Below, piece by piece: positions 1 to 64,000 of a stretch of DNA of 64,000 nt. The notes beneath the pieces are model-generated. The model saw only the letters and a list, made by a program, of their open reading frames with translations, made no database searches and was not told where the DNA came from. The DNA is taken from assembly GCF_020531985.1 (NCBI RefSeq), contig NZ_JAJAVQ010000002.1, forward strand, positions 310,001 through 374,000, read 5' to 3'. Made by a program: the position numbers and the translations under genes. This stretch comes from Rheinheimera aquimaris (GTDB taxonomy: Bacteria > Pseudomonadota > Gammaproteobacteria > Enterobacterales > Alteromonadaceae). Every line of letters begins with the position of its first letter. The stretch's first letter is position 1.

Positions 1-721
1 GCCGGAAGAGTCTGAAACCTTTAATCTGGGGGCTGTATGGCAAGTAACAGAAGAATTTGATATTACCGCAGATATCTGGAGCATTACCCAGGATAACAAG
101 ATAGACAAAAATGATTATGAGAATGTTTATGACGCAGAATGTGGTAATCAAAGCAGCACCGTCTGTGTTCGCCTGGCTCCGCTGCCCGGACAGACGCTTG
201 GTGAGTTATCCCGTTTGTACAACAGCTATGTGAATGTCAGCTCGCAGGAAGCGACAGGTTTAGACTTATCCACATCATACCGCTTAACACTTCAGGACAT
301 GGGGTTAATACGCTTCAATCTTGATTGGTCTTATATCAGCAAGTTTGAGAAAAACAGCATTGATTATGCTGGAGAGTACAACTACCCCAAAAATCGCTGG
401 TTGGCGTCCGCAGACTGGACTTACGGTGACTGGGGCATAATAACCAGCCTGAGTTACATCGGCGAGTTTGAAGATTATGCCGCACCGAGTGATGTTGAAT
501 CAACGACAACCCGCACTGTAGATTCGCAGATGTTACTGGATATTCAAGCCCGCTACAGTGTCAGTGAAAAGCTGCAGCTGGTGCTTGGGATGAATAATGC
601 CCTGGATGAAGACCCGCCATTTGCTATCGGTGATGGTGACGCCGATCTTTATGGCTTCGCTTCAAAAGTACACAACACCCGTGGTCAGTACGTCTATGGC
701 AAAGTGACTTACCGCTTCTGA
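1..721 (+). CDS. TonB-dependent receptor, C-terminal part (cut by window edge)
   Basis: The frame is open from base 2 to the TGA at 719-721, so this is the end of a longer gene that begins outside the window. About 239 residues are visible. They alternate polar and hydrophobic residues as in an outer-membrane beta-barrel, contain the PEESETFNLG-type segment common in TonB-dependent receptors, and end in phenylalanine (KVTYRF), the usual C-terminal signature of outer-membrane proteins. The missing N-terminus would carry the signal peptide and plug domain. The ligand cannot be told from this fragment. A strong terminator follows directly. Confidence 0.85.
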   Translation, partial: PEESETFNLGAVWQVTEEFDITADIWSITQDNKIDKNDYENVYDAECGNQSSTVCVRLAPLPGQTLGELSRLYNSYVNVSSQEATGLDLSTSYRLTLQDMGLIRFNLDWSYISKFEKNSIDYAGEYNYPKNRWLASADWTYGDWGIITSLSYIGEFEDYAAPSDVESTTTRTVDSQMLLDIQARYSVSEKLQLVLGMNNALDEDPPFAIGDGDADLYGFASKVHNTRGQYVYGKVTYRF

Positions 722-738
722 CAGTGAAAAGTGGAAAT

Positions 739-767
739 AAAAACAGCGCCCTCGGGCGCTGTTTTTT
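739..767 (+). terminator. Intrinsic terminator after the TonB receptor
   Basis: An AACAGCGCCC / GGGCGCTGTT hairpin with a 3-nt loop is followed by a run of T on the plus strand. The A-run on its other side could let it also serve the convergent OmpA-like gene. Confidence 0.85.
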
Positions 768-781
768 AGGGTGAGGACTCT

Positions 782-1420
782 TTACTCTACAATCGGTTCT
801 ATATGGATCTCTACCCGACGGTTTTGCGCCCGGTTCGCTTCAGACGTGTTCGGCACTATCGGATAGTTAGGGCCATAACCTTTAGTTTCCAATCGGATAG
901 CCTGCACATTTTGTGCGATTAGGTATTGTTTCACACTGTCAGCGCGCGCTTGCGACAGATTCATATTGTATTGATACGGGCCGGTATCATCCGTATGTCC
1001 GGCGATGACCAGCATGGTTTTTTCATAGTCACGCAATACTTTGGCAATATCATTGAATACCGGATACAGGCTTGAGCGGATGTCTGAGCGGTTAATTTCA
1101 AAGGTTAACTGCGCTGGGATATCCAGCCTTAATTTGTCACCGTCCCGCACCACTTTAACGCCGCTGCCACTAAGCTCCTGGTTCAGTGCTTTTTCCTGCT
1201 TATCCATATAGCTGCCTACAGCCGCTCCTGCTAGCGCACCCACAGCTGCACCAATAACTAAACGCTTATCTTTATGGTTACCTGTGGCTTTACCTGCTAC
1301 GGCACCCACCACAGCGCCAATGGCAGCACCTTTACCAGTGTTAGAATATTCATTTGACGCACAACCTGCGATGGCAAGGCTGGCAGAGACTAAAGAAACA
1401 ATTAAGACAGAACGGCGCAT
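782..1420 (-). CDS. OmpA-family lipoprotein with glycine zipper (YiaD-like)
   Basis: This 212-aa protein is probably an outer-membrane lipoprotein that binds peptidoglycan. Residues 1-20 form a lipoprotein signal with lipobox AIAGC (lipidated Cys20). Residues about 30-75 hold a glycine-zipper segment (GAAIGAVVGAVAGK and a second Gly/Ala-rich stretch). The C-terminal 110 residues are an OmpA/MotB domain with the GHTDDTG motif, ending NRRVEI, the usual peptidoglycan-contact signature. The length matches YiaD-type proteins (about 220 aa). The gene stands alone and converges on the TonB receptor gene. Confidence 0.88.
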   Translation of the reverse strand: MRRSVLIVSLVSASLAIAGCASNEYSNTGKGAAIGAVVGAVAGKATGNHKDKRLVIGAAVGALAGAAVGSYMDKQEKALNQELSGSGVKVVRDGDKLRLDIPAQLTFEINRSDIRSSLYPVFNDIAKVLRDYEKTMLVIAGHTDDTGPYQYNMNLSQARADSVKQYLIAQNVQAIRLETKGYGPNYPIVPNTSEANRAQNRRVEIHIEPIVE

Positions 1421-1623
1421 AAATAAAGCTCCTTAAAACATATTGGGCAAAGCTTAGTAAGAAACAACTGAATTGCTGCTGAACTATATCAGTGCTGTAT
1501 TTACAATTTTGTTGAGTTTTTGTTTATTTTATCGCCTTTGTTCACTTCGGCTTATTTTTTAAGTATTGTAGGCGGGTTTCGTTGCCAGCTCGCACAGCTG
1601 TGCCACAGGGAAAGGATTACATA

Positions 1624-2142
1624 ATGAATAAAATATTGCGCTTTTGGTTAGTGCTTAGCTGTACATACATCATGCAGCCAGCACAGGCTGATGTGTACAA
1701 ATGTACTGATGCCACGGGCGAAGTGGTGTTTCAGGGAGAGCCTTGCCGTAAGGGTGATGAGGTAAAGTTAGATATCCGCTTTTCTGAGCAGCAACAACAG
1801 GCTGTAGAGCAGCTGATATCTGGCAGCTGGTGTGAAGTAGGCACTTCCAACGTGCCTGATGGCACTGTGCAGCAAGACAATGCTTTGCGTAAAACCTGGA
1901 TTTTCAGTGAACGGCAGATGGTGCAGCATATAAGCCAGGGCAAACGACTGGACACATTTAAATACCCGATACGGCAATCCCCTGGCTCTTTTGTTATCGA
2001 TCACCCGGCTTTTGGTAGCGGTCAGGTGAGTTGGCAGGTAAAAAAGCTGACAGATGATCAACTGGTGATCGCTGCCTACGGTGGCTTTACTCACTTAACC
2101 GCAGGAAATTGCGAAATAGCCATGGCCAGTGCACAGAATTAA
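1624..2142 (+). CDS. Exported DUF4124-like protein
   Basis: I start at ATG 1624 (MNKILRFWLVL), preceded by GGGAAAGG, because it gives a clean signal peptide (MNKILRFWLVLSCTYIMQPAQA) that the longer frame lacks. The mature protein begins DVYKCTDATGEVVFQGEPC, a typical DUF4124 opening with two cysteines. The rest has no motif I know. The total is 172 aa. It is likely periplasmic with unknown function and sits alone ahead of proB. Confidence 0.7.
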   Translation: MNKILRFWLVLSCTYIMQPAQADVYKCTDATGEVVFQGEPCRKGDEVKLDIRFSEQQQQAVEQLISGSWCEVGTSNVPDGTVQQDNALRKTWIFSERQMVQHISQGKRLDTFKYPIRQSPGSFVIDHPAFGSGQVSWQVKKLTDDQLVIAAYGGFTHLTAGNCEIAMASAQN

Positions 2143-2202
2143 TTAGACATATAGATGCCCAAACTTTAAGCTGCTGGCAGTGCTCAGTTTAAAGGTGTGT
2201 CT

Positions 2203-3309
2203 ATGTTGAATTCTGTTTGGCGGCGCATTGTCATTAAAGTCGGCAGTGCGCTGATCTCTCCTGATGCCAGAGGGTGCTCTACCCGTTATCTGTTGGCGAT
2301 AGCCCGCTTTATCAACGAATGCCGTCAGCAGGGTGTCGAAGTGGTACTTGTTTCGTCAGGCAGTGTTGCTGCCGGGCGCAATGCTATCGCTTTTACGCAT
2401 CAGCCGTTACCAATCAACGTTAAGCAAGCTATGGCCGCAGTGGGCCAAACCGAGATGATGGCGGCCTGGAGCCATCTGTTCGATTTTCGCTGTGCACAGA
2501 TTTTGCTGACGCACGATGATCTTTCCAACCGGCGTCGTTATCTGAATATTGATAATACCTTGCGTACTTTACTGGCAAATCAGGTACTGCCTATCGTCAA
2601 CGAAAATGACAGCGTCGCGACAGCTGAGCTGAAAGTGGGTGATAATGATAACCTGGCGGCTATGGTGGCTATTTTGGTCGACGCTGATGCGCTGATTATC
2701 TGCTCTGACATTGATGGCCTTTACACTGCTAATCCACGCACTAATGCAGAGGCCCGTTTTATCCCGCGTGTAGAACAGATAAATGCTGACATATACGCTA
2801 TGGCCGGTGGTAGCCACCATGCTATCGGAACCGGCGGCATGCTGACGAAAATTCAGGCGGCTGATAAGGCTACCAGACAAGGGGTTGATACGCTGATTAT
2901 CAATGGTCAACAGACTACCAGTTTTGACGCTTTATTGCGCGGTGAGGCCGCTGGCACCTTGTTCGTACGCCAGCAGGACCGGTTGAGTGCGAAGAAACAC
3001 TGGATGCTACACAGCCTGAAGAGTCAGGGCAGCATTACGCTCGACAGCGGCGCGGTGCAGGCACTGTTGCACAAAGGCGCGTCTATACTGGCAAAAGGCA
3101 TTACCGCGGTGGAAGGACAGTTTGATAAAGCCGATGCCATCTGGTTATGTGACAGTGCCGGCAAGCAGCTGGCTAAAGGCATTTGCCAATACAGCGCAAC
3201 AGAGCTGCAGCTAATCAAAGGATTACACAGCCAGCAAATTGCAACGACGCTGGGTTTTTGCCCCAGTGAAGTTGTTGTGCACCGGGACGATATTGCCCTC
3301 TTAGCATAA
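2203..3309 (+). CDS. proB: Glutamate 5-kinase (proline biosynthesis)
   Basis: Phosphorylates glutamate to gamma-glutamyl phosphate, the first step of proline synthesis. The 368-aa length equals the classical AAK + PUA form. Visible motifs: IKVGSAL (about 11-17), SSGSVAAGR (51-59), NENDSV (133-138), GDNDNLAA (146-153) and GTGGMLTKIQAA (209-220). A PUA domain occupies about 275-368. I use ATG 2203 because AAAGG at 2191-2195 is well spaced from it; GTG 2197 would lie too close. proA, often the next gene, is absent. A GlpD-like flavoprotein follows after 13 bp instead, so the two are probably co-transcribed. Confidence 0.93.
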   Translation: MLNSVWRRIVIKVGSALISPDARGCSTRYLLAIARFINECRQQGVEVVLVSSGSVAAGRNAIAFTHQPLPINVKQAMAAVGQTEMMAAWSHLFDFRCAQILLTHDDLSNRRRYLNIDNTLRTLLANQVLPIVNENDSVATAELKVGDNDNLAAMVAILVDADALIICSDIDGLYTANPRTNAEARFIPRVEQINADIYAMAGGSHHAIGTGGMLTKIQAADKATRQGVDTLIINGQQTTSFDALLRGEAAGTLFVRQQDRLSAKKHWMLHSLKSQGSITLDSGAVQALLHKGASILAKGITAVEGQFDKADAIWLCDSAGKQLAKGICQYSATELQLIKGLHSQQIATTLGFCPSEVVVHRDDIALLA

Positions 3310-3322
3310 AAACAGGTGGCAG

Positions 3323-4405
3323 ATGAAAATAGCGGTAATCGGTGGTGGTATAAATGGCTTAAGTTCGGCCTGGCAGCTGGCACTGGCCGGTTACGATGTT
3401 AGTTTGTTTGAACGTGACGGCGTAATGCAGGCAACGAGTATAGCGTCGTCAAAACTGCTACATGGCGGCTTGCGTTATCTGGAGCAGGGTGAGTTCAGGC
3501 TGGTACGCGAAGCGCTGCAGGAGCGGCGCTGGTGGCTGAAAAAGGCGCCGCGTTTAACCCGGCGTTTACCGATTTTATACCCTTTGTATGCTGACTCGCG
3601 CCGTGCCCGCTGGCAATTGAAAATCGGTTTATGGCTGTATGACAGTTTTGCCGGGCGCAAGGGCATTGGCCGGCACCGTTGGCTGAGCGCAGAGCAGGCA
3701 AAGCGCTGCTCGCCGCTACTGAAAGCTGAAGGCTTAAAAGGCGCTTACCTGTTTTTTGACGGCCAGATGGATGACGCCAAGCTGGGCCTGTGGATGGCAC
3801 AGCAGTGTACTAAAGCAGGCGTTAAAATCCACGAACAGAGCCCCGTATTGCAGGTTCGCAGCGATGCTCAGCTTGAGCTGGCCGGCGGCTGGCAGTCGTT
3901 TGACCGTATAATAAATGTAGCCGGCCCCTGGAGCCAAGAGTTGCTACAGCAATCCGGTCTGCCGCAGCAGCCGCTGGATTTGGTGCGTGGCAGCCATCTG
4001 GTGCTACCGCCCACCGGAGCTTATGGCCATATGCTGGAGGTACCGGGTGAGTCGCGTATAGTGTTTGTATTGCCGTATCAGGGCAATACTCTGCTCGGCA
4101 CAACTGAGGTACGCCAGCAGCTGTCAGAGCCTATCCGCTGCTCTGTGGCTGAACGTGACTACTTACTGGCGACCTATAATCATTACTTTGAACCGCAGCT
4201 TGGCGTCGACGATGTACTGGCAGATTTCGCCGGCGTCAGGCCATTACTGAGTGGCAGTGCAAATGCCAGTAAGGCCAGCCGTGAGTACCAGCTAAACTGG
4301 CAGGGTAAACTGCTGACAGTATCCGGGGGTAAATGGACAACGGCAAGGGCGCTGGCAAAAAGCGTGGTTAAACAGGTTATGCTGAAAAGCCAGTCAGATG
4401 ACTAA
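3323..4405 (+). CDS. GlpD-like FAD-dependent oxidoreductase, short form
   Basis: The N-terminus has the Rossmann FAD motif GGGING (7-12) and the glycerol-3-phosphate dehydrogenase signature SSKLLHGGLRYLE (42-54). A GGKWTT motif near the end matches GGKLTT of GlpD. Classical GlpD is about 500 aa; this protein is 360 aa and lacks the C-terminal helical domain. It may oxidise glycerol-3-phosphate or a related substrate; the family is sure, the substrate is not. AGGTGG precedes ATG 3323. It follows proB by 13 bp, and I see no glycerol genes nearby. Confidence 0.75.
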   Translation: MKIAVIGGGINGLSSAWQLALAGYDVSLFERDGVMQATSIASSKLLHGGLRYLEQGEFRLVREALQERRWWLKKAPRLTRRLPILYPLYADSRRARWQLKIGLWLYDSFAGRKGIGRHRWLSAEQAKRCSPLLKAEGLKGAYLFFDGQMDDAKLGLWMAQQCTKAGVKIHEQSPVLQVRSDAQLELAGGWQSFDRIINVAGPWSQELLQQSGLPQQPLDLVRGSHLVLPPTGAYGHMLEVPGESRIVFVLPYQGNTLLGTTEVRQQLSEPIRCSVAERDYLLATYNHYFEPQLGVDDVLADFAGVRPLLSGSANASKASREYQLNWQGKLLTVSGGKWTTARALAKSVVKQVMLKSQSDD

Positions 4406-4431
4406 CTGGCATTCATTAACATTCAGAGTAT

Positions 4432-5754
4432 TTATAACGTAATCGCCAGAATCTTTGAACGGCGCTGATAGTTATACAGCTGCTTTTTCTGGGCAGGTAA
4501 ATCATCGACCGTCAGCAGCTCAAAGCCGTGCTCAAGGAACCAGTGAATACTGCGGGTAGTCAGCGCAAACAGTTTGGCATATTTACGCTGACGCGCTTGC
4601 TGGATCACGGCTTTTAGCAGAATGCTGCCGCGGTCGGCATCGCGGTAATCAGGATGCACCGCCAGACAGGCAAACTCACCGACGTTTTCCTCAGGAAACG
4701 GGTATAGTGCCGCACAACCAATGACCAGGCCGTCGCGTTCAATGAGCGTAAACTGATTGATTTCCATCTCCAGCTGCTCACGGGAGCGGCGCACCAACAG
4801 GCCTTGCTGCTCCAGCGGGCGGATCAGATCCAAAATACCACCAATATCAGAGATAGTTGCCTGACGCAGTTTCTCTGCCGATTCGGTAACAATTTGCGTG
4901 CCGATACCATCACGGGAGAACAGTTCCTGCAACAGAGCGCCATCTTCATCGTAACTGACTAAGTGGCAGCGCGGCACACCAGCCCGGCAAGCGGTAATCG
5001 CAGCATGCAAAAATGCCAGCGTACCCGGGCAGGCATCCTCATCCTGCTGTTCCATTTGCAGCATAATTTTTTCTGCGGCATTAGGCATTAACTCAGCTGT
5101 TATCTCGCCATTTTCGCCAATGATGCCGCCAATTTCGCTAAAGCCGATCATCTTGTCGGCTTTTAGTTTGACAGCAACCTGAGTGGCGATATCTTCTGCT
5201 GTTAAATTAAAGCTTTCTCCGGTAACTGAGGCGGCTATTGGTCCCATCAGTACTATGCCGTTGTTATCCAACTGGCGACGGATACCGGCAACGTCAATGC
5301 GGCGTACTTTGCCGCTGTGATGATAATCAACGCCTTCATCCACGCCCAGTGGCTGGGCAATAACAAAGTTGCCACTGACTACGTTTATCTGTGCGCCCTG
5401 CATAGGCGTGTTACTTAAACTCATCGATAAACGGGCAGTAATATCAAGCTGTAATGCGCCGGCAACCTGCTTAATAAGACGGAAAGAATCATCGTCTGTT
5501 ACCCGTACACGGTTATGGTAGGTCGGCTCCAGTCCGGCTTGTTGCAGTGCCGAATTAATCTGTGGCCTGGCGCCGTATACCAGTACTACTTTGATACCCA
5601 GGCTGTTCAGCAAGGCGATATCGTTAATTATGCTGCGAAAGCCTGGCTGAGTAATGGCCTCACCACCCAGCATCACAACAAAGGTCTTACCGCGGTGGGC
5701 GTTAACGTAAGGGGCAGATTGACGAAAACCGGAGACAAGTTCAGTAGTGCGCAC
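4432..5754 (-). CDS. argA: N-acetylglutamate synthase
   Basis: Makes N-acetylglutamate from glutamate and acetyl-CoA, the first step of arginine synthesis. An amino-acid-kinase-like domain (start to about 290, [15 protein letters not shown] near residue 20) is followed by a GNAT acetyltransferase domain (about 295-440). The longest frame starts at 5853. I choose GTG 5754 because the protein then begins [18 protein letters not shown], aligning with the E. coli ArgA start, and AAGGA lies just upstream. The resulting 440 aa matches E. coli (443). The 245-bp gap to the divergent membrane-protein gene must hold both promoters. Confidence 0.92.
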
Positions 5755-5999
5755 GGGTTGTGAGTTTCCTTCTGACAAGACAAAGTACAGATAAGACATA
5801 AAGATGGCAGCAAGATGACAAAATGCCAACTGTTGCTCAGATAAAGTCGGCATTTTATGTGATTAATGGTTTTGTATCCACTTTTTAAGCATATTTATTC
5901 TGTTGGCGCTGCGGTTAACAAATAGTTGCCTCTGCAGCAGTGCTATTGTAAAACAGCTGCTAAACAGGCAATCCAACAGAATCTTAGACGGAGAACAGG

Positions 6000-7433
6000 A
6001 TGCGCAAACAGCGACACACGGAACTCAATGACACAGGTTTGCCCTGGTTCGGCCTGGTCTTTTTAAGTGTATTTATGCTGGCCGGCATCGCAGGTGGTGT
6101 GGCTTTTTTCCGCGATGGTCAGCCTGGTGCCGGGCTGATTTTTATGGCGATGTTTTGTGGTATTGCCGGTTTGATGATGTTTCTGCTGTTGCTGGGTCAT
6201 AAAAAAGCACAGGCTGAAAAGGCGATGTTGCTTGGCAATAAACCTGTAGAGGGCATTGTTAGCAACAACAAGGGTAGCTATCAGCTGATGTTGGGCATGG
6301 GAGGGCTATTTGTATTAATCGGTTTGCCGGTAAGTTATCTGGCTGTTGTAGAGCAATTACCCAAAGGCAATTATGCGGTATTGCTGGTGCTGCTATTTCC
6401 GCTAATAGGTGTCAGTTTGTGTTGGCACGGCCGCAAACAACTAAAACATTGGCAAAAGATTGGTAAAACGCCCTTTTTCCCTGACCCTTTTCCGGGTACT
6501 GCTGGTGGCCAGATAGGTGGTTACTTTATGCTGCAGCGGGGCCGGTTCGTGCAAATGCCGCAAGCGGAACTTAGTTGTCTGCATGTATATCAGAGTGGCA
6601 GCGGCAAAAACCGCACCACCCATCGGCAGTCTTTATGGACTGAAAAGTGTAGTGTATCCCGCAGCATAGAAGGTAAACACTGGCTGGTAATGGATGTGCC
6701 CGCAACCTTGCCGGCAACCGGCAAAGATGAGCGTTACAAAGGCCGCATTGAGTGGCAACTAAGCAGCAAAGGCCAGTTGCACGCTGGCAGTGAGCAGTTG
6801 GAATTCAACCGCCAGTGGACATTGCCGGTTATCGCCGGTAGCGCGCGGTGTGGCTGGCAGCCGAGTGCTGCTGAGCTTGAGTTACAGCAGCAACAGCGGC
6901 AGGTCGCGGCCTTTGATGCCGCCGCAAGTCAGATCCAGCAGAGGGTGCTGGGCAATACTCTGTATTTAACCAGCCGTGCAGGCCGGCATACTGTTGCCGC
7001 TTTATCGATGCTGTTATTCGGCGGCATTTTTACCACAGCTGGCATCTTTCTCGGTGTTGAGGCACTGCAGCAGGGCGGCATGCTCTGGCTTATGGCCCTG
7101 TTATTTGCGCCCATCGGCGGGCTGATTTTATGGTTCGGTCTATTCTGGCTTGGTCGGAGTCTGGAAGCCAGTATAGCGCCTGGCGAAGTGAGGATGCTGC
7201 GCGCTATGTTCGGTATCCGGCTGTATCAGCGCAAAGCATCACTGACTACCCCTGAGCAACTGCAGATTAAACAGACTATGGTGTCAACCAACGGCGAAGG
7301 CGAACGTACGGAATATTATCGGCTGCAAGCCGATGCCGGCGATGGCAAAACGCTGACCCTGGCCGAAGGTATTACCGGGCGCGATGCTGCCGAGGCATTA
7401 AAGCAACAAGTGCTAGAGGCATTGCTGCCTTGA
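6000..7433 (+). CDS. DUF3592-like multi-pass membrane protein
   Basis: This 477-aa protein has two pairs of N-terminal hydrophobic segments (about 17-36, 44-65, 95-117, 122-141), a long soluble middle region (about 145-325), and two more membrane helices (about 333-355 and 361-383) before a short soluble tail. The overall look is that of DUF3592 proteins; function is unknown. The start at 6000 is supported by GGAG seven bases upstream. The gene is monocistronic, divergent from argA, and followed by a terminator. Confidence 0.6.
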   Translation: MRKQRHTELNDTGLPWFGLVFLSVFMLAGIAGGVAFFRDGQPGAGLIFMAMFCGIAGLMMFLLLLGHKKAQAEKAMLLGNKPVEGIVSNNKGSYQLMLGMGGLFVLIGLPVSYLAVVEQLPKGNYAVLLVLLFPLIGVSLCWHGRKQLKHWQKIGKTPFFPDPFPGTAGGQIGGYFMLQRGRFVQMPQAELSCLHVYQSGSGKNRTTHRQSLWTEKCSVSRSIEGKHWLVMDVPATLPATGKDERYKGRIEWQLSSKGQLHAGSEQLEFNRQWTLPVIAGSARCGWQPSAAELELQQQQRQVAAFDAAASQIQQRVLGNTLYLTSRAGRHTVAALSMLLFGGIFTTAGIFLGVEALQQGGMLWLMALLFAPIGGLILWFGLFWLGRSLEASIAPGEVRMLRAMFGIRLYQRKASLTTPEQLQIKQTMVSTNGEGERTEYYRLQADAGDGKTLTLAEGITGRDAAEALKQQVLEALLP

Positions 7434-7449
7434 TTATGGCATAGCGGAA

Positions 7450-7476
7450 AGGCCGCTGTAGCGGCCTGTGTTTTTT
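7450..7476 (+). terminator. Intrinsic terminator
   Basis: An AGGCCGCT / AGCGGCCT hairpin is followed by GTGTTTTTT on the plus strand. It separates the membrane-protein gene from the convergent chitin cluster. Confidence 0.8.
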
Positions 7477-7492
7477 GATGTCAGGTAATGCG

Positions 7493-8719
7493 CTACCAGC
7501 TACACAACTGGGTCCAGCTGTCATCACTGCCGGGGATGGACTGCGTCCACCAGTTGGCCTGATACAACGCATTCTGGTATATCAGCTGGTCGCCTTGGGC
7601 AGCATGATCCAGCTGGCCCTGCCAGTTAGCTTGTGGCCAGTTGGGGTAGGTATTGGCCTGCGTTAAATCGTAGCCTGGACAATTGCCGGGAGTACCGCCG
7701 CCATTGTCACCACCGTCATCAGCAGCCGGGCGCAAGTCTAGATTATAAAAGTAGCTGTGATCAGTGGTATAAGCGCGGTTGGTTGCCACATCGCTGCTAA
7801 ATACCACATTATCACTGCTTAATATGCCAATTTGCAGCAGATGAGCATATTGCGTATTCACCTGTGCTGCCAGCTCTGTTGCCCAGCGCGTATTATCGAT
7901 ATTGCTGGCGGTGATCTGCCAGCGTTCATCAACCAGTTCCTGACCATTGGCATCAAATAACCGTAGCCGGGCATAGCCACCCACTTCAGCTGGCGTTTGC
8001 AGGTTTATGAAAGCGCCTTTATCAAACCAGGCCTGCGGTGGTGGTTCAGCGCCACTGCCTATCAGCTCGATATCAGAGCAGTTGTAAAAGCCCTCACCGA
8101 CCACATCTACCCGCTGCCAGCGGGTATAAAGCACGGCCGGGCCGGTTCGGTCAGCAGGCATTGGCACCTGTAAGGTGTAATAGCCAGCCTCTGCCGGTAC
8201 ATCATCCTGCTGATGAATTAACTGCAGCTGGTCCCAGCTTAGCGGCGCTGCAGCGGTATCAAAGCCGGGCTTGCTTAGATAAATTTGCCAGAAGCTGGGG
8301 TTATGTGGCGTAGTGGCGCGAAAACGCAGCGTCAGTGTCTGGTTTTGGCTCAAGTCAATGGCGGTGCGTTGCCAGTCGGCAGAGGGGATATCCATACCGC
8401 TTTTATTGCTATCACCGGCAGCACATAAGCTACCGTTGGCAACAACACTTTGCACCGCTGCCATATTGCGGTAATCGGCAACATTGGCCGAGAACTCATG
8501 ATGCTGGGTTAGCATATAGCCACCGGACTGCAGATAGGCTGCACGGCAGGCGGCATTGGGAATGCCGCTGCCATCTTCTGGCCACCAGTAGCCGCCATCG
8601 TCTTTGCAGATTTGCTGACGGGCTTTGGGGTATTCAACATAGCCATGGCTGTTCGCTTGCAGGCTGTTAAGCAGTGCAAAACAGGCAAGCAATATAGGGA
8701 ATAGATTTTTACTTTGCAT
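7493..8719 (-). CDS. AA10 lytic polysaccharide monooxygenase (chitin-active) with CBM5/12
   Basis: A secreted copper enzyme that cleaves crystalline chitin oxidatively. After a 24-residue signal peptide the mature protein starts with His25 (HGYVEYP), the copper-binding N-terminus. His139 in ATTPHNPSFW corresponds to the second brace histidine and Phe211 in FYNCSDIEL to the axial residue of CBP21-type enzymes. A GbpA-like second domain spans about 230-320. After a Gly/Asp-rich linker comes a C-terminal CBM5/12 (about 345-408, with YPNWPQANW and ANWWTQSIPGSDDSW). It is the last gene of the chitin cluster and has its own RBS. Confidence 0.92.
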   Translation of the reverse strand: MQSKNLFPILLACFALLNSLQANSHGYVEYPKARQQICKDDGGYWWPEDGSGIPNAACRAAYLQSGGYMLTQHHEFSANVADYRNMAAVQSVVANGSLCAAGDSNKSGMDIPSADWQRTAIDLSQNQTLTLRFRATTPHNPSFWQIYLSKPGFDTAAAPLSWDQLQLIHQQDDVPAEAGYYTLQVPMPADRTGPAVLYTRWQRVDVVGEGFYNCSDIELIGSGAEPPPQAWFDKGAFINLQTPAEVGGYARLRLFDANGQELVDERWQITASNIDNTRWATELAAQVNTQYAHLLQIGILSSDNVVFSSDVATNRAYTTDHSYFYNLDLRPAADDGGDNGGGTPGNCPGYDLTQANTYPNWPQANWQGQLDHAAQGDQLIYQNALYQANWWTQSIPGSDDSWTQLCSW

Positions 8720-8750
8720 AGTCGTTTCTCTTGTTTAGGCAAGGTGCTCC

Positions 8751-8843
8751 GAGCCGGAACCTTCTCAGGCTCGCCACAGCGACTCGTTCGCACTAGCGTG
8801 CTCACTCAGACACTCTGTGGCGACCTGATAAGGCCCACGGCTC
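8751..8843. repeat. Long imperfect inverted repeat between chitinase and LPMO genes
   Basis: Nested arms pair as GAGCCG/CGGCTC (8751-8756, 8838-8843), CCTT/AAGG, CAGG/CCTG and a perfect 9-bp TCGCCACAG/CTGTGGCGA (8771-8779, 8815-8823). A small GCAC/GTGC hairpin sits in the loop (8790-8801). No T-tract follows on either strand, so it is not a standard terminator. In the minus-strand mRNA it would form a large structure upstream of the LPMO start. Confidence 0.7.
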
Positions 8844-8909
8844 TCGCAGGAAAAGCATCAGAGCATAGACAGTGAGTGTTGAATGCACCGTCCAAGCACT
8901 TTTTGATTA

Positions 8910-11255
8910 CTATAAATTACAGATAAAGCTCCAGCTGCCATCACTACCGGGCACTGAATTGGTCCACCAGTTGGCTTTGTACACGCTGCCCTGATAAGAC
9001 AGGTGGTCACCGCCGACGGCATGGCTTGGTAAGCCTTGCCAATCGGTTTGCGGCCACTGCGGGTAGGGATAAATAGTGGCTGTCACACCGCCACAGCTTT
9101 CACCATTAGCATCGCCATCACCGGGCCCACCGTCACCGCTACCAATCGCCACAACGGGTAATTGTGGGTACTCTTGTGCGAAGGCGTAGTCAGCACCATT
9201 GGCACTCAGTATCCAGTTTGACGGCATTGGCATCGGCAGGTGATAGTTCAGTGTCACTGTGACACTTTCGCCACTGGCAACACTCAGATAACCAGGCAGA
9301 TTAAAACGAACACGATGAAAATCGCTGCTCAGGCCGCCGATGTTATTGCCACTGGCGTTACGGCCACTTTCAATCACAGTTAAACCAAAGCCACTCTGGT
9401 CGCTGATGGTATCCGGTATCGCTGTGGGGACATCAAAGCTGATGCTGGCGCCGCCCGGGATAGCGCCTTCGCTGTGGTTGGTCAGTGTAAGTTTGGGGTT
9501 GATGGGGAAGTTTTGATCGCCCAGTTTAAAGTCACTGATGCTCAGGCGGATATCTGCCGCTTGCGTTGGCATAGTGCGGTTGGCTTTTACGGCGCCATAA
9601 GGGCTGGCATTTCTGAAGCTGTTGTAAAACTGTGTTGTCAGTGTATCACCGATAAAATACTCACCGTTGGCTGCATTCCAACCATAGTCACCAGCCAGCT
9701 CCCAGAACATTACACCACCAATGCCGTTTTCAATCACATATTGCGCTTTGGCGGCAATGCTCTGTTCAGTCTCTACCGACAGAAACACCTTTTTCTGCGC
9801 ATTCCATAACCAGGGGGCGACGGCGGTAGCATCGTAATGTTCGCTGTAAGTGCCGGTCAGTTGATGCTCCGGGTTGGCCGGATCCAGGCCGTACACCGGC
9901 GCGTAGCTGCCAACAATGCCTTCAGCCAGATTCATGGTATGCCACAGCGGGTTAGAGCCGGCCGGCATTTCGCCACCCTGGGTGTTTTTATCGTGCCACA
10001 GGTTGTCTATGCCCACAGCACCATTGCCACATTTGCTAACCGTGCTGCCACCGGTGCCTGGCGGACAGGCATTCTGGTTCGGCAGAGCAGCTGTGCCCCA
10101 CAAACCGTTGTTGCCGCCCTGCACATCTTTCCAGCCGCGGCTGTAGTACGGGATACCAATATTAATGCGGCCAGCCGGCATGGTGCCGCGGAAGTAATGG
10201 CAAGCCCAGTCGGTGTTGAGATAGCCAATATTCTGGTATTGCGTGGTGTTGTAGTAATTCCAGGCTGCCAGTTCTGCATCCATGCCGGTATCAAACAAAG
10301 CGGCATTGTGACCAACAAACTGGTTCCAGGCGCCATGCAGGTCGTAGCTCATGATGTTTACATAATCCAGATACTGGGTAACCTGGAATGCTTCCATGCC
10401 CCTTAGCAGATAACCAGAAGACGGCGAAGCAATAGTCAGCAGGTAGTGTTTGCCGTCTGCCGCGCCGGCGGCATCCAGTTTCTGCCGCAGCACTTTCATC
10501 AGCTCGATATAAGAGCGCATTAAGCCACCACGCAGGCTGTTGGCCAATGCAAAATCATCCGGGTTGCCTGCATCATTCATACTGGTCGGGTATTCGTAAT
10601 CAATATCGACACCGTCGAAGCCATACTGGCGGATAAAGGCGACAGCAGAATCGGCAAAGGTGTTAATGCCCTGATTATTAATGCTCAGATCGCTGTTGGT
10701 GGTCATGCTGTAAAAGCCGCCGCTGGCGACACGATCACCATTGCTGTCAAAATAGCCGCCGGTCTCAGCCCAGCCGCCAACAGAGATCAGCGTCTTTACG
10801 TGCGGGTACTGCTGCTTATACTTTTGCAGCAGGTTAAAGTGGCCTCTATAAGGCAGGTTAGGGTCAAGCTCTGCACCGGCAACCCCGGGCCATTCCATGC
10901 CGGTGGCAGCGTTATTGCTGGCTGTGACATCGCCGACCGAAATCTGATTAGCCGAATTAACGTGGGCAAAAGCATAATTAATATGGGTAATTTTGTCCCA
11001 CGGAATGTCTGACGCTAAATACGCCGGCTGGCCATTCTTACCATGACGCCAACTGGTAAAGTAGCCAATAATACGTCGTGGGTGATCAGGGCTGATAATT
11101 TCGCGCCCTGTAGCATCGTATACGGTGCAGTAGGGAACATTGATGCCGGGGGTTTGGTACAGGCCATCAGGCCGGCAACTGTTATCAGTAGTTTGCTGAG
11201 CAAATGCCACACCGCTCAGCAGTGCCAACAGCGGCAAAGTAGTGATTAATTTCAT
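8910..11255 (-). CDS. GH18 chitinase with ChiC-like domain and CBM5/12
   Basis: A secreted endo/exo-chitinase of 781 aa. The signal peptide is 1-19. The GH18 barrel spans about 60-550, with KTLISVGGW (154-162) and the catalytic DGVDIDYEYP (Asp214, Asp217, Asp219, catalytic acid Glu221). A beta-rich domain at about 555-700 resembles the ChiC domain of marine chitinases. A Gly-rich linker leads to a C-terminal CBM5/12 (about 718-781, YPQWPQTDW and ANWWTNSVPGSDGSW) closely similar to that of the LPMO. It is the middle gene of the cluster, 110 bp after chiA and 190 bp before the LPMO gene. Confidence 0.94.
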   Translation of the reverse strand: MKLITTLPLLALLSGVAFAQQTTDNSCRPDGLYQTPGINVPYCTVYDATGREIISPDHPRRIIGYFTSWRHGKNGQPAYLASDIPWDKITHINYAFAHVNSANQISVGDVTASNNAATGMEWPGVAGAELDPNLPYRGHFNLLQKYKQQYPHVKTLISVGGWAETGGYFDSNGDRVASGGFYSMTTNSDLSINNQGINTFADSAVAFIRQYGFDGVDIDYEYPTSMNDAGNPDDFALANSLRGGLMRSYIELMKVLRQKLDAAGAADGKHYLLTIASPSSGYLLRGMEAFQVTQYLDYVNIMSYDLHGAWNQFVGHNAALFDTGMDAELAAWNYYNTTQYQNIGYLNTDWACHYFRGTMPAGRINIGIPYYSRGWKDVQGGNNGLWGTAALPNQNACPPGTGGSTVSKCGNGAVGIDNLWHDKNTQGGEMPAGSNPLWHTMNLAEGIVGSYAPVYGLDPANPEHQLTGTYSEHYDATAVAPWLWNAQKKVFLSVETEQSIAAKAQYVIENGIGGVMFWELAGDYGWNAANGEYFIGDTLTTQFYNSFRNASPYGAVKANRTMPTQAADIRLSISDFKLGDQNFPINPKLTLTNHSEGAIPGGASISFDVPTAIPDTISDQSGFGLTVIESGRNASGNNIGGLSSDFHRVRFNLPGYLSVASGESVTVTLNYHLPMPMPSNWILSANGADYAFAQEYPQLPVVAIGSGDGGPGDGDANGESCGGVTATIYPYPQWPQTDWQGLPSHAVGGDHLSYQGSVYKANWWTNSVPGSDGSWSFICNL

Positions 11256-11286
11256 TGTGAGTATCCTGCAAAGGGCCGCAGCGCAC

Positions 11287-11341
11287 GTCAGGTGGTTTAA
11301 GCGGGCAGCAATGGCTTGCCCGCTGTTTCGCCTAACCTGAC
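11287..11341. repeat. Two-part stem-loop between the two chitinase genes
   Basis: An outer perfect 7-bp stem GTCAGGT/ACCTGAC (11287-11293, 11335-11341) encloses an inner 8-bp stem AGCGGGCA/TGCCCGCT (11300-11307, 11317-11324). There is no T-tract. It may tune expression or mRNA stability between the two genes; I infer this only from position and shape. Confidence 0.7.
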
Positions 11342-11365
11342 AGGGTCAGACTGCGGCAGAATGGG

Positions 11366-13105
11366 TTATTGCTGCGGATGGCCTAAGCCTTCGTGCATCG
11401 CGTTCAAAATATGGCCGTTGTCGGCGTCTATTTCCCAGGCAAAAATACCGCCCAGCTGATGCTGCAGAATGTAGGCACCTTTTTCGCGTACCGAACGCTT
11501 GGTATCAATACTGATCAGCGTATTGGTTGCCGGGTTCCAGACATAGCTCGCCTTGGCAGTGTCATCCCAGCCTACGGTAAAGCCGTTAACGCCGTTGGCT
11601 TCCGGCCCGCCCATATAGTCGGTCTGGATCTTTTTGTAATCCATGATGCCGCGCTCCCAGCCTCCGCTGATGCCGTCACCACCTGTACCGGTAAACGGAT
11701 TATTGCCACTAACGCCGCTGACATTTTGCCAGCCCCGGCCATACATAGCGGCACCGAGTGATATCTTGCCGGCAGGTACATCGCGATTTAGCAGATACTG
11801 CACCGCTTCGTGCGCGCTAAAGCCAGTAGTCGGTGAGTTAGTTGAAGGATACAGACCAGTCTGGTGGCCCAGCACTCCGTTCCAGGCGCCGTAATAGTCG
11901 TAGGTCATCAGGTTGATAGAGTCCATATACTGGGCGGCATCTTCCCAATCGACGACACTCAGTTTTTCCACACCACCGGACATCGCGGCTGCCAGCTCAT
12001 AACTGCGGCCGGTTTCAGTGCTTAACGCATCCAGCGCAGCACGAAGCTCCTGCATCAAAGTGGCAAAACCTGCGCCATCCTGTGCGGAACCCAGCACTGG
12101 GTTAGCGCCACCGCCTCCGGGGAATTCCCAGTCAATATCAATACCATCGAAGAAATCGTAAGTGCGGATAAAATCGATAACTGAATCAATAAAAACCGCA
12201 CGCGCTGCCGGATTAGTGCCCACATCGTACAAGGGGTCTGACAGTGTCCAGCCGCCAATGGAAGGCAAAATTTTGATATGTGGATGGGTCTGTTTCAGCC
12301 GGTACAACTCGGCGAAAATACCGCGGATTGGCTGATCCCAGACATCACCGGGGTAGCTCTTTTCCAACGCGGCGAATTTATCATGTACCACCACCGAGTA
12401 ATCCGGTTTGCCAGCACATTGGCTGTTCAGCGCAGCATAGCCTTCCGGGTTGGCCTGACGCAGGCCTTCATTTGGGCCACACACCGGAATAAAACCGTAA
12501 TACAGGTGTGTCAGGTTCTGCGCCGGAATATCAGCTGCATGGAAGGCCCGGCCATAAATACCCCACTCAACAAAGTAAGCACCTACTTTCTTGCCTGTCG
12601 TGTTCTGATAGGGCAGATTACTTTGCTTCAGCGGGTGTGGCCAGGCGGTCAAATCTAAATCAGTCCAGGGATCAAAGGCGCCATCACCTCCGCCATTATC
12701 ACCGCCACCGTTATCACCACCAGAGCCGCCACTAACGTTAATAGTGGTGACGCTGCTTTGCGCGCATTCTTCATTGCTGCCATTAACCTGGCACAACTTT
12801 ACCTGCAGTTGATAACTACCAGCAGTGGTGAACTGCAGCGTGGTGCTGCCTGTCTGCGCATTCTGGCCATTTGGGGTTAGCGCTGCAGTAAAGACAACGC
12901 TGTCATTTTGTAGCAAATACCACTTATTACCATTAGTGCCCCACCACATATCCCAGCGTACCGGTACCTGTGCACTGCCATCTTGCAGGCTATAGTCTGT
13001 CGGCATCCAGCTGATCACCGGTGCATTTGGGGTGGCGGCATTCACGCCACCTGCAGCAAGTAGAAGACTAACTCCTACGTACTGCATAACTTTTTGTTTA
13101 AACAT
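11366..13105 (-). CDS. chiA: GH18 chitinase, ChiA type
   Basis: A secreted chitinase of 579 aa resembling Serratia ChiA (563 aa). Order: signal peptide (1-23), ChiA N-terminal immunoglobulin-like domain (about 24-125, with VPVRWDMWWG), a Gly/Asp linker (126-142), and a GH18 barrel (about 170-575) with KILPSIGGW (278-286) and DGIDIDWEFP (Asp320, Asp323, Asp325, catalytic Glu327). It has no CBM5/12, unlike its two neighbours. A strong RBS (GGAGG) precedes ATG 13105. It is the first gene of the chitin cluster and lies behind the operator-promoter at 13259-13287. Confidence 0.94.
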   Translation of the reverse strand: MFKQKVMQYVGVSLLLAAGGVNAATPNAPVISWMPTDYSLQDGSAQVPVRWDMWWGTNGNKWYLLQNDSVVFTAALTPNGQNAQTGSTTLQFTTAGSYQLQVKLCQVNGSNEECAQSSVTTINVSGGSGGDNGGGDNGGGDGAFDPWTDLDLTAWPHPLKQSNLPYQNTTGKKVGAYFVEWGIYGRAFHAADIPAQNLTHLYYGFIPVCGPNEGLRQANPEGYAALNSQCAGKPDYSVVVHDKFAALEKSYPGDVWDQPIRGIFAELYRLKQTHPHIKILPSIGGWTLSDPLYDVGTNPAARAVFIDSVIDFIRTYDFFDGIDIDWEFPGGGGANPVLGSAQDGAGFATLMQELRAALDALSTETGRSYELAAAMSGGVEKLSVVDWEDAAQYMDSINLMTYDYYGAWNGVLGHQTGLYPSTNSPTTGFSAHEAVQYLLNRDVPAGKISLGAAMYGRGWQNVSGVSGNNPFTGTGGDGISGGWERGIMDYKKIQTDYMGGPEANGVNGFTVGWDDTAKASYVWNPATNTLISIDTKRSVREKGAYILQHQLGGIFAWEIDADNGHILNAMHEGLGHPQQ

Positions 13106-13484
13106 AACTTCCTCCAGTTTTGTCGCTTATATTTTTTTAGTCGTTATTCATTGCTTTAAGCGCAGACAACCTAAAATTGCGTTGTCAGCTACTGCATTAT
13201 TTCCGCCTTGCCTGCCCGGCATTACGGCTCCCTGTTGTTTGGAAAATAAGCGGTACTGACTATGGCAAAAATGACAGCGTTGTCAAAAAACTGTCTTAAG
13301 ATTTAAATGATATTTTTATGATCTGGCGTTAAGCTATTGAAACTTGAAAGTAAAATTATGCAGAAAACTGTCGGCTTGTTTTACACATTTTAGAGCCGGA
13401 TTAACCTGAACAGGTAAAAGTGTAAATAATGCTGCAGCAACTTGTAGGTAGCCGCAGCGGTCGGATCGGATAATGCGGATGCTG
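13106..13484. other. Intergenic region upstream of chiA (379 bp)
   Basis: AT-rich spacer holding the chiA promoter/operator near 13270 and a leader of about 147 nt. Near 13466-13492 an 8-bp TCGGATAA/TTATCCGA hairpin overlaps the end of the yjfC-like gene without a T-tract. I see no further gene. Confidence 0.6.
13259..13287 (-). promoter_or_regulatory. chiA promoter with LacI-type (NagR-like) operator over the -35 box
   Basis: On the minus strand a perfect -35 TTGACA (13286-13281) stands 16 bp from CATAGT (13264-13259), a 4/6 -10 box. The -35 lies inside the palindrome TGACAGCGTTGTCA (13272-13285), whose TGACA/TGTCA arms are perfect. From memory it resembles the operators of LacI-type NagR regulators of chitin/N-acetylglucosamine genes in Alteromonadales. 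The layout predicts repression. Confidence 0.65.
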
Positions 13485-14633
13485 TTATCCGAGAATAAGG
13501 TGGGGCAAAAAGCGTGAACTATCCTTGGTGATCAGGCTGCTGTCTTCGCGGATGCAGATACCTGCTGCAGCGTCGCCGACAACCCAGCTGCCAATTAGCG
13601 TGTAGTTACCTGCAAATTCCGGCAACGGCGCTAATTGTTGGCGGATATAGCCACTGTCTGTATAAGGGCCGCTTTGTGTCAGGCGTTTGCCACACATATC
13701 AACCAGTTCGATATTTGCACCTTCACGCGAAAACAAAGGCTTACGTACCCAGCCAGGTTGTAATGGGCCGCCATCATCAAAAAACGCTGGTAACAGGTTG
13801 GGGTGGCCCTGATACTTTTGCCACAGCAGTGGCAAAATACCTTTGTTCGATAATACCGATTTCCATAGCGGTTCGATAAACTGGGTCTGACTGGTTAAAA
13901 TTGTGCCGGCGAAATCTTCCTGCAGCATAAACTCCCACGGATAGAGCTTGAATAAACCCTGCACCGCAAAGCCATCCAGATCAACCAGTTGGCCGTCGAT
14001 TTCTCCGAGTTGTTCCAGCGGTATGTAGCGGCAGTCAAGTCCGGCCTGTAGCGCAATATCCATCAGATAGTCGACTGTGCCTTTATCTTCAATACTTTCT
14101 GCCACACTGGCAAAGTAAAACGGCTTAGGCAAGTTAAGTTCGCTAAAGGCCTGTTGCAGCTTGTCCTGCAGTGAGTTGAACTGGTCGGCACCCTGGGGTA
14201 TTGCCCCGCGCATCAGTTGGTCTTCCAGCCATACCCACTGAAAAAAACCGGTTTCGAACAGTGACGTCGGTGTGTCGTAATTCAGCTCCAGCAGTTTAGC
14301 GGGGCCGCTGCCGTTGTAGCTGAAATCCATCCGGCCATACAGGTGCTGTTGCTGGCTTTGCCAGCTACCGCGAACGGCATCCCAAAACTTTTCCGGGATA
14401 GCCAACTGTGCCAATTCCTTTTCATCCCGGACAATATCAGCGACTAAATCCAGCGCCATCTGGTGTAGCTCTTCGGTTGGCTCCTCCAGATCGCGCTCTA
14501 TTTGTTCCAGGCTGAATTGGTAATAAGCGCTCTCGTCCCAGTACGGCTCGCCGTCGAAAGTATGAAAATTAAAACCCACGCTCTCGGCAAAAGCTTTCCA
14601 GCCTGGTCGGGGTGTGCTGCTGATCCGCTTCAT
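13485..14633 (-). CDS. yjfC: Glutathionylspermidine synthase-like ATP-grasp protein (YjfC/YgiC-like)
   Basis: This 382-aa protein matches the YgiC/YjfC family (about 386 aa), which resembles the synthetase half of glutathionylspermidine synthase but lacks the amidase half. Visible features: MDFSYNGSGPAKLLELNYDTPTS-type ATP-grasp core near residue 102, a conserved KPLFSREGANIEL segment near 300, and a C-terminal GSWVVGDAAAGICIRE. The true peptide-bond substrate of this family is not settled. It is the last gene of a tight three-gene operon, 6 bp after the DUF1190 gene. The symbol is by family and synteny. Confidence 0.85.
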   Translation of the reverse strand: MKRISSTPRPGWKAFAESVGFNFHTFDGEPYWDESAYYQFSLEQIERDLEEPTEELHQMALDLVADIVRDEKELAQLAIPEKFWDAVRGSWQSQQQHLYGRMDFSYNGSGPAKLLELNYDTPTSLFETGFFQWVWLEDQLMRGAIPQGADQFNSLQDKLQQAFSELNLPKPFYFASVAESIEDKGTVDYLMDIALQAGLDCRYIPLEQLGEIDGQLVDLDGFAVQGLFKLYPWEFMLQEDFAGTILTSQTQFIEPLWKSVLSNKGILPLLWQKYQGHPNLLPAFFDDGGPLQPGWVRKPLFSREGANIELVDMCGKRLTQSGPYTDSGYIRQQLAPLPEFAGNYTLIGSWVVGDAAAGICIREDSSLITKDSSRFLPHLILG

Positions 14634-14639
14634 CGTTGC

Positions 14640-15266
14640 TTAACCGCCATAGCTACTGGTATTGCGGCTGGCAGCCTGAGCACCAAAGCCACCGCGGCGG
14701 GCCAGCATTGCTGGCTTCGGCTGCACAGCTGATGGCCGTATGCTGGCAGGGCCGGGCTGTGTCGCTACTGCGGTATTAGTGGCCGTGCGGAAGGTTGTGC
14801 GGTCATCGCGTGATTTATACAGCGGCTGGCTGGGTACCGGGTTACGGCTGGCGCTTGCTGTTTGCTGTGCCGGGTTGGCAGTCATACCGCCGCGGTTTAG
14901 CATTTGGCCGGCCATAAAGCCCATCATCATTGGCATAAAAAAGCCGCTGCTTTGCTGGCTCTGCTGCTGAGGTTGCTCTGATGTATTGGCCGCCAGAACC
15001 GGAGCGGTTTCGCACTGGCCGCTACCAAAATCGGCTTCGCATTCAGTCTTGCTGCTGTAACGCGGTGCTACCTGAGGGTGTAGGGCTTTGGCCTGTTCAA
15101 AAGCCGCTTTACATTCGGCGGGTGGGTTGTAGTATGCCGCACATTCATCCGGCGTGTTAAATACCTGCACTTCGACCGGTTTCTCGCCACAACCAGCCAG
15201 TATCATGCCGGCAGCAGGCGCCATCATAATCAGGCGGGCAGTTTTACTGCGTTTAAAGGTTGTCAT
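14640..15266 (-). CDS. yjfM: DUF1190 lipoprotein (YjfM/YgiB-like)
   Basis: A 208-aa protein with a lipoprotein-type signal (MTTFKRSKTARLIMMAPAAG..., lipobox ILAGC, Cys about 26). The DUF1190 core has spaced cysteines (DECAAYY, AECKAAFEQA, TECEADFGSGQC). It then turns into a low-complexity Gln/Ser/Pro/Arg tail ending in SSYGG. This is the usual look of YgiB/YjfM. It lies between the DUF350 gene and the ATP-grasp gene, as in E. coli yjfLMC. Function is unknown. Confidence 0.85.
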   Translation of the reverse strand: MTTFKRSKTARLIMMAPAAGMILAGCGEKPVEVQVFNTPDECAAYYNPPAECKAAFEQAKALHPQVAPRYSSKTECEADFGSGQCETAPVLAANTSEQPQQQSQQSSGFFMPMMMGFMAGQMLNRGGMTANPAQQTASASRNPVPSQPLYKSRDDRTTFRTATNTAVATQPGPASIRPSAVQPKPAMLARRGGFGAQAASRNTSSYGG

Positions 15267-15276
15267 TTCTGGCTCC

Positions 15277-15690
15277 TTAATATGTCATCGCGGCAGCATT
15301 GAGCATACCAATGGCAACTGAACAACAGGCAGAAAAGAGACCTGCGCTGAGCTCGCCGTCACGAATACGTTGCGGCAATGGTTTGAGCGCAATGCAGCTA
15401 AAGAAAAAAGCAATAAGCTGCACGACAAGTGCTACTGCACCCCAGATCGCGCAGTCCAGCAGCGACATAGAATGCGTTATAGCACTGGCCAGTGGCCAGG
15501 CAAAACCGAGCAGCGCGCCGCCAAACGCAATGGCTGCTGCGGCGTTATTTGCCCGGATCAAACCAAACTCGTCGTGCGGCGTTACCCAGCTGTAAATTCG
15601 GATAAACAGCAGCAGTAAGATAACAGCCAGTGCGAAATAGGCTGCGAAAGCGGGTAAACCGGCTAAAGAGGTCAAAGCGGTATCTAACAT
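15277..15690 (-). CDS. yjfL: DUF350 membrane protein (YjfL-like)
   Basis: I start at ATG 15690 (MLDTALTSL), preceded by GAAGG; the longer frame to 15762 has no RBS and looks non-coding. The 137-aa protein has four hydrophobic segments and the paired-repeat look of DUF350 (RANNAAAAIAFGGALLGFAWPLASAI). It is the first gene of the yjfL-yjfM-yjfC-like operon, 10 bp before the next gene. Function is unknown. Confidence 0.82.
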   Translation of the reverse strand: MLDTALTSLAGLPAFAAYFALAVILLLLFIRIYSWVTPHDEFGLIRANNAAAAIAFGGALLGFAWPLASAITHSMSLLDCAIWGAVALVVQLIAFFFSCIALKPLPQRIRDGELSAGLFSACCSVAIGMLNAAAMTY

Positions 15691-15779
15691 ACTGGGCCCT
15701 TCGAAATTAAGACTGCGCTGATCCTGCGCAAAAGCGCACATTTTTACAAGTCTTATCGCCACTGATGTTGCTTAAATGG

Positions 15780-15804
15780 AAAAGCCGCGGTCAGCGCGGC
15801 TTTT
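15780..15804 (-). terminator. Terminator downstream of malQ
   Basis: AAAAGCCGCG / CGCGGCTTTT with a 5-nt loop, just after the malQ stop on the minus strand. Its symmetric A/T flanks are moderate in length. Confidence 0.65.
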
Positions 15805-15815
15805 GCTTTAGGATG

Positions 15816-17954
15816 TTATTGTCGTGCGGTGCGTATTTCACTGATCATCTGCTGTACATCAGGCTGCTGCAAAATAGCATCAATATTGTCGCTGAGTTTA
15901 CGTCGCCAGTTCGGGTATTCGCTGCTGGTGCCCGGGATATTAACCGGCGTTGTCATTTGCAGTAAATCTTCCAACTGGAAGGCAAACAGCCTGGCTGGCT
16001 GGCTGGCAGTAAACAAATGGCTGGCACGGATAAGCTGGCTGAAGTTACCTTCTTCAAGCTGCAGTTTGTCCCGCATCAGCTGTTTTTCATCTGTACGCAG
16101 TTGATACAGGCTTTGTGCTACCTGCGGGTTGGGGAACAAATCCAGCTGATGGCGTAGTGCCAGATCATATTCCTGCCAGTAACCGACCATGGTAGGCATG
16201 TCATGCGTGCTTACTGTGGCAAGGGCGAGTTCTGGATACGTCAGAGCGGCGTGATCGTAGCTACCGGCTTTTTGCTCCAGCATAAATACGCGATAAGACA
16301 GTACCTGATATTGTGCCATCAGATGGCTGATCTCAACCGGCACTGTGCCTAAATCTTCGCCGATAACCACACAGCTGTTACGCTGGCTTTCTAACGCCAG
16401 AATGGCAAATAAATCGGCGGCCGGAAAGCGGATATAAGCACCGGCAGTGGCATCGGCACCGAGCGGACAACACCATAACCTTAGCAGCGCCATAACATGG
16501 TCTAATCGCAGTGCGCCGGCATAACGCATATTGGCCTGAATCAGCTGAATAAAAGGCTGGTAGGCTTTCTGACGCAAGGTTTGTGGGTTATACGCCAGCA
16601 AGCCCCAGTTCTGGCCTTTGGGTGCCATAATATCTGCCGGTGCCCCCACGCTTAAATCCAGCAGATAATCTTCCGGTGCGCCCCAGCTTTCAGCACTGCT
16701 GCGGCTGGTACCTACTGCAACATCACAGTACAGGCCTATCGCCATACCATGTTGGTGACATAAGCGTTTCACTTCAGCCAACTGCTGCTGCGCCTGCCAC
16801 TGCAGATAAAGCTGCAGTTCAATCGCATCGCTGTGTTCACGGGCAAATGCGGCCACTGCTGCGCTTTGCGGGTCCTGCAGCTCAGGCGGAAAACTCTGCC
16901 AGGCTGCCATATTCCAGTCCTTTGCAAACATCTGGCCTTGTAATACCTGATGTATGGCTAGCTGGCGTAAGCTGTCACCGCTGGTCGCAACAAACTGATG
17001 ATACTGCTGCGCCCGGGTGGTATTTTTTGCCAGATGTTGCTGCTTGAACTGTTGCCACAGCAGCTCTGCAACGCTTTTTTTCAGTGCTGCAACGCCGATA
17101 TAGTCTACATCGCTGCAATTGCGCAGCTGTTGTAACTGCTGCTGAAAGGTTTCACTGGCGACCAGCTTTTGTGCTGCGTCACAGTGTTTGTATTCATCGG
17201 TATATTCCAGCGCAACATACTGGGTGTTTAACCATAACCGGCTGTTAGGGCTGTATGGGCTGCAATCTTGCGGCAATTCAGGGTATAGCGCATGCAGTGG
17301 GTTCAGCCCAATAAAATCAACACCTTGTGCAGCAAGCGGGGCTACCATTTGCTGCAAATCGGCAAAGTCCCCCAGGCCCCAATTGCGCGTCGAGCGCACA
17401 GCATACAGTTGAATAGCCGGGCCGAAAGTTTTATGCAAAACCGCTTTGTCGTGCAGCTGAAAACAGCGCTGTGGTGTGATAATTAATTGCTGGCTGTACT
17501 GTTGGGTGCCATTACTCAGCTGCAATTGGTGATACCCAAGCGGCAAGCTGACATCCAGTTTCATCTCTGCCAGCAACACTTCACCGCGGCTGGTAGGCTG
17601 GCGCACACTGATATCACTGGCAGCGATACTCAGGCTACCGCTGAACTGCTGCTGTTCTTCGGTGATAATCTGCCATTGCCAGTCACTGACTGCTTGCTGT
17701 TGCAACTGTTGCAGGCGCAGTACAACTGGTTGATCCTGTTGACAGACATTGACCGGTGCAACGACTTCAAACCAGTGTTGCTCACTGAGTTGGCTAATCT
17801 GTTGTTGTATTATTTCGTCGCCGGACAGGTCATAGCCCATGGCTTGTAAAATAGCCTGCTGCTTATCCAGACCAATCACTTCGGTATGGCCTTGCGCATG
17901 TACATAGCTGTCTTGCAGCCCCGCCAAAACAGCGAGTTGCTTAATTAGTTCCAT
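15816..17954 (-). CDS. malQ: 4-alpha-glucanotransferase (amylomaltase, GH77)
   Basis: Transfers alpha-1,4-glucan segments between maltodextrins, releasing glucose; cytoplasmic. At 712 aa it matches the long MalQ form with a beta-rich N-terminal domain (about 1-140). GH77 signatures: NPLHALYPE near 220, SPYSPNSR, LRLDHVMAL with nucleophile Asp485, IGEDLGTVP with acid/base Glu533, and STHDMPT with Asp585. It overlaps the upstream AraC-type gene by 14 bp, so the two are co-transcribed. It would process the products of the pullulanase encoded in the same locus. Confidence 0.95.
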   Translation of the reverse strand: MELIKQLAVLAGLQDSYVHAQGHTEVIGLDKQQAILQAMGYDLSGDEIIQQQISQLSEQHWFEVVAPVNVCQQDQPVVLRLQQLQQQAVSDWQWQIITEEQQQFSGSLSIAASDISVRQPTSRGEVLLAEMKLDVSLPLGYHQLQLSNGTQQYSQQLIITPQRCFQLHDKAVLHKTFGPAIQLYAVRSTRNWGLGDFADLQQMVAPLAAQGVDFIGLNPLHALYPELPQDCSPYSPNSRLWLNTQYVALEYTDEYKHCDAAQKLVASETFQQQLQQLRNCSDVDYIGVAALKKSVAELLWQQFKQQHLAKNTTRAQQYHQFVATSGDSLRQLAIHQVLQGQMFAKDWNMAAWQSFPPELQDPQSAAVAAFAREHSDAIELQLYLQWQAQQQLAEVKRLCHQHGMAIGLYCDVAVGTSRSSAESWGAPEDYLLDLSVGAPADIMAPKGQNWGLLAYNPQTLRQKAYQPFIQLIQANMRYAGALRLDHVMALLRLWCCPLGADATAGAYIRFPAADLFAILALESQRNSCVVIGEDLGTVPVEISHLMAQYQVLSYRVFMLEQKAGSYDHAALTYPELALATVSTHDMPTMVGYWQEYDLALRHQLDLFPNPQVAQSLYQLRTDEKQLMRDKLQLEEGNFSQLIRASHLFTASQPARLFAFQLEDLLQMTTPVNIPGTSSEYPNWRRKLSDNIDAILQQPDVQQMISEIRTARQ

Positions 17955-18396
17955 AATTCACCTGTAACACCGGCCGGGAAAAGCCGGATAAAGGATGGCA
18001 TCTGCTTACGGCCATCATCTGTCTGCGTTGACGAAATATACCCGGAGAACAGCCCTGCCAGCTTTTAAATGCTTTCTGAAAGCTGCTTTGTTCTTCAAAC
18101 CCAAGCTGGAAAGCAATCTGCTGCAAGCTCAGGCTGGCATCCTGTAAATACTGCTGCGCCAGTGTATGACGGCAGTCAGCGAGCAACTGGCGAAAGCTGC
18201 TATCAGTGCAGCGCAGTTCACGCTGCAAAGTGCGGCAGCTCATATTCAATGCGCTTGCAGCGTCACTTAGCCGGGGTACCCTGGGTAGTTGCTGCATTAT
18301 AAACTGACTAAGTTTGTGCAGCATGGCGTGTGATGCTGCCTGTCGTTTGCTGTGACAGCTGGTTTGCCTGCTGTCTGTGACACTCTGGTTTTTCAT
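17941..18396 (-). CDS. AraC-type DNA-binding-domain protein
   Basis: From ATG 18396 (GGAG upstream) the protein has 151 aa. Residues about 25-125 are an AraC double helix-turn-helix (LSDAASALNMSCRTLQREL and SLQQIAFQLGFEEQSSFQKAFKSWQG). There is almost no N-terminal part, so the usual ligand-binding domain is missing. It overlaps malQ by 14 bp, which suggests a role in the alpha-glucan locus. A longer frame to 18465 exists but lacks support. An ATACGTAT palindrome lies about 100 bp upstream. Confidence 0.8.
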   Translation of the reverse strand: MKNQSVTDSRQTSCHSKRQAASHAMLHKLSQFIMQQLPRVPRLSDAASALNMSCRTLQRELRCTDSSFRQLLADCRHTLAQQYLQDASLSLQQIAFQLGFEEQSSFQKAFKSWQGCSPGIFRQRRQMMAVSRCHPLSGFSRPVLQVNYGTN

Positions 18397-18494
18397 TGGT
18401 TGCTCCGCGCGGTAACAAAGCAAAACCGCAGATCGCTTCAGGTTGCCATATGGTGGTGCAAGCATAAATCAGCCTCTGCCATTTATTAAACCTG

Positions 18495-18510
18495 CTGCAT
18501 ACGTATGCAG
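18495..18510. promoter_or_regulatory. Palindromic operator O1 (ATACGTAT core)
   Basis: CTGCATACGTATGCAG is a perfect 16-bp palindrome. It shares TGnATACGTATnCA with the two sites in front of the TonB receptor genes. The central CG and form suggest a LacI-family regulator. It lies over the poor -35 region (TCTGCA) 17 bp from a TAATAA -10 directed to the AraC/malQ genes. Confidence 0.65.
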
Positions 18511-18670
18511 AGAAAATTTAATCTATTCTGTTACCTGATGAGCTGAATTTGTTTGCGGTACGTAATATGAACATCGCGGCTTAAGTTGGCGCTAACCCCA
18601 TAAAAATAAAGGCGCCCACTATTGGTGCAATGCAGGTAGGCTTTGCGCCACCTTCGTGCAAATTGTTCAG

Positions 18671-18717
18671 TATGAATACGTATTCATATTGAGCTGTTGC
18701 CCTAATAAGTTTAATAA
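18671..18717 (+). promoter_or_regulatory. Operator O2 and promoter of the first alpha-glucan TonB receptor
   Basis: TATGAATACGTATTCATA (18671-18688) is a perfect 18-bp palindrome. It abuts a -35 TTGAGC (18689-18694), followed after 17 bp by -10 TAATAA (18712-18717). The same operator, spacing and -10 surroundings recur at 23331-23374, so the block is conserved between the two receptor genes. Confidence 0.72.
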
Positions 18718-18804
18718 ATACGCTAAGACAAAAGTCTGGTTGTACTGCTCCAGTTGCGCTTACAGCTGACAGACGACACAAACAACACACCGGGGATGAA
18801 GGAC

Positions 18805-21624
18805 ATGAATAAATTTAAACTCAGTATGCTGACGCTGGCTATAGCTGCTGGCACAGGTAGCAATGCTATTGCTCAAACAGCTGAACAAGCCACTGCGGAT
18901 GAGCAAATCGAAGTGATAGCTGTTACTGGCTATCGTGGCAGTCTGCAAAAGGCGCAGGCAATCAAGATGAGTGAAAACTCTATTGTTGAAGTGTTATCAG
19001 CGGAAGATATCGGTAAGCTGCCGGATACCAGCGTTGCAGAATCTCTGGCGCGATTACCAGGTCTGGCCGGTGAGCGCCGTAACGGTCGTACCAGCGGTTT
19101 ATCTGTGCGTGGCTTCAACGAAAACTATGTTGGTACGTCATTGAATGGCCGTGAGCTGTTAGGTATGGGTGACAACCGCGGTGTGGAGTACGATTTATAC
19201 CCTTCTGAAATTGTTTCCACAGCCATCGTTTATAAAACGCCTGAGGCTAGCCTGATGGCGCAGGGCATTGGCGGTACTGTAGACCTGCAAACTATTAAGC
19301 CTTTAGCAGCAGAACGCACACTTGCTTTTAACGGCAGCTATGAGAAGAATGATCAGGATTCAGGTAACCCGGACTTTGATAACACCGGTCACCGTTTGTC
19401 GTTCAACTATGTTGATAAATTCCTGGATGACCGTTTAGGTGTTGCGTTAGTGGTTGCATCTCTGGAAACCCCGCGGCAGGAACAACAGTTCCGTGGCTGG
19501 GGCTATGCTGGAGCTAATCCAGACCGCGCTGCAGACGGCGTGACGGTGCCAGACGGAACCGTCATTCTGGGTGGCCATGATTCTTTTACCCGTTCAGCAA
19601 TGCTGGAACGTGATTCTATTGCCTTGGTACTGGAATACATTGTAAACGATCGCTTAAAAGCGACATTTGATGCATTGTACATCGACTTTAATGAACAGGA
19701 CGCCCGTCGTGGTCTGGAAGAAGGTGGCGCGGAATGGGGTACTGGTGCTTACACCATTACCGGCGTTGATAACGGCCTGGTTACTTCTGGCTATTATGAT
19801 GGTTTCTATTCTGTAGTACGCAATGACGTGCGCGAGCAAGATGCAGACCTTAAAACGTTTGGCCTGAACCTGGAATATCAAATCAACGATAACTGGAGTG
19901 GTCAGTTAGACGTATCTACCGGTAAAGTGACTAAAACCATCACTGATATTGAAAGCTACTCTGGCGTTGGCCGTGCTAACACACCTAACCGTCCTATCAC
20001 TGCCCGCTCTTGGGTTATGACATCAAATGGTGCCTTTTATTCTGATCATCCAACCATAGCGCCGGTCGATTTAACCGATCCAAGTTTAATCCGCCTGGCT
20101 GGCCCGCAGGCTTGGGGTGGCTCACTAAACCCTGTTACTGACTTTCAGAACGTACCGGGTTTTGGTCCGGATACTGCGCAAGATGGTTTTGTAAACAATC
20201 CAGACTTTGAAGAAACACTGGACAGCGTGCGTTTGCAAGCAAATGGCTATGTCGAGTGGGGTATTTTCAATGAGCTCGAGCTCGGTGTGGTTCATAAGAA
20301 ACGCAGCAAAACGAAGATTAATAATGGTGCATTCTTAACCGCGAACGATTGGCCAGATGCCAGCCCTATTCCGAATGTACTGGGTGTGGCAGATTTAAGC
20401 TTTATCGGTATAAACGGTGTTTTAGCTTATGACAGCCTGGGTTTATACAGAAGCGGTTTTTATACTTCTACTGACGCCGCTCTGCTTGAAAATGGTCGTT
20501 ATGGAGATACTTATAGCATTGATGAAAAGCTGACTACGCTATACGGTATGTTGGATATCAGCACTGAGATTGGCGATATCGCTGTTACCGGTAATGTCGG
20601 TGTGCAAATTGTCAGGGCAGATCAGCAAGGCGATGGCTTTAGCGCTACGACTAATGCCCAAGGCTTTACGCAGGCAGTACCTGTATCTGCGGGCACCGAT
20701 TACACTGACGTGTTACCAAGCCTGAACCTGAGCTTTGAAGTGGCTGACCGCCAGTATGTTCGCACCAGTTTATCGAAAGTGATGAGCCGGCCACGTATGG
20801 ACGATATGCGACCAAACTCTCAGGTTACCTTTGCTTTTAACGACAATAATATTCTGGACGATGACCCGCTGAATAGTGCCTGGGGTGGCAATGGCGGTAA
20901 CACTGAGCTTAAGCCGCTGGAAGCAGATCAGTTTGATTTATCGTATGAGAATTACTTCCACGACAATGGTTTCTTTGCTGCAAGTTTCTTCTTTAAAGAT
21001 TTGAAAAACTGGCACCGCAATATAACCCTGATCAATGACTTTTCATCTAACTATATTCCCGGGTTCCATCAATCGTCTGATGCAACCGGCAATTTACCGC
21101 CAGCGACGTTCCTTGGTCGTTTAGATATCCGTCAGGATGGCTTACAAGGCTTTGTTCGTGGCTATGAGTTCCAGGCCAGTATACCGTTTGACATTATTCA
21201 CGAGGCTCTGGATGGCTTCGGTATAGTAGCCAGCGCAACCTTTATGGATGGTAAGTTAGACGATGGTGGCCGGGTACCGGGTTTGTCTGAAGAAATTTAC
21301 ACTCTGACGGCATATTATGAGTACAAAGGTTTTGAGTTCCGTATTTCAGGGACCAAGCGTGATGAGTTCCAGACCGAAGAGCGCGGTTTAAGCTTAGCTT
21401 TGACACCGGTAACCCGTCTTGGCAATGAGCTGTGGGATGCACAGATTGGCTATGATTTTAGCGAGTCTGGCATAGAAGCGCTGGATGGTTTACGCGTAAC
21501 GCTGCAAGCTCAAAACTTGACTGATGAAAAAGATGTGACCACAAACGGTGCTGACAACCGCCAGATAGTCACCTATCAGAGCTATGGCCGTAACTATATG
21601 TTAGGCTTAAACTACAAGTTCTAA
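18805..21624 (+). CDS. TonB-dependent receptor, probably for maltodextrins/alpha-glucans (1)
   Basis: An outer-membrane active transporter of 939 aa. I choose ATG 18805 because the stretch around it (CGGGGATGAAGGACATGAATAAA) matches the start of the second receptor gene, and a signal peptide (MNKFKLSMLTLAIAAGTGSNAIAQ) follows. A TonB-box-like IEVIAVTG precedes the plug (about 40-160, VRGFNENYVGTSLNGRELL); the barrel ends NYMLGLNYKF. This long form is the type found in polysaccharide loci of Alteromonadales. The substrate is inferred from the neighbouring pullulanase and malQ. Confidence 0.88.
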   Translation: MNKFKLSMLTLAIAAGTGSNAIAQTAEQATADEQIEVIAVTGYRGSLQKAQAIKMSENSIVEVLSAEDIGKLPDTSVAESLARLPGLAGERRNGRTSGLSVRGFNENYVGTSLNGRELLGMGDNRGVEYDLYPSEIVSTAIVYKTPEASLMAQGIGGTVDLQTIKPLAAERTLAFNGSYEKNDQDSGNPDFDNTGHRLSFNYVDKFLDDRLGVALVVASLETPRQEQQFRGWGYAGANPDRAADGVTVPDGTVILGGHDSFTRSAMLERDSIALVLEYIVNDRLKATFDALYIDFNEQDARRGLEEGGAEWGTGAYTITGVDNGLVTSGYYDGFYSVVRNDVREQDADLKTFGLNLEYQINDNWSGQLDVSTGKVTKTITDIESYSGVGRANTPNRPITARSWVMTSNGAFYSDHPTIAPVDLTDPSLIRLAGPQAWGGSLNPVTDFQNVPGFGPDTAQDGFVNNPDFEETLDSVRLQANGYVEWGIFNELELGVVHKKRSKTKINNGAFLTANDWPDASPIPNVLGVADLSFIGINGVLAYDSLGLYRSGFYTSTDAALLENGRYGDTYSIDEKLTTLYGMLDISTEIGDIAVTGNVGVQIVRADQQGDGFSATTNAQGFTQAVPVSAGTDYTDVLPSLNLSFEVADRQYVRTSLSKVMSRPRMDDMRPNSQVTFAFNDNNILDDDPLNSAWGGNGGNTELKPLEADQFDLSYENYFHDNGFFAASFFFKDLKNWHRNITLINDFSSNYIPGFHQSSDATGNLPPATFLGRLDIRQDGLQGFVRGYEFQASIPFDIIHEALDGFGIVASATFMDGKLDDGGRVPGLSEEIYTLTAYYEYKGFEFRISGTKRDEFQTEERGLSLALTPVTRLGNELWDAQIGYDFSESGIEALDGLRVTLQAQNLTDEKDVTTNGADNRQIVTYQSYGRNYMLGLNYKF

Positions 21625-21670
21625 GCTTGGCAGCTTCTGAGCTGTAAAGCGCTCAGATTTACTTACTAAC

Positions 21671-21705
21671 AGCCCAACCAAGCGTCATCTGGTTGGGCTT
21701 TTTAT
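21671..21705 (+). terminator. Terminator between receptor and halogenase-family gene
   Basis: A perfect 10-bp stem AGCCCAACCA / TGGTTGGGCT with a 9-nt loop is followed by TTTTTATT. It ends only 17 bp before the next start codon, so partial read-through may set the ratio of the two products. Confidence 0.85.
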
Positions 21706-21722
21706 TGGTTAAAGGTGCAGCG

Positions 21723-23207
21723 ATGCAAACTGTGCGTAAAGTCGTTATTTTAGGTGGTGGTACATCAGGCTGGATAGCGGCAGCGTTATTGAAGAAAGTG
21801 TTGGGCGCTACTATCGATATAGTGTTAGTCGAGTCTGACAGTATTGGAACTATAGGCGTAGGCGAAGCGACTATACCGCCAATTCGTTTACTGAACTCCG
21901 TACTTGGCATTAACGAAGCCGAGTTTCTACGCGAAACCAAAGCGACCATAAAGCTTGCTATTAAGTTTGATAACTGGCGTGTTCCGGGTGAAGGGTATTT
22001 TCACACTTTCGGTGCACCGGGCAAAAGTCTGGCGTTTTGTCAGTTTCATCATCTGTGGAAGCGGGCTCGTCAGCTTGGGGATACCACTTCGCTGTGGGAA
22101 TATGATTTAAATTACCTTTGCGCACGTGACGGAAAATTTGCACCAATAACGGCTAAAGATACCATTCTTGAATTGCCTTACGCGTTTCACTTTGACGCTG
22201 GCCTGTACGCACAGTATCTACGTAAGCTGAGCGAGCAGTGGGGCGTGCAGCGTATCGAAGGCCTCGTCAATGACGTTATGCAACATCCAAACGGTGACAT
22301 TAAAAACCTGGTATTGGATGGTGGGCGCGAGGTTAGCGGCGATCTGTTTATTGATTGTTCCGGTTTTCGCGGATTGCTTATTCAACAAAAGCTGGGTGCT
22401 GGCTATGATGACTGGAGCCATTGGTTACCTTGTGATCGTGCTGTCGCTGTACCCTCTGAACGGTTTGATAAAACCTTACCTTATACCCGTGCTATTGCGC
22501 ATAGTGCTGGCTGGCAATGGCGTATCCCGCTACAACATCGCAACGGCAATGGATTGGTTTACAGCAGTTCTCATTATACAGAGCAACAAGCAGCCGATTT
22601 ATTACTTGGCAACTTGGATAGCAAAGCTCTGGCTGATCCTAAATTTATTCAGTTTAAAACCGGTCGGCGGCGTAAACAGTGGCATCGGAATGTGGTGTCA
22701 GTGGGTTTATCCAGTGGCTTTCTTGAGCCGCTGGAATCTACCAGCATCCACTTGATCCAGTCTGCGGTGGTACGCTTGCTGCAGTTATTTCCGCATCAGG
22801 GCATAGTGTCGTCTCAGGTTGCTGAATATAACCGGCAGTCGCAACTTGAGTTTGAACAGATCCGCGATTTTATTATTCTGCACTATCATGTAAACCAGCG
22901 CACAGACAGCCAGTTCTGGCGTGATATGCAGCAGATGACAGTTCCTGACAGTTTACAGCGAAAAATACAGATATTTGCTGCTAATGGTTCGTTATTCAGG
23001 GAGCAAAACGATTTGTTTCTGGAAAGCTCCTGGCTACAGGTGATGATGGGCCAGGGGATAATGCCAAAAGATTATCACCCTATCGCTAATAGTTTTACTG
23101 AGCAGAAGCTAAAAGAAATGTTGGCTCAGTTTAGGGCTATCAAGCAACAACCGTTGAGCAAATTGCCTTCACATGATGAGTTCCTGCAAAAAGTCTGCGC
23201 ACAGTAA
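21723..23207 (+). CDS. Flavin-dependent (tryptophan) halogenase family protein
   Basis: A 494-aa protein starting at ATG 21723 (AAAGGTG upstream). The FAD motif is GGGTSG (11-16). GVGEATIP (45-52) and WQWRIP (264-269), the WxWxIP signature of flavin-dependent halogenases, are intact. Lys77 in ATIKLAIKF aligns with the catalytic lysine of PrnA, and the FLEPLESTSI motif holds the equivalent active-site glutamate. Such genes often accompany TonB receptors of sugar loci in Alteromonadales and Caulobacter, where their substrate is unknown. It needs a flavin reductase, which I do not see here. It is probably not a tryptophan halogenase in function. Confidence 0.88.
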   Translation: MQTVRKVVILGGGTSGWIAAALLKKVLGATIDIVLVESDSIGTIGVGEATIPPIRLLNSVLGINEAEFLRETKATIKLAIKFDNWRVPGEGYFHTFGAPGKSLAFCQFHHLWKRARQLGDTTSLWEYDLNYLCARDGKFAPITAKDTILELPYAFHFDAGLYAQYLRKLSEQWGVQRIEGLVNDVMQHPNGDIKNLVLDGGREVSGDLFIDCSGFRGLLIQQKLGAGYDDWSHWLPCDRAVAVPSERFDKTLPYTRAIAHSAGWQWRIPLQHRNGNGLVYSSSHYTEQQAADLLLGNLDSKALADPKFIQFKTGRRRKQWHRNVVSVGLSSGFLEPLESTSIHLIQSAVVRLLQLFPHQGIVSSQVAEYNRQSQLEFEQIRDFIILHYHVNQRTDSQFWRDMQQMTVPDSLQRKIQIFAANGSLFREQNDLFLESSWLQVMMGQGIMPKDYHPIANSFTEQKLKEMLAQFRAIKQQPLSKLPSHDEFLQKVCAQ

Positions 23208-23330
23208 GCACACAATAGGCTGCGATTGACATAGTTTTCGCTAACCCTGAAACGTTCCTTAAGCAGTGTAAGGCTTTGCCTGCACTGCTTTATTGCATTT
23301 CTGTTTCCCGCTGCGCTGTTTTGGCGCGGC

Positions 23331-23374
23331 TGAATACGTATTCATATTGCACCCTGCCCCAATAAGGTTAATAA
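23331..23374 (+). promoter_or_regulatory. Operator O3 and promoter of the second alpha-glucan TonB receptor
   Basis: TGAATACGTATTCA (23331-23344) is a perfect palindrome equal to the centre of O2. It is followed by TTGCAC (23347-23352), a 16-bp spacer and TAATAA (23369-23374). The flanking CCAATAAGGTTAATAAAT resembles the corresponding bases behind O2. Confidence 0.72.
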
Positions 23375-23462
23375 ATGAACACTGATAAAGCAGGCTGCAA
23401 GTGTTCATGCCAGTTGCATGGATCGCGCAACCAACAATAAAAAACAAACGGGGATACAGGGC

Positions 23463-26351
23463 ATGAATAAGTTCAGGCTTAGTCTGCTCACGCTTGCTAT
23501 GGCAGGGGTGGGTAGTCTGGCGTGTTCTGCTGCTGCACAAACGGCACAGCAGGCACCACAATTAGCAAATCAACAAGCAGCAGAAGATAATGCCGCTTCC
23601 CAGCAAGCGTTAGACAGCGTTGAAGTAATTCAGGTACGTGGCTTTGCCAGCAGCCTGTTCCGCTCGCTTGATGCCAAGCGCTTTGGCGATACCGTATCAG
23701 AAACCATTTCCGCTGACGATTTAGGCGCCTTGCCAGACGTATCGATGGCCGATGCGCTGACACGCTTACCCGGTATTTCCGCGGTACGTACCGGTGGCCA
23801 GGCGGCTGAGATTAATATCCGTGGTATGTCGGGTGGTTTTGTATTTTCTACCTTAAATGGCCGCGAGCAGGTATCCACCAGTGGCAAACGGAATATCGAG
23901 TTTGACCAGTACCCATCAGAGTTAATCACATCTGCAGCAGTATATAAATCGCCAAAAGCGTCACTGATTGAAGGTGGCGTGGCCGGTACTGTTGAGCTGC
24001 AAACCGCCAGCCCGCTGCGCAACGAAAAACAGCATACTTTTACCGTTAACGTGCGGGGTATGTACAACGACCGCGCAGACGAAGTGCCTGATGGCGTCGA
24101 CTTTGGCCACCGTTTCAGTATGTCTTATCAGGGTAAGTTTCTGAATGATACCTTAGGCTTTGCTGCCGGCTATGCCCGTTTGTATCAGCCCAGTGTGGCG
24201 ACTCAATTTGTCGGGCTGGCCTATAACGGCCAAAAAGACACCAATGACGATGGCGTTAATGAATACATCAGTGAAGGCTTTGAGCTACAGCATAAAGGCG
24301 GTGAGGAAACGCGCGATGGTTATATGGCTGCGCTGGAGTGGACGCCGCATGATGCCTTTACCTTAAAAGCCGATGCGTTTTTATCCAAGTTTGATAAAGA
24401 GGCGTTTGCGCGCGGCTTCCGGGTGAAGTTTGGCGGCCCGACGGCTGCACTTGGTAACCCGGTATTAAATGGCAGCTCGGTGATTGGCGGTACCTTCAAC
24501 CGCACCGGCAGTAGTTTTACCCGGGTTGAAATTGTTAACGATGACAACCGCGATTTTGACGAAGTGCGCAGTTTCGGCATCAACGCTGACTGGGATGTGA
24601 CCGATACCGTAAATCTGGCGTTTGACGTATCGCACTCTTCAGCCAAGAGTGATTTCCGCAACGGCCTGTTGTGGTCGCTGGTCGCCGAAGATGCCAATGC
24701 GGCTGTGCCGGTATTGGATACCAACGTATCAATATCTTATCTGTTAAATGGTCTTAACTTGCCAAGTGTCGGTTTTAACCAGGCGGCAGCATTTTCAGAT
24801 ATCGATAAAGTCATGCTGAGCAAATATGGCATTTATCCGTATGTGAACGAAGATGAAGTGACCGCCTACCGTTTCGATGCTAAATGGCAGTTGGAGATGC
24901 CGGTCGTGACATCACTGGAAGCCGGTGTGCGTTATTCCGAGCGTACTTATAAGAACGACCGCTCAGTGTTTGAATATGGCAGCGATGGCGCCTTTTTAAC
25001 ATCACAACCACCGCTTAAGCTGACCGACGATATGGTGGAAGTGGTGAACTTTAGCGGTGACTTTGGCATTTACCCGAGCTACCTGTCGATTGATTTGGAT
25101 AAGGCGCTGGCGGCCTGGTTTCCTGATGGTGTACCACAACCGGTACAGACCTGGGGTAGCGGCAACCCGGACGTTCTGGAGTCGCAGTTTAACCCGACGG
25201 GGCCTAACACTGCCTGGTCAGTGTTAGAGAGCGGCGAAGTCTACGAAGATGTGCTGGCTGGCTACGTTATGGCCAACCTGGATGCGGAACTTTTTGGCAT
25301 ACCGCTGACAGGCAACTTTGGCGTGCGTGTGGTGCAAACTGACCAAAGTGCTACCAACCTGGCAGATGTCAACGGCGATGTATTACGCGGCGCACAGAAT
25401 CTTACTGACGAAGCCGGTTTGGTAAACGGCCGTTATGCCCCGGGTGTGCTGGGTGAAAAATACACCGATGTACTGCCGCAACTGAACCTGAATTTTGGCA
25501 TTACTGACAATTCGCAAATCCGTTTTGCCGCGGCTAAAGTCATGTCGCGCCCACCGATTAACCGGCTGGCATCCAATACGTCTATTAACATCAGCGACGA
25601 CGGCGAAATAACCGGCTCCAGTGCCAACAGCCCGTTTTTACGGCCGTTTGAAGCAACACAGTATGACTTATCGTACGAATACTATATCCCGTCTGGCGCT
25701 ATCGCCTTTGCATTGTTTTATAAGGATATTAAGTCGTTTGTGAACGATTTTACTATCCAGCAATTTGATTTTGCTGCTGCGGGTTTTGACGTACCGGCAG
25801 AGATTATCGATGAAGACGGTATACCGCGAGCAACCTTTAACGGTGCTTTTTCAACAGCTGTCAATAACGGTGCAGGCGGGTATATCCGAGGTGCTGAGCT
25901 GGCCTTTACCAAGGTGTTTGATTTCTTACCCGAGCTTTGGTCAGGCATGGGGGTACAAGGCAGTTACTCCTACACCGAGAGTGAAGTCAGCCTGATTAAC
26001 AGCTTAGGTGGTGAGCCGATAGAAACCACTTTTGAAGGTTTATCACAGGATGTGTTTACCGGCACAGTGTTCTGGAACTATCAGGGCTTTGATGCCCGTA
26101 TCAGTGCCCGTTACCGCTCGCCTTTTGTGTCGTCGCAGGTAGGTATTGATGAGCAGATCACCAACTTCGACAGTGAAACGGTGATTGATATGCAAACCTC
26201 ATACGACCTTAACGACAACTTTAAGGTGCTGTTTCAGGTGAACAACCTGACAGACGAGCCCACCAAGAGTTATTTCGGTGACAAAGCGCAAACCGGCACG
26301 CTGCAATTCTTTGGCCGCCAGTTTTATCTCGGCGCGGTTTACACCTTTTAA
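23463..26351 (+). CDS. TonB-dependent receptor, probably for maltodextrins/alpha-glucans (2)
   Basis: An outer-membrane transporter of 962 aa. ATG 23463 gives a signal peptide (MNKFRLSLLTLAMAGVGSLACSAAAQ) and matches the start context of the first receptor. After a Gln/Ala-rich stretch comes VEVIQVRGF as a TonB-box-like segment, then the plug (EINIRGMSGGFVFSTLNGREQ) and a barrel ending FYLGAVYTF. It is related to, but clearly diverged from, the receptor at 18805. The pullulanase gene follows after 21 bp, so the two are one transcription unit: a surface or periplasmic debranching enzyme plus an importer. Confidence 0.88.
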   Translation: MNKFRLSLLTLAMAGVGSLACSAAAQTAQQAPQLANQQAAEDNAASQQALDSVEVIQVRGFASSLFRSLDAKRFGDTVSETISADDLGALPDVSMADALTRLPGISAVRTGGQAAEINIRGMSGGFVFSTLNGREQVSTSGKRNIEFDQYPSELITSAAVYKSPKASLIEGGVAGTVELQTASPLRNEKQHTFTVNVRGMYNDRADEVPDGVDFGHRFSMSYQGKFLNDTLGFAAGYARLYQPSVATQFVGLAYNGQKDTNDDGVNEYISEGFELQHKGGEETRDGYMAALEWTPHDAFTLKADAFLSKFDKEAFARGFRVKFGGPTAALGNPVLNGSSVIGGTFNRTGSSFTRVEIVNDDNRDFDEVRSFGINADWDVTDTVNLAFDVSHSSAKSDFRNGLLWSLVAEDANAAVPVLDTNVSISYLLNGLNLPSVGFNQAAAFSDIDKVMLSKYGIYPYVNEDEVTAYRFDAKWQLEMPVVTSLEAGVRYSERTYKNDRSVFEYGSDGAFLTSQPPLKLTDDMVEVVNFSGDFGIYPSYLSIDLDKALAAWFPDGVPQPVQTWGSGNPDVLESQFNPTGPNTAWSVLESGEVYEDVLAGYVMANLDAELFGIPLTGNFGVRVVQTDQSATNLADVNGDVLRGAQNLTDEAGLVNGRYAPGVLGEKYTDVLPQLNLNFGITDNSQIRFAAAKVMSRPPINRLASNTSINISDDGEITGSSANSPFLRPFEATQYDLSYEYYIPSGAIAFALFYKDIKSFVNDFTIQQFDFAAAGFDVPAEIIDEDGIPRATFNGAFSTAVNNGAGGYIRGAELAFTKVFDFLPELWSGMGVQGSYSYTESEVSLINSLGGEPIETTFEGLSQDVFTGTVFWNYQGFDARISARYRSPFVSSQVGIDEQITNFDSETVIDMQTSYDLNDNFKVLFQVNNLTDEPTKSYFGDKAQTGTLQFFGRQFYLGAVYTF

Positions 26352-26372
26352 GCGGATTATGGAGCAAGAATA

Positions 26373-29300
26373 ATGACGATAATGATAAAACTGCTAAAGC
26401 CCGCGTTGTTGCTGCTGGCGCTTAATCTGTTAGCGGCTTGTGGCGGTGGCGACTCGACAAAACCCGGTGAAGTATTACTGACCTGTAATGTACCGCAAAT
26501 ACCCAATGCTGCCGGTACAGAGTGTATAGACCCGCCACCGATATACTGCCCGCCACCAACGGTACCGGACGCTGCTAACGAGAGCTGTATCATCGGTAAA
26601 GACCCGAATGCACCGGTGCCGTCGGTCATGGCTGGCCCGAACCAGGCGATATTGTTTTACAAGCGCTCGGGTGCTTATGAAGGTTACCGCCTGCATACCT
26701 GGAATAACGAAACCTGTGACGCTTATCAGCCATCATCACTGGCATCCTCGTGGGATAACGGCTTGGTTCATGATGGCGTTGATCAGAACTATGGTGCGTA
26801 CTGGATTTTAGATTTGAAACCAGGCTATGCCGGCACTGCAGGTGCCTGCGGCAACTTTATAGTGCACATTGGCACCGATGATGCTGGTAAAGACCCGGGG
26901 CCGGATATGCAGATGCCGCTGTCGCAGGAGGATCCTGAATTTGCCCGTATGAACTGGATTTTCTCAGGTGTGAACGGTGTGTTTGAATATCCGGTGGTAT
27001 CGCTTGGCGTATCAGTACAGGGTGCTGCCGCACACTGGATTGATCAGAATACCTTTATCTGGAATGCCAGCCTTGACCCCTCTGCCCGGGTGAAACTGCA
27101 TTATTCAGCAGAGGCAGATTTGGCCATTGGCCGTAACAGCCAGTTAAACGGCAGCAGTATAGAGCTTATGCCGGTCGATTTGACCGATGCGCAAAAAGCG
27201 CTGGTACCGCATCTGGCAGATAAACCCGCATTCAGCGCTAATTTTACTGCTGACGAAGCCAAAGCCATGCTGAAAAACCAGCTGGTGCTGGCAGCGAGTG
27301 ATGTTGAAGGCGAGCTACTGGCCGCTACCTGGGTGCAGGCAGCAAAAGTGCTGGATGACTTATACACCAAAGGTGATGCTGATGCGGACGAAGCGACATT
27401 GGGTATTCAATATCAGGATGGCAGTATTATTGCCAGTGTCTGGGCCCCTACGGCGCGTAGCGTAAACCTTAAGGTGTATAACGCGGCTAAAAGTCTGACA
27501 GCTACCCATGCGATGACAGCAGACAGCGCAACCGGAGTTTGGCGTTACAACGGCAGCAGCGCGCTGGACCGGCAGTTCTATCGCTATGAAGTGACGGTAT
27601 ATCACCCTCTGACCCGCAAAGTGGAAACTATTGAGTCGACAGATCCCTACTCACTGAACGTGTCGTTAAATGGCCGTTACAGCCAGTTTGTTAATCTCGC
27701 TGATGCCGACTTAGCGCCCGAGGGCTGGGCAGAGCGCACTGTGCCAACGGTTGCTAAACCGGAAGATATCGTTATTTACGAAGGCCATGTGCGCGACTTC
27801 TCTGTTCGCGATCAGAGCGTCACCGAGGCGAACCGCGGTAAGTATCTGGCCTTTACCGAAACTGACTCGGTGCCGGTGCAGCACCTGAAAGCGCTGGCTG
27901 ACAGTGGCTTAACCCATTTTCACCTGTTGCCGCTAAACGATCAGGCCAATATCAACGAAGATACCAGTAAGCGTATTGCGCTTAGCGATACTGTCGCTAA
28001 GTTATGCCAGCTGAAAGCCGATGCGCCGGTATGCGGCAATACCGATGCAAACACAACCTTGTTATCACTGCTTGAAAGCTACTCACCTTTTGGTGAAAAA
28101 GCACAGGAGTTGGTGCAGGCGATACGCAGCATCGACGGCTTTAACTGGGGCTACGATCCACAGCACTTTATTGCACCTGAGGGTAGCTATGCCTCTAACG
28201 CTGAAGGGGTGGCCCGCATAAAAGAAGTACGGGCAATGAATAAGGCATTGAATGACCTGGGCCTGCGTACCGTGCTGGATGTCGTGTACAACCACACCAG
28301 TGCATCAGGCCTGAATACCACGTCGGTGTTTGACAAGATAGTGCCGGGTTACTACCACCGCTATAACGAAACCACGGGTGCGATAGAACGTTCTACCTGC
28401 TGTGAAAACACCGCTACTGAACACCGTATGTTTGATAAGTTTATGCAGGATTCGTTACTGATCCTCGCGCGTGACTTTGGTTTTAATGACTTCCGCTTTG
28501 ACATTATGGGCCACTCACCCAAAGCCAGCATTCTGGCAGCACGTGATGTAGTGCGGGCGTTCGATCCTAATGTGTACTTCTACGGTGAAGGCTGGAACTT
28601 CGGCGAGGTTACTGATAACCGCTTATTTGTGCAGGCCAAGCAAATTGATATGGCGGGTACAGAGGTTGGCACATTCAATGACCGCCTACGTGATCCGGTG
28701 CGCGATGCTGTGTTGTTTAGTGATAATGCCAGTGAAGAAAACCTGCGTAAGCAGGACCTGATCCGCATAGGTCTGGCCGGTACATTAAAAGACTATGTGC
28801 TGGAAAGTTATCAGGGTATTGCCGGCCCGGCATCGAGCTTTGGTGGTGCTGGTTATGCGGCTGATCCGGCTGACATTATTAACTATGTGTCCAAGCATGA
28901 TAATGAAACCCTGTGGGACAAACTGCAATATGGTTTGAACGCCAGCCTGACAACAGCTGAGCGCGTAAGAGCGCAAAATATTGCTATAGCCATTCCGCTA
29001 ATGAGCCAAGGCATTCCGTTTATGCAGATGGGCAGTGATATGCTGCGATCTAAATCGATGGACCGCGACAGTTACGATTCCGGTGACTGGTTTAACTATG
29101 TCGATTTCACTATGCAAAGTAATAACTTTGCAGTTGGCTTGCCGCTGGCAGAGAAAAATGCCGACAACTGGGCCGCAATCGGTGAAATTCTGACCAATCC
29201 CAACGCTAAGCCAGCAGCAGATGATATCCGCTTTGCCAGTGAGGTGTTTAAAGAGTTTTTAAGCATCCGTGCCGGCAGCCCTTTGTTCCGCTTAACCACA

Positions 29301-30326
29301 GCGCAGGATGTGATAGACCGTGTTGGCTTTCATAATATCGGCAAAGGCCAGACACAGGGCTTAATCGTGATGAGCCTCGATGACGGCATAGGGTTAACCG
29401 ATCTTGACCCGGCATACGATGCCTTAGTGGTGGTGATTAACGGCACCTCGCAGCAGCAATCCCATACGGTACCTACTGCTGCCGGGTTCGATTTACACCC
29501 AATACAACAAGCGTCGGCAGACACTAACGTCACCACGGCCAGCTTCAGCGCTGGTGTCGGTGATGGCACCTTCACCGTGCCGGCTTACACTATGGCGGTG
29601 TTTGTTAAAGCGCAGGGTGCTATGCAGGGCGAAGGCCTGGCGGCAGATGCCACCAGTGGCGCACCGGATATTCCGCCTTATGAAGCGACAACGGTATTTG
29701 TACGCGGCGCTATGAACGGTTGGGGTGAGGTCGATACCTTCAGCTACGAGGGTGACGGTATCTACATGGCGACAATCGATATTGCTGCAGGTAACTACGA
29801 GTTTAAAGTAGCCTCGGCAGACTGGTCGACAGTCGACTTCGGTGCTGGTGCTGATGGCCAGGCAGTAACACTTGGCCAGGCAAAAACACTGGGCCGCAGT
29901 GGTGCAAACCTGCAGCTTAATCTGGTAAACAGTGCGACTTATGTGTTTGTATTAGATGCCAATAATAAAGATGCACCGCTACTAACGGTACAAGAGTTAC
30001 CACCTTACGGTGTTGACACTGCAGTGTACTTAAAAGGCAGTATGAATGGCTGGTCCAACAATAGCCCGATGATGTACGCCGGCGGCAACATTTACTCGAT
30101 AGATATCAGTCTGGATGCGATACCTTATGAGTTTAAATTTGCTGATGCTAACTGGGCGGCGATTAACTATGGTGCTGCCAATGGTGCCTTCACACTGGGC
30201 GAGGCCAAGGCGCTGGAGTATAACGCGGGCAACTTGTCATTGAATGTGACAGAGGCTGGTACTTACCGCTTTAGTGTCGATGCGACCGTGCCGGATGCAC
30301 CGGTGATGACGATTATGAAGTTGTAA
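26373..30326 (+). CDS. Lipoprotein pullulanase (GH13) with tandem C-terminal X25-like modules
   Basis: A starch-debranching enzyme of 1317 aa, cutting alpha-1,6 bonds. The signal ends in lipobox LLAAC with Cys23, so it is membrane-anchored. A Cys/Pro-rich stretch (about 38-72) precedes a pullulanase-associated (CBM41/PUD-like) region (about 85-300), a CBM48-like module (about 335-440) and the GH13 barrel (about 460-960). Catalytic motifs: DVVYNH (Asp636-His641), nucleophile Asp710 in FRFDIMGH, acid Glu739 in YGEGWNFG, and HDNE (His842, Asp843). Two repeated about 105-aa modules at the end (MNGWG... and MNGWS..., each with YEFKxAxxxW) resemble X25 modules of Bacillus pullulanases. Confidence 0.93.
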   Translation: MTIMIKLLKPALLLLALNLLAACGGGDSTKPGEVLLTCNVPQIPNAAGTECIDPPPIYCPPPTVPDAANESCIIGKDPNAPVPSVMAGPNQAILFYKRSGAYEGYRLHTWNNETCDAYQPSSLASSWDNGLVHDGVDQNYGAYWILDLKPGYAGTAGACGNFIVHIGTDDAGKDPGPDMQMPLSQEDPEFARMNWIFSGVNGVFEYPVVSLGVSVQGAAAHWIDQNTFIWNASLDPSARVKLHYSAEADLAIGRNSQLNGSSIELMPVDLTDAQKALVPHLADKPAFSANFTADEAKAMLKNQLVLAASDVEGELLAATWVQAAKVLDDLYTKGDADADEATLGIQYQDGSIIASVWAPTARSVNLKVYNAAKSLTATHAMTADSATGVWRYNGSSALDRQFYRYEVTVYHPLTRKVETIESTDPYSLNVSLNGRYSQFVNLADADLAPEGWAERTVPTVAKPEDIVIYEGHVRDFSVRDQSVTEANRGKYLAFTETDSVPVQHLKALADSGLTHFHLLPLNDQANINEDTSKRIALSDTVAKLCQLKADAPVCGNTDANTTLLSLLESYSPFGEKAQELVQAIRSIDGFNWGYDPQHFIAPEGSYASNAEGVARIKEVRAMNKALNDLGLRTVLDVVYNHTSASGLNTTSVFDKIVPGYYHRYNETTGAIERSTCCENTATEHRMFDKFMQDSLLILARDFGFNDFRFDIMGHSPKASILAARDVVRAFDPNVYFYGEGWNFGEVTDNRLFVQAKQIDMAGTEVGTFNDRLRDPVRDAVLFSDNASEENLRKQDLIRIGLAGTLKDYVLESYQGIAGPASSFGGAGYAADPADIINYVSKHDNETLWDKLQYGLNASLTTAERVRAQNIAIAIPLMSQGIPFMQMGSDMLRSKSMDRDSYDSGDWFNYVDFTMQSNNFAVGLPLAEKNADNWAAIGEILTNPNAKPAADDIRFASEVFKEFLSIRAGSPLFRLTTAQDVIDRVGFHNIGKGQTQGLIVMSLDDGIGLTDLDPAYDALVVVINGTSQQQSHTVPTAAGFDLHPIQQASADTNVTTASFSAGVGDGTFTVPAYTMAVFVKAQGAMQGEGLAADATSGAPDIPPYEATTVFVRGAMNGWGEVDTFSYEGDGIYMATIDIAAGNYEFKVASADWSTVDFGAGADGQAVTLGQAKTLGRSGANLQLNLVNSATYVFVLDANNKDAPLLTVQELPPYGVDTAVYLKGSMNGWSNNSPMMYAGGNIYSIDISLDAIPYEFKFADANWAAINYGAANGAFTLGEAKALEYNAGNLSLNVTEAGTYRFSVDATVPDAPVMTIMKL

Positions 30327-30339
30327 TAGCGCTTGACGT

Positions 30340-30369
30340 AAAAAGCCGCAGCCTGACTGCGGCTTTTTT
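30340..30369 (+). terminator. Terminator after pullulanase gene
   Basis: AAAAAGCCGCAG / CTGCGGCTTTTT with a 5-nt loop and six T residues. It closes the alpha-glucan transcription unit. Confidence 0.9.
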
Positions 30370-30429
30370 ATTGCAGCCATTTGTTAATACTGCTCATTGA
30401 AGCAGAATCAGTTTGCGCTAAGCCAACCG

Positions 30430-30452
30430 TCTCAGCCCTGGACGGGCTGAGA
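30430..30452. repeat. Small perfect hairpin, possible dispersed repeat
   Basis: TCTCAGCCC / GGGCTGAGA with a 5-nt loop, followed by GGAGCTCCCAGGGATGGG. No T-tract. The style recalls short intergenic repeats that occur many times in related genomes, but only one copy is in this window. Confidence 0.45.
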
Positions 30453-30522
30453 GGAGCTCCCAGGGATGGGTTTACAGTGTGTTGGTGTGAGCAAACTGAT
30501 GACGTTAGACTGTTTGCTACTT

Positions 30523-31827
30523 TTAGTTAATTTTACTCTGAGCGTTATTCCACAGGTTCTGGTGTTCGCTTTGGCTGAAAAACTGCTGCGGCTGCCAGCA
30601 ACGTGGCATATAACGGCGGATTTGGCCCGGCTCCCAGTCGGCGCTGAGTTGGGTCAGAATTTCCTGCAACCGCTGCGGCGGGATCACGGCTAAACGGTTA
30701 CGCGCCGGTTTAAAATACAGATTGTGGTCAACACTGACCTGGCAGTTGTGGCCGCCACGGCGGTATTGCAAATTGCGGCTGACAATACGGCACAACGGCT
30801 CTGCCAGACTCGGTGGATAAAGCTGATTAACGATGGCCAGCTCATATTTTTCGGCAAAAGCGCTATCCTGCTTAGCCGGAATAAAAGCGATGCCAAACCC
30901 TTGCGGGAAAATGCCGGTAATAGTCAGCAGGTGTTTTACCCAGATGGCCGGAAACTGGCCGCGGCTGACACTGTCTTTTAATAACAGGCTGGCTTTGGGC
31001 AGCGCTTCATACTGATAACGGTGCCGGCCAGGCAGTACAATAGAGCTGTACACTTGTGGCAGGCTAAGCAGCGGTGTCAGCGCGCCCGTTTCGCCGCTGG
31101 CAGAACTAAGAAGCTGTTTAATAAACTTTATTTGTTGTTGCTGCTGCAGCTGGTGCTGCTGTTTTTCCTGTTTGCTATTGCCACGGTATGACACCAGTTG
31201 CAGTGCATCGGATAGCAGCCGGTGCATGGCTACTTTACTTACCGCCAGATAACGCTGGCGCTCATCTGCATCCATATTGCGACTGGCGTCCTGCTCGCCG
31301 GCATAACCGGTTAATAACGTTACGGCATCAACATCCAGTAAGCCGCAATCGAGCAGCATCACAGCAACCACCAGGGGTAGCTGCACATGTAAGCGGTAGG
31401 GGCAATTATCGTCGGCGAAGCGGCGCTGCTGATAGTGCTGCTGTAACACTGTGTCTTTCAGTAATTGATGCTCTAAGGCGTTATCCAACAACCGCAGCGT
31501 CAGTGTGGCGCGGTACAGTAATTTATAGCCAAACTGCAGCTCACGCCAGCGTCTGGGTGACTCAGGAGCGGTCAGCTGCAGGCTGCCAAGCATGCGGGCT
31601 GAACGCGTCAGGCTGTCTGCTGCATTACTACCTTCGGTCAGGCGCAGAATTTTTTCTGCCAGAAACCATAACTGTGGCATCAGAGCTGGCCGGGAAATCT
31701 GGGCATCGCCCGCAGGCGTGCTGGCGGCAAAGCGCAGATACCGGTGCGTGTCGGTAAGCAGGCTCACCAGACTGTCGGCATCGGATACCGAGGTCAGTGC
31801 GTGCAGCATACGCTTAAGTTCACGCAT
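30523..31827 (-). CDS. Uncharacterised cytoplasmic protein (possible degenerate HD-GYP-like)
   Basis: A 434-aa protein from ATG 31827; the open frame runs on to 31938 but that part is Cys-rich and unlike a coding start, so the start is uncertain. It is mostly helical, with a Gln-rich patch (about 225-245). The C-terminal part (LLLKDSVSRGQFPAIWVKHL, ITGIFPQGFGIAFIPA, YELAIVNQLYPP) weakly recalls the region after an HD-GYP motif (GIYPPGSLV...), but I find no HD or GYP catalytic residues. I do not recognise the family. It is divergent from the helicase gene. Confidence 0.55.
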   Translation of the reverse strand: MRELKRMLHALTSVSDADSLVSLLTDTHRYLRFAASTPAGDAQISRPALMPQLWFLAEKILRLTEGSNAADSLTRSARMLGSLQLTAPESPRRWRELQFGYKLLYRATLTLRLLDNALEHQLLKDTVLQQHYQQRRFADDNCPYRLHVQLPLVVAVMLLDCGLLDVDAVTLLTGYAGEQDASRNMDADERQRYLAVSKVAMHRLLSDALQLVSYRGNSKQEKQQHQLQQQQQIKFIKQLLSSASGETGALTPLLSLPQVYSSIVLPGRHRYQYEALPKASLLLKDSVSRGQFPAIWVKHLLTITGIFPQGFGIAFIPAKQDSAFAEKYELAIVNQLYPPSLAEPLCRIVSRNLQYRRGGHNCQVSVDHNLYFKPARNRLAVIPPQRLQEILTQLSADWEPGQIRRYMPRCWQPQQFFSQSEHQNLWNNAQSKIN

Positions 31828-32047
31828 AAAGCTGCTGTCAGCTGGTTTAGTTGAGGTTTGCAAGCAGGAGTCTCCGACGCCAAGATAGCTTCCACAATAC
31901 CTGATCCGGCAGGTTGAATAAAGCATGCACTGCGGCACACAAAGCTCGCAGTAGTAGCCGTTTTACTGTAAGCTCTGCGCCCCTCCATCAGGGAGGCCTC
32001 TGCAGCTGCGGCAGATTATTCTCGCAGCATTAACTGCGGGATCTCGC

Positions 32048-33322
32048 ATGCAATTTACTGATTTAAAACTTTCACCGGAATTACTAAAAGCCATTACCGA
32101 TAAAGGTTACACCACGCCTTCACCTATCCAGCAGCAAGCTATTCCAGCCGTGTTGGCCGGGCGTGACTTAATGGCCGCAGCCCAAACCGGCACCGGTAAA
32201 ACAGCCGGCTTTACCTTGCCGATGCTGCAACTGCTGGCAGACAGCCAGAGCCAGGGCCGCAAAGTACAGTCGAATCATATCCGGGCACTGGTATTAACAC
32301 CAACCCGGGAGCTGGCAGCACAGGTGGCGGAAAGCGTCGCGGTATACAGCAAATATTTGCCGCTGCGCAGTGCGGTAGTGTTTGGCGGGGTCAAGATAAA
32401 CCCGCAAATGATGGCACTGCGCCGCGGCGTCGATGTACTGGTTGCGACACCGGGCCGTTTGCTGGATTTATACCAGCAAAATGCAGTGAAGTTTGGCCAG
32501 TTGGAAATACTGGTGCTGGACGAAGCTGACCGTATGCTGGACATGGGCTTTATTAATGACATTAAAAAAGTGCTGGCGCTGCTGCCGAAAAAACGACAAA
32601 ACCTGCTGTTTTCCGCCACCTTCTCGGATGAGATCCGCAAGTTGGCTAAAGCGCTGGTGAACGATCCGTTGGAAGTGTCGGTCAGCCCGGCCAATACCAC
32701 TGCTGAGCGGGTTGAGCAGCTGATTTATCCGGTAGATAAAAACCGCAAAGCGGCGCTGGTGACCAAGCTTATTACTGACAACAACTGGCAACAGGTGCTT
32801 ATTTTTACTAAAACCAAGCATATGGCAAATAAGCTCAGTATGCATCTGGATGCTGCCGGCATTAAAGCTGCGCCTATCCATGGCAATAAAAGCCAGAACG
32901 CCCGTACCAAAGCGCTGGCTGATTTTAAATCAGGCGCAGTACGCGCGTTAGTGGCGACAGATATTGCTGCGCGCGGGCTGGACATTGACCAACTGCCACA
33001 GGTGGTGAATTTCGAACTGCCGAATGTCGCTGAAGACTATGTGCACCGCATTGGCCGCACCGGCCGGGCCGGCGCAGCGGGTCATGCTATTTCACTGGTA
33101 TGTGCTGATGAAGGCAAAGAACTGTTTGGTATCGAGCGGCTTATTAAGCAGGCGATCCCGCGTCAGTTAATGCCAGGCTTTGAGCCGGTTAATGCGGTGG
33201 CGGAATCGAAACCGAATGCCAAGCCGTATAAACCGAAAAAGCCCAAAGTGGCGAAAACCGGCCACCGTGATGGCCAGCGCGCACCTCAAGGCCGTGCGCC
33301 GAAGCAAAACACTGCTAATTAA
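32048..33322 (+). CDS. rhlE: DEAD-box RNA helicase, RhlE type
   Basis: An ATP-dependent RNA helicase of 424 aa. All core motifs are visible: Q motif ([12 protein letters not shown], 22-33), Walker A AQTGTGKT (45-52), PTRELA (85-90), ATPGR (133-137), DEAD (158-161), SAT (189-191), and [10 protein letters not shown] near 330-340. The C-terminal 50 residues are Lys/Pro/Arg-rich, an RNA-binding tail typical of RhlE. The RhlE subfamily is my reading of the N-terminus and tail. The leader upstream contains small GC-rich hairpins. A bidirectional terminator follows. Confidence 0.88.
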
Positions 33323-33366
33323 GGCTGTAGCAACTATCGGTTTGCCCACGTCAACGCTACCCTTAA

Positions 33367-33400
33367 AAAAATAATGCAGGCCTGCACCTGCATTATTTTT
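33367..33400. terminator. Bidirectional terminator between rhlE and the PhoX-family gene
   Basis: Perfect 14-bp arms (33367-33380 and 33387-33400), A-rich on one side and T-rich on the other, so it can serve both convergent genes. Confidence 0.85.
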
Positions 33401-33421
33401 ATCTGATTGACGCAGCGCAGT

Positions 33422-35431
33422 TTAACTGCCGATCACACCGCCATCATCTTTGGTCACAATCACAGTAGCAGAACGTGGCCGGCTGTTGCCGCCATCCGGC
33501 CAGTTGCTGGTGAAGTTGCCCGGTTCTGAGCGATCGCCCGGGTGCTGAATATTAACAAACAGCGTCTTCATATCCGGTGTAGCACTGATACCTGTCACTT
33601 CGCAGTCGGTTGGGCCAACCAGAAAGCGCTTAATCTGGCGTGTAACCGGATCGGCCACCAGCATCTGGTTATTACCGTAAGGGCCTTCGCCTTGCTGAGA
33701 GCCGCTCATGTCAGTTTGGATCCACAGCAAGCCGTTTTTATCAAACCACAGGCCATCCGGGCTGGCCAGATGATTATCTGCCGTCAATGTCAGCTCAGTG
33801 CCAGGTGTTTCGGTACCCACATCACCGGCCAGCAGAAAGATATCCCAGTCAAAAGCTAAGGCAGATTGAGCTTCACGCTCGTTCCAGCGGATAATATGGC
33901 CGGTAGCGTTGTTTGCCCTTGGGTTTGGCGCATCAATTTGTGCATCTGTGCGGCGGGTATTATTGGTCAGTGTAAAATACACTTCACCGGTTTCCGGGTG
34001 CACCGCACCCCACTCCGGCCGGTCCATTTTGGTTGCACCCGCTACATCGGCAGCCAGGCGGGTATTTAGCAGAATATCCGCCTGATCAGCAAAACTGACA
34101 CCGGCAGCCGCCGCTTTGGCCATGAAGTCGGCATTGTTAATATCCAGCGGCAACCAGTCGCCACTGCCATCTTCGTTGAAACGGGCAACATATAAGGTGC
34201 CGTCGTTTAACAGGTGACCACCGGCAGTATTTTTGTAATAAGGTGCGCTGGAAACAAATTTGTAGATATATTCGAAAGTGGAGTCATCACCCGAGTACAC
34301 CACCACTGGCTTACCTTCTTCCAACTTGCCAAAAATCACGCCTTCGTGGCCAAAACGACCAAGTGCTGTGCGCTTTTGCGGCACGCTGTCCGGGTTAAAC
34401 GGGTCAATCTCGACTATCCAGCCAAAGGTGTTAGGTTCGTTACGGTAATCACCGCTGGCATCAGCGGCAAGCGTAGACGCATTAAAACGTTGGTAGATAT
34501 CTGCAGTGGGCGTAGCGGTTTCCCAGAAATAACGGCCATTACTGCCCGATACACCATAGCGGCTGTGTTCACGTGGCTTGGTAGCATCGGTATTGGCAAA
34601 GTACCCCGCCCAGTTTTCTTCGCAGGTTAAATAAGTGCCCCAGGGTGTATAACCATTTCCGCAGTTATTCAGCGTGCCACGGGTGCGGCTGCCGTCCGGG
34701 CTGTATTTTGTTACGACTTTGCTGCTACCGCGCACCGGGCCCGCCAGTTCCATCGGGGTAGCGCCGGTAATGCGGCGGTTGAACGGGCTGTTGTTCACCA
34801 GCGCCCAACTGCCATCAGCCTGTTGCTGAATATGGGCGACTGATACACCGTGGGCGGCAATTTCTTTGCGCGCTTCATCAGCAATGCGAGGTACCGTATC
34901 GATGCCGTTCGGGTGGATCAGGTTGTTATCGATATATTCATGGTTAAACACCAGCAGACCTTCTGTCGAGCTGTCGCCACCGCTGCGGGTATCAATTGGG
35001 AAAAAATGCATGCCGTCATGGTGCATACCAACCTGTTGTTCCTGATCTGCGCCACTATTAGTGGCATCAGCCAGATATGCCGGATAGCTGCCGGTCAGTG
35101 GTGTACCCCATGGCAGAAACGCACGGGCAGTGTAACCCTGTGGCACGACGATACCATCAGTGCGGCTGGCGGCGACTGCAGTAAAGCCCAACAATTCCGG
35201 GCCGGCAACCGGTGGTACTACCGGTGTTGGTTCGCCGTCATCACTGCTGCTGCATGCTGCCAGATTACCGCCAATAAAGGCGGCTACGGCTGCACCGACA
35301 CTGCCTTTTAAAAACTTACGCCGTGCCATGCGCGCATCGACAACAGCGGCAAAGGTTGGGTTAAGTGAAAAGTTGGTTTGCGGGTCTATACCCGAGTTAT
35401 CAATGCTGATGGCGGTTTTACTGTCTGACAT
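33422..35431 (-). CDS. PhoX-family (DUF839) Tat-exported protein
   Basis: A 669-aa protein with a late twin-arginine signal (ARRKFLKGSVGAAVAAFIGG, Arg37-Arg38), as in PhoX-type alkaline phosphatases. It ends up in the periplasm or is lipid-linked (LAACSS, Cys about 60). The body has DUF839/PhoX segments such as FNHEYIDNN, CGNGYTPWGTYLTCEENW and FGHEGVIFGK, with a C-terminal SPDGLWFDKNGLLWIQTD. PhoX enzymes use calcium and iron. The motifs fit, but family members are often annotated only as DUF839, so phosphatase activity is an inference. Single gene. Confidence 0.82.
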   Translation of the reverse strand: MSDSKTAISIDNSGIDPQTNFSLNPTFAAVVDARMARRKFLKGSVGAAVAAFIGGNLAACSSSDDGEPTPVVPPVAGPELLGFTAVAASRTDGIVVPQGYTARAFLPWGTPLTGSYPAYLADATNSGADQEQQVGMHHDGMHFFPIDTRSGGDSSTEGLLVFNHEYIDNNLIHPNGIDTVPRIADEARKEIAAHGVSVAHIQQQADGSWALVNNSPFNRRITGATPMELAGPVRGSSKVVTKYSPDGSRTRGTLNNCGNGYTPWGTYLTCEENWAGYFANTDATKPREHSRYGVSGSNGRYFWETATPTADIYQRFNASTLAADASGDYRNEPNTFGWIVEIDPFNPDSVPQKRTALGRFGHEGVIFGKLEEGKPVVVYSGDDSTFEYIYKFVSSAPYYKNTAGGHLLNDGTLYVARFNEDGSGDWLPLDINNADFMAKAAAAGVSFADQADILLNTRLAADVAGATKMDRPEWGAVHPETGEVYFTLTNNTRRTDAQIDAPNPRANNATGHIIRWNEREAQSALAFDWDIFLLAGDVGTETPGTELTLTADNHLASPDGLWFDKNGLLWIQTDMSGSQQGEGPYGNNQMLVADPVTRQIKRFLVGPTDCEVTGISATPDMKTLFVNIQHPGDRSEPGNFTSNWPDGGNSRPRSATVIVTKDDGGVIGS

Positions 35432-35627
35432 TATGCTTGGCTCCGTATTGGCGTTGTTTTAGTTGTTGCAGTATTTAACGCAGGCTTAATGTCAGAGGCG
35501 TTACATTTGTGTAGCAGTTTTATGATGCTGTGATGACACTAAGATGGCGAAGCCGGTTTTTCAGGCTGTGCGGGACGCTTTTACCTCTGGTATAGTGGTG
35601 CTTTACGTAGCCAGGGAACCAGATTAG

Positions 35628-36083
35628 ATGCAGTGGCAGGTATTAACCTTTGATGAGTTAGACACATACACGCTATACAGCATGTTGCAACTTCGGGTAG
35701 ATGTGTTTGTGGTAGAGCAAAACTGCCCATATCCGGAACTGGATGACAAAGATCTGCATCCGCAAACGCGGCATATTATTCTGAAAAAAGGGGAAAAGGT
35801 CATTGCCTATTCCCGTGTGCTGGCGCCGGGTGTCAGCTTTGAAGGCTACCCGGGTATTGGCCGGGTATGTGTGTCGCAAACGGCACGCCGGCTCGGCTTG
35901 GGTCAGGTGCTGGTTGAGCGCACGCTGGAAGTGGCAGCCGCGCTGTGGCCTGATACCGATATTCATATTTCTGCCCAGTGCTACCTGCAGCAGTTTTATC
36001 AGGACTTAGGTTTTAAAGCGGCCAGCGAGCCTTACCTGGAAGATGATATTCCGCATTTAAAAATGATAAAACCGGTTAACTAA
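35628..36083 (+). CDS. elaA: GNAT acetyltransferase, ElaA family
   Basis: A 151-aa single-domain acetyltransferase of the ElaA family (E. coli 153 aa). ElaA signatures visible: LRVDVFVVEQNCPYPELDDKD near 23-43 and the acetyl-CoA-binding IGRVCVSQTARRLGLGQ near 76-92, ending with HLKMIKP. The substrate is not known for the family. The terminator at its end overlaps its last codons. Confidence 0.88.
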   Translation: MQWQVLTFDELDTYTLYSMLQLRVDVFVVEQNCPYPELDDKDLHPQTRHIILKKGEKVIAYSRVLAPGVSFEGYPGIGRVCVSQTARRLGLGQVLVERTLEVAAALWPDTDIHISAQCYLQQFYQDLGFKAASEPYLEDDIPHLKMIKPVN

Positions 36084-36091
36084 CCGGTTTT
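36068..36091. terminator. Terminator overlapping the elaA stop codon
   Basis: AAAACCGGTTA / TAACCGGTTTT with a 2-nt centre. The elaA stop TAA (36081-36083) lies in the right arm. It is symmetric, so it may also end the convergent TonB receptor transcript. Confidence 0.65.
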
Positions 36092-36108
36092 ATCTGTTGT
36101 CTGAGCTG

Positions 36109-38448
36109 TCAGAACTTATAACTTAGTGACAACCACAGGCTGCGGGCTTTTTCTGTAGTGTTGTAGTCTGAGGTACAGTTATAGGTGTCTTCAGTATCTG
36201 CCAGCAGGCAGGTACGGCTGGATAAGTCTTCATCCAGCAGATTGTTTATCCGGGCACTGAAGCTTAACTGATCAGAATACTGATAACGGGCGCCCAGATG
36301 CAGCAGTTCGTAAGCTTTGTAGTATTGCTTGATTGTTTCCGGGCCGGTAGGGCCACTGATATTAGCAGTACCGCGAAAACGCTCACTGCGCACTTCAGCA
36401 ATCAGTTGCAGGCTTAATTGCTGCAGCAGCTGCCAGTTCAGCGTGGCATTAAACATATTCTTCGGCGTACTTACCAGCGGCAAACCGGCATCACGGCCGC
36501 TTTTTACTTCACTGTCGGTATAGGTGTAGTTGGCGCTGAGGCTGATATTGTCGGTGAAGGCATACTTACCGGCCAGCTCTACGCCACGGGTTTCTGATTT
36601 ATCAACATTGGCGGCCTGGGTAAAACTGTTATAGCCTAGCTCAGCCCAGCCGGGGCCGATATCAACACAAGGTGTGCCGGCTGTGGTTGTTTCACAGTTT
36701 GGCAGGTTGTCCTGATTGATAATTTTGTCTTTAAAATCATTGTAGAACAGCGTGATATTGCCACTAAAGGCGTCACCGCTGTAATAGGCGGCAACTTCAT
36801 AGTTTACGCTGGTTTCTGGTTGTAAATCCGGCGTACCGACAAAGGGGCTGACGCCCTGGCCACCAAAACCGGTAATACCCGGAAACAGCTGGTTTGGTTT
36901 AGGTGCTTTATAACCGGTGCTAACACCGCCTTTAATGGTCCACTGTTCTGTTGGGCGGTAGTTCAGGTAGAAGCGCGGGCTGAACTCGCCACCAAAAATA
37001 TTGTGATCATCAAAACGGGCGCCGGCCGTGGCGGTAAACTGCGGATGGAACTCCCAGCTGTCTTCGGCAAATACTGCCCACTGGCGGTGAGTCTGGCTGG
37101 TGCCATCGCGAAAGCCGTCACCGTACATACCGAATACACCATCTTCCATGTCAGCGTTTAAATACTGACCACCAATGACAAAGTAATGATCCTGATACTG
37201 CGATTCCAGCTTGGTATCCAGGATCAGGTTGTCGATTTTCAGCGTGCGGGTTGGGCGCGGTAAAAACTGTGCCTGCAACTGCGCTGATAACGCATCGGTC
37301 AGTTGCGGTTTGTTGCTGGCCTGATCGATTACTGCCTGGTCCCAGATCTGCTGCAGCTCGCTACGTTCTTGCACTGTTAGTGGCAACGAGCGGCCAAAGT
37401 TTTCGCTGCGACTTGTTGTGATACTGCTGGTTAGCGTACCAATTTCAAAACGACCAACATGTGCCAGTACGAATTGTTCACGCTCAACACGCTGATACGG
37501 GGTATAACCGACACGGGGTTGAATAACACCGGCGCCACTGGCACGCCACAGGCTGACCGGGCTGTCCAGTGTACCGGTTTGGCCTTCAGTATTATCGTAA
37601 CGCTGTTTGGCAATATCGTATTCCAGGCTGACAAACTGCTGCTCACTGATGGCGTAATTTAATGTAGCACCCAGATTCCAGTTTTTTGCGGCGACAATTT
37701 TTTTATCACCAAAGCTGCCTTCATCTACCCAGGTAGACCCATCTGGCAAAGGCAGATTTTCGCTGTAAGTCGGTTCGCTTTCATCGCGGTCATAAATGCT
37801 GCCACGCACCGCGTAGGTAAGTCCACGCGCACCGGTTGGCCCGGTCAGATAAAAGTCGGCTTTTTTATCATCGCCGTACTGGCTGTCCTGCTGCAGATTG
37901 CTGCTCAGCGTAATGCTGCCATGCGTGGTGTCGAGTTCTTTACGGGTAATAATATTAATGACACCGCCAATTGCATCAGCCCCATACAGCGTCGACATTG
38001 GCCCGCGCACCACTTCAATCCGCTCAATCGCTTCCAGTGGTGGCATATACATAAACTGGCTGTTGCCAAAGTTATTCGGCCCGATATCGCCGATATCACT
38101 CTGCCGGCGACCATCAATTAACACCAGAGTGTAGTCTGATGGCAGGCCGCGCATGGTAATGCTGATATTACCGTTCTTATCCTGGCCACTGCCGACGTCT
38201 ATACCTTCGATATCGCGCAGTGCATCTGCCAGGCTGGTAAAGGGCTTGCTTTGCAAATCTTTCCGCGTTACCACCGAAACACTGGCTGGCGCATCGACCA
38301 GTTTTTGTTCAAAGCCGGATGCCGTTACAACAATGACTTCCATATCGTAATCAGCAGCTGTGGTGGCAGCGGCCATTTCAGCATGGGCTGATGGCAGTGC
38401 AAACACAGCGGCAACGGCGCAGGCCAAAGCGGTGGGACGAAAAGACAT
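36109..38448 (-). CDS. Fur-regulated TonB-dependent receptor (FepA/CirA-like)
   Basis: An outer-membrane ferric-siderophore receptor of 779 aa. I start at ATG 38448 with AGGAG six bases upstream; a signal peptide (MSFRPTALACAVAAVFALPSAHA) follows. MEVIVVTASG is the TonB box region. The plug has ITMRGLPSDYTLVLIDGRRQ and VVRGPMSTLYGADAIGGVINIITRK, typical of colicin-I/enterobactin-type receptors. The barrel ends LWLSLSYKF. A good Fur box lies about 70 bp upstream. Exact siderophore unknown. Confidence 0.9.
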   Translation of the reverse strand: MSFRPTALACAVAAVFALPSAHAEMAAATTAADYDMEVIVVTASGFEQKLVDAPASVSVVTRKDLQSKPFTSLADALRDIEGIDVGSGQDKNGNISITMRGLPSDYTLVLIDGRRQSDIGDIGPNNFGNSQFMYMPPLEAIERIEVVRGPMSTLYGADAIGGVINIITRKELDTTHGSITLSSNLQQDSQYGDDKKADFYLTGPTGARGLTYAVRGSIYDRDESEPTYSENLPLPDGSTWVDEGSFGDKKIVAAKNWNLGATLNYAISEQQFVSLEYDIAKQRYDNTEGQTGTLDSPVSLWRASGAGVIQPRVGYTPYQRVEREQFVLAHVGRFEIGTLTSSITTSRSENFGRSLPLTVQERSELQQIWDQAVIDQASNKPQLTDALSAQLQAQFLPRPTRTLKIDNLILDTKLESQYQDHYFVIGGQYLNADMEDGVFGMYGDGFRDGTSQTHRQWAVFAEDSWEFHPQFTATAGARFDDHNIFGGEFSPRFYLNYRPTEQWTIKGGVSTGYKAPKPNQLFPGITGFGGQGVSPFVGTPDLQPETSVNYEVAAYYSGDAFSGNITLFYNDFKDKIINQDNLPNCETTTAGTPCVDIGPGWAELGYNSFTQAANVDKSETRGVELAGKYAFTDNISLSANYTYTDSEVKSGRDAGLPLVSTPKNMFNATLNWQLLQQLSLQLIAEVRSERFRGTANISGPTGPETIKQYYKAYELLHLGARYQYSDQLSFSARINNLLDEDLSSRTCLLADTEDTYNCTSDYNTTEKARSLWLSLSYKF

Positions 38449-38517
38449 GATTAACTCCTGTAGGAACAACTAAAGCGGTTGGGCAACTGCTATCTGTTAA
38501 GTTAGGTAAATTTAATA

Positions 38518-38536
38518 GCGAATGATAATTATTCTT
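38518..38536. promoter_or_regulatory. Fur box upstream of the FepA/CirA-like receptor gene
   Basis: GCGAATGATAATTATTCTT matches the 19-bp Fur consensus at 14 of 19 positions, with the AATGATAATnATT core intact. It sits in the region where the receptor promoter must be. Confidence 0.8.
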
Positions 38537-38644
38537 GTTAATAAGATCAATTGAAAAATGGGTAAAGCCTGACTTAAATCAACGGCGGTTCAGATAATTA
38601 GTGGAAGTTTCAGAGTGAGGCTGTGCTGACACAGCGCTAGAACA

Positions 38645-39349
38645 TTAGCGCTGAGGCGGGCCGTAGATTTGCTCGGCGGTGTTAAACAGGATCCAGCTGG
38701 TTAAAATGTATTTGTCGTTTGATACCGGAATACAGCCGCGGTGGGTATGGGTAAAGTAGGCCGGTGCTATCACCATCCTGCCGGTTTTGGGCGTAATGCT
38801 TTTGTTCTGATAATAAAACTCGGTCTGGCCACCTTCTGCAACGTCATTTAAATAGAACATAAACAGCAGCGCCCGGTGTAATGGCTCTGTGCTGCCCTGC
38901 TGCGGATAAACTTCACTGTGCCAATAGCCATAATTACCCACGCCAGCCTGGTATTTCTGCGCCTGTATATTACCCAGGCGAAACAACACCCGCATAAAAT
39001 CCATGGTTTTGGCTTTGCCAAGTTGCTCATAATTGTCGTTGGTAATGGCAACCGGCTGGCCGGTTTGCGGGTGCGCAATCGTCAGGCCAACCGGGCCTAT
39101 CAGTGCAAAATGGTATTTCTTAAAGTACTCGCAGGCATAGTGAGTGGTCGCCTGCCAGATCTGCTGCAGCAACGGCTGATACTCGGCATGCTGAAACAGG
39201 TATAAATCGGTACTGATTTTCTTACTCGGGTCGACACCACCACCGGTGCGTCCTGGCACAGTATGTGGGCTGGCATCAAAGGTGTTGATCAGCTGCTGGC
39301 AGAATTCTGCGCTCAATGCATTGTCGTAAATTTCAATAAAATCGGTCAT
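38645..39349 (-). CDS. 2OG-Fe(II) oxygenase-like protein (prolyl 4-hydroxylase fold)
   Basis: A 234-aa protein from ATG 39349; a TTG nine bases upstream is the other option. The C-terminal half is a prolyl-4-hydroxylase-like double-stranded helix: GYWHSEVYPQ (first iron ligand His144), LLFMFYLNDVAEGGQTEFYY, and FTHTHRG with the distal His (201 or 203). Lys213 may bind 2-oxoglutarate. Where most members have HxD, this one has HxE (Glu146). It lies between the Fur-box receptor and the TonB2 operon, so a link with iron is likely but not shown. Confidence 0.78.
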   Translation of the reverse strand: MTDFIEIYDNALSAEFCQQLINTFDASPHTVPGRTGGGVDPSKKISTDLYLFQHAEYQPLLQQIWQATTHYACEYFKKYHFALIGPVGLTIAHPQTGQPVAITNDNYEQLGKAKTMDFMRVLFRLGNIQAQKYQAGVGNYGYWHSEVYPQQGSTEPLHRALLFMFYLNDVAEGGQTEFYYQNKSITPKTGRMVIAPAYFTHTHRGCIPVSNDKYILTSWILFNTAEQIYGPPQR

Positions 39350-39441
39350 AGGGTTCAAGCTACTTTTCGGCGTGCTAAATGTTGTAATCAGGTTAACACC
39401 ATACTGTATTGCGCAGCAGCAGAAAAGGGCAAAACCCGCCG

Positions 39442-40848
39442 TTAAGCCCCACCGGAACGTTGCTGCCTGACCAGTTGCTGCAGACTGCGGATATTGTCAG
39501 CTATGTCTTGCCGCTGCGGTGCAACCTGCAACACCTGCTGTAGCAACCGCAGTGCACTCTGATACTGTTGGCGGTTAATTTCCAGCTGAGCCTGGGCCTG
39601 CAGCGCCGGGATCTGAACCTCTTTAATCGTTGCTGCCCGGCTGTAACTGATGCTGGCCAGTTCGATATTGCCGCGGTTTTCATACCACTGCGCCAATGTC
39701 AGTAAGGCTTCGCCTGACAGCGGGTCCAGCGCCACGGCTTGCTGCAGTTCGGTCAACGCCTGTTTTGGCTGGTTGTCCGCACTGGCCAATTGTGCCCTGA
39801 CCAGTGCCAGTTGTGCCTGTTGCTTTACCGGCAATTGTTGTGTCGGCAAGGCACCTTGCTTCAGCAGGCTTCTAAGTGCTGGCCATTGTTGCTGATAGGC
39901 CAGATAACTTGCCGCCTGAAGCAGCGGGGTATGCCAGTGCTGACTGTCCGGTTTTGCCTTAACAGCTTGTTGCAGCAGGCTGGCACCGCGTTCGGCACTG
40001 CCACTGTTAAAGTGCAGCTGCGCTGCCAGCAGCAGGTTATCTGCAGCGTGTTCGCCAAGACGCAGTGCAACTTCGATACTGCTAAGTGCCTGCGTGCTGT
40101 TACCCTGACTCAACGCCAGCTGGCTGCGCTGCAGCCACAGGGCTTTATTGTCCGGTTGCTGCTGCAACAGTTGCTCCAGCATTGCTTGTGCCTGCGACCA
40201 GGCCTGGCTTTGGATCAATGCATATAGCAAACCCTGCTGCCACTGACTGTTGTCGGGTTCGAGCAACAGTGCTTGCTGATAACCGGCGACTGCACTGGCT
40301 GGTTGCGCGGTTTTCAGGTTGATATAAGCCAGCTGCCCATAGACCTGAGCGTCGGCGACGCCAAGATTAATGGCGGCGACTAAATGAGGCCTGGCTAGTG
40401 CATATTGCTGTTGCTGCATCCTGACCAAGCTCAGTGCTTGATGTGCCAGCGCCAGATCAGGCTGTTTGCCAAGTGCAGCCTGCAATGCTTTGGCGGCTTC
40501 ATCATAGCGGTTCAGTGACAACAACACCTGACCACGCAGCACCTGCAATGCGGTGCTGTCGTCGGCAAGCGGGCGCTGACGGAACAGCTCGGCAATCGCC
40601 TGATAGTTTTTCTGCTGCAGTAATGGCTGTAGCTGCCGGGCAAAACTTTGTTCGTTTGGCAAAATGGCTGCGGTGCGCTGCGCAATAGCGTTGTTATTCA
40701 GCATCACCTGCCATACCGGGTCATCCAGCGTCACCTGCAAAGTGCCAGCCGGGTTGTTACTGGCGGATGCCGCTGCACTTAGCAGCGATAGCGCTGCACT
40801 CACCAAAGCTGTTTTTAAAAAAGAAGTCATCACTGTACCATTTTGCAT
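39442..40848 (-). CDS. TPR-repeat protein of the TonB2 operon
   Basis: A 468-aa exported protein: signal peptide (ends near SAAASA) and about ten tetratricopeptide-like repeats (for example LQVLRGQVLLSLNRYDEAAKAL and LALAHQALSLVRMQQQQYALA). Its ATG overlaps the tonB2 stop (TGATG), showing translational coupling. TPR proteins at this position are a standard part of TtpC-type TonB2 clusters. The precise role is unknown; scaffolding at the inner membrane or periplasm is likely. Confidence 0.85.
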   Translation of the reverse strand: MQNGTVMTSFLKTALVSAALSLLSAAASASNNPAGTLQVTLDDPVWQVMLNNNAIAQRTAAILPNEQSFARQLQPLLQQKNYQAIAELFRQRPLADDSTALQVLRGQVLLSLNRYDEAAKALQAALGKQPDLALAHQALSLVRMQQQQYALARPHLVAAINLGVADAQVYGQLAYINLKTAQPASAVAGYQQALLLEPDNSQWQQGLLYALIQSQAWSQAQAMLEQLLQQQPDNKALWLQRSQLALSQGNSTQALSSIEVALRLGEHAADNLLLAAQLHFNSGSAERGASLLQQAVKAKPDSQHWHTPLLQAASYLAYQQQWPALRSLLKQGALPTQQLPVKQQAQLALVRAQLASADNQPKQALTELQQAVALDPLSGEALLTLAQWYENRGNIELASISYSRAATIKEVQIPALQAQAQLEINRQQYQSALRLLQQVLQVAPQRQDIADNIRSLQQLVRQQRSGGA

Positions 40849-41480
40849 CAGGGTTTAAACTCGACTGGCCAGATAAAGCGTGCACTGACGGCTTCTGTGC
40901 CTTTGGTTGGCACACTGAAGCGGCTGCTGCGCACTATCCGTTCTATTTCTGGCCGCAGTTCCGGGTATGGGTTTTCTATAACATTCAGCAGCGTCAGCCG
41001 GCCTTGTTCATCAATCAGTATATCCAGTTTCACCAGGGCCTTTTTTATTCCCTGGCGGCTCAGACTACGCGGAAACACCGCATTCAGCGGTGTCTGCAGC
41101 ACCGGCAGGGTATCGAGCTGATCCAGGCTGAAAGCACTGATTTCTATCTGTAATGGTTGCCATTGCACTTGTTGCAGTTGAGGCTGCGGCGCACTGAGTT
41201 CCAGTTTGGGTTTAACCAGCTGAATATCGGGTGCGGCGATCTGCACTGCACTGCTATTGCTTACCTGCAAGTCCAGCGTCGGTGTCGTGTTAACCGGTTG
41301 CGGCGGACTGGGCGGTGGTGGCGGTGGCGGAGTGAGCAGCGCGGCTAAATCCAGTGGTCGCAACAGCAGTTTTTGCTCTGACGGGGGCTGAAACTGCCGC
41401 GCATACCACATCAATAGCAATGCGCTGCTGAGCAACGTGACACTTAAGCCAAACGCCAGTAAGCGGATACGGGCCTGCAT
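40848..41480 (-). CDS. tonB2: TonB2-type energy transducer
   Basis: A 210-aa TonB protein: a short cytoplasmic start, one transmembrane helix (about 7-26), a proline run (TPPPPPPPSPPQP, about 50-62), and a C-terminal TonB domain (about 125-210; VFPRSLSRQGIKKALVKLDILIDEQGR). It carries proton-motive energy to outer-membrane receptors. It follows exbD2 by one base and overlaps the TPR gene. Symbol by analogy with Vibrio TonB2 systems. Confidence 0.9.
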   Translation of the reverse strand: MQARIRLLAFGLSVTLLSSALLLMWYARQFQPPSEQKLLLRPLDLAALLTPPPPPPPSPPQPVNTTPTLDLQVSNSSAVQIAAPDIQLVKPKLELSAPQPQLQQVQWQPLQIEISAFSLDQLDTLPVLQTPLNAVFPRSLSRQGIKKALVKLDILIDEQGRLTLLNVIENPYPELRPEIERIVRSSRFSVPTKGTEAVSARFIWPVEFKP

Positions 41481-41481
41481 G

Positions 41482-41889
41482 TTACTGTGCTACCGTCGCC
41501 AGGCTTACCTGTGGTGCACCGGCCAGTTTGGCGCCGTCCAGCACCTTCACCAGCAAGTCGGCCGGCACATTTTTATCAACCTGCAGCACTACAGGGCGGG
41601 CACGCTCACGTAGCAGTTGCTCCAATGTTGGCCTTACCCCTTCGACACCGATATTGCTGCCATCGTAATAAACACCGCCGTTATCGGTAATGGCTACCAG
41701 TATAACAAGTTGCTGCAACTGGCTGGCAGATACTGCTTGCGGCTTGTCTACTTCAACCCCGGTTTCGCGCACAAAAACAGTCGTGACAATAAAAAATATC
41801 AGCAGAATAAACACCACATCTAACAGTGGCGACATATCGATGCCCTGATGCTGTTGTTCCAGCCGCTGGCCTAAACGCTGCTGCATCAT
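41482..41889 (-). CDS. exbD2: ExbD2-type biopolymer transporter
   Basis: A 135-aa protein starting at ATG 41889, whose ATG overlaps the exbB2 stop (ATGA). Typical ExbD layout: short cytoplasmic start, GIDMSPLLDVVFILLIFFIVTTVFV membrane helix with the conserved Asp of the proton path (SPLLDVVF), and a periplasmic domain. Works with ExbB2 and TonB2. An open frame upstream to 41976 is inside exbB2 and not used. Confidence 0.92.
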   Translation of the reverse strand: MMQQRLGQRLEQQHQGIDMSPLLDVVFILLIFFIVTTVFVRETGVEVDKPQAVSASQLQQLVILVAITDNGGVYYDGSNIGVEGVRPTLEQLLRERARPVVLQVDKNVPADLLVKVLDGAKLAGAPQVSLATVAQ

Positions 41890-42272
41890 GCCACCTGTGT
41901 GTGCTGGTGGGTGACACGGGCGCGCGCCAGTTTGGCATTCACCAGAGACTGCAACAGCCAGGCCGGAATAGCACAACTTAAACCCAGCTGGGTAGTGAAT
42001 AACGCGTCGCCAATACCTGAGCTGAGTTCTGCTGCGCCGCTGTCACCAGAGGCCAGGCCAGCGAATACGCTGAGCAGACCGACAATAGTGCCAAGCAAGC
42101 CGCACAGCGGCATACTGGCGATTAATACCGTGTTAAATTGTTGCCATTGGCCACACTGCTGCCAATTGCCGCTGCGCAGCAGTAACCATTCCTGCAGCAG
42201 CAATTGGTAACTGCCAAGAGCAGCAGCCAATATCAGCCAGCACACCAGATTATCGGTTAACATGCTTATCAT
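41886..42272 (-). CDS. exbB2: ExbB2-type MotA/TolQ/ExbB proton channel
   Basis: A short (128 aa) MotA/TolQ/ExbB-family protein with three hydrophobic segments and the conserved PLCGLLGTIVGLLSVFAGLA and IGDALFTTQLGLSCAIPAWL blocks. Short ExbB2 proteins are usual in TtpC-dependent systems. It overlaps ttpC by 4 bp and exbD2 by 4 bp. Confidence 0.9.
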   Translation of the reverse strand: MISMLTDNLVCWLILAAALGSYQLLLQEWLLLRSGNWQQCGQWQQFNTVLIASMPLCGLLGTIVGLLSVFAGLASGDSGAAELSSGIGDALFTTQLGLSCAIPAWLLQSLVNAKLARARVTHQHTQVA

Positions 42273-43576
42273 GCAGCCTGCTCCTGTGTTGTGGCAGTAT
42301 GACGTCCTGGCTGCTGCGAAATATGCAGTGCCAGCGCTTCAAGCTGATGGTAATAATTGCGCGCTTTACGTGATAACAGCGCATGCAGCACCAGCGCCGG
42401 AATAGCGACGACCAACCCCAGCTCTGTGGTGATCAGTGCCTGAGCTATACCGCCGGAAACAACCTGCGGATCGCCGGAGCCAAATAAGGTCATCATGTTA
42501 AAGGTTTCAATCATGCCGCTTACGGTACCGAGTAACCCCAGCAGCGGTGCTACTGCAGCGGTTACTGCAATAGCACCCAGGCGGGCGTCCAGTGTCAGCC
42601 GGCTATGTTGCAACACGGCAAATAACGCATCGTCACGTTGCTGACCAAGCGGATATTGTTTAGCACAGTCGCCCAGTTGTCTGGCAAAACCTGTACTGTG
42701 TTGTAGCTGTGCTGAAGGCAGCGCAGCAACCTGTACTGCAGGCAGACGCCACAGTTGCCAGGCTTTGTGCAGGGCAATGATCAATGCCACCAGTGCAAAA
42801 GCCAGTATTGGCAATGCCCAGATGCCACCTTTACTAACATGACTCAGTGCAGATTCATGCTGATTTGAACGCAGCAGGGCTTTATTCAGGCTGGGATCAA
42901 ATAACACCTTGGCGCGCTGTTGCTGCTGCAGCTGTTGTAAGGCAGAGGCGTCGTTGAATGGCAATGCCACACTCAGGTTGCCGGCTTTGTCGCTGCTGTG
43001 TTGCAATAAACCGCCCTGTTGCTGTTCATCCTGCCAATACCAACTGACCGGCCCTACCTGCAGTACCCTGGCGTTTACCAGCTCACCGCTGGGTAAAATG
43101 ATGTCGTGGTTGTGCCAGGCCGGGTAAAGGCTTTGCTGTAATGCACCGGCAAAATTACTGGCTGCCTGCAACTGGCTGATAAGAGAGGCATCGACAGTGA
43201 CTAACTGTTGTTGCCGGATAAAGCTGGCCAGCTGATTCTGCTGGTACTGTTGCTGATCCTGCCAGCTTTTCAGCCGCTCGGTTAATTGGTTAAGGCCCAG
43301 TGTACTTTCATCTTCAGCACGGCGCGCAACAGCGGTTTTATCACGCAGTTGCTGTACCTGCTGTTGCAATGTTTGGTACTGGCTTACCAGCTGTTGTTGC
43401 TGACGGCTGATTTGTTGCTCGGTATTACTCAGGTTTTGCTGTGCTTGTTTGATATCTGCCAGCACTGAGCTGCTAATATCTGCCGCGGCGGCAGGATGAC
43501 TGAGAGCAACAAAGGATAACAGCGCTGCGCACAGAGATTGTCTGATGATTTGTGCTAAAACGTTGCTGCTGTTCAT
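42269..43576 (-). CDS. ttpC: TtpC-like MotA/TolQ/ExbB protein with coiled-coil
   Basis: A 435-aa protein: signal peptide (MNSSNVLAQ... ending AAAA near 31), a long Gln-rich coiled coil (about 35-130), a small periplasmic domain, a membrane segment near 250-270, and a MotA/TolQ/ExbB domain in the last 150 residues (PLLGLLGTVSGMIETFNMM, GGIAQALITTELGLVVAIPAL). This matches TtpC, the fourth essential part of TonB2 systems in Vibrio. Four-bp overlaps on both sides. Confidence 0.88.
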   Translation of the reverse strand: MNSSNVLAQIIRQSLCAALLSFVALSHPAAAADISSSVLADIKQAQQNLSNTEQQISRQQQQLVSQYQTLQQQVQQLRDKTAVARRAEDESTLGLNQLTERLKSWQDQQQYQQNQLASFIRQQQLVTVDASLISQLQAASNFAGALQQSLYPAWHNHDIILPSGELVNARVLQVGPVSWYWQDEQQQGGLLQHSSDKAGNLSVALPFNDASALQQLQQQQRAKVLFDPSLNKALLRSNQHESALSHVSKGGIWALPILAFALVALIIALHKAWQLWRLPAVQVAALPSAQLQHSTGFARQLGDCAKQYPLGQQRDDALFAVLQHSRLTLDARLGAIAVTAAVAPLLGLLGTVSGMIETFNMMTLFGSGDPQVVSGGIAQALITTELGLVVAIPALVLHALLSRKARNYYHQLEALALHISQQPGRHTATTQEQAA

Positions 43577-44409
43577 GGCGTGGTTTCCTTGCGGGCTGAC
43601 GGCGCAGCCTCTGCAGATAACTGCATTGGCAGGCTAATCAGCTCTGCCTGAGCGCGTTTTTCCAGTATTGCAATGGCTTGTAACACTTCGCTACCGTCAA
43701 CGCTGCTGTCAAATTGCCAGCTCCAGCCAGTACTGCCGGGGTAACCCAGGCCGCTATAGCTGCCATCAGCACTGCTAAACCAGGCCTGGCTTGCGCCCAG
43801 ATACAGTTGTTTTACCCGCACCGGCTTACCGTCAGCCGTTTCCAGTGTCATTTCATCCAGGCTCAGGCGCTGTTGAAACTCGGCCAGTTTGGTCAGTAAA
43901 AACAAGCTGCGTTGCAACTGAACTGAGGCATCAGCATTGTCTGGCAGGCTAGCCAGTTCCTGTTGCCAGATGTGCTGCAGTGGTGGCGGCAGTTGCGGTT
44001 GCATCACACGTACCTGTTGCAGTAAGGCGCTGATCTGGCGCCCGCCCTGTTGTTGTTGTAGCTCCAGCTGTTGCTGCTGGGCCAGCAGTGCTGCCCGCTT
44101 TTCGTCTACTGCATCATGCTGTTTGCTATTACGTTCCAGTACCTGTTGCAGCTGCTTTTGTTCGGCCTGTAACAAGCTGATGCCTTGCTGCAGGCTTTGC
44201 TTACGCAGCTGCCAGTCTTGTTGTAGCTGATGCTGCTGCTGCTCCAGCGCCAGCCACTGTTGCACCAGTGCATCAAGCTGAGTAACCGCAGTAGTTTGCG
44301 CCAGTACCTGGCTGGGTGTGAAAAAAAGTAATGCTAAACATAGAGTTAACATTGAAGTCGATGAGAGTTTGTTCAATCTGTTCATGAATTGCCGCTGTCT
44401 GGCTGTCAT
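43573..44409 (-). CDS. DUF3450 coiled-coil protein of the TonB2 operon
   Basis: A 278-aa exported protein with a signal peptide ending near SQVLAQ and a Gln-rich coiled coil (about 45-125), then a globular part (TLETADGKPVRVKQLYLGASQAWF, typical of DUF3450). It is the first gene of the operon DUF3450-ttpC-exbB2-exbD2-tonB2-TPR and overlaps ttpC by 4 bp. Start is ATG 44409 or the internal ATG 44385; neither has a clear RBS. Confidence 0.85.
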   Translation of the reverse strand: MTARQRQFMNRLNKLSSTSMLTLCLALLFFTPSQVLAQTTAVTQLDALVQQWLALEQQQHQLQQDWQLRKQSLQQGISLLQAEQKQLQQVLERNSKQHDAVDEKRAALLAQQQQLELQQQQGGRQISALLQQVRVMQPQLPPPLQHIWQQELASLPDNADASVQLQRSLFLLTKLAEFQQRLSLDEMTLETADGKPVRVKQLYLGASQAWFSSADGSYSGLGYPGSTGWSWQFDSSVDGSEVLQAIAILEKRAQAELISLPMQLSAEAAPSARKETTP

Positions 44410-44459
44410 TTACAACGTTAGCTGGTAACGCATTATGTCAAAATGGTAGATCAAACACA

Positions 44460-44478
44460 ACTGATAATCTTTCTCATT
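44460..44478. promoter_or_regulatory. Fur box between the TonB2 operon and the Fiu-like receptor gene
   Basis: TGATAATCTTTCTCATT (44462-44478) differs from the common Fur form TGATAATGATTCTCATT by two central bases. It lies between divergent genes and could control both. Confidence 0.65.
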
Positions 44479-44593
44479 TACATTTTTTTAAGCGGGTGCT
44501 AGCATGCCGCCGGCTGACTGAAAACCCGGCGTGCAGCAAGCTACCTAAAGCGTGCTGATACAGCGCCGGCCCGATAAAAATTTGGAGCAGGAA

Positions 44594-46816
44594 ATGACAC
44601 AAGTTGCCGGAGCCGCGCTTAGCGGTACCCATTTTAATAAAGCCCCGCTGGCCGCTGCCGTGGCGCTGGCATGCACAGTATTAAGTACTCAGGCCGCTGC
44701 GATGCAGACCGAACAGGTGCAGGAGCTTGCTGTGGCACAGGCCAAAGCCACCACAGAGGACGACGTTAAAGTTGAGCAGTCGTCTAACATTAAATTTACC
44801 CGGCCACTGCTGGATACCGCCAAAACCATTACGGTTATTCCGCAGGCAGTCATGAAAGACCGCTCAGTTGATAGTCTGCGCGATGCACTGCGTAATGTAT
44901 CAGGTATCTCGCTGGCTGCCGGTGAAGGTGGCGCGCCAAGCGGTGACAGCATGTCAATTCGCGGTTTTAGCGCAACAACCGATATTTTTGTTGATGGCAT
45001 CCGTGATATCGCCGGTTACAGCCGTGATACCTACAATCTGGAGAGTATTGAAGTCGCCAAAGGCCCGGGCTCGGCGGTATCTGGCCGGGGAGCTACCGGC
45101 GGCAGCATTAATCTGCAATCAAAAACCGCCCGGCTTGACCAGTTCTCTGATGTCAGCCTGCGTCTGGGTAGCGAGTCGGATTACCGTGCCACGCTCGACA
45201 GCAATATCACACTGGGTGACACCACGGCACTGCGACTGAACCTGCTGACTGATGACGTCGATGTGGCGGGCCGTAACGAAGTTAACAACAGCAAAGATGC
45301 GGCGGCGCTGTCGCTGGCAACCGGAATAGGTTCTGCACAACGTTTTAGCCTGAATGCCGAGTACCAGAATCAGGACAATATGCCTGATTACGGCCTGCCA
45401 TGGGTGTCTGATCCGGCTGCAGTGCCGCAGCTGGCTGATTATGTAAACGAAGCGCCACCGGTAAGTTTTGATAATTTTTACGGCAACGTTTTTCGCGATT
45501 ATGAAGAGATTAAAGCACAGTCGCTGACTGGCCGCTTTGAGCAGGATCTCAGTGCAACCACCATGCTGCGCGTGCAGGCCCGTGTTGGCTCCGTTGAGCG
45601 TGAAGGTGTGGTGACCGCACCGCGCTTTATCGATCAGAAAACCAGTACAAATGTACGGCAGAGCGATGAAAAAACCCGTGACACGAAAAACTCACTGGCC
45701 GCTGTGCAGCTTGACCTGGTGGCTGAGTACCAAACCGGCAGCATCAAGCATAACCTGGTAACGGGTGTTGAATGGGCACAGGAAACGTTCAAGCGCTGGA
45801 ATATGGTGGATCTGGTGGATGACAATCTGGACAGCACGCCATCACTGGTCGATTTGTATAACCCGGATCCACGGGTACCGTTTACCGGCCGTTATGGCCG
45901 TGATGGCAACAGCATTGAGGCGGAAGGCGATAATATTGCACTCTATGTGTTTGATACTCTGACACTGAACCCGCAATGGGAGCTGACACTGGGTGCACGT
46001 TGGGACAGCTTTGAGACCGATTATCAGTACAGCTACACCGATCCAACGCTGGTAGTAGATACCAAAGACACTATGCTGAGCTGGAATGCCGGGCTGGTGT
46101 ATAAACCTGCCACTAATGGCAGCATTTACTTTGCCGTGGGTAATTCATTTAACCCATCAGCTGAAGGTCTTACCGTATCGACCAATAGCAACAGCAATCT
46201 GATTGATTTAGAGCCGGAAGAAACGCTAAGTTACGAGCTTGGTACCAAATGGGACTTACTGGATGGCCGCTTGCTGACCAGCGCTGCCCTGTTCCGTACC
46301 GAGAAAAAGCATGCCCGCACTGATGACCCCGACTTTACCGATGGCCAGAGCAGCTTTGATACGCTGAACGGCCAGCAAAGAGTGCAGGGTATCGAATTGA
46401 GTGCGGTTGGCTACTTACAGCCTAACTGGACATTGATTGCCGCCTACACCTATCAGGACAGCGAAATTACCCACGCTGAAGGCGATGATGCCAGCCAGAT
46501 TGGTATGCCGCTGTCAGGTACGCCGGAGCACTCAGCCAGTGTCTGGAGCCGCTACGACTACAACGATAAACTGGCTTTCGGTGCCGGAGCACAGTATGTT
46601 GGTGAACGTTTTAATAACTCGTCTGCTAATCGTAAAACGGCACCGGGTTACACCACTTACGATGTCATGCTGTCTTATCAGGCCACCGACAAACTGGGTT
46701 TACAGTTAAACGGTGTTAACCTGTCGGACAAGCGCTACATTGAGCAACTCGGCGGTGGTCACTTTATTCCTGGTGAAGGGCGCCATGTCAGTATTACTGC
46801 CAGCTACAGTTTCTAA
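44594..46816 (+). CDS. fiu: Catecholate siderophore receptor, Fiu-like
   Basis: A 740-aa TonB-dependent receptor. ATG 44594 follows GGAGCAGGAA. After the signal region, IKFTRPLLDTAKTITVIPQ, SMSIRGFSATTDIFVDGIRDI and YSRDTYNLESIEVAKGPGS align with E. coli Fiu (KFSRPVADTTRTMTVI, YIDGIRDIGSVSRDTFNTEQVEVIKGP). The barrel ends HVSITASYSF. Fiu takes up iron bound to catechols. The next gene is piuC/ybiX, as in E. coli, which strengthens the call. Divergent from the TonB2 operon with a Fur box between. Confidence 0.88.
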   Translation: MTQVAGAALSGTHFNKAPLAAAVALACTVLSTQAAAMQTEQVQELAVAQAKATTEDDVKVEQSSNIKFTRPLLDTAKTITVIPQAVMKDRSVDSLRDALRNVSGISLAAGEGGAPSGDSMSIRGFSATTDIFVDGIRDIAGYSRDTYNLESIEVAKGPGSAVSGRGATGGSINLQSKTARLDQFSDVSLRLGSESDYRATLDSNITLGDTTALRLNLLTDDVDVAGRNEVNNSKDAAALSLATGIGSAQRFSLNAEYQNQDNMPDYGLPWVSDPAAVPQLADYVNEAPPVSFDNFYGNVFRDYEEIKAQSLTGRFEQDLSATTMLRVQARVGSVEREGVVTAPRFIDQKTSTNVRQSDEKTRDTKNSLAAVQLDLVAEYQTGSIKHNLVTGVEWAQETFKRWNMVDLVDDNLDSTPSLVDLYNPDPRVPFTGRYGRDGNSIEAEGDNIALYVFDTLTLNPQWELTLGARWDSFETDYQYSYTDPTLVVDTKDTMLSWNAGLVYKPATNGSIYFAVGNSFNPSAEGLTVSTNSNSNLIDLEPEETLSYELGTKWDLLDGRLLTSAALFRTEKKHARTDDPDFTDGQSSFDTLNGQQRVQGIELSAVGYLQPNWTLIAAYTYQDSEITHAEGDDASQIGMPLSGTPEHSASVWSRYDYNDKLAFGAGAQYVGERFNNSSANRKTAPGYTTYDVMLSYQATDKLGLQLNGVNLSDKRYIEQLGGGHFIPGEGRHVSITASYSF

Positions 46817-46833
46817 GCGGTAATAGTTAAACT

Positions 46834-46866
46834 AAAGCCCCGCCAGCTTGATGCCAGCGGGGCTTT
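46834..46866 (+). terminator. Terminator-like hairpin after the Fiu-like receptor gene
   Basis: AAAGCCCCGC / GCGGGGCTTT with a 13-nt loop. The T run is short (3), so termination may be partial and allow read-through into piuC. Confidence 0.6.
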
Positions 46867-46896
46867 GCTGTCTCTGAGCAGATAACAGGAGCGGGT

Positions 46897-47577
46897 ATGC
46901 TGTTAAAAATTCCACAGTTGTTAACAAAAGCGCAGGTTGCCAGCTGCAAGCAGGTGTTGCTGGATGCAGACTGGGCCGATGGCAATATCACCGCAGGTTA
47001 TCAATCGGCACAAGCCAAGCATAACCTGCAGTTGCCGGAAAATAGCCCTGCTGCACGCCAGTTGGGTGATCTGGTATTACAGGCATTGGCACAGAACAAA
47101 TTATTTATGTCTGCGGCACTGCCGCTAAAAATTTTCCCACCACTATTTAATTGTTATCAGGGCGGGCAGTCTTTCGGTGTGCATGTAGACAATGCTATCC
47201 GCCAAGTACCGGGAACACCGGTGAAAGTGCGTACCGACTTATCTATGACACTGTTTTTCTCGGAACCGGAAGAATACGAGGGTGGCGAGTTGGTGATTGA
47301 AGACACCTATGGCGCACACAGTGTGAAACTGGCCGCCGGTGATATGGTGCTATATCCGTCGACCAGCCTGCATAAAGTCACGCCGGTAACCCGAGGGCGG
47401 CGGCTGGCATCGTTTTTCTGGCTGCAAAGCATGGTGGCCAGCGATGAAAAGCGTAGCCTGCTGTTTGATATGGACATGGCCATTCAGTCGCTGCGGCAAC
47501 AGCTGGCGGATAGCCGGGAAATAGTGCAGCTGACAGGGGTGTATCACAACCTGCTCCGGCAATGGGCGCAAACCTGA
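46897..47577 (+). CDS. piuC: PKHD-type Fe(II)/2OG hydroxylase PiuC (YbiX)
   Basis: A 226-aa protein equal in length to the YbiX/PiuC family (about 225). Iron ligands: His96 and Asp98 in GVHVDN, and His159 in SLHKVTPV; Arg169 binds 2-oxoglutarate. The conserved [11 protein letters not shown] block (129-139) and [11 protein letters not shown] are present. PiuC is usually linked to siderophore receptors of the Fiu/PiuA type, as here; its substrate is unknown. Confidence 0.93.
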
Positions 47578-47676
47578 CCGCTACTGTTGTTTCAGTACTT
47601 GTACTTGTGTCAATAGCAGTGCTGACGCATTATGTTGCGCTTAACAATTACCGGCTTTAGCGTTACAGGGGATGCT

Positions 47677-48072
47677 ATGTTCAGTGAAATTATTCAGCCG
47701 CGCTTTTCCGACACCGATGCCTTGGGTCATATCAACAATACAGTGTTTGCGGTCTGGTTCGAAGGTGCCCGCCAGGGCGTGTTTAAGATTTTTACGCCAA
47801 ATCTGAACTTACAGCAGTGGCCCTTGATTATCGCCAGTATCAAACTGGATTATCATGCCCAGACTCACTTTGGTGCGGAAGTTGAAATACGCACTTACAT
47901 CAGCCGTATCGGCGGCAGCTCATTCGATGTGTATCAGGAAGCCTGGCAGCAAGGTGTTAAAACCGTATCCGGCACTGCGGTAATGGTACAGTTTGACTAC
48001 AACAGCAATAAAGCCACTGCTATTACCGCTGAGCAGAAACAGCAATTGATGCAGCACACACTACCGGCCTAA
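47677..48072 (+). CDS. Hotdog-fold acyl-CoA thioesterase
   Basis: A 131-aa 4-hydroxybenzoyl-CoA-thioesterase-type protein. ATG 47677 follows AGGGG; the frame open from 47632 adds an unlikely 15 residues. The motif FSDTDALGHINNTVFAVWFEGAR (10-32) contains the catalytic Asp and GHxNN signature. It would hydrolyse acyl-CoA esters; substrate unknown. It sits between piuC and the gamma-glutamyltransferase gene with its own RBS. Confidence 0.85.
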   Translation: MFSEIIQPRFSDTDALGHINNTVFAVWFEGARQGVFKIFTPNLNLQQWPLIIASIKLDYHAQTHFGAEVEIRTYISRIGGSSFDVYQEAWQQGVKTVSGTAVMVQFDYNSNKATAITAEQKQQLMQHTLPA

Positions 48073-48199
48073 CCATTATCACCCGCCGAATATTGTCCGG
48101 CGATAATTATCGCAGTCAGCCTTGGTCTGGTCGTAAAGCACTGGTATGGTAAAGCACGGCTGGTTATCGTCGAAGCAGAATAATAATCCGGAGTGTGTT

Positions 48200-49924
48200 A
48201 TGAAAAGCGTGTTTATTGGCCTTACTGTGGGCATCAGTCTGGTGCTGGCAGGCACGGCACAGGGGTACGACCGTATTACCGGAGCACCTTTTGCCAGCCG
48301 GTCAGAAGTCATAGCACCATCAGCCATGGCCGCTACCAGTCAGCCGCTGGCCACCCAAATTGCACTGGATGTGATGAAACAGGGTGGTAATGCTATCGAC
48401 GCCGCTATTGCTGCCAACGCTGCTCTGGGTTTGATGGAACCGACCGGCAATGGTATCGGTGGTGACTTATACGCCATCGTCTGGGACGCCAAAAGCCAGA
48501 AACTGCACGGCTTAAATGCGTCCGGTCGCTCACCACTGAGTTTAAGTTATGAAATGCTGGCGCACGAGCTGAAAAAGCTGAATCGCACCAGCTTGCCGCC
48601 GCACGGCATGTTGCCTATCAGTGTGCCAGGCGCCGTCGATGGCTGGTTTGAGTTGCATAAAAAATTTGGTAGCCTGCCGATGCAACAAATTTTGCAGCCT
48701 GCTATCGACTATGCCGAGAAAGGCTTTCCGGTCAGCGAATTAATTGCTTACTACTGGGATCGCAGTGTGCCAGTGCTGAGCAAACAGCCGGGCGATTTTA
48801 GCGGTACCTTTACTATTAATGGCAAAGCACCGGCGAAAGGCCAGATGTTTAAAAACCCGGCACTGGCTAACACCCTGAAAAAAGTTGCAAAAGACGGCCG
48901 TGATGCGTTTTACAAAGGTGATATCGCAGTAGAAATTGACCGCTTTATGCGTGCCAATGGCGGCTATCTGCGCTATGCAGACTTTGTAAACCACCGTTCT
49001 GACTGGGTAGAACCTGTCGGTGTCGATTACAAAGGCTATACACTATGGGAGTTGCCACCCAATGGCCAGGGCATCGCCGCGCTGCAAATGTTGCAGATCC
49101 TGAAAAACTTCGATTTAAAAGCCGCCGGCTTTAATACGCCGCAGAGCCTGCACCTGCTGATTGAAGCGAAGAAACTGGCATTTGAAGACCGGGCCAAGTT
49201 TTATGCTGATCAGGACTTTAATAAAGCGCCGATTAAGGGGCTGATTTCTGAAGAATATGGCCGCGAGCGCGCCAAATTAATTGGTGACAAAGCCGCCAAG
49301 CGGGTTGATGCCGGTAACCCGGCGCTGTACCAGGGCGATACCATCTATATGACCACCGCCGACAAAGACGGCAATATGGTGTCATTAATTCAGAGTAACT
49401 ACCGTGGAATGGGCTCAGGTGTGGTGGTGCCGGGGTTGGGTTTTGTGTTTCAGGACCGCGGCGAGCTGTTCTCGATGGATAAAAAACACGTTAACGCTTA
49501 TCAGCCGGGAAAACGGCCATTTCAGACCATTATTCCGGCCTTTGTTACCAAAGATAATAAACCCCTGATCAGCTTCGGTGTGATGGGCGGTGCCATGCAG
49601 CCACAAGGCCATGTGCAAATTCTGGTCAATATGGCCGATTATGGTATGAACCTGCAGGAAGCCGGTGATGCAGCGCGCTGGCAGCACCTTGGCAGCACAG
49701 AGCCTACCGATGGCAGCGACATGTATCTGGAAAACGGTGGCTATGTCGAAATGGAAACCGGTGTGCCGTACGAGACAGTGCGTGAGCTGATGAAAAAAGG
49801 CCATGATGTGCGCTACGGCTTAGGCGGCTATGGCGGTTATCAGGCTATTATGCGTGACCACGAAAACGGCGTTTGGGTGGGCGCGTCTGAATCACGTAAA
49901 GACGGCCAGGCTGCGGGTTACTAA
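48200..49924 (+). CDS. ggt: Gamma-glutamyltransferase family protein
   Basis: A 574-aa exported enzyme from ATG 48200 (CGGAG upstream), signal peptide about 1-22. Family motifs: GGNAIDAAIAANAALGLMEPTGNGIGGD in the large subunit and the self-cleavage site GDT with catalytic Thr381, followed by DKDGNMVSLIQSNYRGMGSG. Self-cleavage would give about 380- and 194-residue subunits. It acts on gamma-glutamyl compounds such as glutathione in the periplasm. A JmjC/cupin protein gene follows after 2 bp. Confidence 0.92.
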   Translation: MKSVFIGLTVGISLVLAGTAQGYDRITGAPFASRSEVIAPSAMAATSQPLATQIALDVMKQGGNAIDAAIAANAALGLMEPTGNGIGGDLYAIVWDAKSQKLHGLNASGRSPLSLSYEMLAHELKKLNRTSLPPHGMLPISVPGAVDGWFELHKKFGSLPMQQILQPAIDYAEKGFPVSELIAYYWDRSVPVLSKQPGDFSGTFTINGKAPAKGQMFKNPALANTLKKVAKDGRDAFYKGDIAVEIDRFMRANGGYLRYADFVNHRSDWVEPVGVDYKGYTLWELPPNGQGIAALQMLQILKNFDLKAAGFNTPQSLHLLIEAKKLAFEDRAKFYADQDFNKAPIKGLISEEYGRERAKLIGDKAAKRVDAGNPALYQGDTIYMTTADKDGNMVSLIQSNYRGMGSGVVVPGLGFVFQDRGELFSMDKKHVNAYQPGKRPFQTIIPAFVTKDNKPLISFGVMGGAMQPQGHVQILVNMADYGMNLQEAGDAARWQHLGSTEPTDGSDMYLENGGYVEMETGVPYETVRELMKKGHDVRYGLGGYGGYQAIMRDHENGVWVGASESRKDGQAAGY

Positions 49925-49926
49925 TT

Positions 49927-50934
49927 TTGACATTAGATTTGACGCAGCTTCCTGCTCCGGAAGAAATAACGGGCGTTAGCGCGGATAACTTCAAGGCCAG
50001 GGTAACCGATATTTATCGGCCAGCTGTCTTGCGCGGTTTTGCCCGTCACTGGCCGTTAGTGCAGGCTGCGGCGCAATCAGAAATAGCCGCTGCGCGTTTT
50101 TTGCAGCAACATAGCAAAGATCTGCCACAGGTACTGCTTAAATTGCCGGCAAAGGTAAAAGGCCGGCTGTTTTATAACGAAACCGTAACCGGCATGAATT
50201 TCGGTGGCAGCCAGATGCGGATGAATGCGGCGATTGAACAGATGCTGCAAAACGACGCTGCCGGTGATCGCTACTGCGTGCAGTGTGTGCCGGTACAGCA
50301 GAATTTTGATACGTTACAGCTGGATAACCCGCTGCTGCCAGCAGATACCAAGGCTTTTATCTGGCTAGGTAACAACGTTACGGTGCCGGCTCATTTTGAT
50401 GAGGCCAGTAATATTGCCGTGGTTGTGGCTGGTAAGCGCCGTTTCACTTTGTTTCCACCAGAACAAGTCGCTAACCTGTATATCGGGCCTTTGGATTTAA
50501 CACCTGCTGGCCAGCCGGTAAGTATGGTTAACATGCTGCAGCCAGATCTGGTTGCTCACCCGAATTATCCTCAAGCTTATGCTGCTGCATTGTCGGTTGA
50601 GCTGGAGCCGGGTGATGCTATCTATATTCCTACACCCTGGTGGCATCATGTACAGTCGTTATCGCATTTCAATGTATTGGTTAACTACTGGTGGAGTGAC
50701 ACTTACGTTGGCGCGGCATTGCCATTTCCAATGCTACTGCATGCGCTGCTCAGCTTTAAGCATATGTCAGAGGGGCAGCAACATGCTTGGCAACAGTTGC
50801 TGAAGCACTACCTGTTTGCTGAAAATGGCGACCCGGCGGCACATCTGCCCGCTCAGGCCAAAGGCATACTTGGAGATATGAAACCACAGCTGGCGCAGGG
50901 CATACACCAGTGGCTGGCGAATCAACTTAAATAG
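49927..50934 (+). CDS. JmjC/cupin-like 2OG oxygenase family protein
   Basis: A 335-aa Cupin_8/JmjC-like protein. It starts with TTG two bases after the ggt stop; translation is therefore probably coupled. The double-stranded beta-helix has HFD (His156, Asp158) in VPAHFDEASN and a distal His in PTPWWHHVQSL (His240 or 241), giving a plausible iron triad. Similar proteins are found next to TonB receptors and halogenase-like genes in Alteromonadales. Substrate unknown, probably a peptide or protein side chain. Confidence 0.8.
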   Translation: MTLDLTQLPAPEEITGVSADNFKARVTDIYRPAVLRGFARHWPLVQAAAQSEIAAARFLQQHSKDLPQVLLKLPAKVKGRLFYNETVTGMNFGGSQMRMNAAIEQMLQNDAAGDRYCVQCVPVQQNFDTLQLDNPLLPADTKAFIWLGNNVTVPAHFDEASNIAVVVAGKRRFTLFPPEQVANLYIGPLDLTPAGQPVSMVNMLQPDLVAHPNYPQAYAAALSVELEPGDAIYIPTPWWHHVQSLSHFNVLVNYWWSDTYVGAALPFPMLLHALLSFKHMSEGQQHAWQQLLKHYLFAENGDPAAHLPAQAKGILGDMKPQLAQGIHQWLANQLK

Positions 50935-50940
50935 CGATAC

Positions 50941-51492
50941 TCAGCTTAATTGTACCTGCACCTGGTGATGAGTGGTGATTTGCTCTATTGCCTGTTGCAT
51001 ATCACCATCAAAGTCAGCACACAGCTCGGCGTAACTGTGACGCAGCTTCAGGCGCTGGGTAGTTTTAACAAAGCGCAGTACTTCTTCTTTGCTGGTTAAA
51101 ATAAGCCGGGGTACCCGCACGTTGTTACCCTGCTCATCTTTAGCAATCATCGTGAAATAGGACGAGTTACAGTGCTTGATCTTACCGGTTTGAATATTCT
51201 GCGCTTCTACTCTGATGCCGACCACCATAGAGCTGTTGCCAACAAATATTACCGACGCTTTTAATGTAACCAGCTCGCCGACTTCAATCGGGTTTAAAAA
51301 GTCTACCCTGTCTACCGAGGCGGTGACGCAGTATTTACCGCTGAATTTAGAGCCGCTGGCGAAGGCTATCTGATCCATCAGTGACAGCAGATAGCCACCA
51401 TGAATTTTTCCGCTGAAATTAGAGTGGGATGGTAGCATTAGCTGCGACAGGGTGACGCGTGAACTGCTGCCTTTTTTAAATTCTTCGCTCAT
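50941..51492 (-). CDS. Acyl-CoA thioesterase, hotdog family (YciA-like)
   Basis: A 183-aa hotdog thioesterase with the signature GKIHGGYLLSLMDQIAFASGSKFSGKYCVTASVD (29-62), typical of acyl-CoA hydrolases of the YciA/BACH group, plus a C-terminal extension of about 45 residues. It converges with the JmjC gene 6 bp away and no terminator is visible between them. Confidence 0.85.
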   Translation of the reverse strand: MSEEFKKGSSSRVTLSQLMLPSHSNFSGKIHGGYLLSLMDQIAFASGSKFSGKYCVTASVDRVDFLNPIEVGELVTLKASVIFVGNSSMVVGIRVEAQNIQTGKIKHCNSSYFTMIAKDEQGNNVRVPRLILTSKEEVLRFVKTTQRLKLRHSYAELCADFDGDMQQAIEQITTHHQVQVQLS

Positions 51493-51569
51493 AACGGCTT
51501 CTATTTACTGACAAGGGTGTAGCCAAGTGTAGCAAAGCAATAGCGAACCACTGCTCTGCTGTGTCTGGC

Positions 51570-51923
51570 CTAATTCAGGCCGTGAGTCGGTTTGTGCTGC
51601 ACCAGTACCCAGGGCGAAATAACCACGGCCCACAACTCGGCTTTCTCGTCAAACCACAGCTGTGCCTGCTGTTCGCTTGTGCGGCCAACAGTACCTGCCG
51701 CCAGCCAGTCGGCAACGCGGGTTTTGTCATCGCGGCTAAAGGCAAACGCTACGTCAACCAAATCCAACGCCGCTGATACAGTAATGACGGCACCGGCCGC
51801 GTAAAATTTTTGCAGCTCCAGCCAGTTGATACGGGCTGTCTCACTGATAATTTTGGCTTTGATTAGCTCAGGGTTATGTTCATCATCGATCAGATGCGCA
51901 TCTGGTGGTGTGATTGCAGTCAT
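51570..51923 (-). CDS. DUF2288 family protein
   Basis: A 117-aa small cytoplasmic protein with the DUF2288 pattern (ISETARINWLELQKFYAAGAV, VDVAFAFSRDDKTRVADWLAAGTV, FVDE-like WFDEKAELWAVVISPWVLVQ). Function unknown. It follows glrR by 6 bp and is probably the last gene of that operon. Confidence 0.8.
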   Translation of the reverse strand: MTAITPPDAHLIDDEHNPELIKAKIISETARINWLELQKFYAAGAVITVSAALDLVDVAFAFSRDDKTRVADWLAAGTVGRTSEQQAQLWFDEKAELWAVVISPWVLVQHKPTHGLN

Positions 51924-51929
51924 AACAGT

Positions 51930-53279
51930 TTACTCGGTTTCATCGCCTTGCTCGGCTACCTGGGCGGCGCTGAGTTCGTGCTTTTTCAGTAATTTATAAA
52001 AGTCAGTGCGGTTGCGGCCGGCCAGTTCAGCGGCGCGGGTAACATTGCCTTCAGTCATTTGTAATACGCGGATCAGGTACTGACGCTCAAACTGATCGCG
52101 CGCTTCTGTCAGTGGTGGCCAGTAGCTGCTGTCTTGCGATAATGCCTGCTCCACCTGAGCTGCGCCTATTACCGGGCTATGGGTTAACGCCACGCATTGC
52201 TCCACCACGTTGACCAGCTGGCGCACATTGCCGGGCCATTTGGCGGTGGCCAGTAGCTGCATGGCATCATCTGAAAAACGCGTTACATCAACCTGATGCC
52301 GTTCTACACTTTGCTGCAGCACATGGCGTGCCAGCAAAGGGATATCTTCGGGTCGCTGCTCAAGGCTTGGCAATTGCAGGTTAACCACATTCAGCCGGTA
52401 GTATAAATCTTCACGGAAGCTGCCGTCCTGCATAGCTTGCTGCAGGTCGCGGTGTGTTGCCGATAGCACCCTGACGTTAATGGGTACCGTTTTGGCGCTG
52501 CCAACCGGGCGTATCTGCCGCTCCTGCAGTGCTCGCAGCAGTTTAACCTGCAGCGCAACCGGCATGTCGCCAATCTCATCCAAAAACAAAGTGCCGCCAT
52601 CGGCTTCCCGGAACAGGCCGCCATGCTCGGTGACTGCGCCGGTAAAGGCGCCTTTGGTATGGCCAAACAGCTCAGATTCCAGCAGATGTTCCGGCAAGGC
52701 GCCGCAGTTTATCGCCACAAAGGCTTTTGATGCACGTGGGCTGGCTTTGTGTATCGCTTTAGCCAGCAGTTCTTTACCTGTACCACTGGCGCCGGTGATC
52801 AACACGCTGACATCGCGCTGCGCTACACGGTAACTTTGCTCCAGGACATCTTCCATCAGGCGCGAGCGGGTAATAATATCTTCGCGCCATTCAGCCTGTT
52901 CCGGCACTGATTGATGCACAGCATTTTGTAAAATATCGCGCAGCTCACTGGTATTCAATGGTTTGGTCAGAAAGCCGAACACGCCGCGCTGGGTAGCAGC
53001 AACGGCTTCCGGGATCGAGCCGTGAGCTGTCATCAGCACCACCGGCAAACCCGGGTAGCGTTTGGCAATTTCATCAAACAGGCTCATACCGTCAAGGCCT
53101 GGCATCCGCAAATCGCTCAGCACGACGTCAATACTGTTTTTGGCCAGTAAAGGCAAAGCTGCCTCGGCGCTGTCCGCACTGATTACCTGATAGCCTTCGC
53201 CTTCCAAACGCAGGGTTAACAGCCGCAGCAGGCTTGGGTCATCGTCAACAAGCAATAAACGGGGCTTAGCGCTGGCCAT
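51930..53279 (-). CDS. glrR: Sigma-54-dependent response regulator GlrR
   Basis: A 449-aa NtrC-family activator. Receiver domain (1-120) with phosphorylation site Asp56 and Lys106. AAA+ domain with Walker A GASGTGKE (163-170), GAFTGA (210-215, the sigma-54 contact loop) and Walker B LFLDEIGD (231-238). C-terminal Fis-type helix-turn-helix (about 405-440, NVTRAAELAGRNRTDFYKLL). The NRTDFYKLL end and the operon with a lipoprotein and GlrK-like kinase identify it as GlrR (YfhA/QseF). It overlaps the lipoprotein gene by 14 bp. Confidence 0.92.
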   Translation of the reverse strand: MASAKPRLLLVDDDPSLLRLLTLRLEGEGYQVISADSAEAALPLLAKNSIDVVLSDLRMPGLDGMSLFDEIAKRYPGLPVVLMTAHGSIPEAVAATQRGVFGFLTKPLNTSELRDILQNAVHQSVPEQAEWREDIITRSRLMEDVLEQSYRVAQRDVSVLITGASGTGKELLAKAIHKASPRASKAFVAINCGALPEHLLESELFGHTKGAFTGAVTEHGGLFREADGGTLFLDEIGDMPVALQVKLLRALQERQIRPVGSAKTVPINVRVLSATHRDLQQAMQDGSFREDLYYRLNVVNLQLPSLEQRPEDIPLLARHVLQQSVERHQVDVTRFSDDAMQLLATAKWPGNVRQLVNVVEQCVALTHSPVIGAAQVEQALSQDSSYWPPLTEARDQFERQYLIRVLQMTEGNVTRAAELAGRNRTDFYKLLKKHELSAAQVAEQGDETE

Positions 53280-53868
53280 TATTATCCTCTTGCACCTTAG
53301 GTTGATTCAGCTGGGCCTCTATCTGGGTCAGCGCATCTATTTTCTTTTGCAATTCGCGGTTGGTTTTTTGCAGCCGTTCTATGTTGTCATGTTGCTGCGC
53401 GTTTAAACGCGTCAGTGCGCTGACTGCGGATTCGGCTTCCAGCAACTTCTGGTTAAACGTCAAATCCCAGCTCAGCAAAGCCGCCAACTGCGGTGGCAGG
53501 CTGGCCAGCTGATCGGCCAGTTGCATCTGGATCCGCAGCCGCGTCAGGTATGGGGTGTCGGGATGCAGTTGCAAAATAGTACGCTTGAGCATCCAGACAT
53601 CGTTCTGTGTGGTATCGCTGTTAAGCAGTTCGCGCTCTTCATTTACCCGGTTTAGCATAGCGGCGCGGTAGTTGACCCAGGCTTGTAACGCATCGGCATC
53701 GTCGCTGATCTTTAGTGCGGGCGCAGCCGGTTCCGGTTGTTCGGCGAAATCGACTAACGGCTCTGTCTGTGGCAACGGCTCTGGCACTGGCGCTATAGGC
53801 TCAGGTGCCGGCGTCATCTGGCAGCCAGCCAGAGTCAGGCTAAAAAGGATGATTAATCCGCTTTTCAT
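53266..53868 (-). CDS. qseG: QseG/YfhG-like lipoprotein
   Basis: A 200-aa lipoprotein (lipobox LAGC, Cys16), with a Pro/Glu-rich segment (about 19-45), a helical middle and a C-terminal coiled coil (RLNAQQHDNIERLQKTNRELQKKIDALTQ). In enterobacteria the gene between glrK and glrR (yfhG/qseG) encodes an outer-membrane lipoprotein that activates the kinase. Sequence similarity is loose, but order, size and lipobox agree. Four-bp overlap with glrK. Confidence 0.8.
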   Translation of the reverse strand: MKSGLIILFSLTLAGCQMTPAPEPIAPVPEPLPQTEPLVDFAEQPEPAAPALKISDDADALQAWVNYRAAMLNRVNEERELLNSDTTQNDVWMLKRTILQLHPDTPYLTRLRIQMQLADQLASLPPQLAALLSWDLTFNQKLLEAESAVSALTRLNAQQHDNIERLQKTNRELQKKIDALTQIEAQLNQPKVQEDNNGQR

Positions 53869-55310
53869 GCTGGTTTGTCCTCTAACAGCGGTAGCCGCAC
53901 CCTAATACAGACGTCGGCATAAATAACATCAACAATGTCGGCATGGCCGCCCAGCAGGCGCGCGCAGTCGGCAACGATAGATAACCCCAGGCCGGAGCCT
54001 TGTACTGCATCAAACCTTGGTGTAGTGCCACGCTGAAAGGGTTCAAATAACTTCTCGCGCAGTGCAGTAGGAATAGGATTACCATTGTTTGCGACATCCA
54101 GAAACAACTGATGTTCCTGCTGGTACAATTTTACCCATACCGGGCTGTTCTGGCTGCCATAGGCCTGAGCATTGTTAATCAGGTTATCCAGTATACGCCG
54201 GAATAGCGTAGCGTCGGTATAAATCGCGCTGAGCTGACAACTCAGGTCGATACTCTGACCGCGTTGTTGTAACGACAGCGCATGGTCGTTAAAGCAATCG
54301 GTCAGCAGTTGTTGCGGCGAATGCCAGTCTGGTTCGGGCTTAGCCTGTTGCAGCAAGCGGTTGTAATCCAGCAGCTGTTCAGTTAATACGCTGAGCCGGT
54401 CGGCGCTGCCATTTAGCAAGCCTACTACCTCCAGCTGCTGAGGGTTTAACGGGCCTACCAGCTGTTCACTGAGTAATGAACACCCTTCACGAATGCTGGA
54501 CAGCGGCGTCTTTAACTCGTGCGATGCGTGGCGCAGTAAAATCAGCCTGAGTGCTTCCAGCTGTTGCAGGCGCGAACTTAACCAGCGCAGCTGTTCACCC
54601 AGTTCAGTCAGTTCACGCGGGCCAGTCATTTTTTCTTCCGGAAACTGATGCTGCTGCCCGATAGCGCGGATCATTCTGTCCAGCTTACGCACCGGTGCCG
54701 TAATGCGGCCAGAAGCCCACAGCACCAACAGCAGGGTCAGCAACACCAGCGCGACCGTTTGCCAGGCCAGTTGTTGTTGGCTCTCAACCACAAAATGCTG
54801 CTGTTGTTGCAGGTTTTTTTCCAGTAGCAACCAGATTTGCTGCGTCAGTTGTTGTTGCTGTAAACGAAACTGCTGCATTACCGGCTCCAGTTCGCTGCTG
54901 CTAAGCGCAGTGAAATTGTCCAGAATGATTTGCAGCTGATACTGCTGTTGCTGGCATAACTGCGGCTGGCCGACATTGTCACACACCTGTTGTAGCAGGG
55001 CCTGATAATTATCCAGATGGGTTTGGGCTACCCGTGCTAACGCTTCGGTTTTTACTACGGCATGCTGGCGTACTGCCCGTTCTATATCGACCACCAGGTT
55101 CTGCATGTTCTCGGCGCGGCGCACACTGGCAATCGAAGATTCAGCTTCTGCGACAGCGTTTTGGCTTACGCCATTAAGTGCCCTGTGGCTTTGCCACATC
55201 AATACCGCCACCGGGATCAGGGCGAGAAAAAAGCTCAATAACACCAGTTGCCGCAAAGAAGCAGTTTGCAAAGAAAAGCGCATAGTCGTTTGTCGTAATC
55301 GCAGGGCCAT
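53865..55310 (-). CDS. glrK: Sensor histidine kinase GlrK
   Basis: A 481-aa membrane kinase: transmembrane helix about 21-39, a Gln-rich periplasmic helical region (40-184), second helix about 185-200, HAMP linker, phosphoacceptor His264 in LRHASHELKTPLSSIREG, and an ATPase domain (N box NLINNAQAYG, G box GSGLGLSIV). Matches GlrK/YfhK/QseE by length, motif and operon. The nearby sigma-54 promoter with a GlrR-type site fits this system. Confidence 0.9.
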   Translation of the reverse strand: MALRLRQTTMRFSLQTASLRQLVLLSFFLALIPVAVLMWQSHRALNGVSQNAVAEAESSIASVRRAENMQNLVVDIERAVRQHAVVKTEALARVAQTHLDNYQALLQQVCDNVGQPQLCQQQQYQLQIILDNFTALSSSELEPVMQQFRLQQQQLTQQIWLLLEKNLQQQQHFVVESQQQLAWQTVALVLLTLLLVLWASGRITAPVRKLDRMIRAIGQQHQFPEEKMTGPRELTELGEQLRWLSSRLQQLEALRLILLRHASHELKTPLSSIREGCSLLSEQLVGPLNPQQLEVVGLLNGSADRLSVLTEQLLDYNRLLQQAKPEPDWHSPQQLLTDCFNDHALSLQQRGQSIDLSCQLSAIYTDATLFRRILDNLINNAQAYGSQNSPVWVKLYQQEHQLFLDVANNGNPIPTALREKLFEPFQRGTTPRFDAVQGSGLGLSIVADCARLLGGHADIVDVIYADVCIRVRLPLLEDKPA

Positions 55311-55332
55311 TAAGCATACCCTATTTTAACGG

Positions 55333-55364
55333 CAAAAAAAAAAGGCCAGTGGGGTTCTGGCCTT
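55333..55364 (-). terminator. Strong terminator after the small membrane protein gene
   Basis: On the minus strand AAGGCCAG / CTGGCCTT (55364-55357 and 55349-55342) is followed by a run of about ten T. It separates the small gene's transcript from glrK, leaving only about 20 bp before the glrK start. Confidence 0.92.
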
Positions 55365-55414
55365 ACAAAAATTCAGCGAAACCGCTGAACTCATGGGATA
55401 GTGGCGCAGGCGGC

Positions 55415-55624
55415 TTAAGCCGCCTCGGCCAGGTAAGATGGCTGGTAAGCCGTTGCAGCAGGTAATGCCGGTGCTGCAACAGGTTGTGTTGGGGTAGCGG
55501 CCATTTGAGCCTGTTCCCAAGCCAACACGCTGTCGTTGTTCAGATTTACACGGCGCAGCATGCTGATCACTACAGCTACATTAGCCAGTAAGAACAACAT
55601 TGTACCCATCAGAAATAAGTCCAT
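55415..55624 (-). CDS. Small membrane protein, sigma-54/GlrR-controlled candidate
   Basis: A 69-aa protein: one N-terminal hydrophobic helix (about 2-22, MDLFLMGTMLFLLANVAVVISM), a short basic/polar stretch (RRVNLNNDS) and an Ala/Pro/Gln-rich tail. A strong GGAGG precedes the ATG, so it is probably translated. No known family comes to mind. It is the only frame in a short transcript that runs from a sigma-54-type promoter (55753-55768) to a strong terminator. It lies directly upstream of glrK on the same strand. Confidence 0.75.
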   Translation of the reverse strand: MDLFLMGTMLFLLANVAVVISMLRRVNLNNDSVLAWEQAQMAATPTQPVAAPALPAATAYQPSYLAEAA

Positions 55625-55680
55625 AACAACCTCCGTTAAATGCAGCCTTACATCAGTGTGCTGCGTTCAGTCAGTTCGAA

Positions 55681-55728
55681 GGAGAATGTGGCAAAGGCAC
55701 TTGGAAACCTGCACTTGCGACATTCTCC
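55681..55728 (-). ncRNA. Leader hairpin of the small transcript
   Basis: GGAGAATGT and ACATTCTCC are perfect 9-bp arms; after one mismatch GCAA/TTGC extends the stem. It would fold in the 5' leader of the predicted transcript, about 15 nt after the predicted start. There is no T-tract. Offered as a leader structure, not as a proven separate RNA. Confidence 0.55.
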
Positions 55729-55752
55729 TGTAACGTCGCTTGCCAGAACTAA

Positions 55753-55768
55753 TACAAGGGTCGTGCCA
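55753..55768 (-). promoter_or_regulatory. Sigma-54 promoter of the small membrane protein gene
   Basis: Minus strand CTGGCACGACCCTTGTA: -24 element TGGCAC (55768-55763), 5-bp spacer, -12 element TTGTA (55757-55753). It matches consensus TGGCACG-N4-TTGCA except T for C at -12. Predicted start near 55742. Confidence 0.78.
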
Positions 55769-55844
55769 GGTTTGGAATTTATTTTTATACTGTTTTAAAT
55801 CAATAGTTTATCGTTGGTGTGCTGGCGGTGGGGGCATGGTGTGT

Positions 55845-55878
55845 AGATTAACTGTCGCAGTTCGGCGACAGTTAATCT
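55845..55878. promoter_or_regulatory. GlrR-type activator site in a 14-bp perfect palindrome
   Basis: Arms AGATTAACTGTCGC and GCGACAGTTAATCT flank a 6-nt centre. Inside is TGTC (55853-55856), exactly 10 bases, GACA (55867-55870), which equals the GlrR consensus known from enterobacterial glmY. The centre lies about 119 bp upstream of the predicted sigma-54 start, a usual enhancer distance. Confidence 0.75.
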
Positions 55879-55917
55879 GGGTGGAATTAGATATTGTTAT
55901 TTATCAACAGTTTACAG

Positions 55918-55935
55918 TGTATGCTTTTGGCGACA
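55918..55935. promoter_or_regulatory. Second, weaker GlrR-type site
   Basis: TGTA-N10-GACA, 7 of 8 conserved bases, centred 65 bp from the first site. Enterobacterial glmY also has several sites. Confidence 0.45.
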
Positions 55936-55959
55936 CATTGTGTAAGTTGTTGAATTTAA

Positions 55960-57186
55960 TTATATAAACTCATATTTTTTGGCTACGCGATCAAAATATT
56001 CCAGACACTGCTTGGCATACTCGCGTTTTTCAACATAAGTGCCGGGAAAAAAGCTCTTCTTGAAGCCATATGCCACCATATCTTTTAACCGTTTCAGCGG
56101 AATATCAAAGTTATCCAGGGCCAGCTGATACTCTTTGCTGACAGTGGTGTTCGATACTAAGCGGTTATCGGTGCAAATTACGGTGGCAATGCGGCTTTCC
56201 AGCATGTCTTTAAATTTGTGCTGCTTAATATCGGTGATCGCCGGATTGGTTTGCAGGTTGCTGGTTAAGCAGACTTCAATCGCAATGCGTTTATCGGCAA
56301 TATAGGATGCCAGATTACGAATATAAGCCGCTTTGTCGTGAATGTCGTTGTCGCTAATCATTTCCGGAATAAACATGGAGTAGCCATGGCCGATGCGGTC
56401 GGCATAACATTCGGTAATGGCCTCAAATACGCTCTCTGCACCATAAGCTTCACCGGCATGTAAAGTTTTCAGTAAAAAATGCTGGTGGGCGTATTCGTAT
56501 ACCTCTTTAAACTTGCTGGCCGGATAGCCGCTTTCCTGACCTGCCAGATCCAGGCCGACAATCGGCATACCTTCGTCATCGCGCAGCCGCACACTGGCCC
56601 GCACCAGCTCCATCGCTGCCAGTTTAATCACATCCATCGGTGCAAAATCACGCATCAGCTGAAACAGGTTGGTGTAATAAGGCGAGAAGCCTTTGTCGCC
56701 AAACATGCGCATGGCGCAGTTAATAATGCCATAGGCAAAAGGCGGCTTAGCGCCGCTAAGCACAGGTTCTGAGCGGTTGTACTCCTGCATTGCGCGTTTT
56801 AAACCATTATTAACGGCATGCATGACGCGGTCGAAATCGATGCCATTGGGTAAGTCGATAAGCAGTTGCGGGGCAAAACGCACTTCGATGTAGTTTACGC
56901 CTTCCAGTTGGTTATCAATGGCCAGCTCATAGGCAGCTCGCTCCAGGTTCTCCATATCACGCAGTACGGCACAGGTGTACTGAAAGCAGTGTAAATATTC
57001 GCCCAGATTGTGGTATTTATCTTTAAATACCAGCTGTTTAAGCCCTTCTACGGTATCGGCAGGCAGTTTAGTACCGGTACGTTTGGCCATTTCAATCAGG
57101 CTTTCGAGCCGCAAGCTGCCATCCAGATGCAAGTGGAGGTCGGATTTAGGCATCTCTTTGATAAATTCAGCAGAATAACGCGGCAT
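55960..57186 (-). CDS. add: Adenosine deaminase family protein
   Basis: A 408-aa amidohydrolase from ATG 57186 (AAGGAG upstream). Zinc ligands: His18 and His20 in DLHLHLDGSLR, His243 in LHAGE with acid Glu246, RIGHGY, and Asp340 in CTDNRLVSNT. It deaminates adenosine to inosine, or a related purine. The TDN instead of TDD at the last motif and the length (E. coli Add is 333 aa) mark a longer subgroup, so the exact substrate is less certain. Single gene. Confidence 0.86.
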   Translation of the reverse strand: MPRYSAEFIKEMPKSDLHLHLDGSLRLESLIEMAKRTGTKLPADTVEGLKQLVFKDKYHNLGEYLHCFQYTCAVLRDMENLERAAYELAIDNQLEGVNYIEVRFAPQLLIDLPNGIDFDRVMHAVNNGLKRAMQEYNRSEPVLSGAKPPFAYGIINCAMRMFGDKGFSPYYTNLFQLMRDFAPMDVIKLAAMELVRASVRLRDDEGMPIVGLDLAGQESGYPASKFKEVYEYAHQHFLLKTLHAGEAYGAESVFEAITECYADRIGHGYSMFIPEMISDNDIHDKAAYIRNLASYIADKRIAIEVCLTSNLQTNPAITDIKQHKFKDMLESRIATVICTDNRLVSNTTVSKEYQLALDNFDIPLKRLKDMVAYGFKKSFFPGTYVEKREYAKQCLEYFDRVAKKYEFI

Positions 57187-57341
57187 AACAACTCCTTGGC
57201 AGTTCACTGCCGTTAAGTGTATCGCAAATTCAGTGCTATTCGTGGCTTTACTGTCATATTCACCCTCTGTTTGCTTGCTTAAGCGGTTTAACTGGCTTAA
57301 AACAAAGCAATAATCAGAACAACAATGCTAAAGGAACTGCA

Positions 57342-58706
57342 ATGAAATCCTTCCCCACCTTGCTGGCTATAGCCTGTGCATTTTTGACCAGCAACCTGCT
57401 AGCCAAAACCGATACTTTTGCTCAGGGGCGTCAGCTTCTTTCTGCCAGCGAGTTTCAGGTGCTGAGCCCCCGCCAGCGGGTCGCGCCGGAAAATCAAATG
57501 TTAACTGAGCGGCTCGAGCAGTTGCTGCCGCAGTTGATGGCAGAAGCGGGCTTGGATATGTGGCTGGTGGTTAACCGTGAGTACGCCGAAGATCCGGTGT
57601 ACTTTACGCTGGTACCTCAGCCGACGTTTGCCGCCAGGCGCACCACTATGTTGCTGTTTAGCCGCAAAGCCGATGGCAGCCTGGAGAAGTTATCGGTCAA
57701 CCGTTATCCGCTTGGGGCGCCCTATGAGTCTGCCTGGTCTGGTGGCGATTTAGCGGCGCAGTGGCAGGCACTGGCAGCAGAAATTGTAAAGCGCTCGCCT
57801 AAGCAAATTGGTATTAACGTATCTGAGCACTGGCCGGTAGCGGATGGCTTAACTTCAGGTTTGCATCAGCAGCTGCTTAAGGTATTGCCAGCTGAGTATC
57901 AGCCGCGGCTGGTCAGCGCCGAGAAATTAGTGATCCGCTGGTTCGAGCAGCGCACTGCCAGTGAGTTGCAGCTATATCCGCAGGTGGTGGGGCTGGCCAG
58001 AGGCGTAATCGCCGAAGCGTTCAGTAATAAGGTGATCACGCCCGGGGTAACAACCACTGACGATGTGGTTTGGTATATCCGCGAGCGCTTTGAGCAGCTG
58101 GATTTGCCGGTATGGTTTACGCCCTCGGTCAGTTTACAGCGTGCAGGCACAAGTTGTCAGGCCGACAGCCCGTTTTGCGGCAGCAGTGGCATTATTCAGC
58201 GTGGCGATGCGCTGCATACCGACGTCGGAATTTGTTATCTGAAACTCTGTACTGATACCCAGGAAATGGCCTATGTATTGAAAAATGGTGAGTCTGATGT
58301 GCCTGCAGGGTTAAAACAAGCACTGGCCACCGGCAACCGCTGGCAGGATCTGTTAACCAACGAATTCCGGGCTGGCCGCACTGGCAACGAGGTGCTGGCT
58401 GCGACCCATAAAGCTGCGGCGAAAGCGAAGATTAACCACAGCACCTACACCCATGCGTTGGGTTTTGTCGGTCATGCACCGGGGCCAACCATAGGCATGT
58501 GGGATAATCAGGGCCCGACAGCGGTGCAGGGTGACTGGCCGGTATATGCCAACACCGCTTATGCCATTGAAGGCAATATTAAGCAGGTGGTGCCAGAGTG
58601 GCAAAACCAGCTGATACAGATAAAGCTGGAGCAAAGCGCTTACTTTGATGGCAAACAGGTGATCTATCTGGCGGGCCGGCAAACACAGTGGCATCTGATT
58701 CGTTAG
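57342..58706 (+). CDS. Exported M24-family peptidase (Xaa-Pro aminopeptidase-like)
   Basis: A 454-aa protein with a signal peptide (MKSFPTLLAIACAFLTSNLLA). A creatinase/prolidase N-terminal domain (about 45-205) precedes the pita-bread M24 domain (about 210-450). Metal-ligand candidates: Asp294 (HTDVG), Asp305 (CTDTQ), His378 (FVGHAPG; His371 nearby), Glu410 (AIEGN) and Glu430. It would release N-terminal residues next to proline, in the periplasm. Single gene. Confidence 0.85.
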   Translation: MKSFPTLLAIACAFLTSNLLAKTDTFAQGRQLLSASEFQVLSPRQRVAPENQMLTERLEQLLPQLMAEAGLDMWLVVNREYAEDPVYFTLVPQPTFAARRTTMLLFSRKADGSLEKLSVNRYPLGAPYESAWSGGDLAAQWQALAAEIVKRSPKQIGINVSEHWPVADGLTSGLHQQLLKVLPAEYQPRLVSAEKLVIRWFEQRTASELQLYPQVVGLARGVIAEAFSNKVITPGVTTTDDVVWYIRERFEQLDLPVWFTPSVSLQRAGTSCQADSPFCGSSGIIQRGDALHTDVGICYLKLCTDTQEMAYVLKNGESDVPAGLKQALATGNRWQDLLTNEFRAGRTGNEVLAATHKAAAKAKINHSTYTHALGFVGHAPGPTIGMWDNQGPTAVQGDWPVYANTAYAIEGNIKQVVPEWQNQLIQIKLEQSAYFDGKQVIYLAGRQTQWHLIR

Positions 58707-58725
58707 TAAAGCGCTGTGGTGAGGC

Positions 58726-59637
58726 TCAGCCAGCCGTATCGGCGGCATATTTATTGATATTGGCAAAGGCCATCAGAATATCTTTGGCGTAGCTGACACG
58801 GGGGTGTTTCAGTGCCCCTTTACGCCAGACCAGGTAAATCACGTTTTCCGGGCCGGCTGCGCCTAAACGTACCAGTTCGCCGCTTTTAATACCATCGCGG
58901 CACAGGTAATCCGGCAATACGCTGTAGCCAACACCGGCTTTAACAATACCGGCAATCGCCCTGATGTCGGGGCAGATGGCCGCGATCGGTGACTGGCAGC
59001 TTTGATTAAACACGGCATTAAAATATTGCCGGATAAGCGGTAGCGTGCTGTCGTAGCTGACGACCGGATACAGCGCCAGTTGCTCGGCGCTAACAGGCAA
59101 CTGCTGCAGCTGTGTACCGGTAAAGCGGTTTGCCACCAGCATCAGCCGTTCACTATCAATAATCTGATAGTCAAATGCTTCAGGATCGGGTGTTGAGGCA
59201 GTAATAGCCAGCTCTGCAGTGCCTTCGGTCAGCAGCTGATAAATCCGCTCTTTGTTGCCAATATGCACCACCAGATTCACTTCGCCGGCCTGCAGCAAGT
59301 TGGCAAACTGTGCCCCGGCAATATGGCTGATGTACTCTGCCGGCCCGGCGATGTTTAATGTGCCGTATACAGCTTTACTGCGGTTACGCACTGATGCCAG
59401 CTTTTGTTCTACCGCATCCAGATGTGTTGACACCTGCAGTGCTAAATCGTGCGCAGCCGCTGTGGGCTCAACACCACGTGCCTTGCGCTCAAACAGCTCC
59501 ACCCCTATCAGCGATTCAATACTTTGAATATGGGCCGTAGCAGCGGGTTGGGATAGCCCCAAATTGGCAGCAGCTTTGGTGATAGTGCGGCAGCGGTAAA
59601 CTTCGACAAAAGTGCGGAGCTGAACAAAGTATGACAT
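58726..59637 (-). CDS. LysR-family transcriptional regulator
   Basis: A 303-aa LysR protein: N-terminal winged helix-turn-helix (RTITKAAANLGLSQPAATAHIQSIESLIGVELFER, about 16-50) and a type-2 periplasmic-binding-like sensor domain (about 90-300). It is divergent from the exported DJ-1-like gene at 59767, with a palindrome in between, so it probably controls that gene and itself. Confidence 0.9.
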   Translation of the reverse strand: MSYFVQLRTFVEVYRCRTITKAAANLGLSQPAATAHIQSIESLIGVELFERKARGVEPTAAAHDLALQVSTHLDAVEQKLASVRNRSKAVYGTLNIAGPAEYISHIAGAQFANLLQAGEVNLVVHIGNKERIYQLLTEGTAELAITASTPDPEAFDYQIIDSERLMLVANRFTGTQLQQLPVSAEQLALYPVVSYDSTLPLIRQYFNAVFNQSCQSPIAAICPDIRAIAGIVKAGVGYSVLPDYLCRDGIKSGELVRLGAAGPENVIYLVWRKGALKHPRVSYAKDILMAFANINKYAADTAG

Positions 59638-59644
59638 TACAATA

Positions 59645-59666
59645 AGCCATCAGAAATATGATGGCT
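59645..59666. promoter_or_regulatory. Candidate LysR-type operator
   Basis: AGCCATCA / TGATGGCT is a perfect 8-bp inverted repeat with a 6-nt AT-rich centre, 8 bp from the lysR start and about 100 bp from the divergent gene. The placement fits autoregulation. Confidence 0.5.
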
Positions 59667-59766
59667 GATCATAAAAGCGCTGAATTCTCATCGCAAGCGA
59701 AACCGCCTAAGCTTGTGTCATCTGATGCTGCAACGGGCAGCTTAACAACAGACAAGTGAGGATAGG

Positions 59767-60612
59767 ATGTTTAAGCAAACACTTTTAGCGGTGGCAGTAT
59801 TAAGCAGCCTGGGTCAGGTTGCTCAGGCCGAAACCAGTAAAGGTCAGATCCTGGTACTGTTATCCAGCGAAAGCCAGATGCAGCTGCAGGACGGCAAAAC
59901 GCTAAGTACCGGTTACTACCTGAATGAATTTGGCGTGCCGGCGGATGCGTTTTTGCAGGCAGGTTATGAACTGGTACTGGCCACACCCAAAGGTAATGCG
60001 CCTGCAGTGGATGAGAAATCTGTCACAGCGCAGTATTTCGGTGGCAGTGAAGCAGAAATGCAACGTATTCAGCAGGTGATAGCGGAGCTTCCTGGTATCG
60101 ACGACACTTTGTCATTGCAGGAGGTGATCGACGGTGGCCTGGCACAATATGAAGCGGTATTTATCCCCGGTGGCCATGCGCCGCTGATTGATTTAGCCAA
60201 TAACCCGCAGGTTGGTACTATACTGACGCATTTTAATGCACAGGCTAAACCCACGGCGGCGATTTGCCATGGCCCGATAGCGCTGCTGTCTGCCCAGCAG
60301 AATCCGCAGCAATACCAGCAGGCACTGGTACAGCAAAAAACACCTGTGGCCAGCAAGTGGATTTACCAAGGCTACAAAATGACCATTTTCTCAGATGTAG
60401 AAGAAACGGTATTTGAGACATCGTTAAAGGGTGACAAGTTGCAGTATTACCCTGGCAAAGCCATGCAACAGGCCGGTGGCAATATGCAATACAGTGAAGC
60501 CTGGACACCGAATGTGGTGGTAGATCGTGAACTGATTACCGGGCAAAACCCGTTCTCCGATAAAGCCCTGGCTGCTGCGATGTTAGATAAACTGGCAACT
60601 GCCACCGAATAA
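59767..60612 (+). CDS. Exported DJ-1/PfpI family protein
   Basis: A 281-aa protein with a signal peptide (ends VAQA, about 21). The DJ-1/PfpI fold shows NEFGVPADAF, VFIPGGHAPL (131-140) and the nucleophile elbow AICHGP (Cys167-His168). Similar class-I-amidotransferase-like proteins act as chaperones or glyoxalases; periplasmic placement is unusual for glyoxalase III. A YqhD-like aldehyde reductase gene follows after 29 bp with its own RBS, suggesting a shared role in carbonyl stress. Confidence 0.85.
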   Translation: MFKQTLLAVAVLSSLGQVAQAETSKGQILVLLSSESQMQLQDGKTLSTGYYLNEFGVPADAFLQAGYELVLATPKGNAPAVDEKSVTAQYFGGSEAEMQRIQQVIAELPGIDDTLSLQEVIDGGLAQYEAVFIPGGHAPLIDLANNPQVGTILTHFNAQAKPTAAICHGPIALLSAQQNPQQYQQALVQQKTPVASKWIYQGYKMTIFSDVEETVFETSLKGDKLQYYPGKAMQQAGGNMQYSEAWTPNVVVDRELITGQNPFSDKALAAAMLDKLATATE

Positions 60613-60641
60613 TGCTGTGAACCGATACGATAGGAGTTGTT

Positions 60642-61796
60642 ATGCTGAACTTTACCTTTAAAAACCAAACCGAAATTCTGTTTGGTAAAGGCCAGATTAA
60701 AGAGGCCAAAAGCCGTTTACCGCAAGACGCCCAGGTATTACTGTTGTACGGCGGCGGTTCGATTAAACGTAACGGCGTGTACGATGATGTGCTGACGCTG
60801 TTAAATGGCATCCAGTACGAAGAGTTTTCCGGCGTAGAACCTAACCCAACACTGGAAACCCTGATGCAGGCAGTAGAGCTGGTGCGCAGTAAACAGCTGA
60901 ATTTTATTCTGGCTGTGGGTGGTGGTAGCGTGATTGATGGTGCCAAGTTTATTGCTGCAGCGGCAAACTTTGATGGCGAACCGTGGGATATTCTGGCTAA
61001 AGGCGCTGCTTTTACTTCGGCGCTGCCAATAGGTGCAGTACTGACGTTGCCGGCTACCGGTTCTGAAAGCAATGGCAACTCTGTGGTGACCAACAAAGCA
61101 ACCGCGCAAAAACGCGCCTTTGGTTCCGACCTGGTGCAACCGGTATTTGCGGTACTGGACCCGGTATACACTTACTCGCTGCCAGTAAAGCAGGTCGGCA
61201 ACGGCGTAGTGGATGCATTTGTGCATGTGATTGAGCAGTACCTGACCTATCCGGTAAACGCACCACTGCAAGACCGCTTTGCTGAAGGTATTTTGCAAAC
61301 CCTGATTAGCGAAGGGCCAAAAGCGCTTGCTACGCCGCAAGACTATGATGTACGCGCCAATGTGATGTGGGCCGCTACCATGGCACTTAACGGGTTAATT
61401 GGCAAAGGCGTACCGCAGGACTGGGCCACCCATATGATTGGCCACGAGCTGACAGCACTGTTTGGTCTGGATCATGCGCAGACACTGGCAATAGTGTTAC
61501 CAGCGCTGATGTATGCGCAGCGTGAGCAAAAACGACAGAAGCTGCTACAGTTTGGCCAGCGTGTTTTTGCCATAAACAGTGGCAACGCCGACGATGTGAT
61601 CGATAAAACCATTAAAGCCACGCAGGACTTTTTCGAGCATATGGGTGTGAAAACCCGGCTGTCAGATTACAACTTGGGCGCAGCCGATATCGATAAACTT
61701 ATCGCTAACCTGGAGCGTAATGGTATGACGGCGTTAGGTGAACACGGTGATATCGATTTAGCTAAAGCAAGGCAGATACTGGAGCTGGCGCTGTAA
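60642..61796 (+). CDS. yqhD: NADPH-dependent aldehyde reductase, YqhD-like iron-containing alcohol dehydrogenase
   Basis: A 384-aa group III alcohol dehydrogenase, close in length to E. coli YqhD (387). GGGSVIDGAKF (93-103) binds the nucleotide. Metal ligands match YqhD with an offset of three: Asp191, His195, His264, His278. YqhD reduces short-chain aldehydes such as those from lipid peroxidation and methylglyoxal. Its usual AraC regulator YqhC has a candidate nearby at 62754. Confidence 0.92.
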   Translation: MLNFTFKNQTEILFGKGQIKEAKSRLPQDAQVLLLYGGGSIKRNGVYDDVLTLLNGIQYEEFSGVEPNPTLETLMQAVELVRSKQLNFILAVGGGSVIDGAKFIAAAANFDGEPWDILAKGAAFTSALPIGAVLTLPATGSESNGNSVVTNKATAQKRAFGSDLVQPVFAVLDPVYTYSLPVKQVGNGVVDAFVHVIEQYLTYPVNAPLQDRFAEGILQTLISEGPKALATPQDYDVRANVMWAATMALNGLIGKGVPQDWATHMIGHELTALFGLDHAQTLAIVLPALMYAQREQKRQKLLQFGQRVFAINSGNADDVIDKTIKATQDFFEHMGVKTRLSDYNLGAADIDKLIANLERNGMTALGEHGDIDLAKARQILELAL

Positions 61797-61819
61797 AACT
61801 ACTACAGCAACTCGTGACG

Positions 61820-61853
61820 AAAACCCCGGTGCGCATGACGCGGCCGGGGTTTT
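61820..61853. terminator. Bidirectional terminator between yqhD and the SDR gene
   Basis: AAAACCCCGG / CCGGGGTTTT with a 14-nt loop; suitable for both converging genes. Confidence 0.8.
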
Positions 61854-61874
61854 AATCTGGCTTAAACGGCGCTC

Positions 61875-62606
61875 TTAATAGGCCGATTGTGTAGGCTGGA
61901 TAATCATTTCATCGACATTTACATCGTCCGGTTGTGCTATCGCGTAGGCAATGGCATTTGCTATCGCGTCAGGCTTCAGCGCTACCTGACGAAAATCTTC
62001 CAGCCAGGCCTTGGTTGCGCTGTCGGTAGTGGTATGCGCCAACTCGCTTTCTACTACGCCCGGCGAAATAGTGGTAACCCTTACCTTCTTTGTCTCCATA
62101 CGCAGGCCATTAGAAATTGCACGCACTGCGAACTTGGTACCGCAGTACACTGCAGCGGTCGGAAATACAGTGTGTGCAACTATAGAGGCAGTATTGATTA
62201 TATGGCCGCCACGTTGCTCCATCACGCTGAGCACAGATTCAATGCCGTTCAGAACACCTTTAATGTTGACGTCTATCATCCGGTCCCACTCATCGGCTTT
62301 CAGCGCCGCCATCGGTGACAGCGGCATCAAGCCGGCGTTGTTCACCAAAACATCCACCGGGCCGAACTCTTCGCTGGCAGCCGCTACTACCGCCTTAAAG
62401 TTTTCGCGTGATGTGACATCAAGCGTATAGGCTTTCGCTTTACCACCAGATTGCTTAATTCTCTGGGTTAATGTTTCAAGCCGGTCGGTGCGTCGTGCCG
62501 CCACCAGTACAGTGTGCCCGGCTTTAGCCAGCACTTCGGCAGTGGTCTCGCCAATACCGCTGCTGGCGCCGGTGATCAGAACAACTTTAGATTTAGTCAT
62601 GGTCAT
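61875..62606 (-). CDS. Short-chain dehydrogenase/reductase
   Basis: A 243-aa classical SDR: NAD(P)-binding TGASSGIG near 13-20, NNAG near 89-92, catalytic Ser and YxxxK as YCGTK near 153-157. Arg residues after the first beta-strand (AARRTDR) suggest NADP(H). AAGGAG lies upstream of ATG 62606. It is divergent from the YqhC-like regulator. Substrate unknown. Confidence 0.9.
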   Translation of the reverse strand: MTMTKSKVVLITGASSGIGETTAEVLAKAGHTVLVAARRTDRLETLTQRIKQSGGKAKAYTLDVTSRENFKAVVAAASEEFGPVDVLVNNAGLMPLSPMAALKADEWDRMIDVNIKGVLNGIESVLSVMEQRGGHIINTASIVAHTVFPTAAVYCGTKFAVRAISNGLRMETKKVRVTTISPGVVESELAHTTTDSATKAWLEDFRQVALKPDAIANAIAYAIAQPDDVNVDEMIIQPTQSAY

Positions 62607-62753
62607 AACAAAACTCCTTCGTAGATACAGGAAATACTGCTGCTTTAATACGGGCTAACCCGATGCCTGTTATGTTAAAAGGATGAAGGACTGTTATGGA
62701 TACCCAAAGATACGCTATGATTGCCTGATTATCCAACTTGAGTGGTAAGCCAG

Positions 62754-63641
62754 ATGAATGAAGGTTTATTGAAACAGCAATTGTTGCAGCTGGTGCAGCA
62801 GGTGGCTGTTAATGAAGGCTTAAACATCACCGCCATCCCCAACGTATTTTGCTATAAGGTTAGCCGCACCCAGATCACGATGCCGGCAGTGTATGAGCCT
62901 TGTCTGTGTATTATTGTGCAGGGCCGCAAAAACGTATTGCTTGGCGCCGATATGCTAAGTTACGGCGAACTGGAGTTTCTGGTGGCCTCGGTCGACTTAC
63001 CTATTCTTGGTACCGTGGTAGAGGCATCAGAGCCGCAGCCGTATTATGTTATCCAGATTAATATTGATGTCAGGCTACTGTCAGAATTACTGCTGCAGAT
63101 GGAACATTTGGCCGTGGCAAACCGTAAAGCTGAAAGTGGTTTGTTTATCGGCCAGGTTGACCCACAAATGGGCGATAGCCTGATGCGTTTATTAACATTA
63201 ATGCAAGTGCCAGACGATATTCCGGTACTGGGCGAAAGCCTGGTCCGCGAGATGCACTATCGTATGCTGCGTAGCAACTACGGCAAAGAAATCGCACAGA
63301 TCTCATTAAAAGGCACGCCAACTCAGCGCATCTCGGTTGCTATTCAGAAATTACGCCGTGACTACGATCAAACCGTTACCATAGAGGAACTGGCGGCGAT
63401 GGCCGGAATGAGCGTGTCGTCTTTTCATGCCCATTTTAAAGCGGTAACCAATATGAGCCCGTTGCAGTTTCAGAAGTCAGTGCGGTTGGTCGAAGCGCGT
63501 AGTTTGATGATTGCGCAGCATCTGGATGCGGCCAGCACAGCATATGAGGTTGGCTACGAAAGCCCGTCGCAATTCAGCCGCGAATATGCGCGCATGTTTG
63601 GCAGCCCGCCAGCACGTGATATTGCCAGAATCAGGTTATAG
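62754..63641 (+). CDS. AraC-family regulator, YqhC-like
   Basis: A 295-aa AraC regulator from ATG 62754; a GTG at 62742 is the other option. The N-terminal half (VYEPCLCIIVQGRKNVLLG, YYVIQINIDVRLLSELL) matches the AraC_N domain of YqhC-type proteins; the C-terminal double HTH spans about 195-290 (VTIEELAAMAGMSVSSFHAHFKAVTNMSP and AASTAYEVGYESPSQFSREYARMFG). YqhC of E. coli senses aldehydes and activates yqhD; the nearby yqhD and divergent SDR gene fit that role. Confidence 0.86.
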   Translation: MNEGLLKQQLLQLVQQVAVNEGLNITAIPNVFCYKVSRTQITMPAVYEPCLCIIVQGRKNVLLGADMLSYGELEFLVASVDLPILGTVVEASEPQPYYVIQINIDVRLLSELLLQMEHLAVANRKAESGLFIGQVDPQMGDSLMRLLTLMQVPDDIPVLGESLVREMHYRMLRSNYGKEIAQISLKGTPTQRISVAIQKLRRDYDQTVTIEELAAMAGMSVSSFHAHFKAVTNMSPLQFQKSVRLVEARSLMIAQHLDAASTAYEVGYESPSQFSREYARMFGSPPARDIARIRL

Positions 63642-63676
63642 CCAGGCATTACGGAAAATAAATCAGACAGGTAAAA

Positions 63677-63763
63677 TGGTGCCCGGGGCCGGACTTGAAC
63701 CGGCACGGGGTTTCCCCCGAGGGATTTTAAATCCCTTGTGTCTACCGATTTCACCACCCGGGC
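63677..63763 (-). tRNA. tRNA-Leu (anticodon UAA)
   Basis: On the minus strand GCCCGGG pairs with CCCGGGC, the anticodon stem AAGGGA/TCCCTC type surrounds the loop TTTAAAA with anticodon TAA, a long variable arm (CGGGGGAAACCCCG) marks class II, and the T arm has GGTTCAAGTCC. A 3' CCA is encoded (63679-63677). 87 nt. Confidence 0.96.
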
Positions 63764-63802
63764 AGAGTCGTTGGCGCGAACGCGCTTGGTAAGACGGCGC
63801 GC

Positions 63803-63831
63803 ATCTTAAGTAACCCTGCAACTTTATGCAA
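63803..63831 (-). promoter_or_regulatory. Probable tRNA-Leu promoter
   Basis: Minus strand TTGCAT (63831-63826), 17-bp spacer, TAAGAT (63808-63803), then a GC-rich discriminator (GCGCGCC) typical of stable-RNA promoters. Boxes are only moderate matches. Confidence 0.45.
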
Positions 63832-64000
63832 GCTATTTTCTGCTTTCGGTAGCACTGTTAACCAAAATCACACCATTTTTGTTACTTATATTTCAAAGCT
63901 TTATTGAACTGCGCTGCTATGCTTATTTTTGCACACCGTATTTAAGTGTTTACTGAATAACGTCGCTTTACTGTTCCGGCTTGTATCTCAGCACGCATAT

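What the first reader, a model, noticed from the sequence alone, without database searches (positions are those of the whole stretch)
55415..55935. Sigma-54/GlrR-type control of a short transcript in the position of glmY, upstream of glrK
Seen: a 16/17-match sigma-54 promoter (55753-55768, minus), a perfect TGTC-N10-GACA within a 14-bp palindrome about 119 bp upstream of the predicted start, a second 7/8 site, a predicted transcript of about 400 nt ending in a strong terminator, and glrK-qseG-glrR next on the same strand. Known: in enterobacteria GlrR activates the sRNA gene glmY, located upstream of glrK, from a sigma-54 promoter through TGTC-N10-GACA sites. Inference: this lineage has a different output there, a structured leader plus a 69-aa membrane protein. 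It could be an independent target of an ancient GlrK/GlrR circuit, a dual RNA/small protein, or a feedback element of the kinase.
Basis: partly seen in the sequence, partly recalled or inferred. Interest (0 to 1): 0.85.

Follow-up and report, generated by a model that had tools for sequence, protein, structure and literature searches.

The report
Small membrane protein replacing glmY
In Rheinheimera bacteria, the stress-sensing switch that controls a small RNA called GlmY in E. coli appears, from sequence evidence, to control a gene for a tiny membrane protein at the same place in the genome, suggesting that one conserved switch has been wired to different outputs.

Summary
In 36 of 36 loci examined with this small gene (30 in the genus, 6 in two related genera), two TGTN12ACA sites lie exactly 65 bp apart. 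An IHF-like site starts 3 bp after the first, and a -24/-12 element begins 80/81, 91/92, 101/102 or 112-114 bp from the start of the second, in helical-turn steps. GlmY control regions have the same plan with 63-bp spacing. The product differs: a membrane protein under strong purifying selection (pN/pS 0.055-0.097), with no GlmY match. Elsewhere in Gammaproteobacteria the plan often precedes small exported EF-hand proteins. A perfect site plus sigma-54 element lies within about 6 kb of glrR in 19 of 45 loci, against 0 of 20 control stretches; 26 of 45 lack it. I read this as a conserved GlrR/IHF/sigma-54 enhancer carrying lineage-specific outputs. Control by GlrR is inferred, not shown. The protein's function (feedback on GlrK, or envelope effector) is open. 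The 5' leader is a covarying hairpin, but all 7 Arsukibacterium loci lack it, so it is not essential.

The parts
55918..55935 (-). Distal GlrR-type site (UAS1), TGTCGCCAAAAGCATACA
   Evidence: 7/8 to TGTC-N10-GACA, full match to TGTN12ACA; exactly 65 bp start-to-start from UAS2 in 36 of 36 loci; mean pairwise identity 0.87 in 17 Rheinheimera loci
55902..55914 (-). IHF-like site TAAACTGTTGATA (YAAN4TTGATW; consensus recalled), 3 bp after UAS1
   Evidence: same offset in 36 of 36 loci; mismatches of 9: none in 14, one in 17, two in 4, three in 1
55853..55870 (-). Proximal GlrR-type site (UAS2), TGTCGCCGAACTGCGACA, in a 14-bp inverted repeat
   Evidence: 8/8; identity 0.83 in 17 Rheinheimera loci
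55753..55768 (-). Sigma-54 -24/-12 element TGGCACGACCCTTGTA
   Evidence: 11 of 12 specified bases; an element of 9-11 of 12 in 36 of 36 loci
55680..55729 (-). 5' leader hairpin AGGAGAATGT...ACATTCTCCT of the predicted mRNA
   Evidence: 17 consensus pairs, 6 with changes on both sides, in 23 of 30 genus leaders; arms 0.93 and 0.88 identical against 0.56 for third codon positions, 17 loci; absent in the other 7, all Arsukibacterium
55415..55624 (-). 69-aa single-pass membrane protein gene
   Evidence: found in 31 of 31 genus genomes and in 2 other genera; pN/pS 0.055-0.097 over codons 1-40; one long helix, residues 2-43, in a model of mean pLDDT 70
55334..55399 (-). Conserved 3' UTR: TCCCATGAG, a TTCAGC/GCTGAA hairpin, and terminator hairpin GGCCAG/CTGGCC with T-run
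   Evidence: alignment of 25 of the 30 genus loci; TCCCAT in 26 of 30; identity 0.82 in 17 Rheinheimera loci; weak match to Rfam ncS54, 26 bits against a cut-off of 43
55313..55318 (-). Possible separate -10 element (TATGCT) of glrK, after the terminator (inference)
   Evidence: TATGCT after the terminator in 24 of 30 genus loci, missing in the 6 Alishewanella-type ones; also in g66
53865..55283 (-). glrK (qseE) sensor kinase; probable start 55283 (ORF opens at 55310)
   Evidence: HisKA and HATPase_c; relatives show the same start region
53266..53868 (-). qseG-like lipoprotein gene between glrK and glrR
   Evidence: position and lipobox; NCBIfam QseG only E = 0.12, below cut-off
51930..53279 (-). 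glrR (qseF) sigma-54 activator
   Evidence: NCBIfam GlrR NF011695, 695 bits, E 3.2e-209; next best family 416 bits; curated cut-off of 763 not reached

Best explanation
55935-55334 (minus) is a GlrR-controlled transcription unit. Phosphorylated GlrR binds two TGTN12ACA sites 65 bp apart, IHF bends the DNA beside the first site, and the GlrR oligomer activates sigma-54 polymerase at 55768-55753 (inferred from architecture and conservation). The transcript of about 410 nt is an mRNA. It has a stable 5' hairpin, a strong Shine-Dalgarno sequence, an ORF for a 69-aa inner-membrane protein (N-out/C-in by the positive-inside rule, with a conserved membrane-proximal LRR-V-[ND]-LNN-x-SV-x-AWEQ motif) and a conserved 3' UTR/terminator. 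It takes the place that the sRNA gene glmY has in Enterobacteriaceae, under the same enhancer plan, so the circuit is conserved while its product has been exchanged. Most likely the protein acts at the inner membrane in the envelope-stress response that GlrK/QseG senses. My preferred, weakly supported guess is that it modulates GlrK itself.
For: 65-bp pair, IHF-like site and helically phased -24/-12 element in 36 of 36 loci with the gene. In the two g69 genomes where the gene lies about 1 and 3 kb from glrK, the whole control region stayed with it. The same plan with 63-bp spacing stands before glmY, where the published model is IHF-assisted QseF binding at three TGTN12ACA sites (PMC6075780, passages). 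The DNA-binding helix RNRT[DE][FL][YH]KL is common to GlrR of the four glmY-bearing and five small-protein loci aligned. Perfect sites are enriched near glrR class-wide: 47 in 548 kb against 2 in 269 kb of control stretches, and 25 against 2 in the paired genomes. Coding is real: pN/pS 0.097, 0.067 and 0.055 in three clades. No GlmY match here, but the RapZ domain is present.
Against: No expression or binding data. The -12 dinucleotide is GT here (GA in Arsukibacterium) instead of GC. Window GlrR scores below the curated GlrR cut-off (695 against 763). The genome has many related regulators (52 matches of all kinds to the PrsR model in G000). Class-wide, 26 of 45 glrR loci show no strict unit, and 7 of 16 dual-site units fetched with flanks have no GlrR orthologue in the stretch. 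Nothing tests what the protein does: no Pfam or NCBIfam match, and the fold model is only a helix.
Confidence: 0.78

Rival explanations
1. The unit is controlled by another sigma-54 activator, most plausibly PrsR of the PEP-CTERM system, which the genome also has.
For: A PrsR over cut-off is in G000 and in 7 of 10 relatives searched. In one search some dual-site units precede genes that look exopolysaccharide- or PEP-CTERM-related (by eye), and in G181 a dual-site EF-hand unit lies a few kb from a PrsR-like regulator instead of GlrR (L180).
Against: The published PrsR operator is a different 17-nt motif ending TTTACA (PMC1569441, section 7). The host's PrsR has another DNA-binding helix (TRPTLYALIDKY). 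No 8/8 TGTC-N10-GACA site lies in the 40, 31 and 32 kb around prsR in three genomes of the genus. The unit stays close to glrK.
Confidence: 0.08
2. The functional product is an RNA: the leader or 3' UTR acts as a GlmY-like or base-pairing sRNA, and the ORF is secondary (dual-function transcript).
For: Leader hairpin arms 0.93/0.88 identical and covarying; 3' UTR block 0.82 identical in Rheinheimera; weak ncS54 similarity; RapZ is present, while no GlmY or GlmZ over cut-off was found in the relatives sampled.
Against: The leader is absent in 7 of 7 Arsukibacterium loci, and the 3' UTR sequence is not shared with g66 or g69, whereas the ORF is kept in them and is under purifying selection in three clades. 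The terminator loop changes between clades.
Confidence: 0.15
3. The small protein is a dedicated feedback regulator of GlrK (as MgrB is for PhoQ, recalled), and the linked EF-hand proteins elsewhere are its functional counterparts.
For: Linkage to glrK/glrR in many lineages; membrane or exported location matches the GlrK/QseG sensing compartment; QseG already activates QseE by direct contact (PMC12691602, passages).
Against: No interaction evidence; in two g69 genomes the gene is 1-3 kb from glrK; several EF-hand units are not near glrR; the E. coli output GlmY is a cytoplasmic RNA; no sequence relation between the small protein and the EF-hand proteins (hhalign probability 0.5%).
Confidence: 0.35
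4. Chance motif matches next to a weakly conserved ORF.
For: Single motifs are at chance frequency in the window.
Against: Combination in 1 of 100 simulated windows; 36 of 36 conservation with fixed geometry.
Confidence: 0.01

Closest known systems
glmY control region and locus of Enterobacteriaceae (QseF/GlrR, IHF, sigma-54)
   Same: Position upstream of glrK(-qseG-)glrR; TGTN12ACA sites; IHF-like site between two of them; sigma-54 promoter (PMC6075780 passages)
   Different: Product is a membrane protein mRNA, not GlmY; two sites 65 bp apart instead of three (two of them 63 bp apart); upstream gene is add, not purL (purL recognised by me from the ORF tail)
Small exported two-EF-hand protein genes, many linked to glrK/glrR, in other Gammaproteobacteria (found here; no name found in the papers searched)
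   Same: Two TGTC-N10-GACA-type sites about 65-67 bp apart, sigma-54 element, small envelope-directed product, often near glrK/glrR
   Different: Product is an exported EF-hand protein, unrelated in sequence to the 69-aa protein; some are not near glrR
PEP-CTERM PrsK/PrsR sigma-54 regulon
   Same: Related activator family; upstream site plus sigma-54 motif before exported products (PMC1569441, section 7)
   Different: Different operator and DNA-binding helix
MgrB-type small membrane regulators of sensor kinases (recalled)
   Same: Small single-pass protein expressed by the system it might regulate
   Different: No sequence relation tested; interaction unknown

Membership tests
GlrR/QseF-activated sigma-54 unit | TGTN12ACA sites upstream of a -24/-12 promoter, IHF site | tested here: met
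   36 of 36 loci by sequence; binding itself not tested
GlrR/QseF-activated sigma-54 unit | GlrR orthologue with conserved DNA-binding helix | tested here: met
   RNRTDFYKLL; best NCBIfam hit GlrR by 279 bits, though under its curated cut-off
GlrR/QseF-activated sigma-54 unit | Transcription depends on glrR and rpoN | not testable with these tools
   needs mutants
GlmY sRNA (RF00128) | Match to the covariance model above cut-off | tested here: not met
   none in window or G000; 9 of 158 order genomes match, all in families f10, f18, f26
GlmY sRNA (RF00128) | Location upstream of glrK | tested here: met
Two-EF-hand exported protein | Two EF-hand loops and signal peptide | tested here: not met
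   no Pfam match; hhalign probability 0.5%
Small protein-coding gene | Purifying selection on the reading frame | tested here: met
   pN/pS 0.055-0.097
PrsR regulon | PrsR operator motif ending TTTACA | not tested
   that motif was not searched for here; its published description differs from these sites

The most novel reading that the evidence does not exclude
The GlrK/GlrR locus is a regulatory socket: one conserved enhancer-promoter (two GlrR sites a nearly fixed distance apart, IHF, sigma-54) has been kept near the sensor genes across much of Gammaproteobacteria while its payload was swapped. In many lineages it is a small exported EF-hand protein (perhaps the ancestral output), in Enterobacteriaceae and kin the sRNA GlmY, in the Rheinheimera group a small inner-membrane protein. 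GlmY would then be a late replacement, not the original output.
Probability: 0.5. Interest if true: 0.72.

Novelty: new variant of a known kind. Interest (0 to 1): 0.58.

Why it matters
GlrK/GlrR (QseE/QseF) is known through GlmY and rpoE in enterobacteria, yet the kinase-lipoprotein-regulator cluster is reported as widespread in Pseudomonadota (PMC12691602, section 5), and the GlmY model matched only 9 of 158 genomes of this order. A conserved sigma-54 output that changes from sRNA to EF-hand protein to membrane protein gives a concrete handle on what the system does outside enterobacteria. It shows how an sRNA could have entered an older protein-output circuit, and gives a ready set of promoters to test.

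Tried and rejected
and the alignment were made before minus-strand loci were turned round and are mixed-strand; only the oriented re-run is used. The first EF-hand motif expression was wrong and counted 0; one search corrected it. The strict dual-site script flagged 8 of 45 class loci; the single perfect site plus sigma-54 criterion (19 of 45) is a second, looser definition, applied alike to the controls. GlmY and GlmZ homology was rejected (the best GlmZ hit was 25.7 bits against a cut-off of 60). Descent of the 69-aa protein from an EF-hand protein was suggested by 'RRVDLN' next to 'HRVDLNKDG' and rejected. PHROGs gave only a weak hit for 4 of 18 members (phrog_950, best E 0.0003, no function). 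Base-pairing of the 3' UTR with targets such as glmS was not tested. rpoE as a second GlrR target was not tested. AlphaFold gave only a helix; no fold search was run. Papers: search listings; passages of PMC6075780, PMC3162934, PMC8745638 and PMC9850573; passages and one section each of PMC12691602 and PMC1569441; the key 2011 glmY paper (PMC3045617) is not held. No paper holding both GlrR and EF-hand was found; the 20 rows listed for QseF/calcium/EF-hand contain none with QseF.

Full report
WHAT IS THERE. Read 5' to 3' on that strand: site 1 TGTCGCCAAAAGCATACA (55935-55918); an IHF-like TAAACTGTTGATA (55914-55902); site 2 TGTCGCCGAACTGCGACA (55870-55853); -24/-12 TGGCACGACCCTTGTA (55768-55753); a leader with a strong hairpin; GGAGG and ATG; a 69-codon ORF (55624-55415); a hairpin and a terminator ending near 55334; then glrK, a qseG-like lipoprotein gene and glrR. 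The adenosine deaminase gene lies upstream. Taken singly the motifs are at chance frequency in the window. The combined unit occurs once, and in 1 of 100 simulated windows.

HOST AND CONSERVATION. The best-matching named records are Rheinheimera, Arsukibacterium and Alishewanella, which the whole-genome tool treats as one genus (inferred from matching contig lengths). The small protein is found in 31 of 31 genomes of that genus and in 0 of 29 others in the first survey of 60. A profile search of 118 family genomes adds clear hits (E 9.5e-8 or better) in two further genera, g66 (3 genomes) and g69 (3 genomes); all weaker hits there (E 0.03 or worse) were dropped. In all 36 loci examined (30 of the 31 genus loci plus these 6) the two TGTN12ACA sites are exactly 65 bp apart; one locus, L015, has 11 of 12 half-site bases, the others 12. 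An IHF-like site begins 3 bp after site 1 (mismatches of 9: none in 14 loci, one in 17, two in 4, three in 1). The distance from the start of site 2 to the -24/-12 element is 80/81 (3 loci), 91/92 (13), 101/102 (15) or 112-114 (5), in steps of about one helical turn. These loci are related by descent, so the counts are not independent events. This is the geometry expected of a looping enhancer-binding protein. In g69 genomes G098 and G162 the gene is about 3 and 1 kb from glrK and kept its whole control region.

COMPARISON WITH glmY. Their glmY control regions show two sites 63 bp apart, and in f18 and f10 a third site 32-33 bp further upstream. Four f18 regions read have an IHF-like ATTGAT sequence between the 63-bp pair. 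Of the four GlmY-bearing stretches fetched, the strict script flags the pair in three (L186, L187, L188) and misses L189, where one site begins CGTC. In E. coli, IHF-assisted QseF binds three sites of consensus TGTN12ACA (PMC6075780, passages). The DNA-binding helix of window GlrR (NRTDFYKLLKKH) is close to that of f18 GlrR (NRTEFYKLLSRH), with 68-71% identity over the HTH. The GlmY model matches 9 of 158 order genomes, all in f10, f18 and f26, and none of the host-family genomes in that sample (with stricter filters that can lose weak matches). No GlmZ match over cut-off appears in 21 genomes, while the RapZ domain is found in 7 of 7 (G000 and 6 relatives). So the locus and enhancer plan are shared, and the product is not.

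THE PRODUCT. Codons 1-40 show pN/pS of 0.097 (17 Rheinheimera loci, 136 pairs), 0.067 (7 Arsukibacterium, 21 pairs) and 0.055 (6 Alishewanella-type, 14 pairs), so the protein is real. Invariant residues in 21 sequences include D2, F4, L5, N15, L23, R25, L28, N30, S32, V33 and A35-W36-E37. The model is one helix, residues 2-43, with a disordered tail. The arginines after the hydrophobic stretch suggest N-out/C-in (inference). No Pfam or NCBIfam family matches.

THE RNA. In 23 leaders (predicted starts) a 17-pair hairpin is conserved, with 6 pairs changed on both sides. Its arms (0.93 and 0.88 identity in 17 Rheinheimera loci) are more conserved than third codon positions (0.56). Yet in 7 of 7 Arsukibacterium loci the predicted 5' UTR is only about 20 nt and lacks it, so it is not essential to the unit. 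It may stabilise the mRNA or tune translation. The 3' UTR block is conserved (0.82 in the 17 Rheinheimera loci; 25 of 30 genus loci aligned) but not in g66 or g69. It resembles Rfam ncS54 weakly (26 bits, cut-off 43). An RNA function is possible but unproven.

BEYOND THE FAMILY. The same plan was searched in 116 family genomes (36 matches, 13 for the reversed control pattern) and 369 class genomes (29 matches, 5 for the control), so part of these matches is chance. From the first search I examined 10 loci, chosen by eye as likely real, and 8 of them have a small exported EF-hand protein as first ORF; from the second I examined 27 loci, and 5 have one. Pfam confirmed EF-hands in the three that I submitted. 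Of 16 such stretches fetched with flanks (L166-L181), 9 hold a GlrR orthologue (L166, L168-L173, L179, L181) and 7 do not; where both are present the unit lies upstream of glrK (for example L171, L173) or just after glrR (for example L168, L169). As an unbiased check I took the 45 non-self GlrR-like places (44 genomes) from 229 class genomes with about 6 kb on each side, less where contigs ended. A small two-EF-hand ORF is present in 14 of 45, and 12 of these have a site of at least 7/8 and a sigma-54 element of at least 9/12 somewhere in the 450 bp upstream (L228 and L230 do not). In 20 control stretches from 20 of the same genomes it is 0 of 20, against 8 of 20 in the paired glrR loci. Perfect 8/8 sites: 47 in 548 kb against 2 in 269 kb. 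A perfect site with a sigma-54 element of at least 10/12 is in 19 of 45 loci, 11 of the 20 paired loci and 0 of 20 controls. So 26 of 45 loci have no such unit, and only 8 of the 19 have an EF-hand first ORF by that script. The association is clear but not universal.

ATTRIBUTION. The genome also carries PrsR. Its published operator ends TTTACA (PMC1569441, section 7), its DNA-binding helix differs, and no perfect TGTC-N10-GACA site lies around prsR in three genomes of the genus. Against this, one dual-site EF-hand unit elsewhere (L180) lies near a PrsR-like regulator. GlrR is therefore the better candidate, but the genome has many related regulators and no binding data exist.

VERDICT. A new variant of a known kind: the GlrR/IHF/sigma-54 enhancer known from glmY, here driving a lineage-specific small membrane protein. 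Shown: sequence, conservation, geometry, coding. Inferred: GlrR binding, sigma-54 dependence, topology. Guessed: feedback on GlrK or an envelope effector. The boldest reading, a conserved socket with swapped payloads and EF-hand proteins as the older output, is not excluded; no tree of payloads was built, and I give it about even odds.

Noticed in passing
L174 (G133:C2:53000-60000), module near 1096: A second dual-site sigma-54 unit in a g66 genome drives a different small exported protein of 63 aa (MKKEWIAIAVIVVANLSLANTVFCSLDD...), without a Pfam match; a possible second GlrR target.
   Followed up: partly
L139-L143, L162: Some class-wide dual-site units precede genes that look exopolysaccharide- or exosortase-related (judged by eye), although the PrsR operator is described as different.
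   Followed up: no
L167 (G700:C11), L138: A dual-site unit before a gene for a small exported protein rich in HKDGKMGD-like repeats; no GlrK or GlrR match within the fetched 9 kb.
   Followed up: no
window 55335-55401, minus: The 3' UTR resembles Burkholderia sRNA ncS54 (E 0.0012, below its cut-off); the terminator loop is C-rich and in Arsukibacterium contains CCCTCCTTA (TCCTCCTTA in L026), complementary to a strong Shine-Dalgarno sequence.
   Followed up: partly
window 55283-55310: The glrK ORF as listed (start 55310) is probably over-long; the conserved start is 55283.
   Followed up: partly
G000:C1:576877-578190: The host genome encodes a PEP-CTERM-type response regulator (PrsR, 687 bits).
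   Followed up: partly
window 53266-53868: The protein between glrK and glrR has a lipobox and the position of QseG but barely matches the QseG model (E 0.12), so QseG diverges fast.
   Followed up: no
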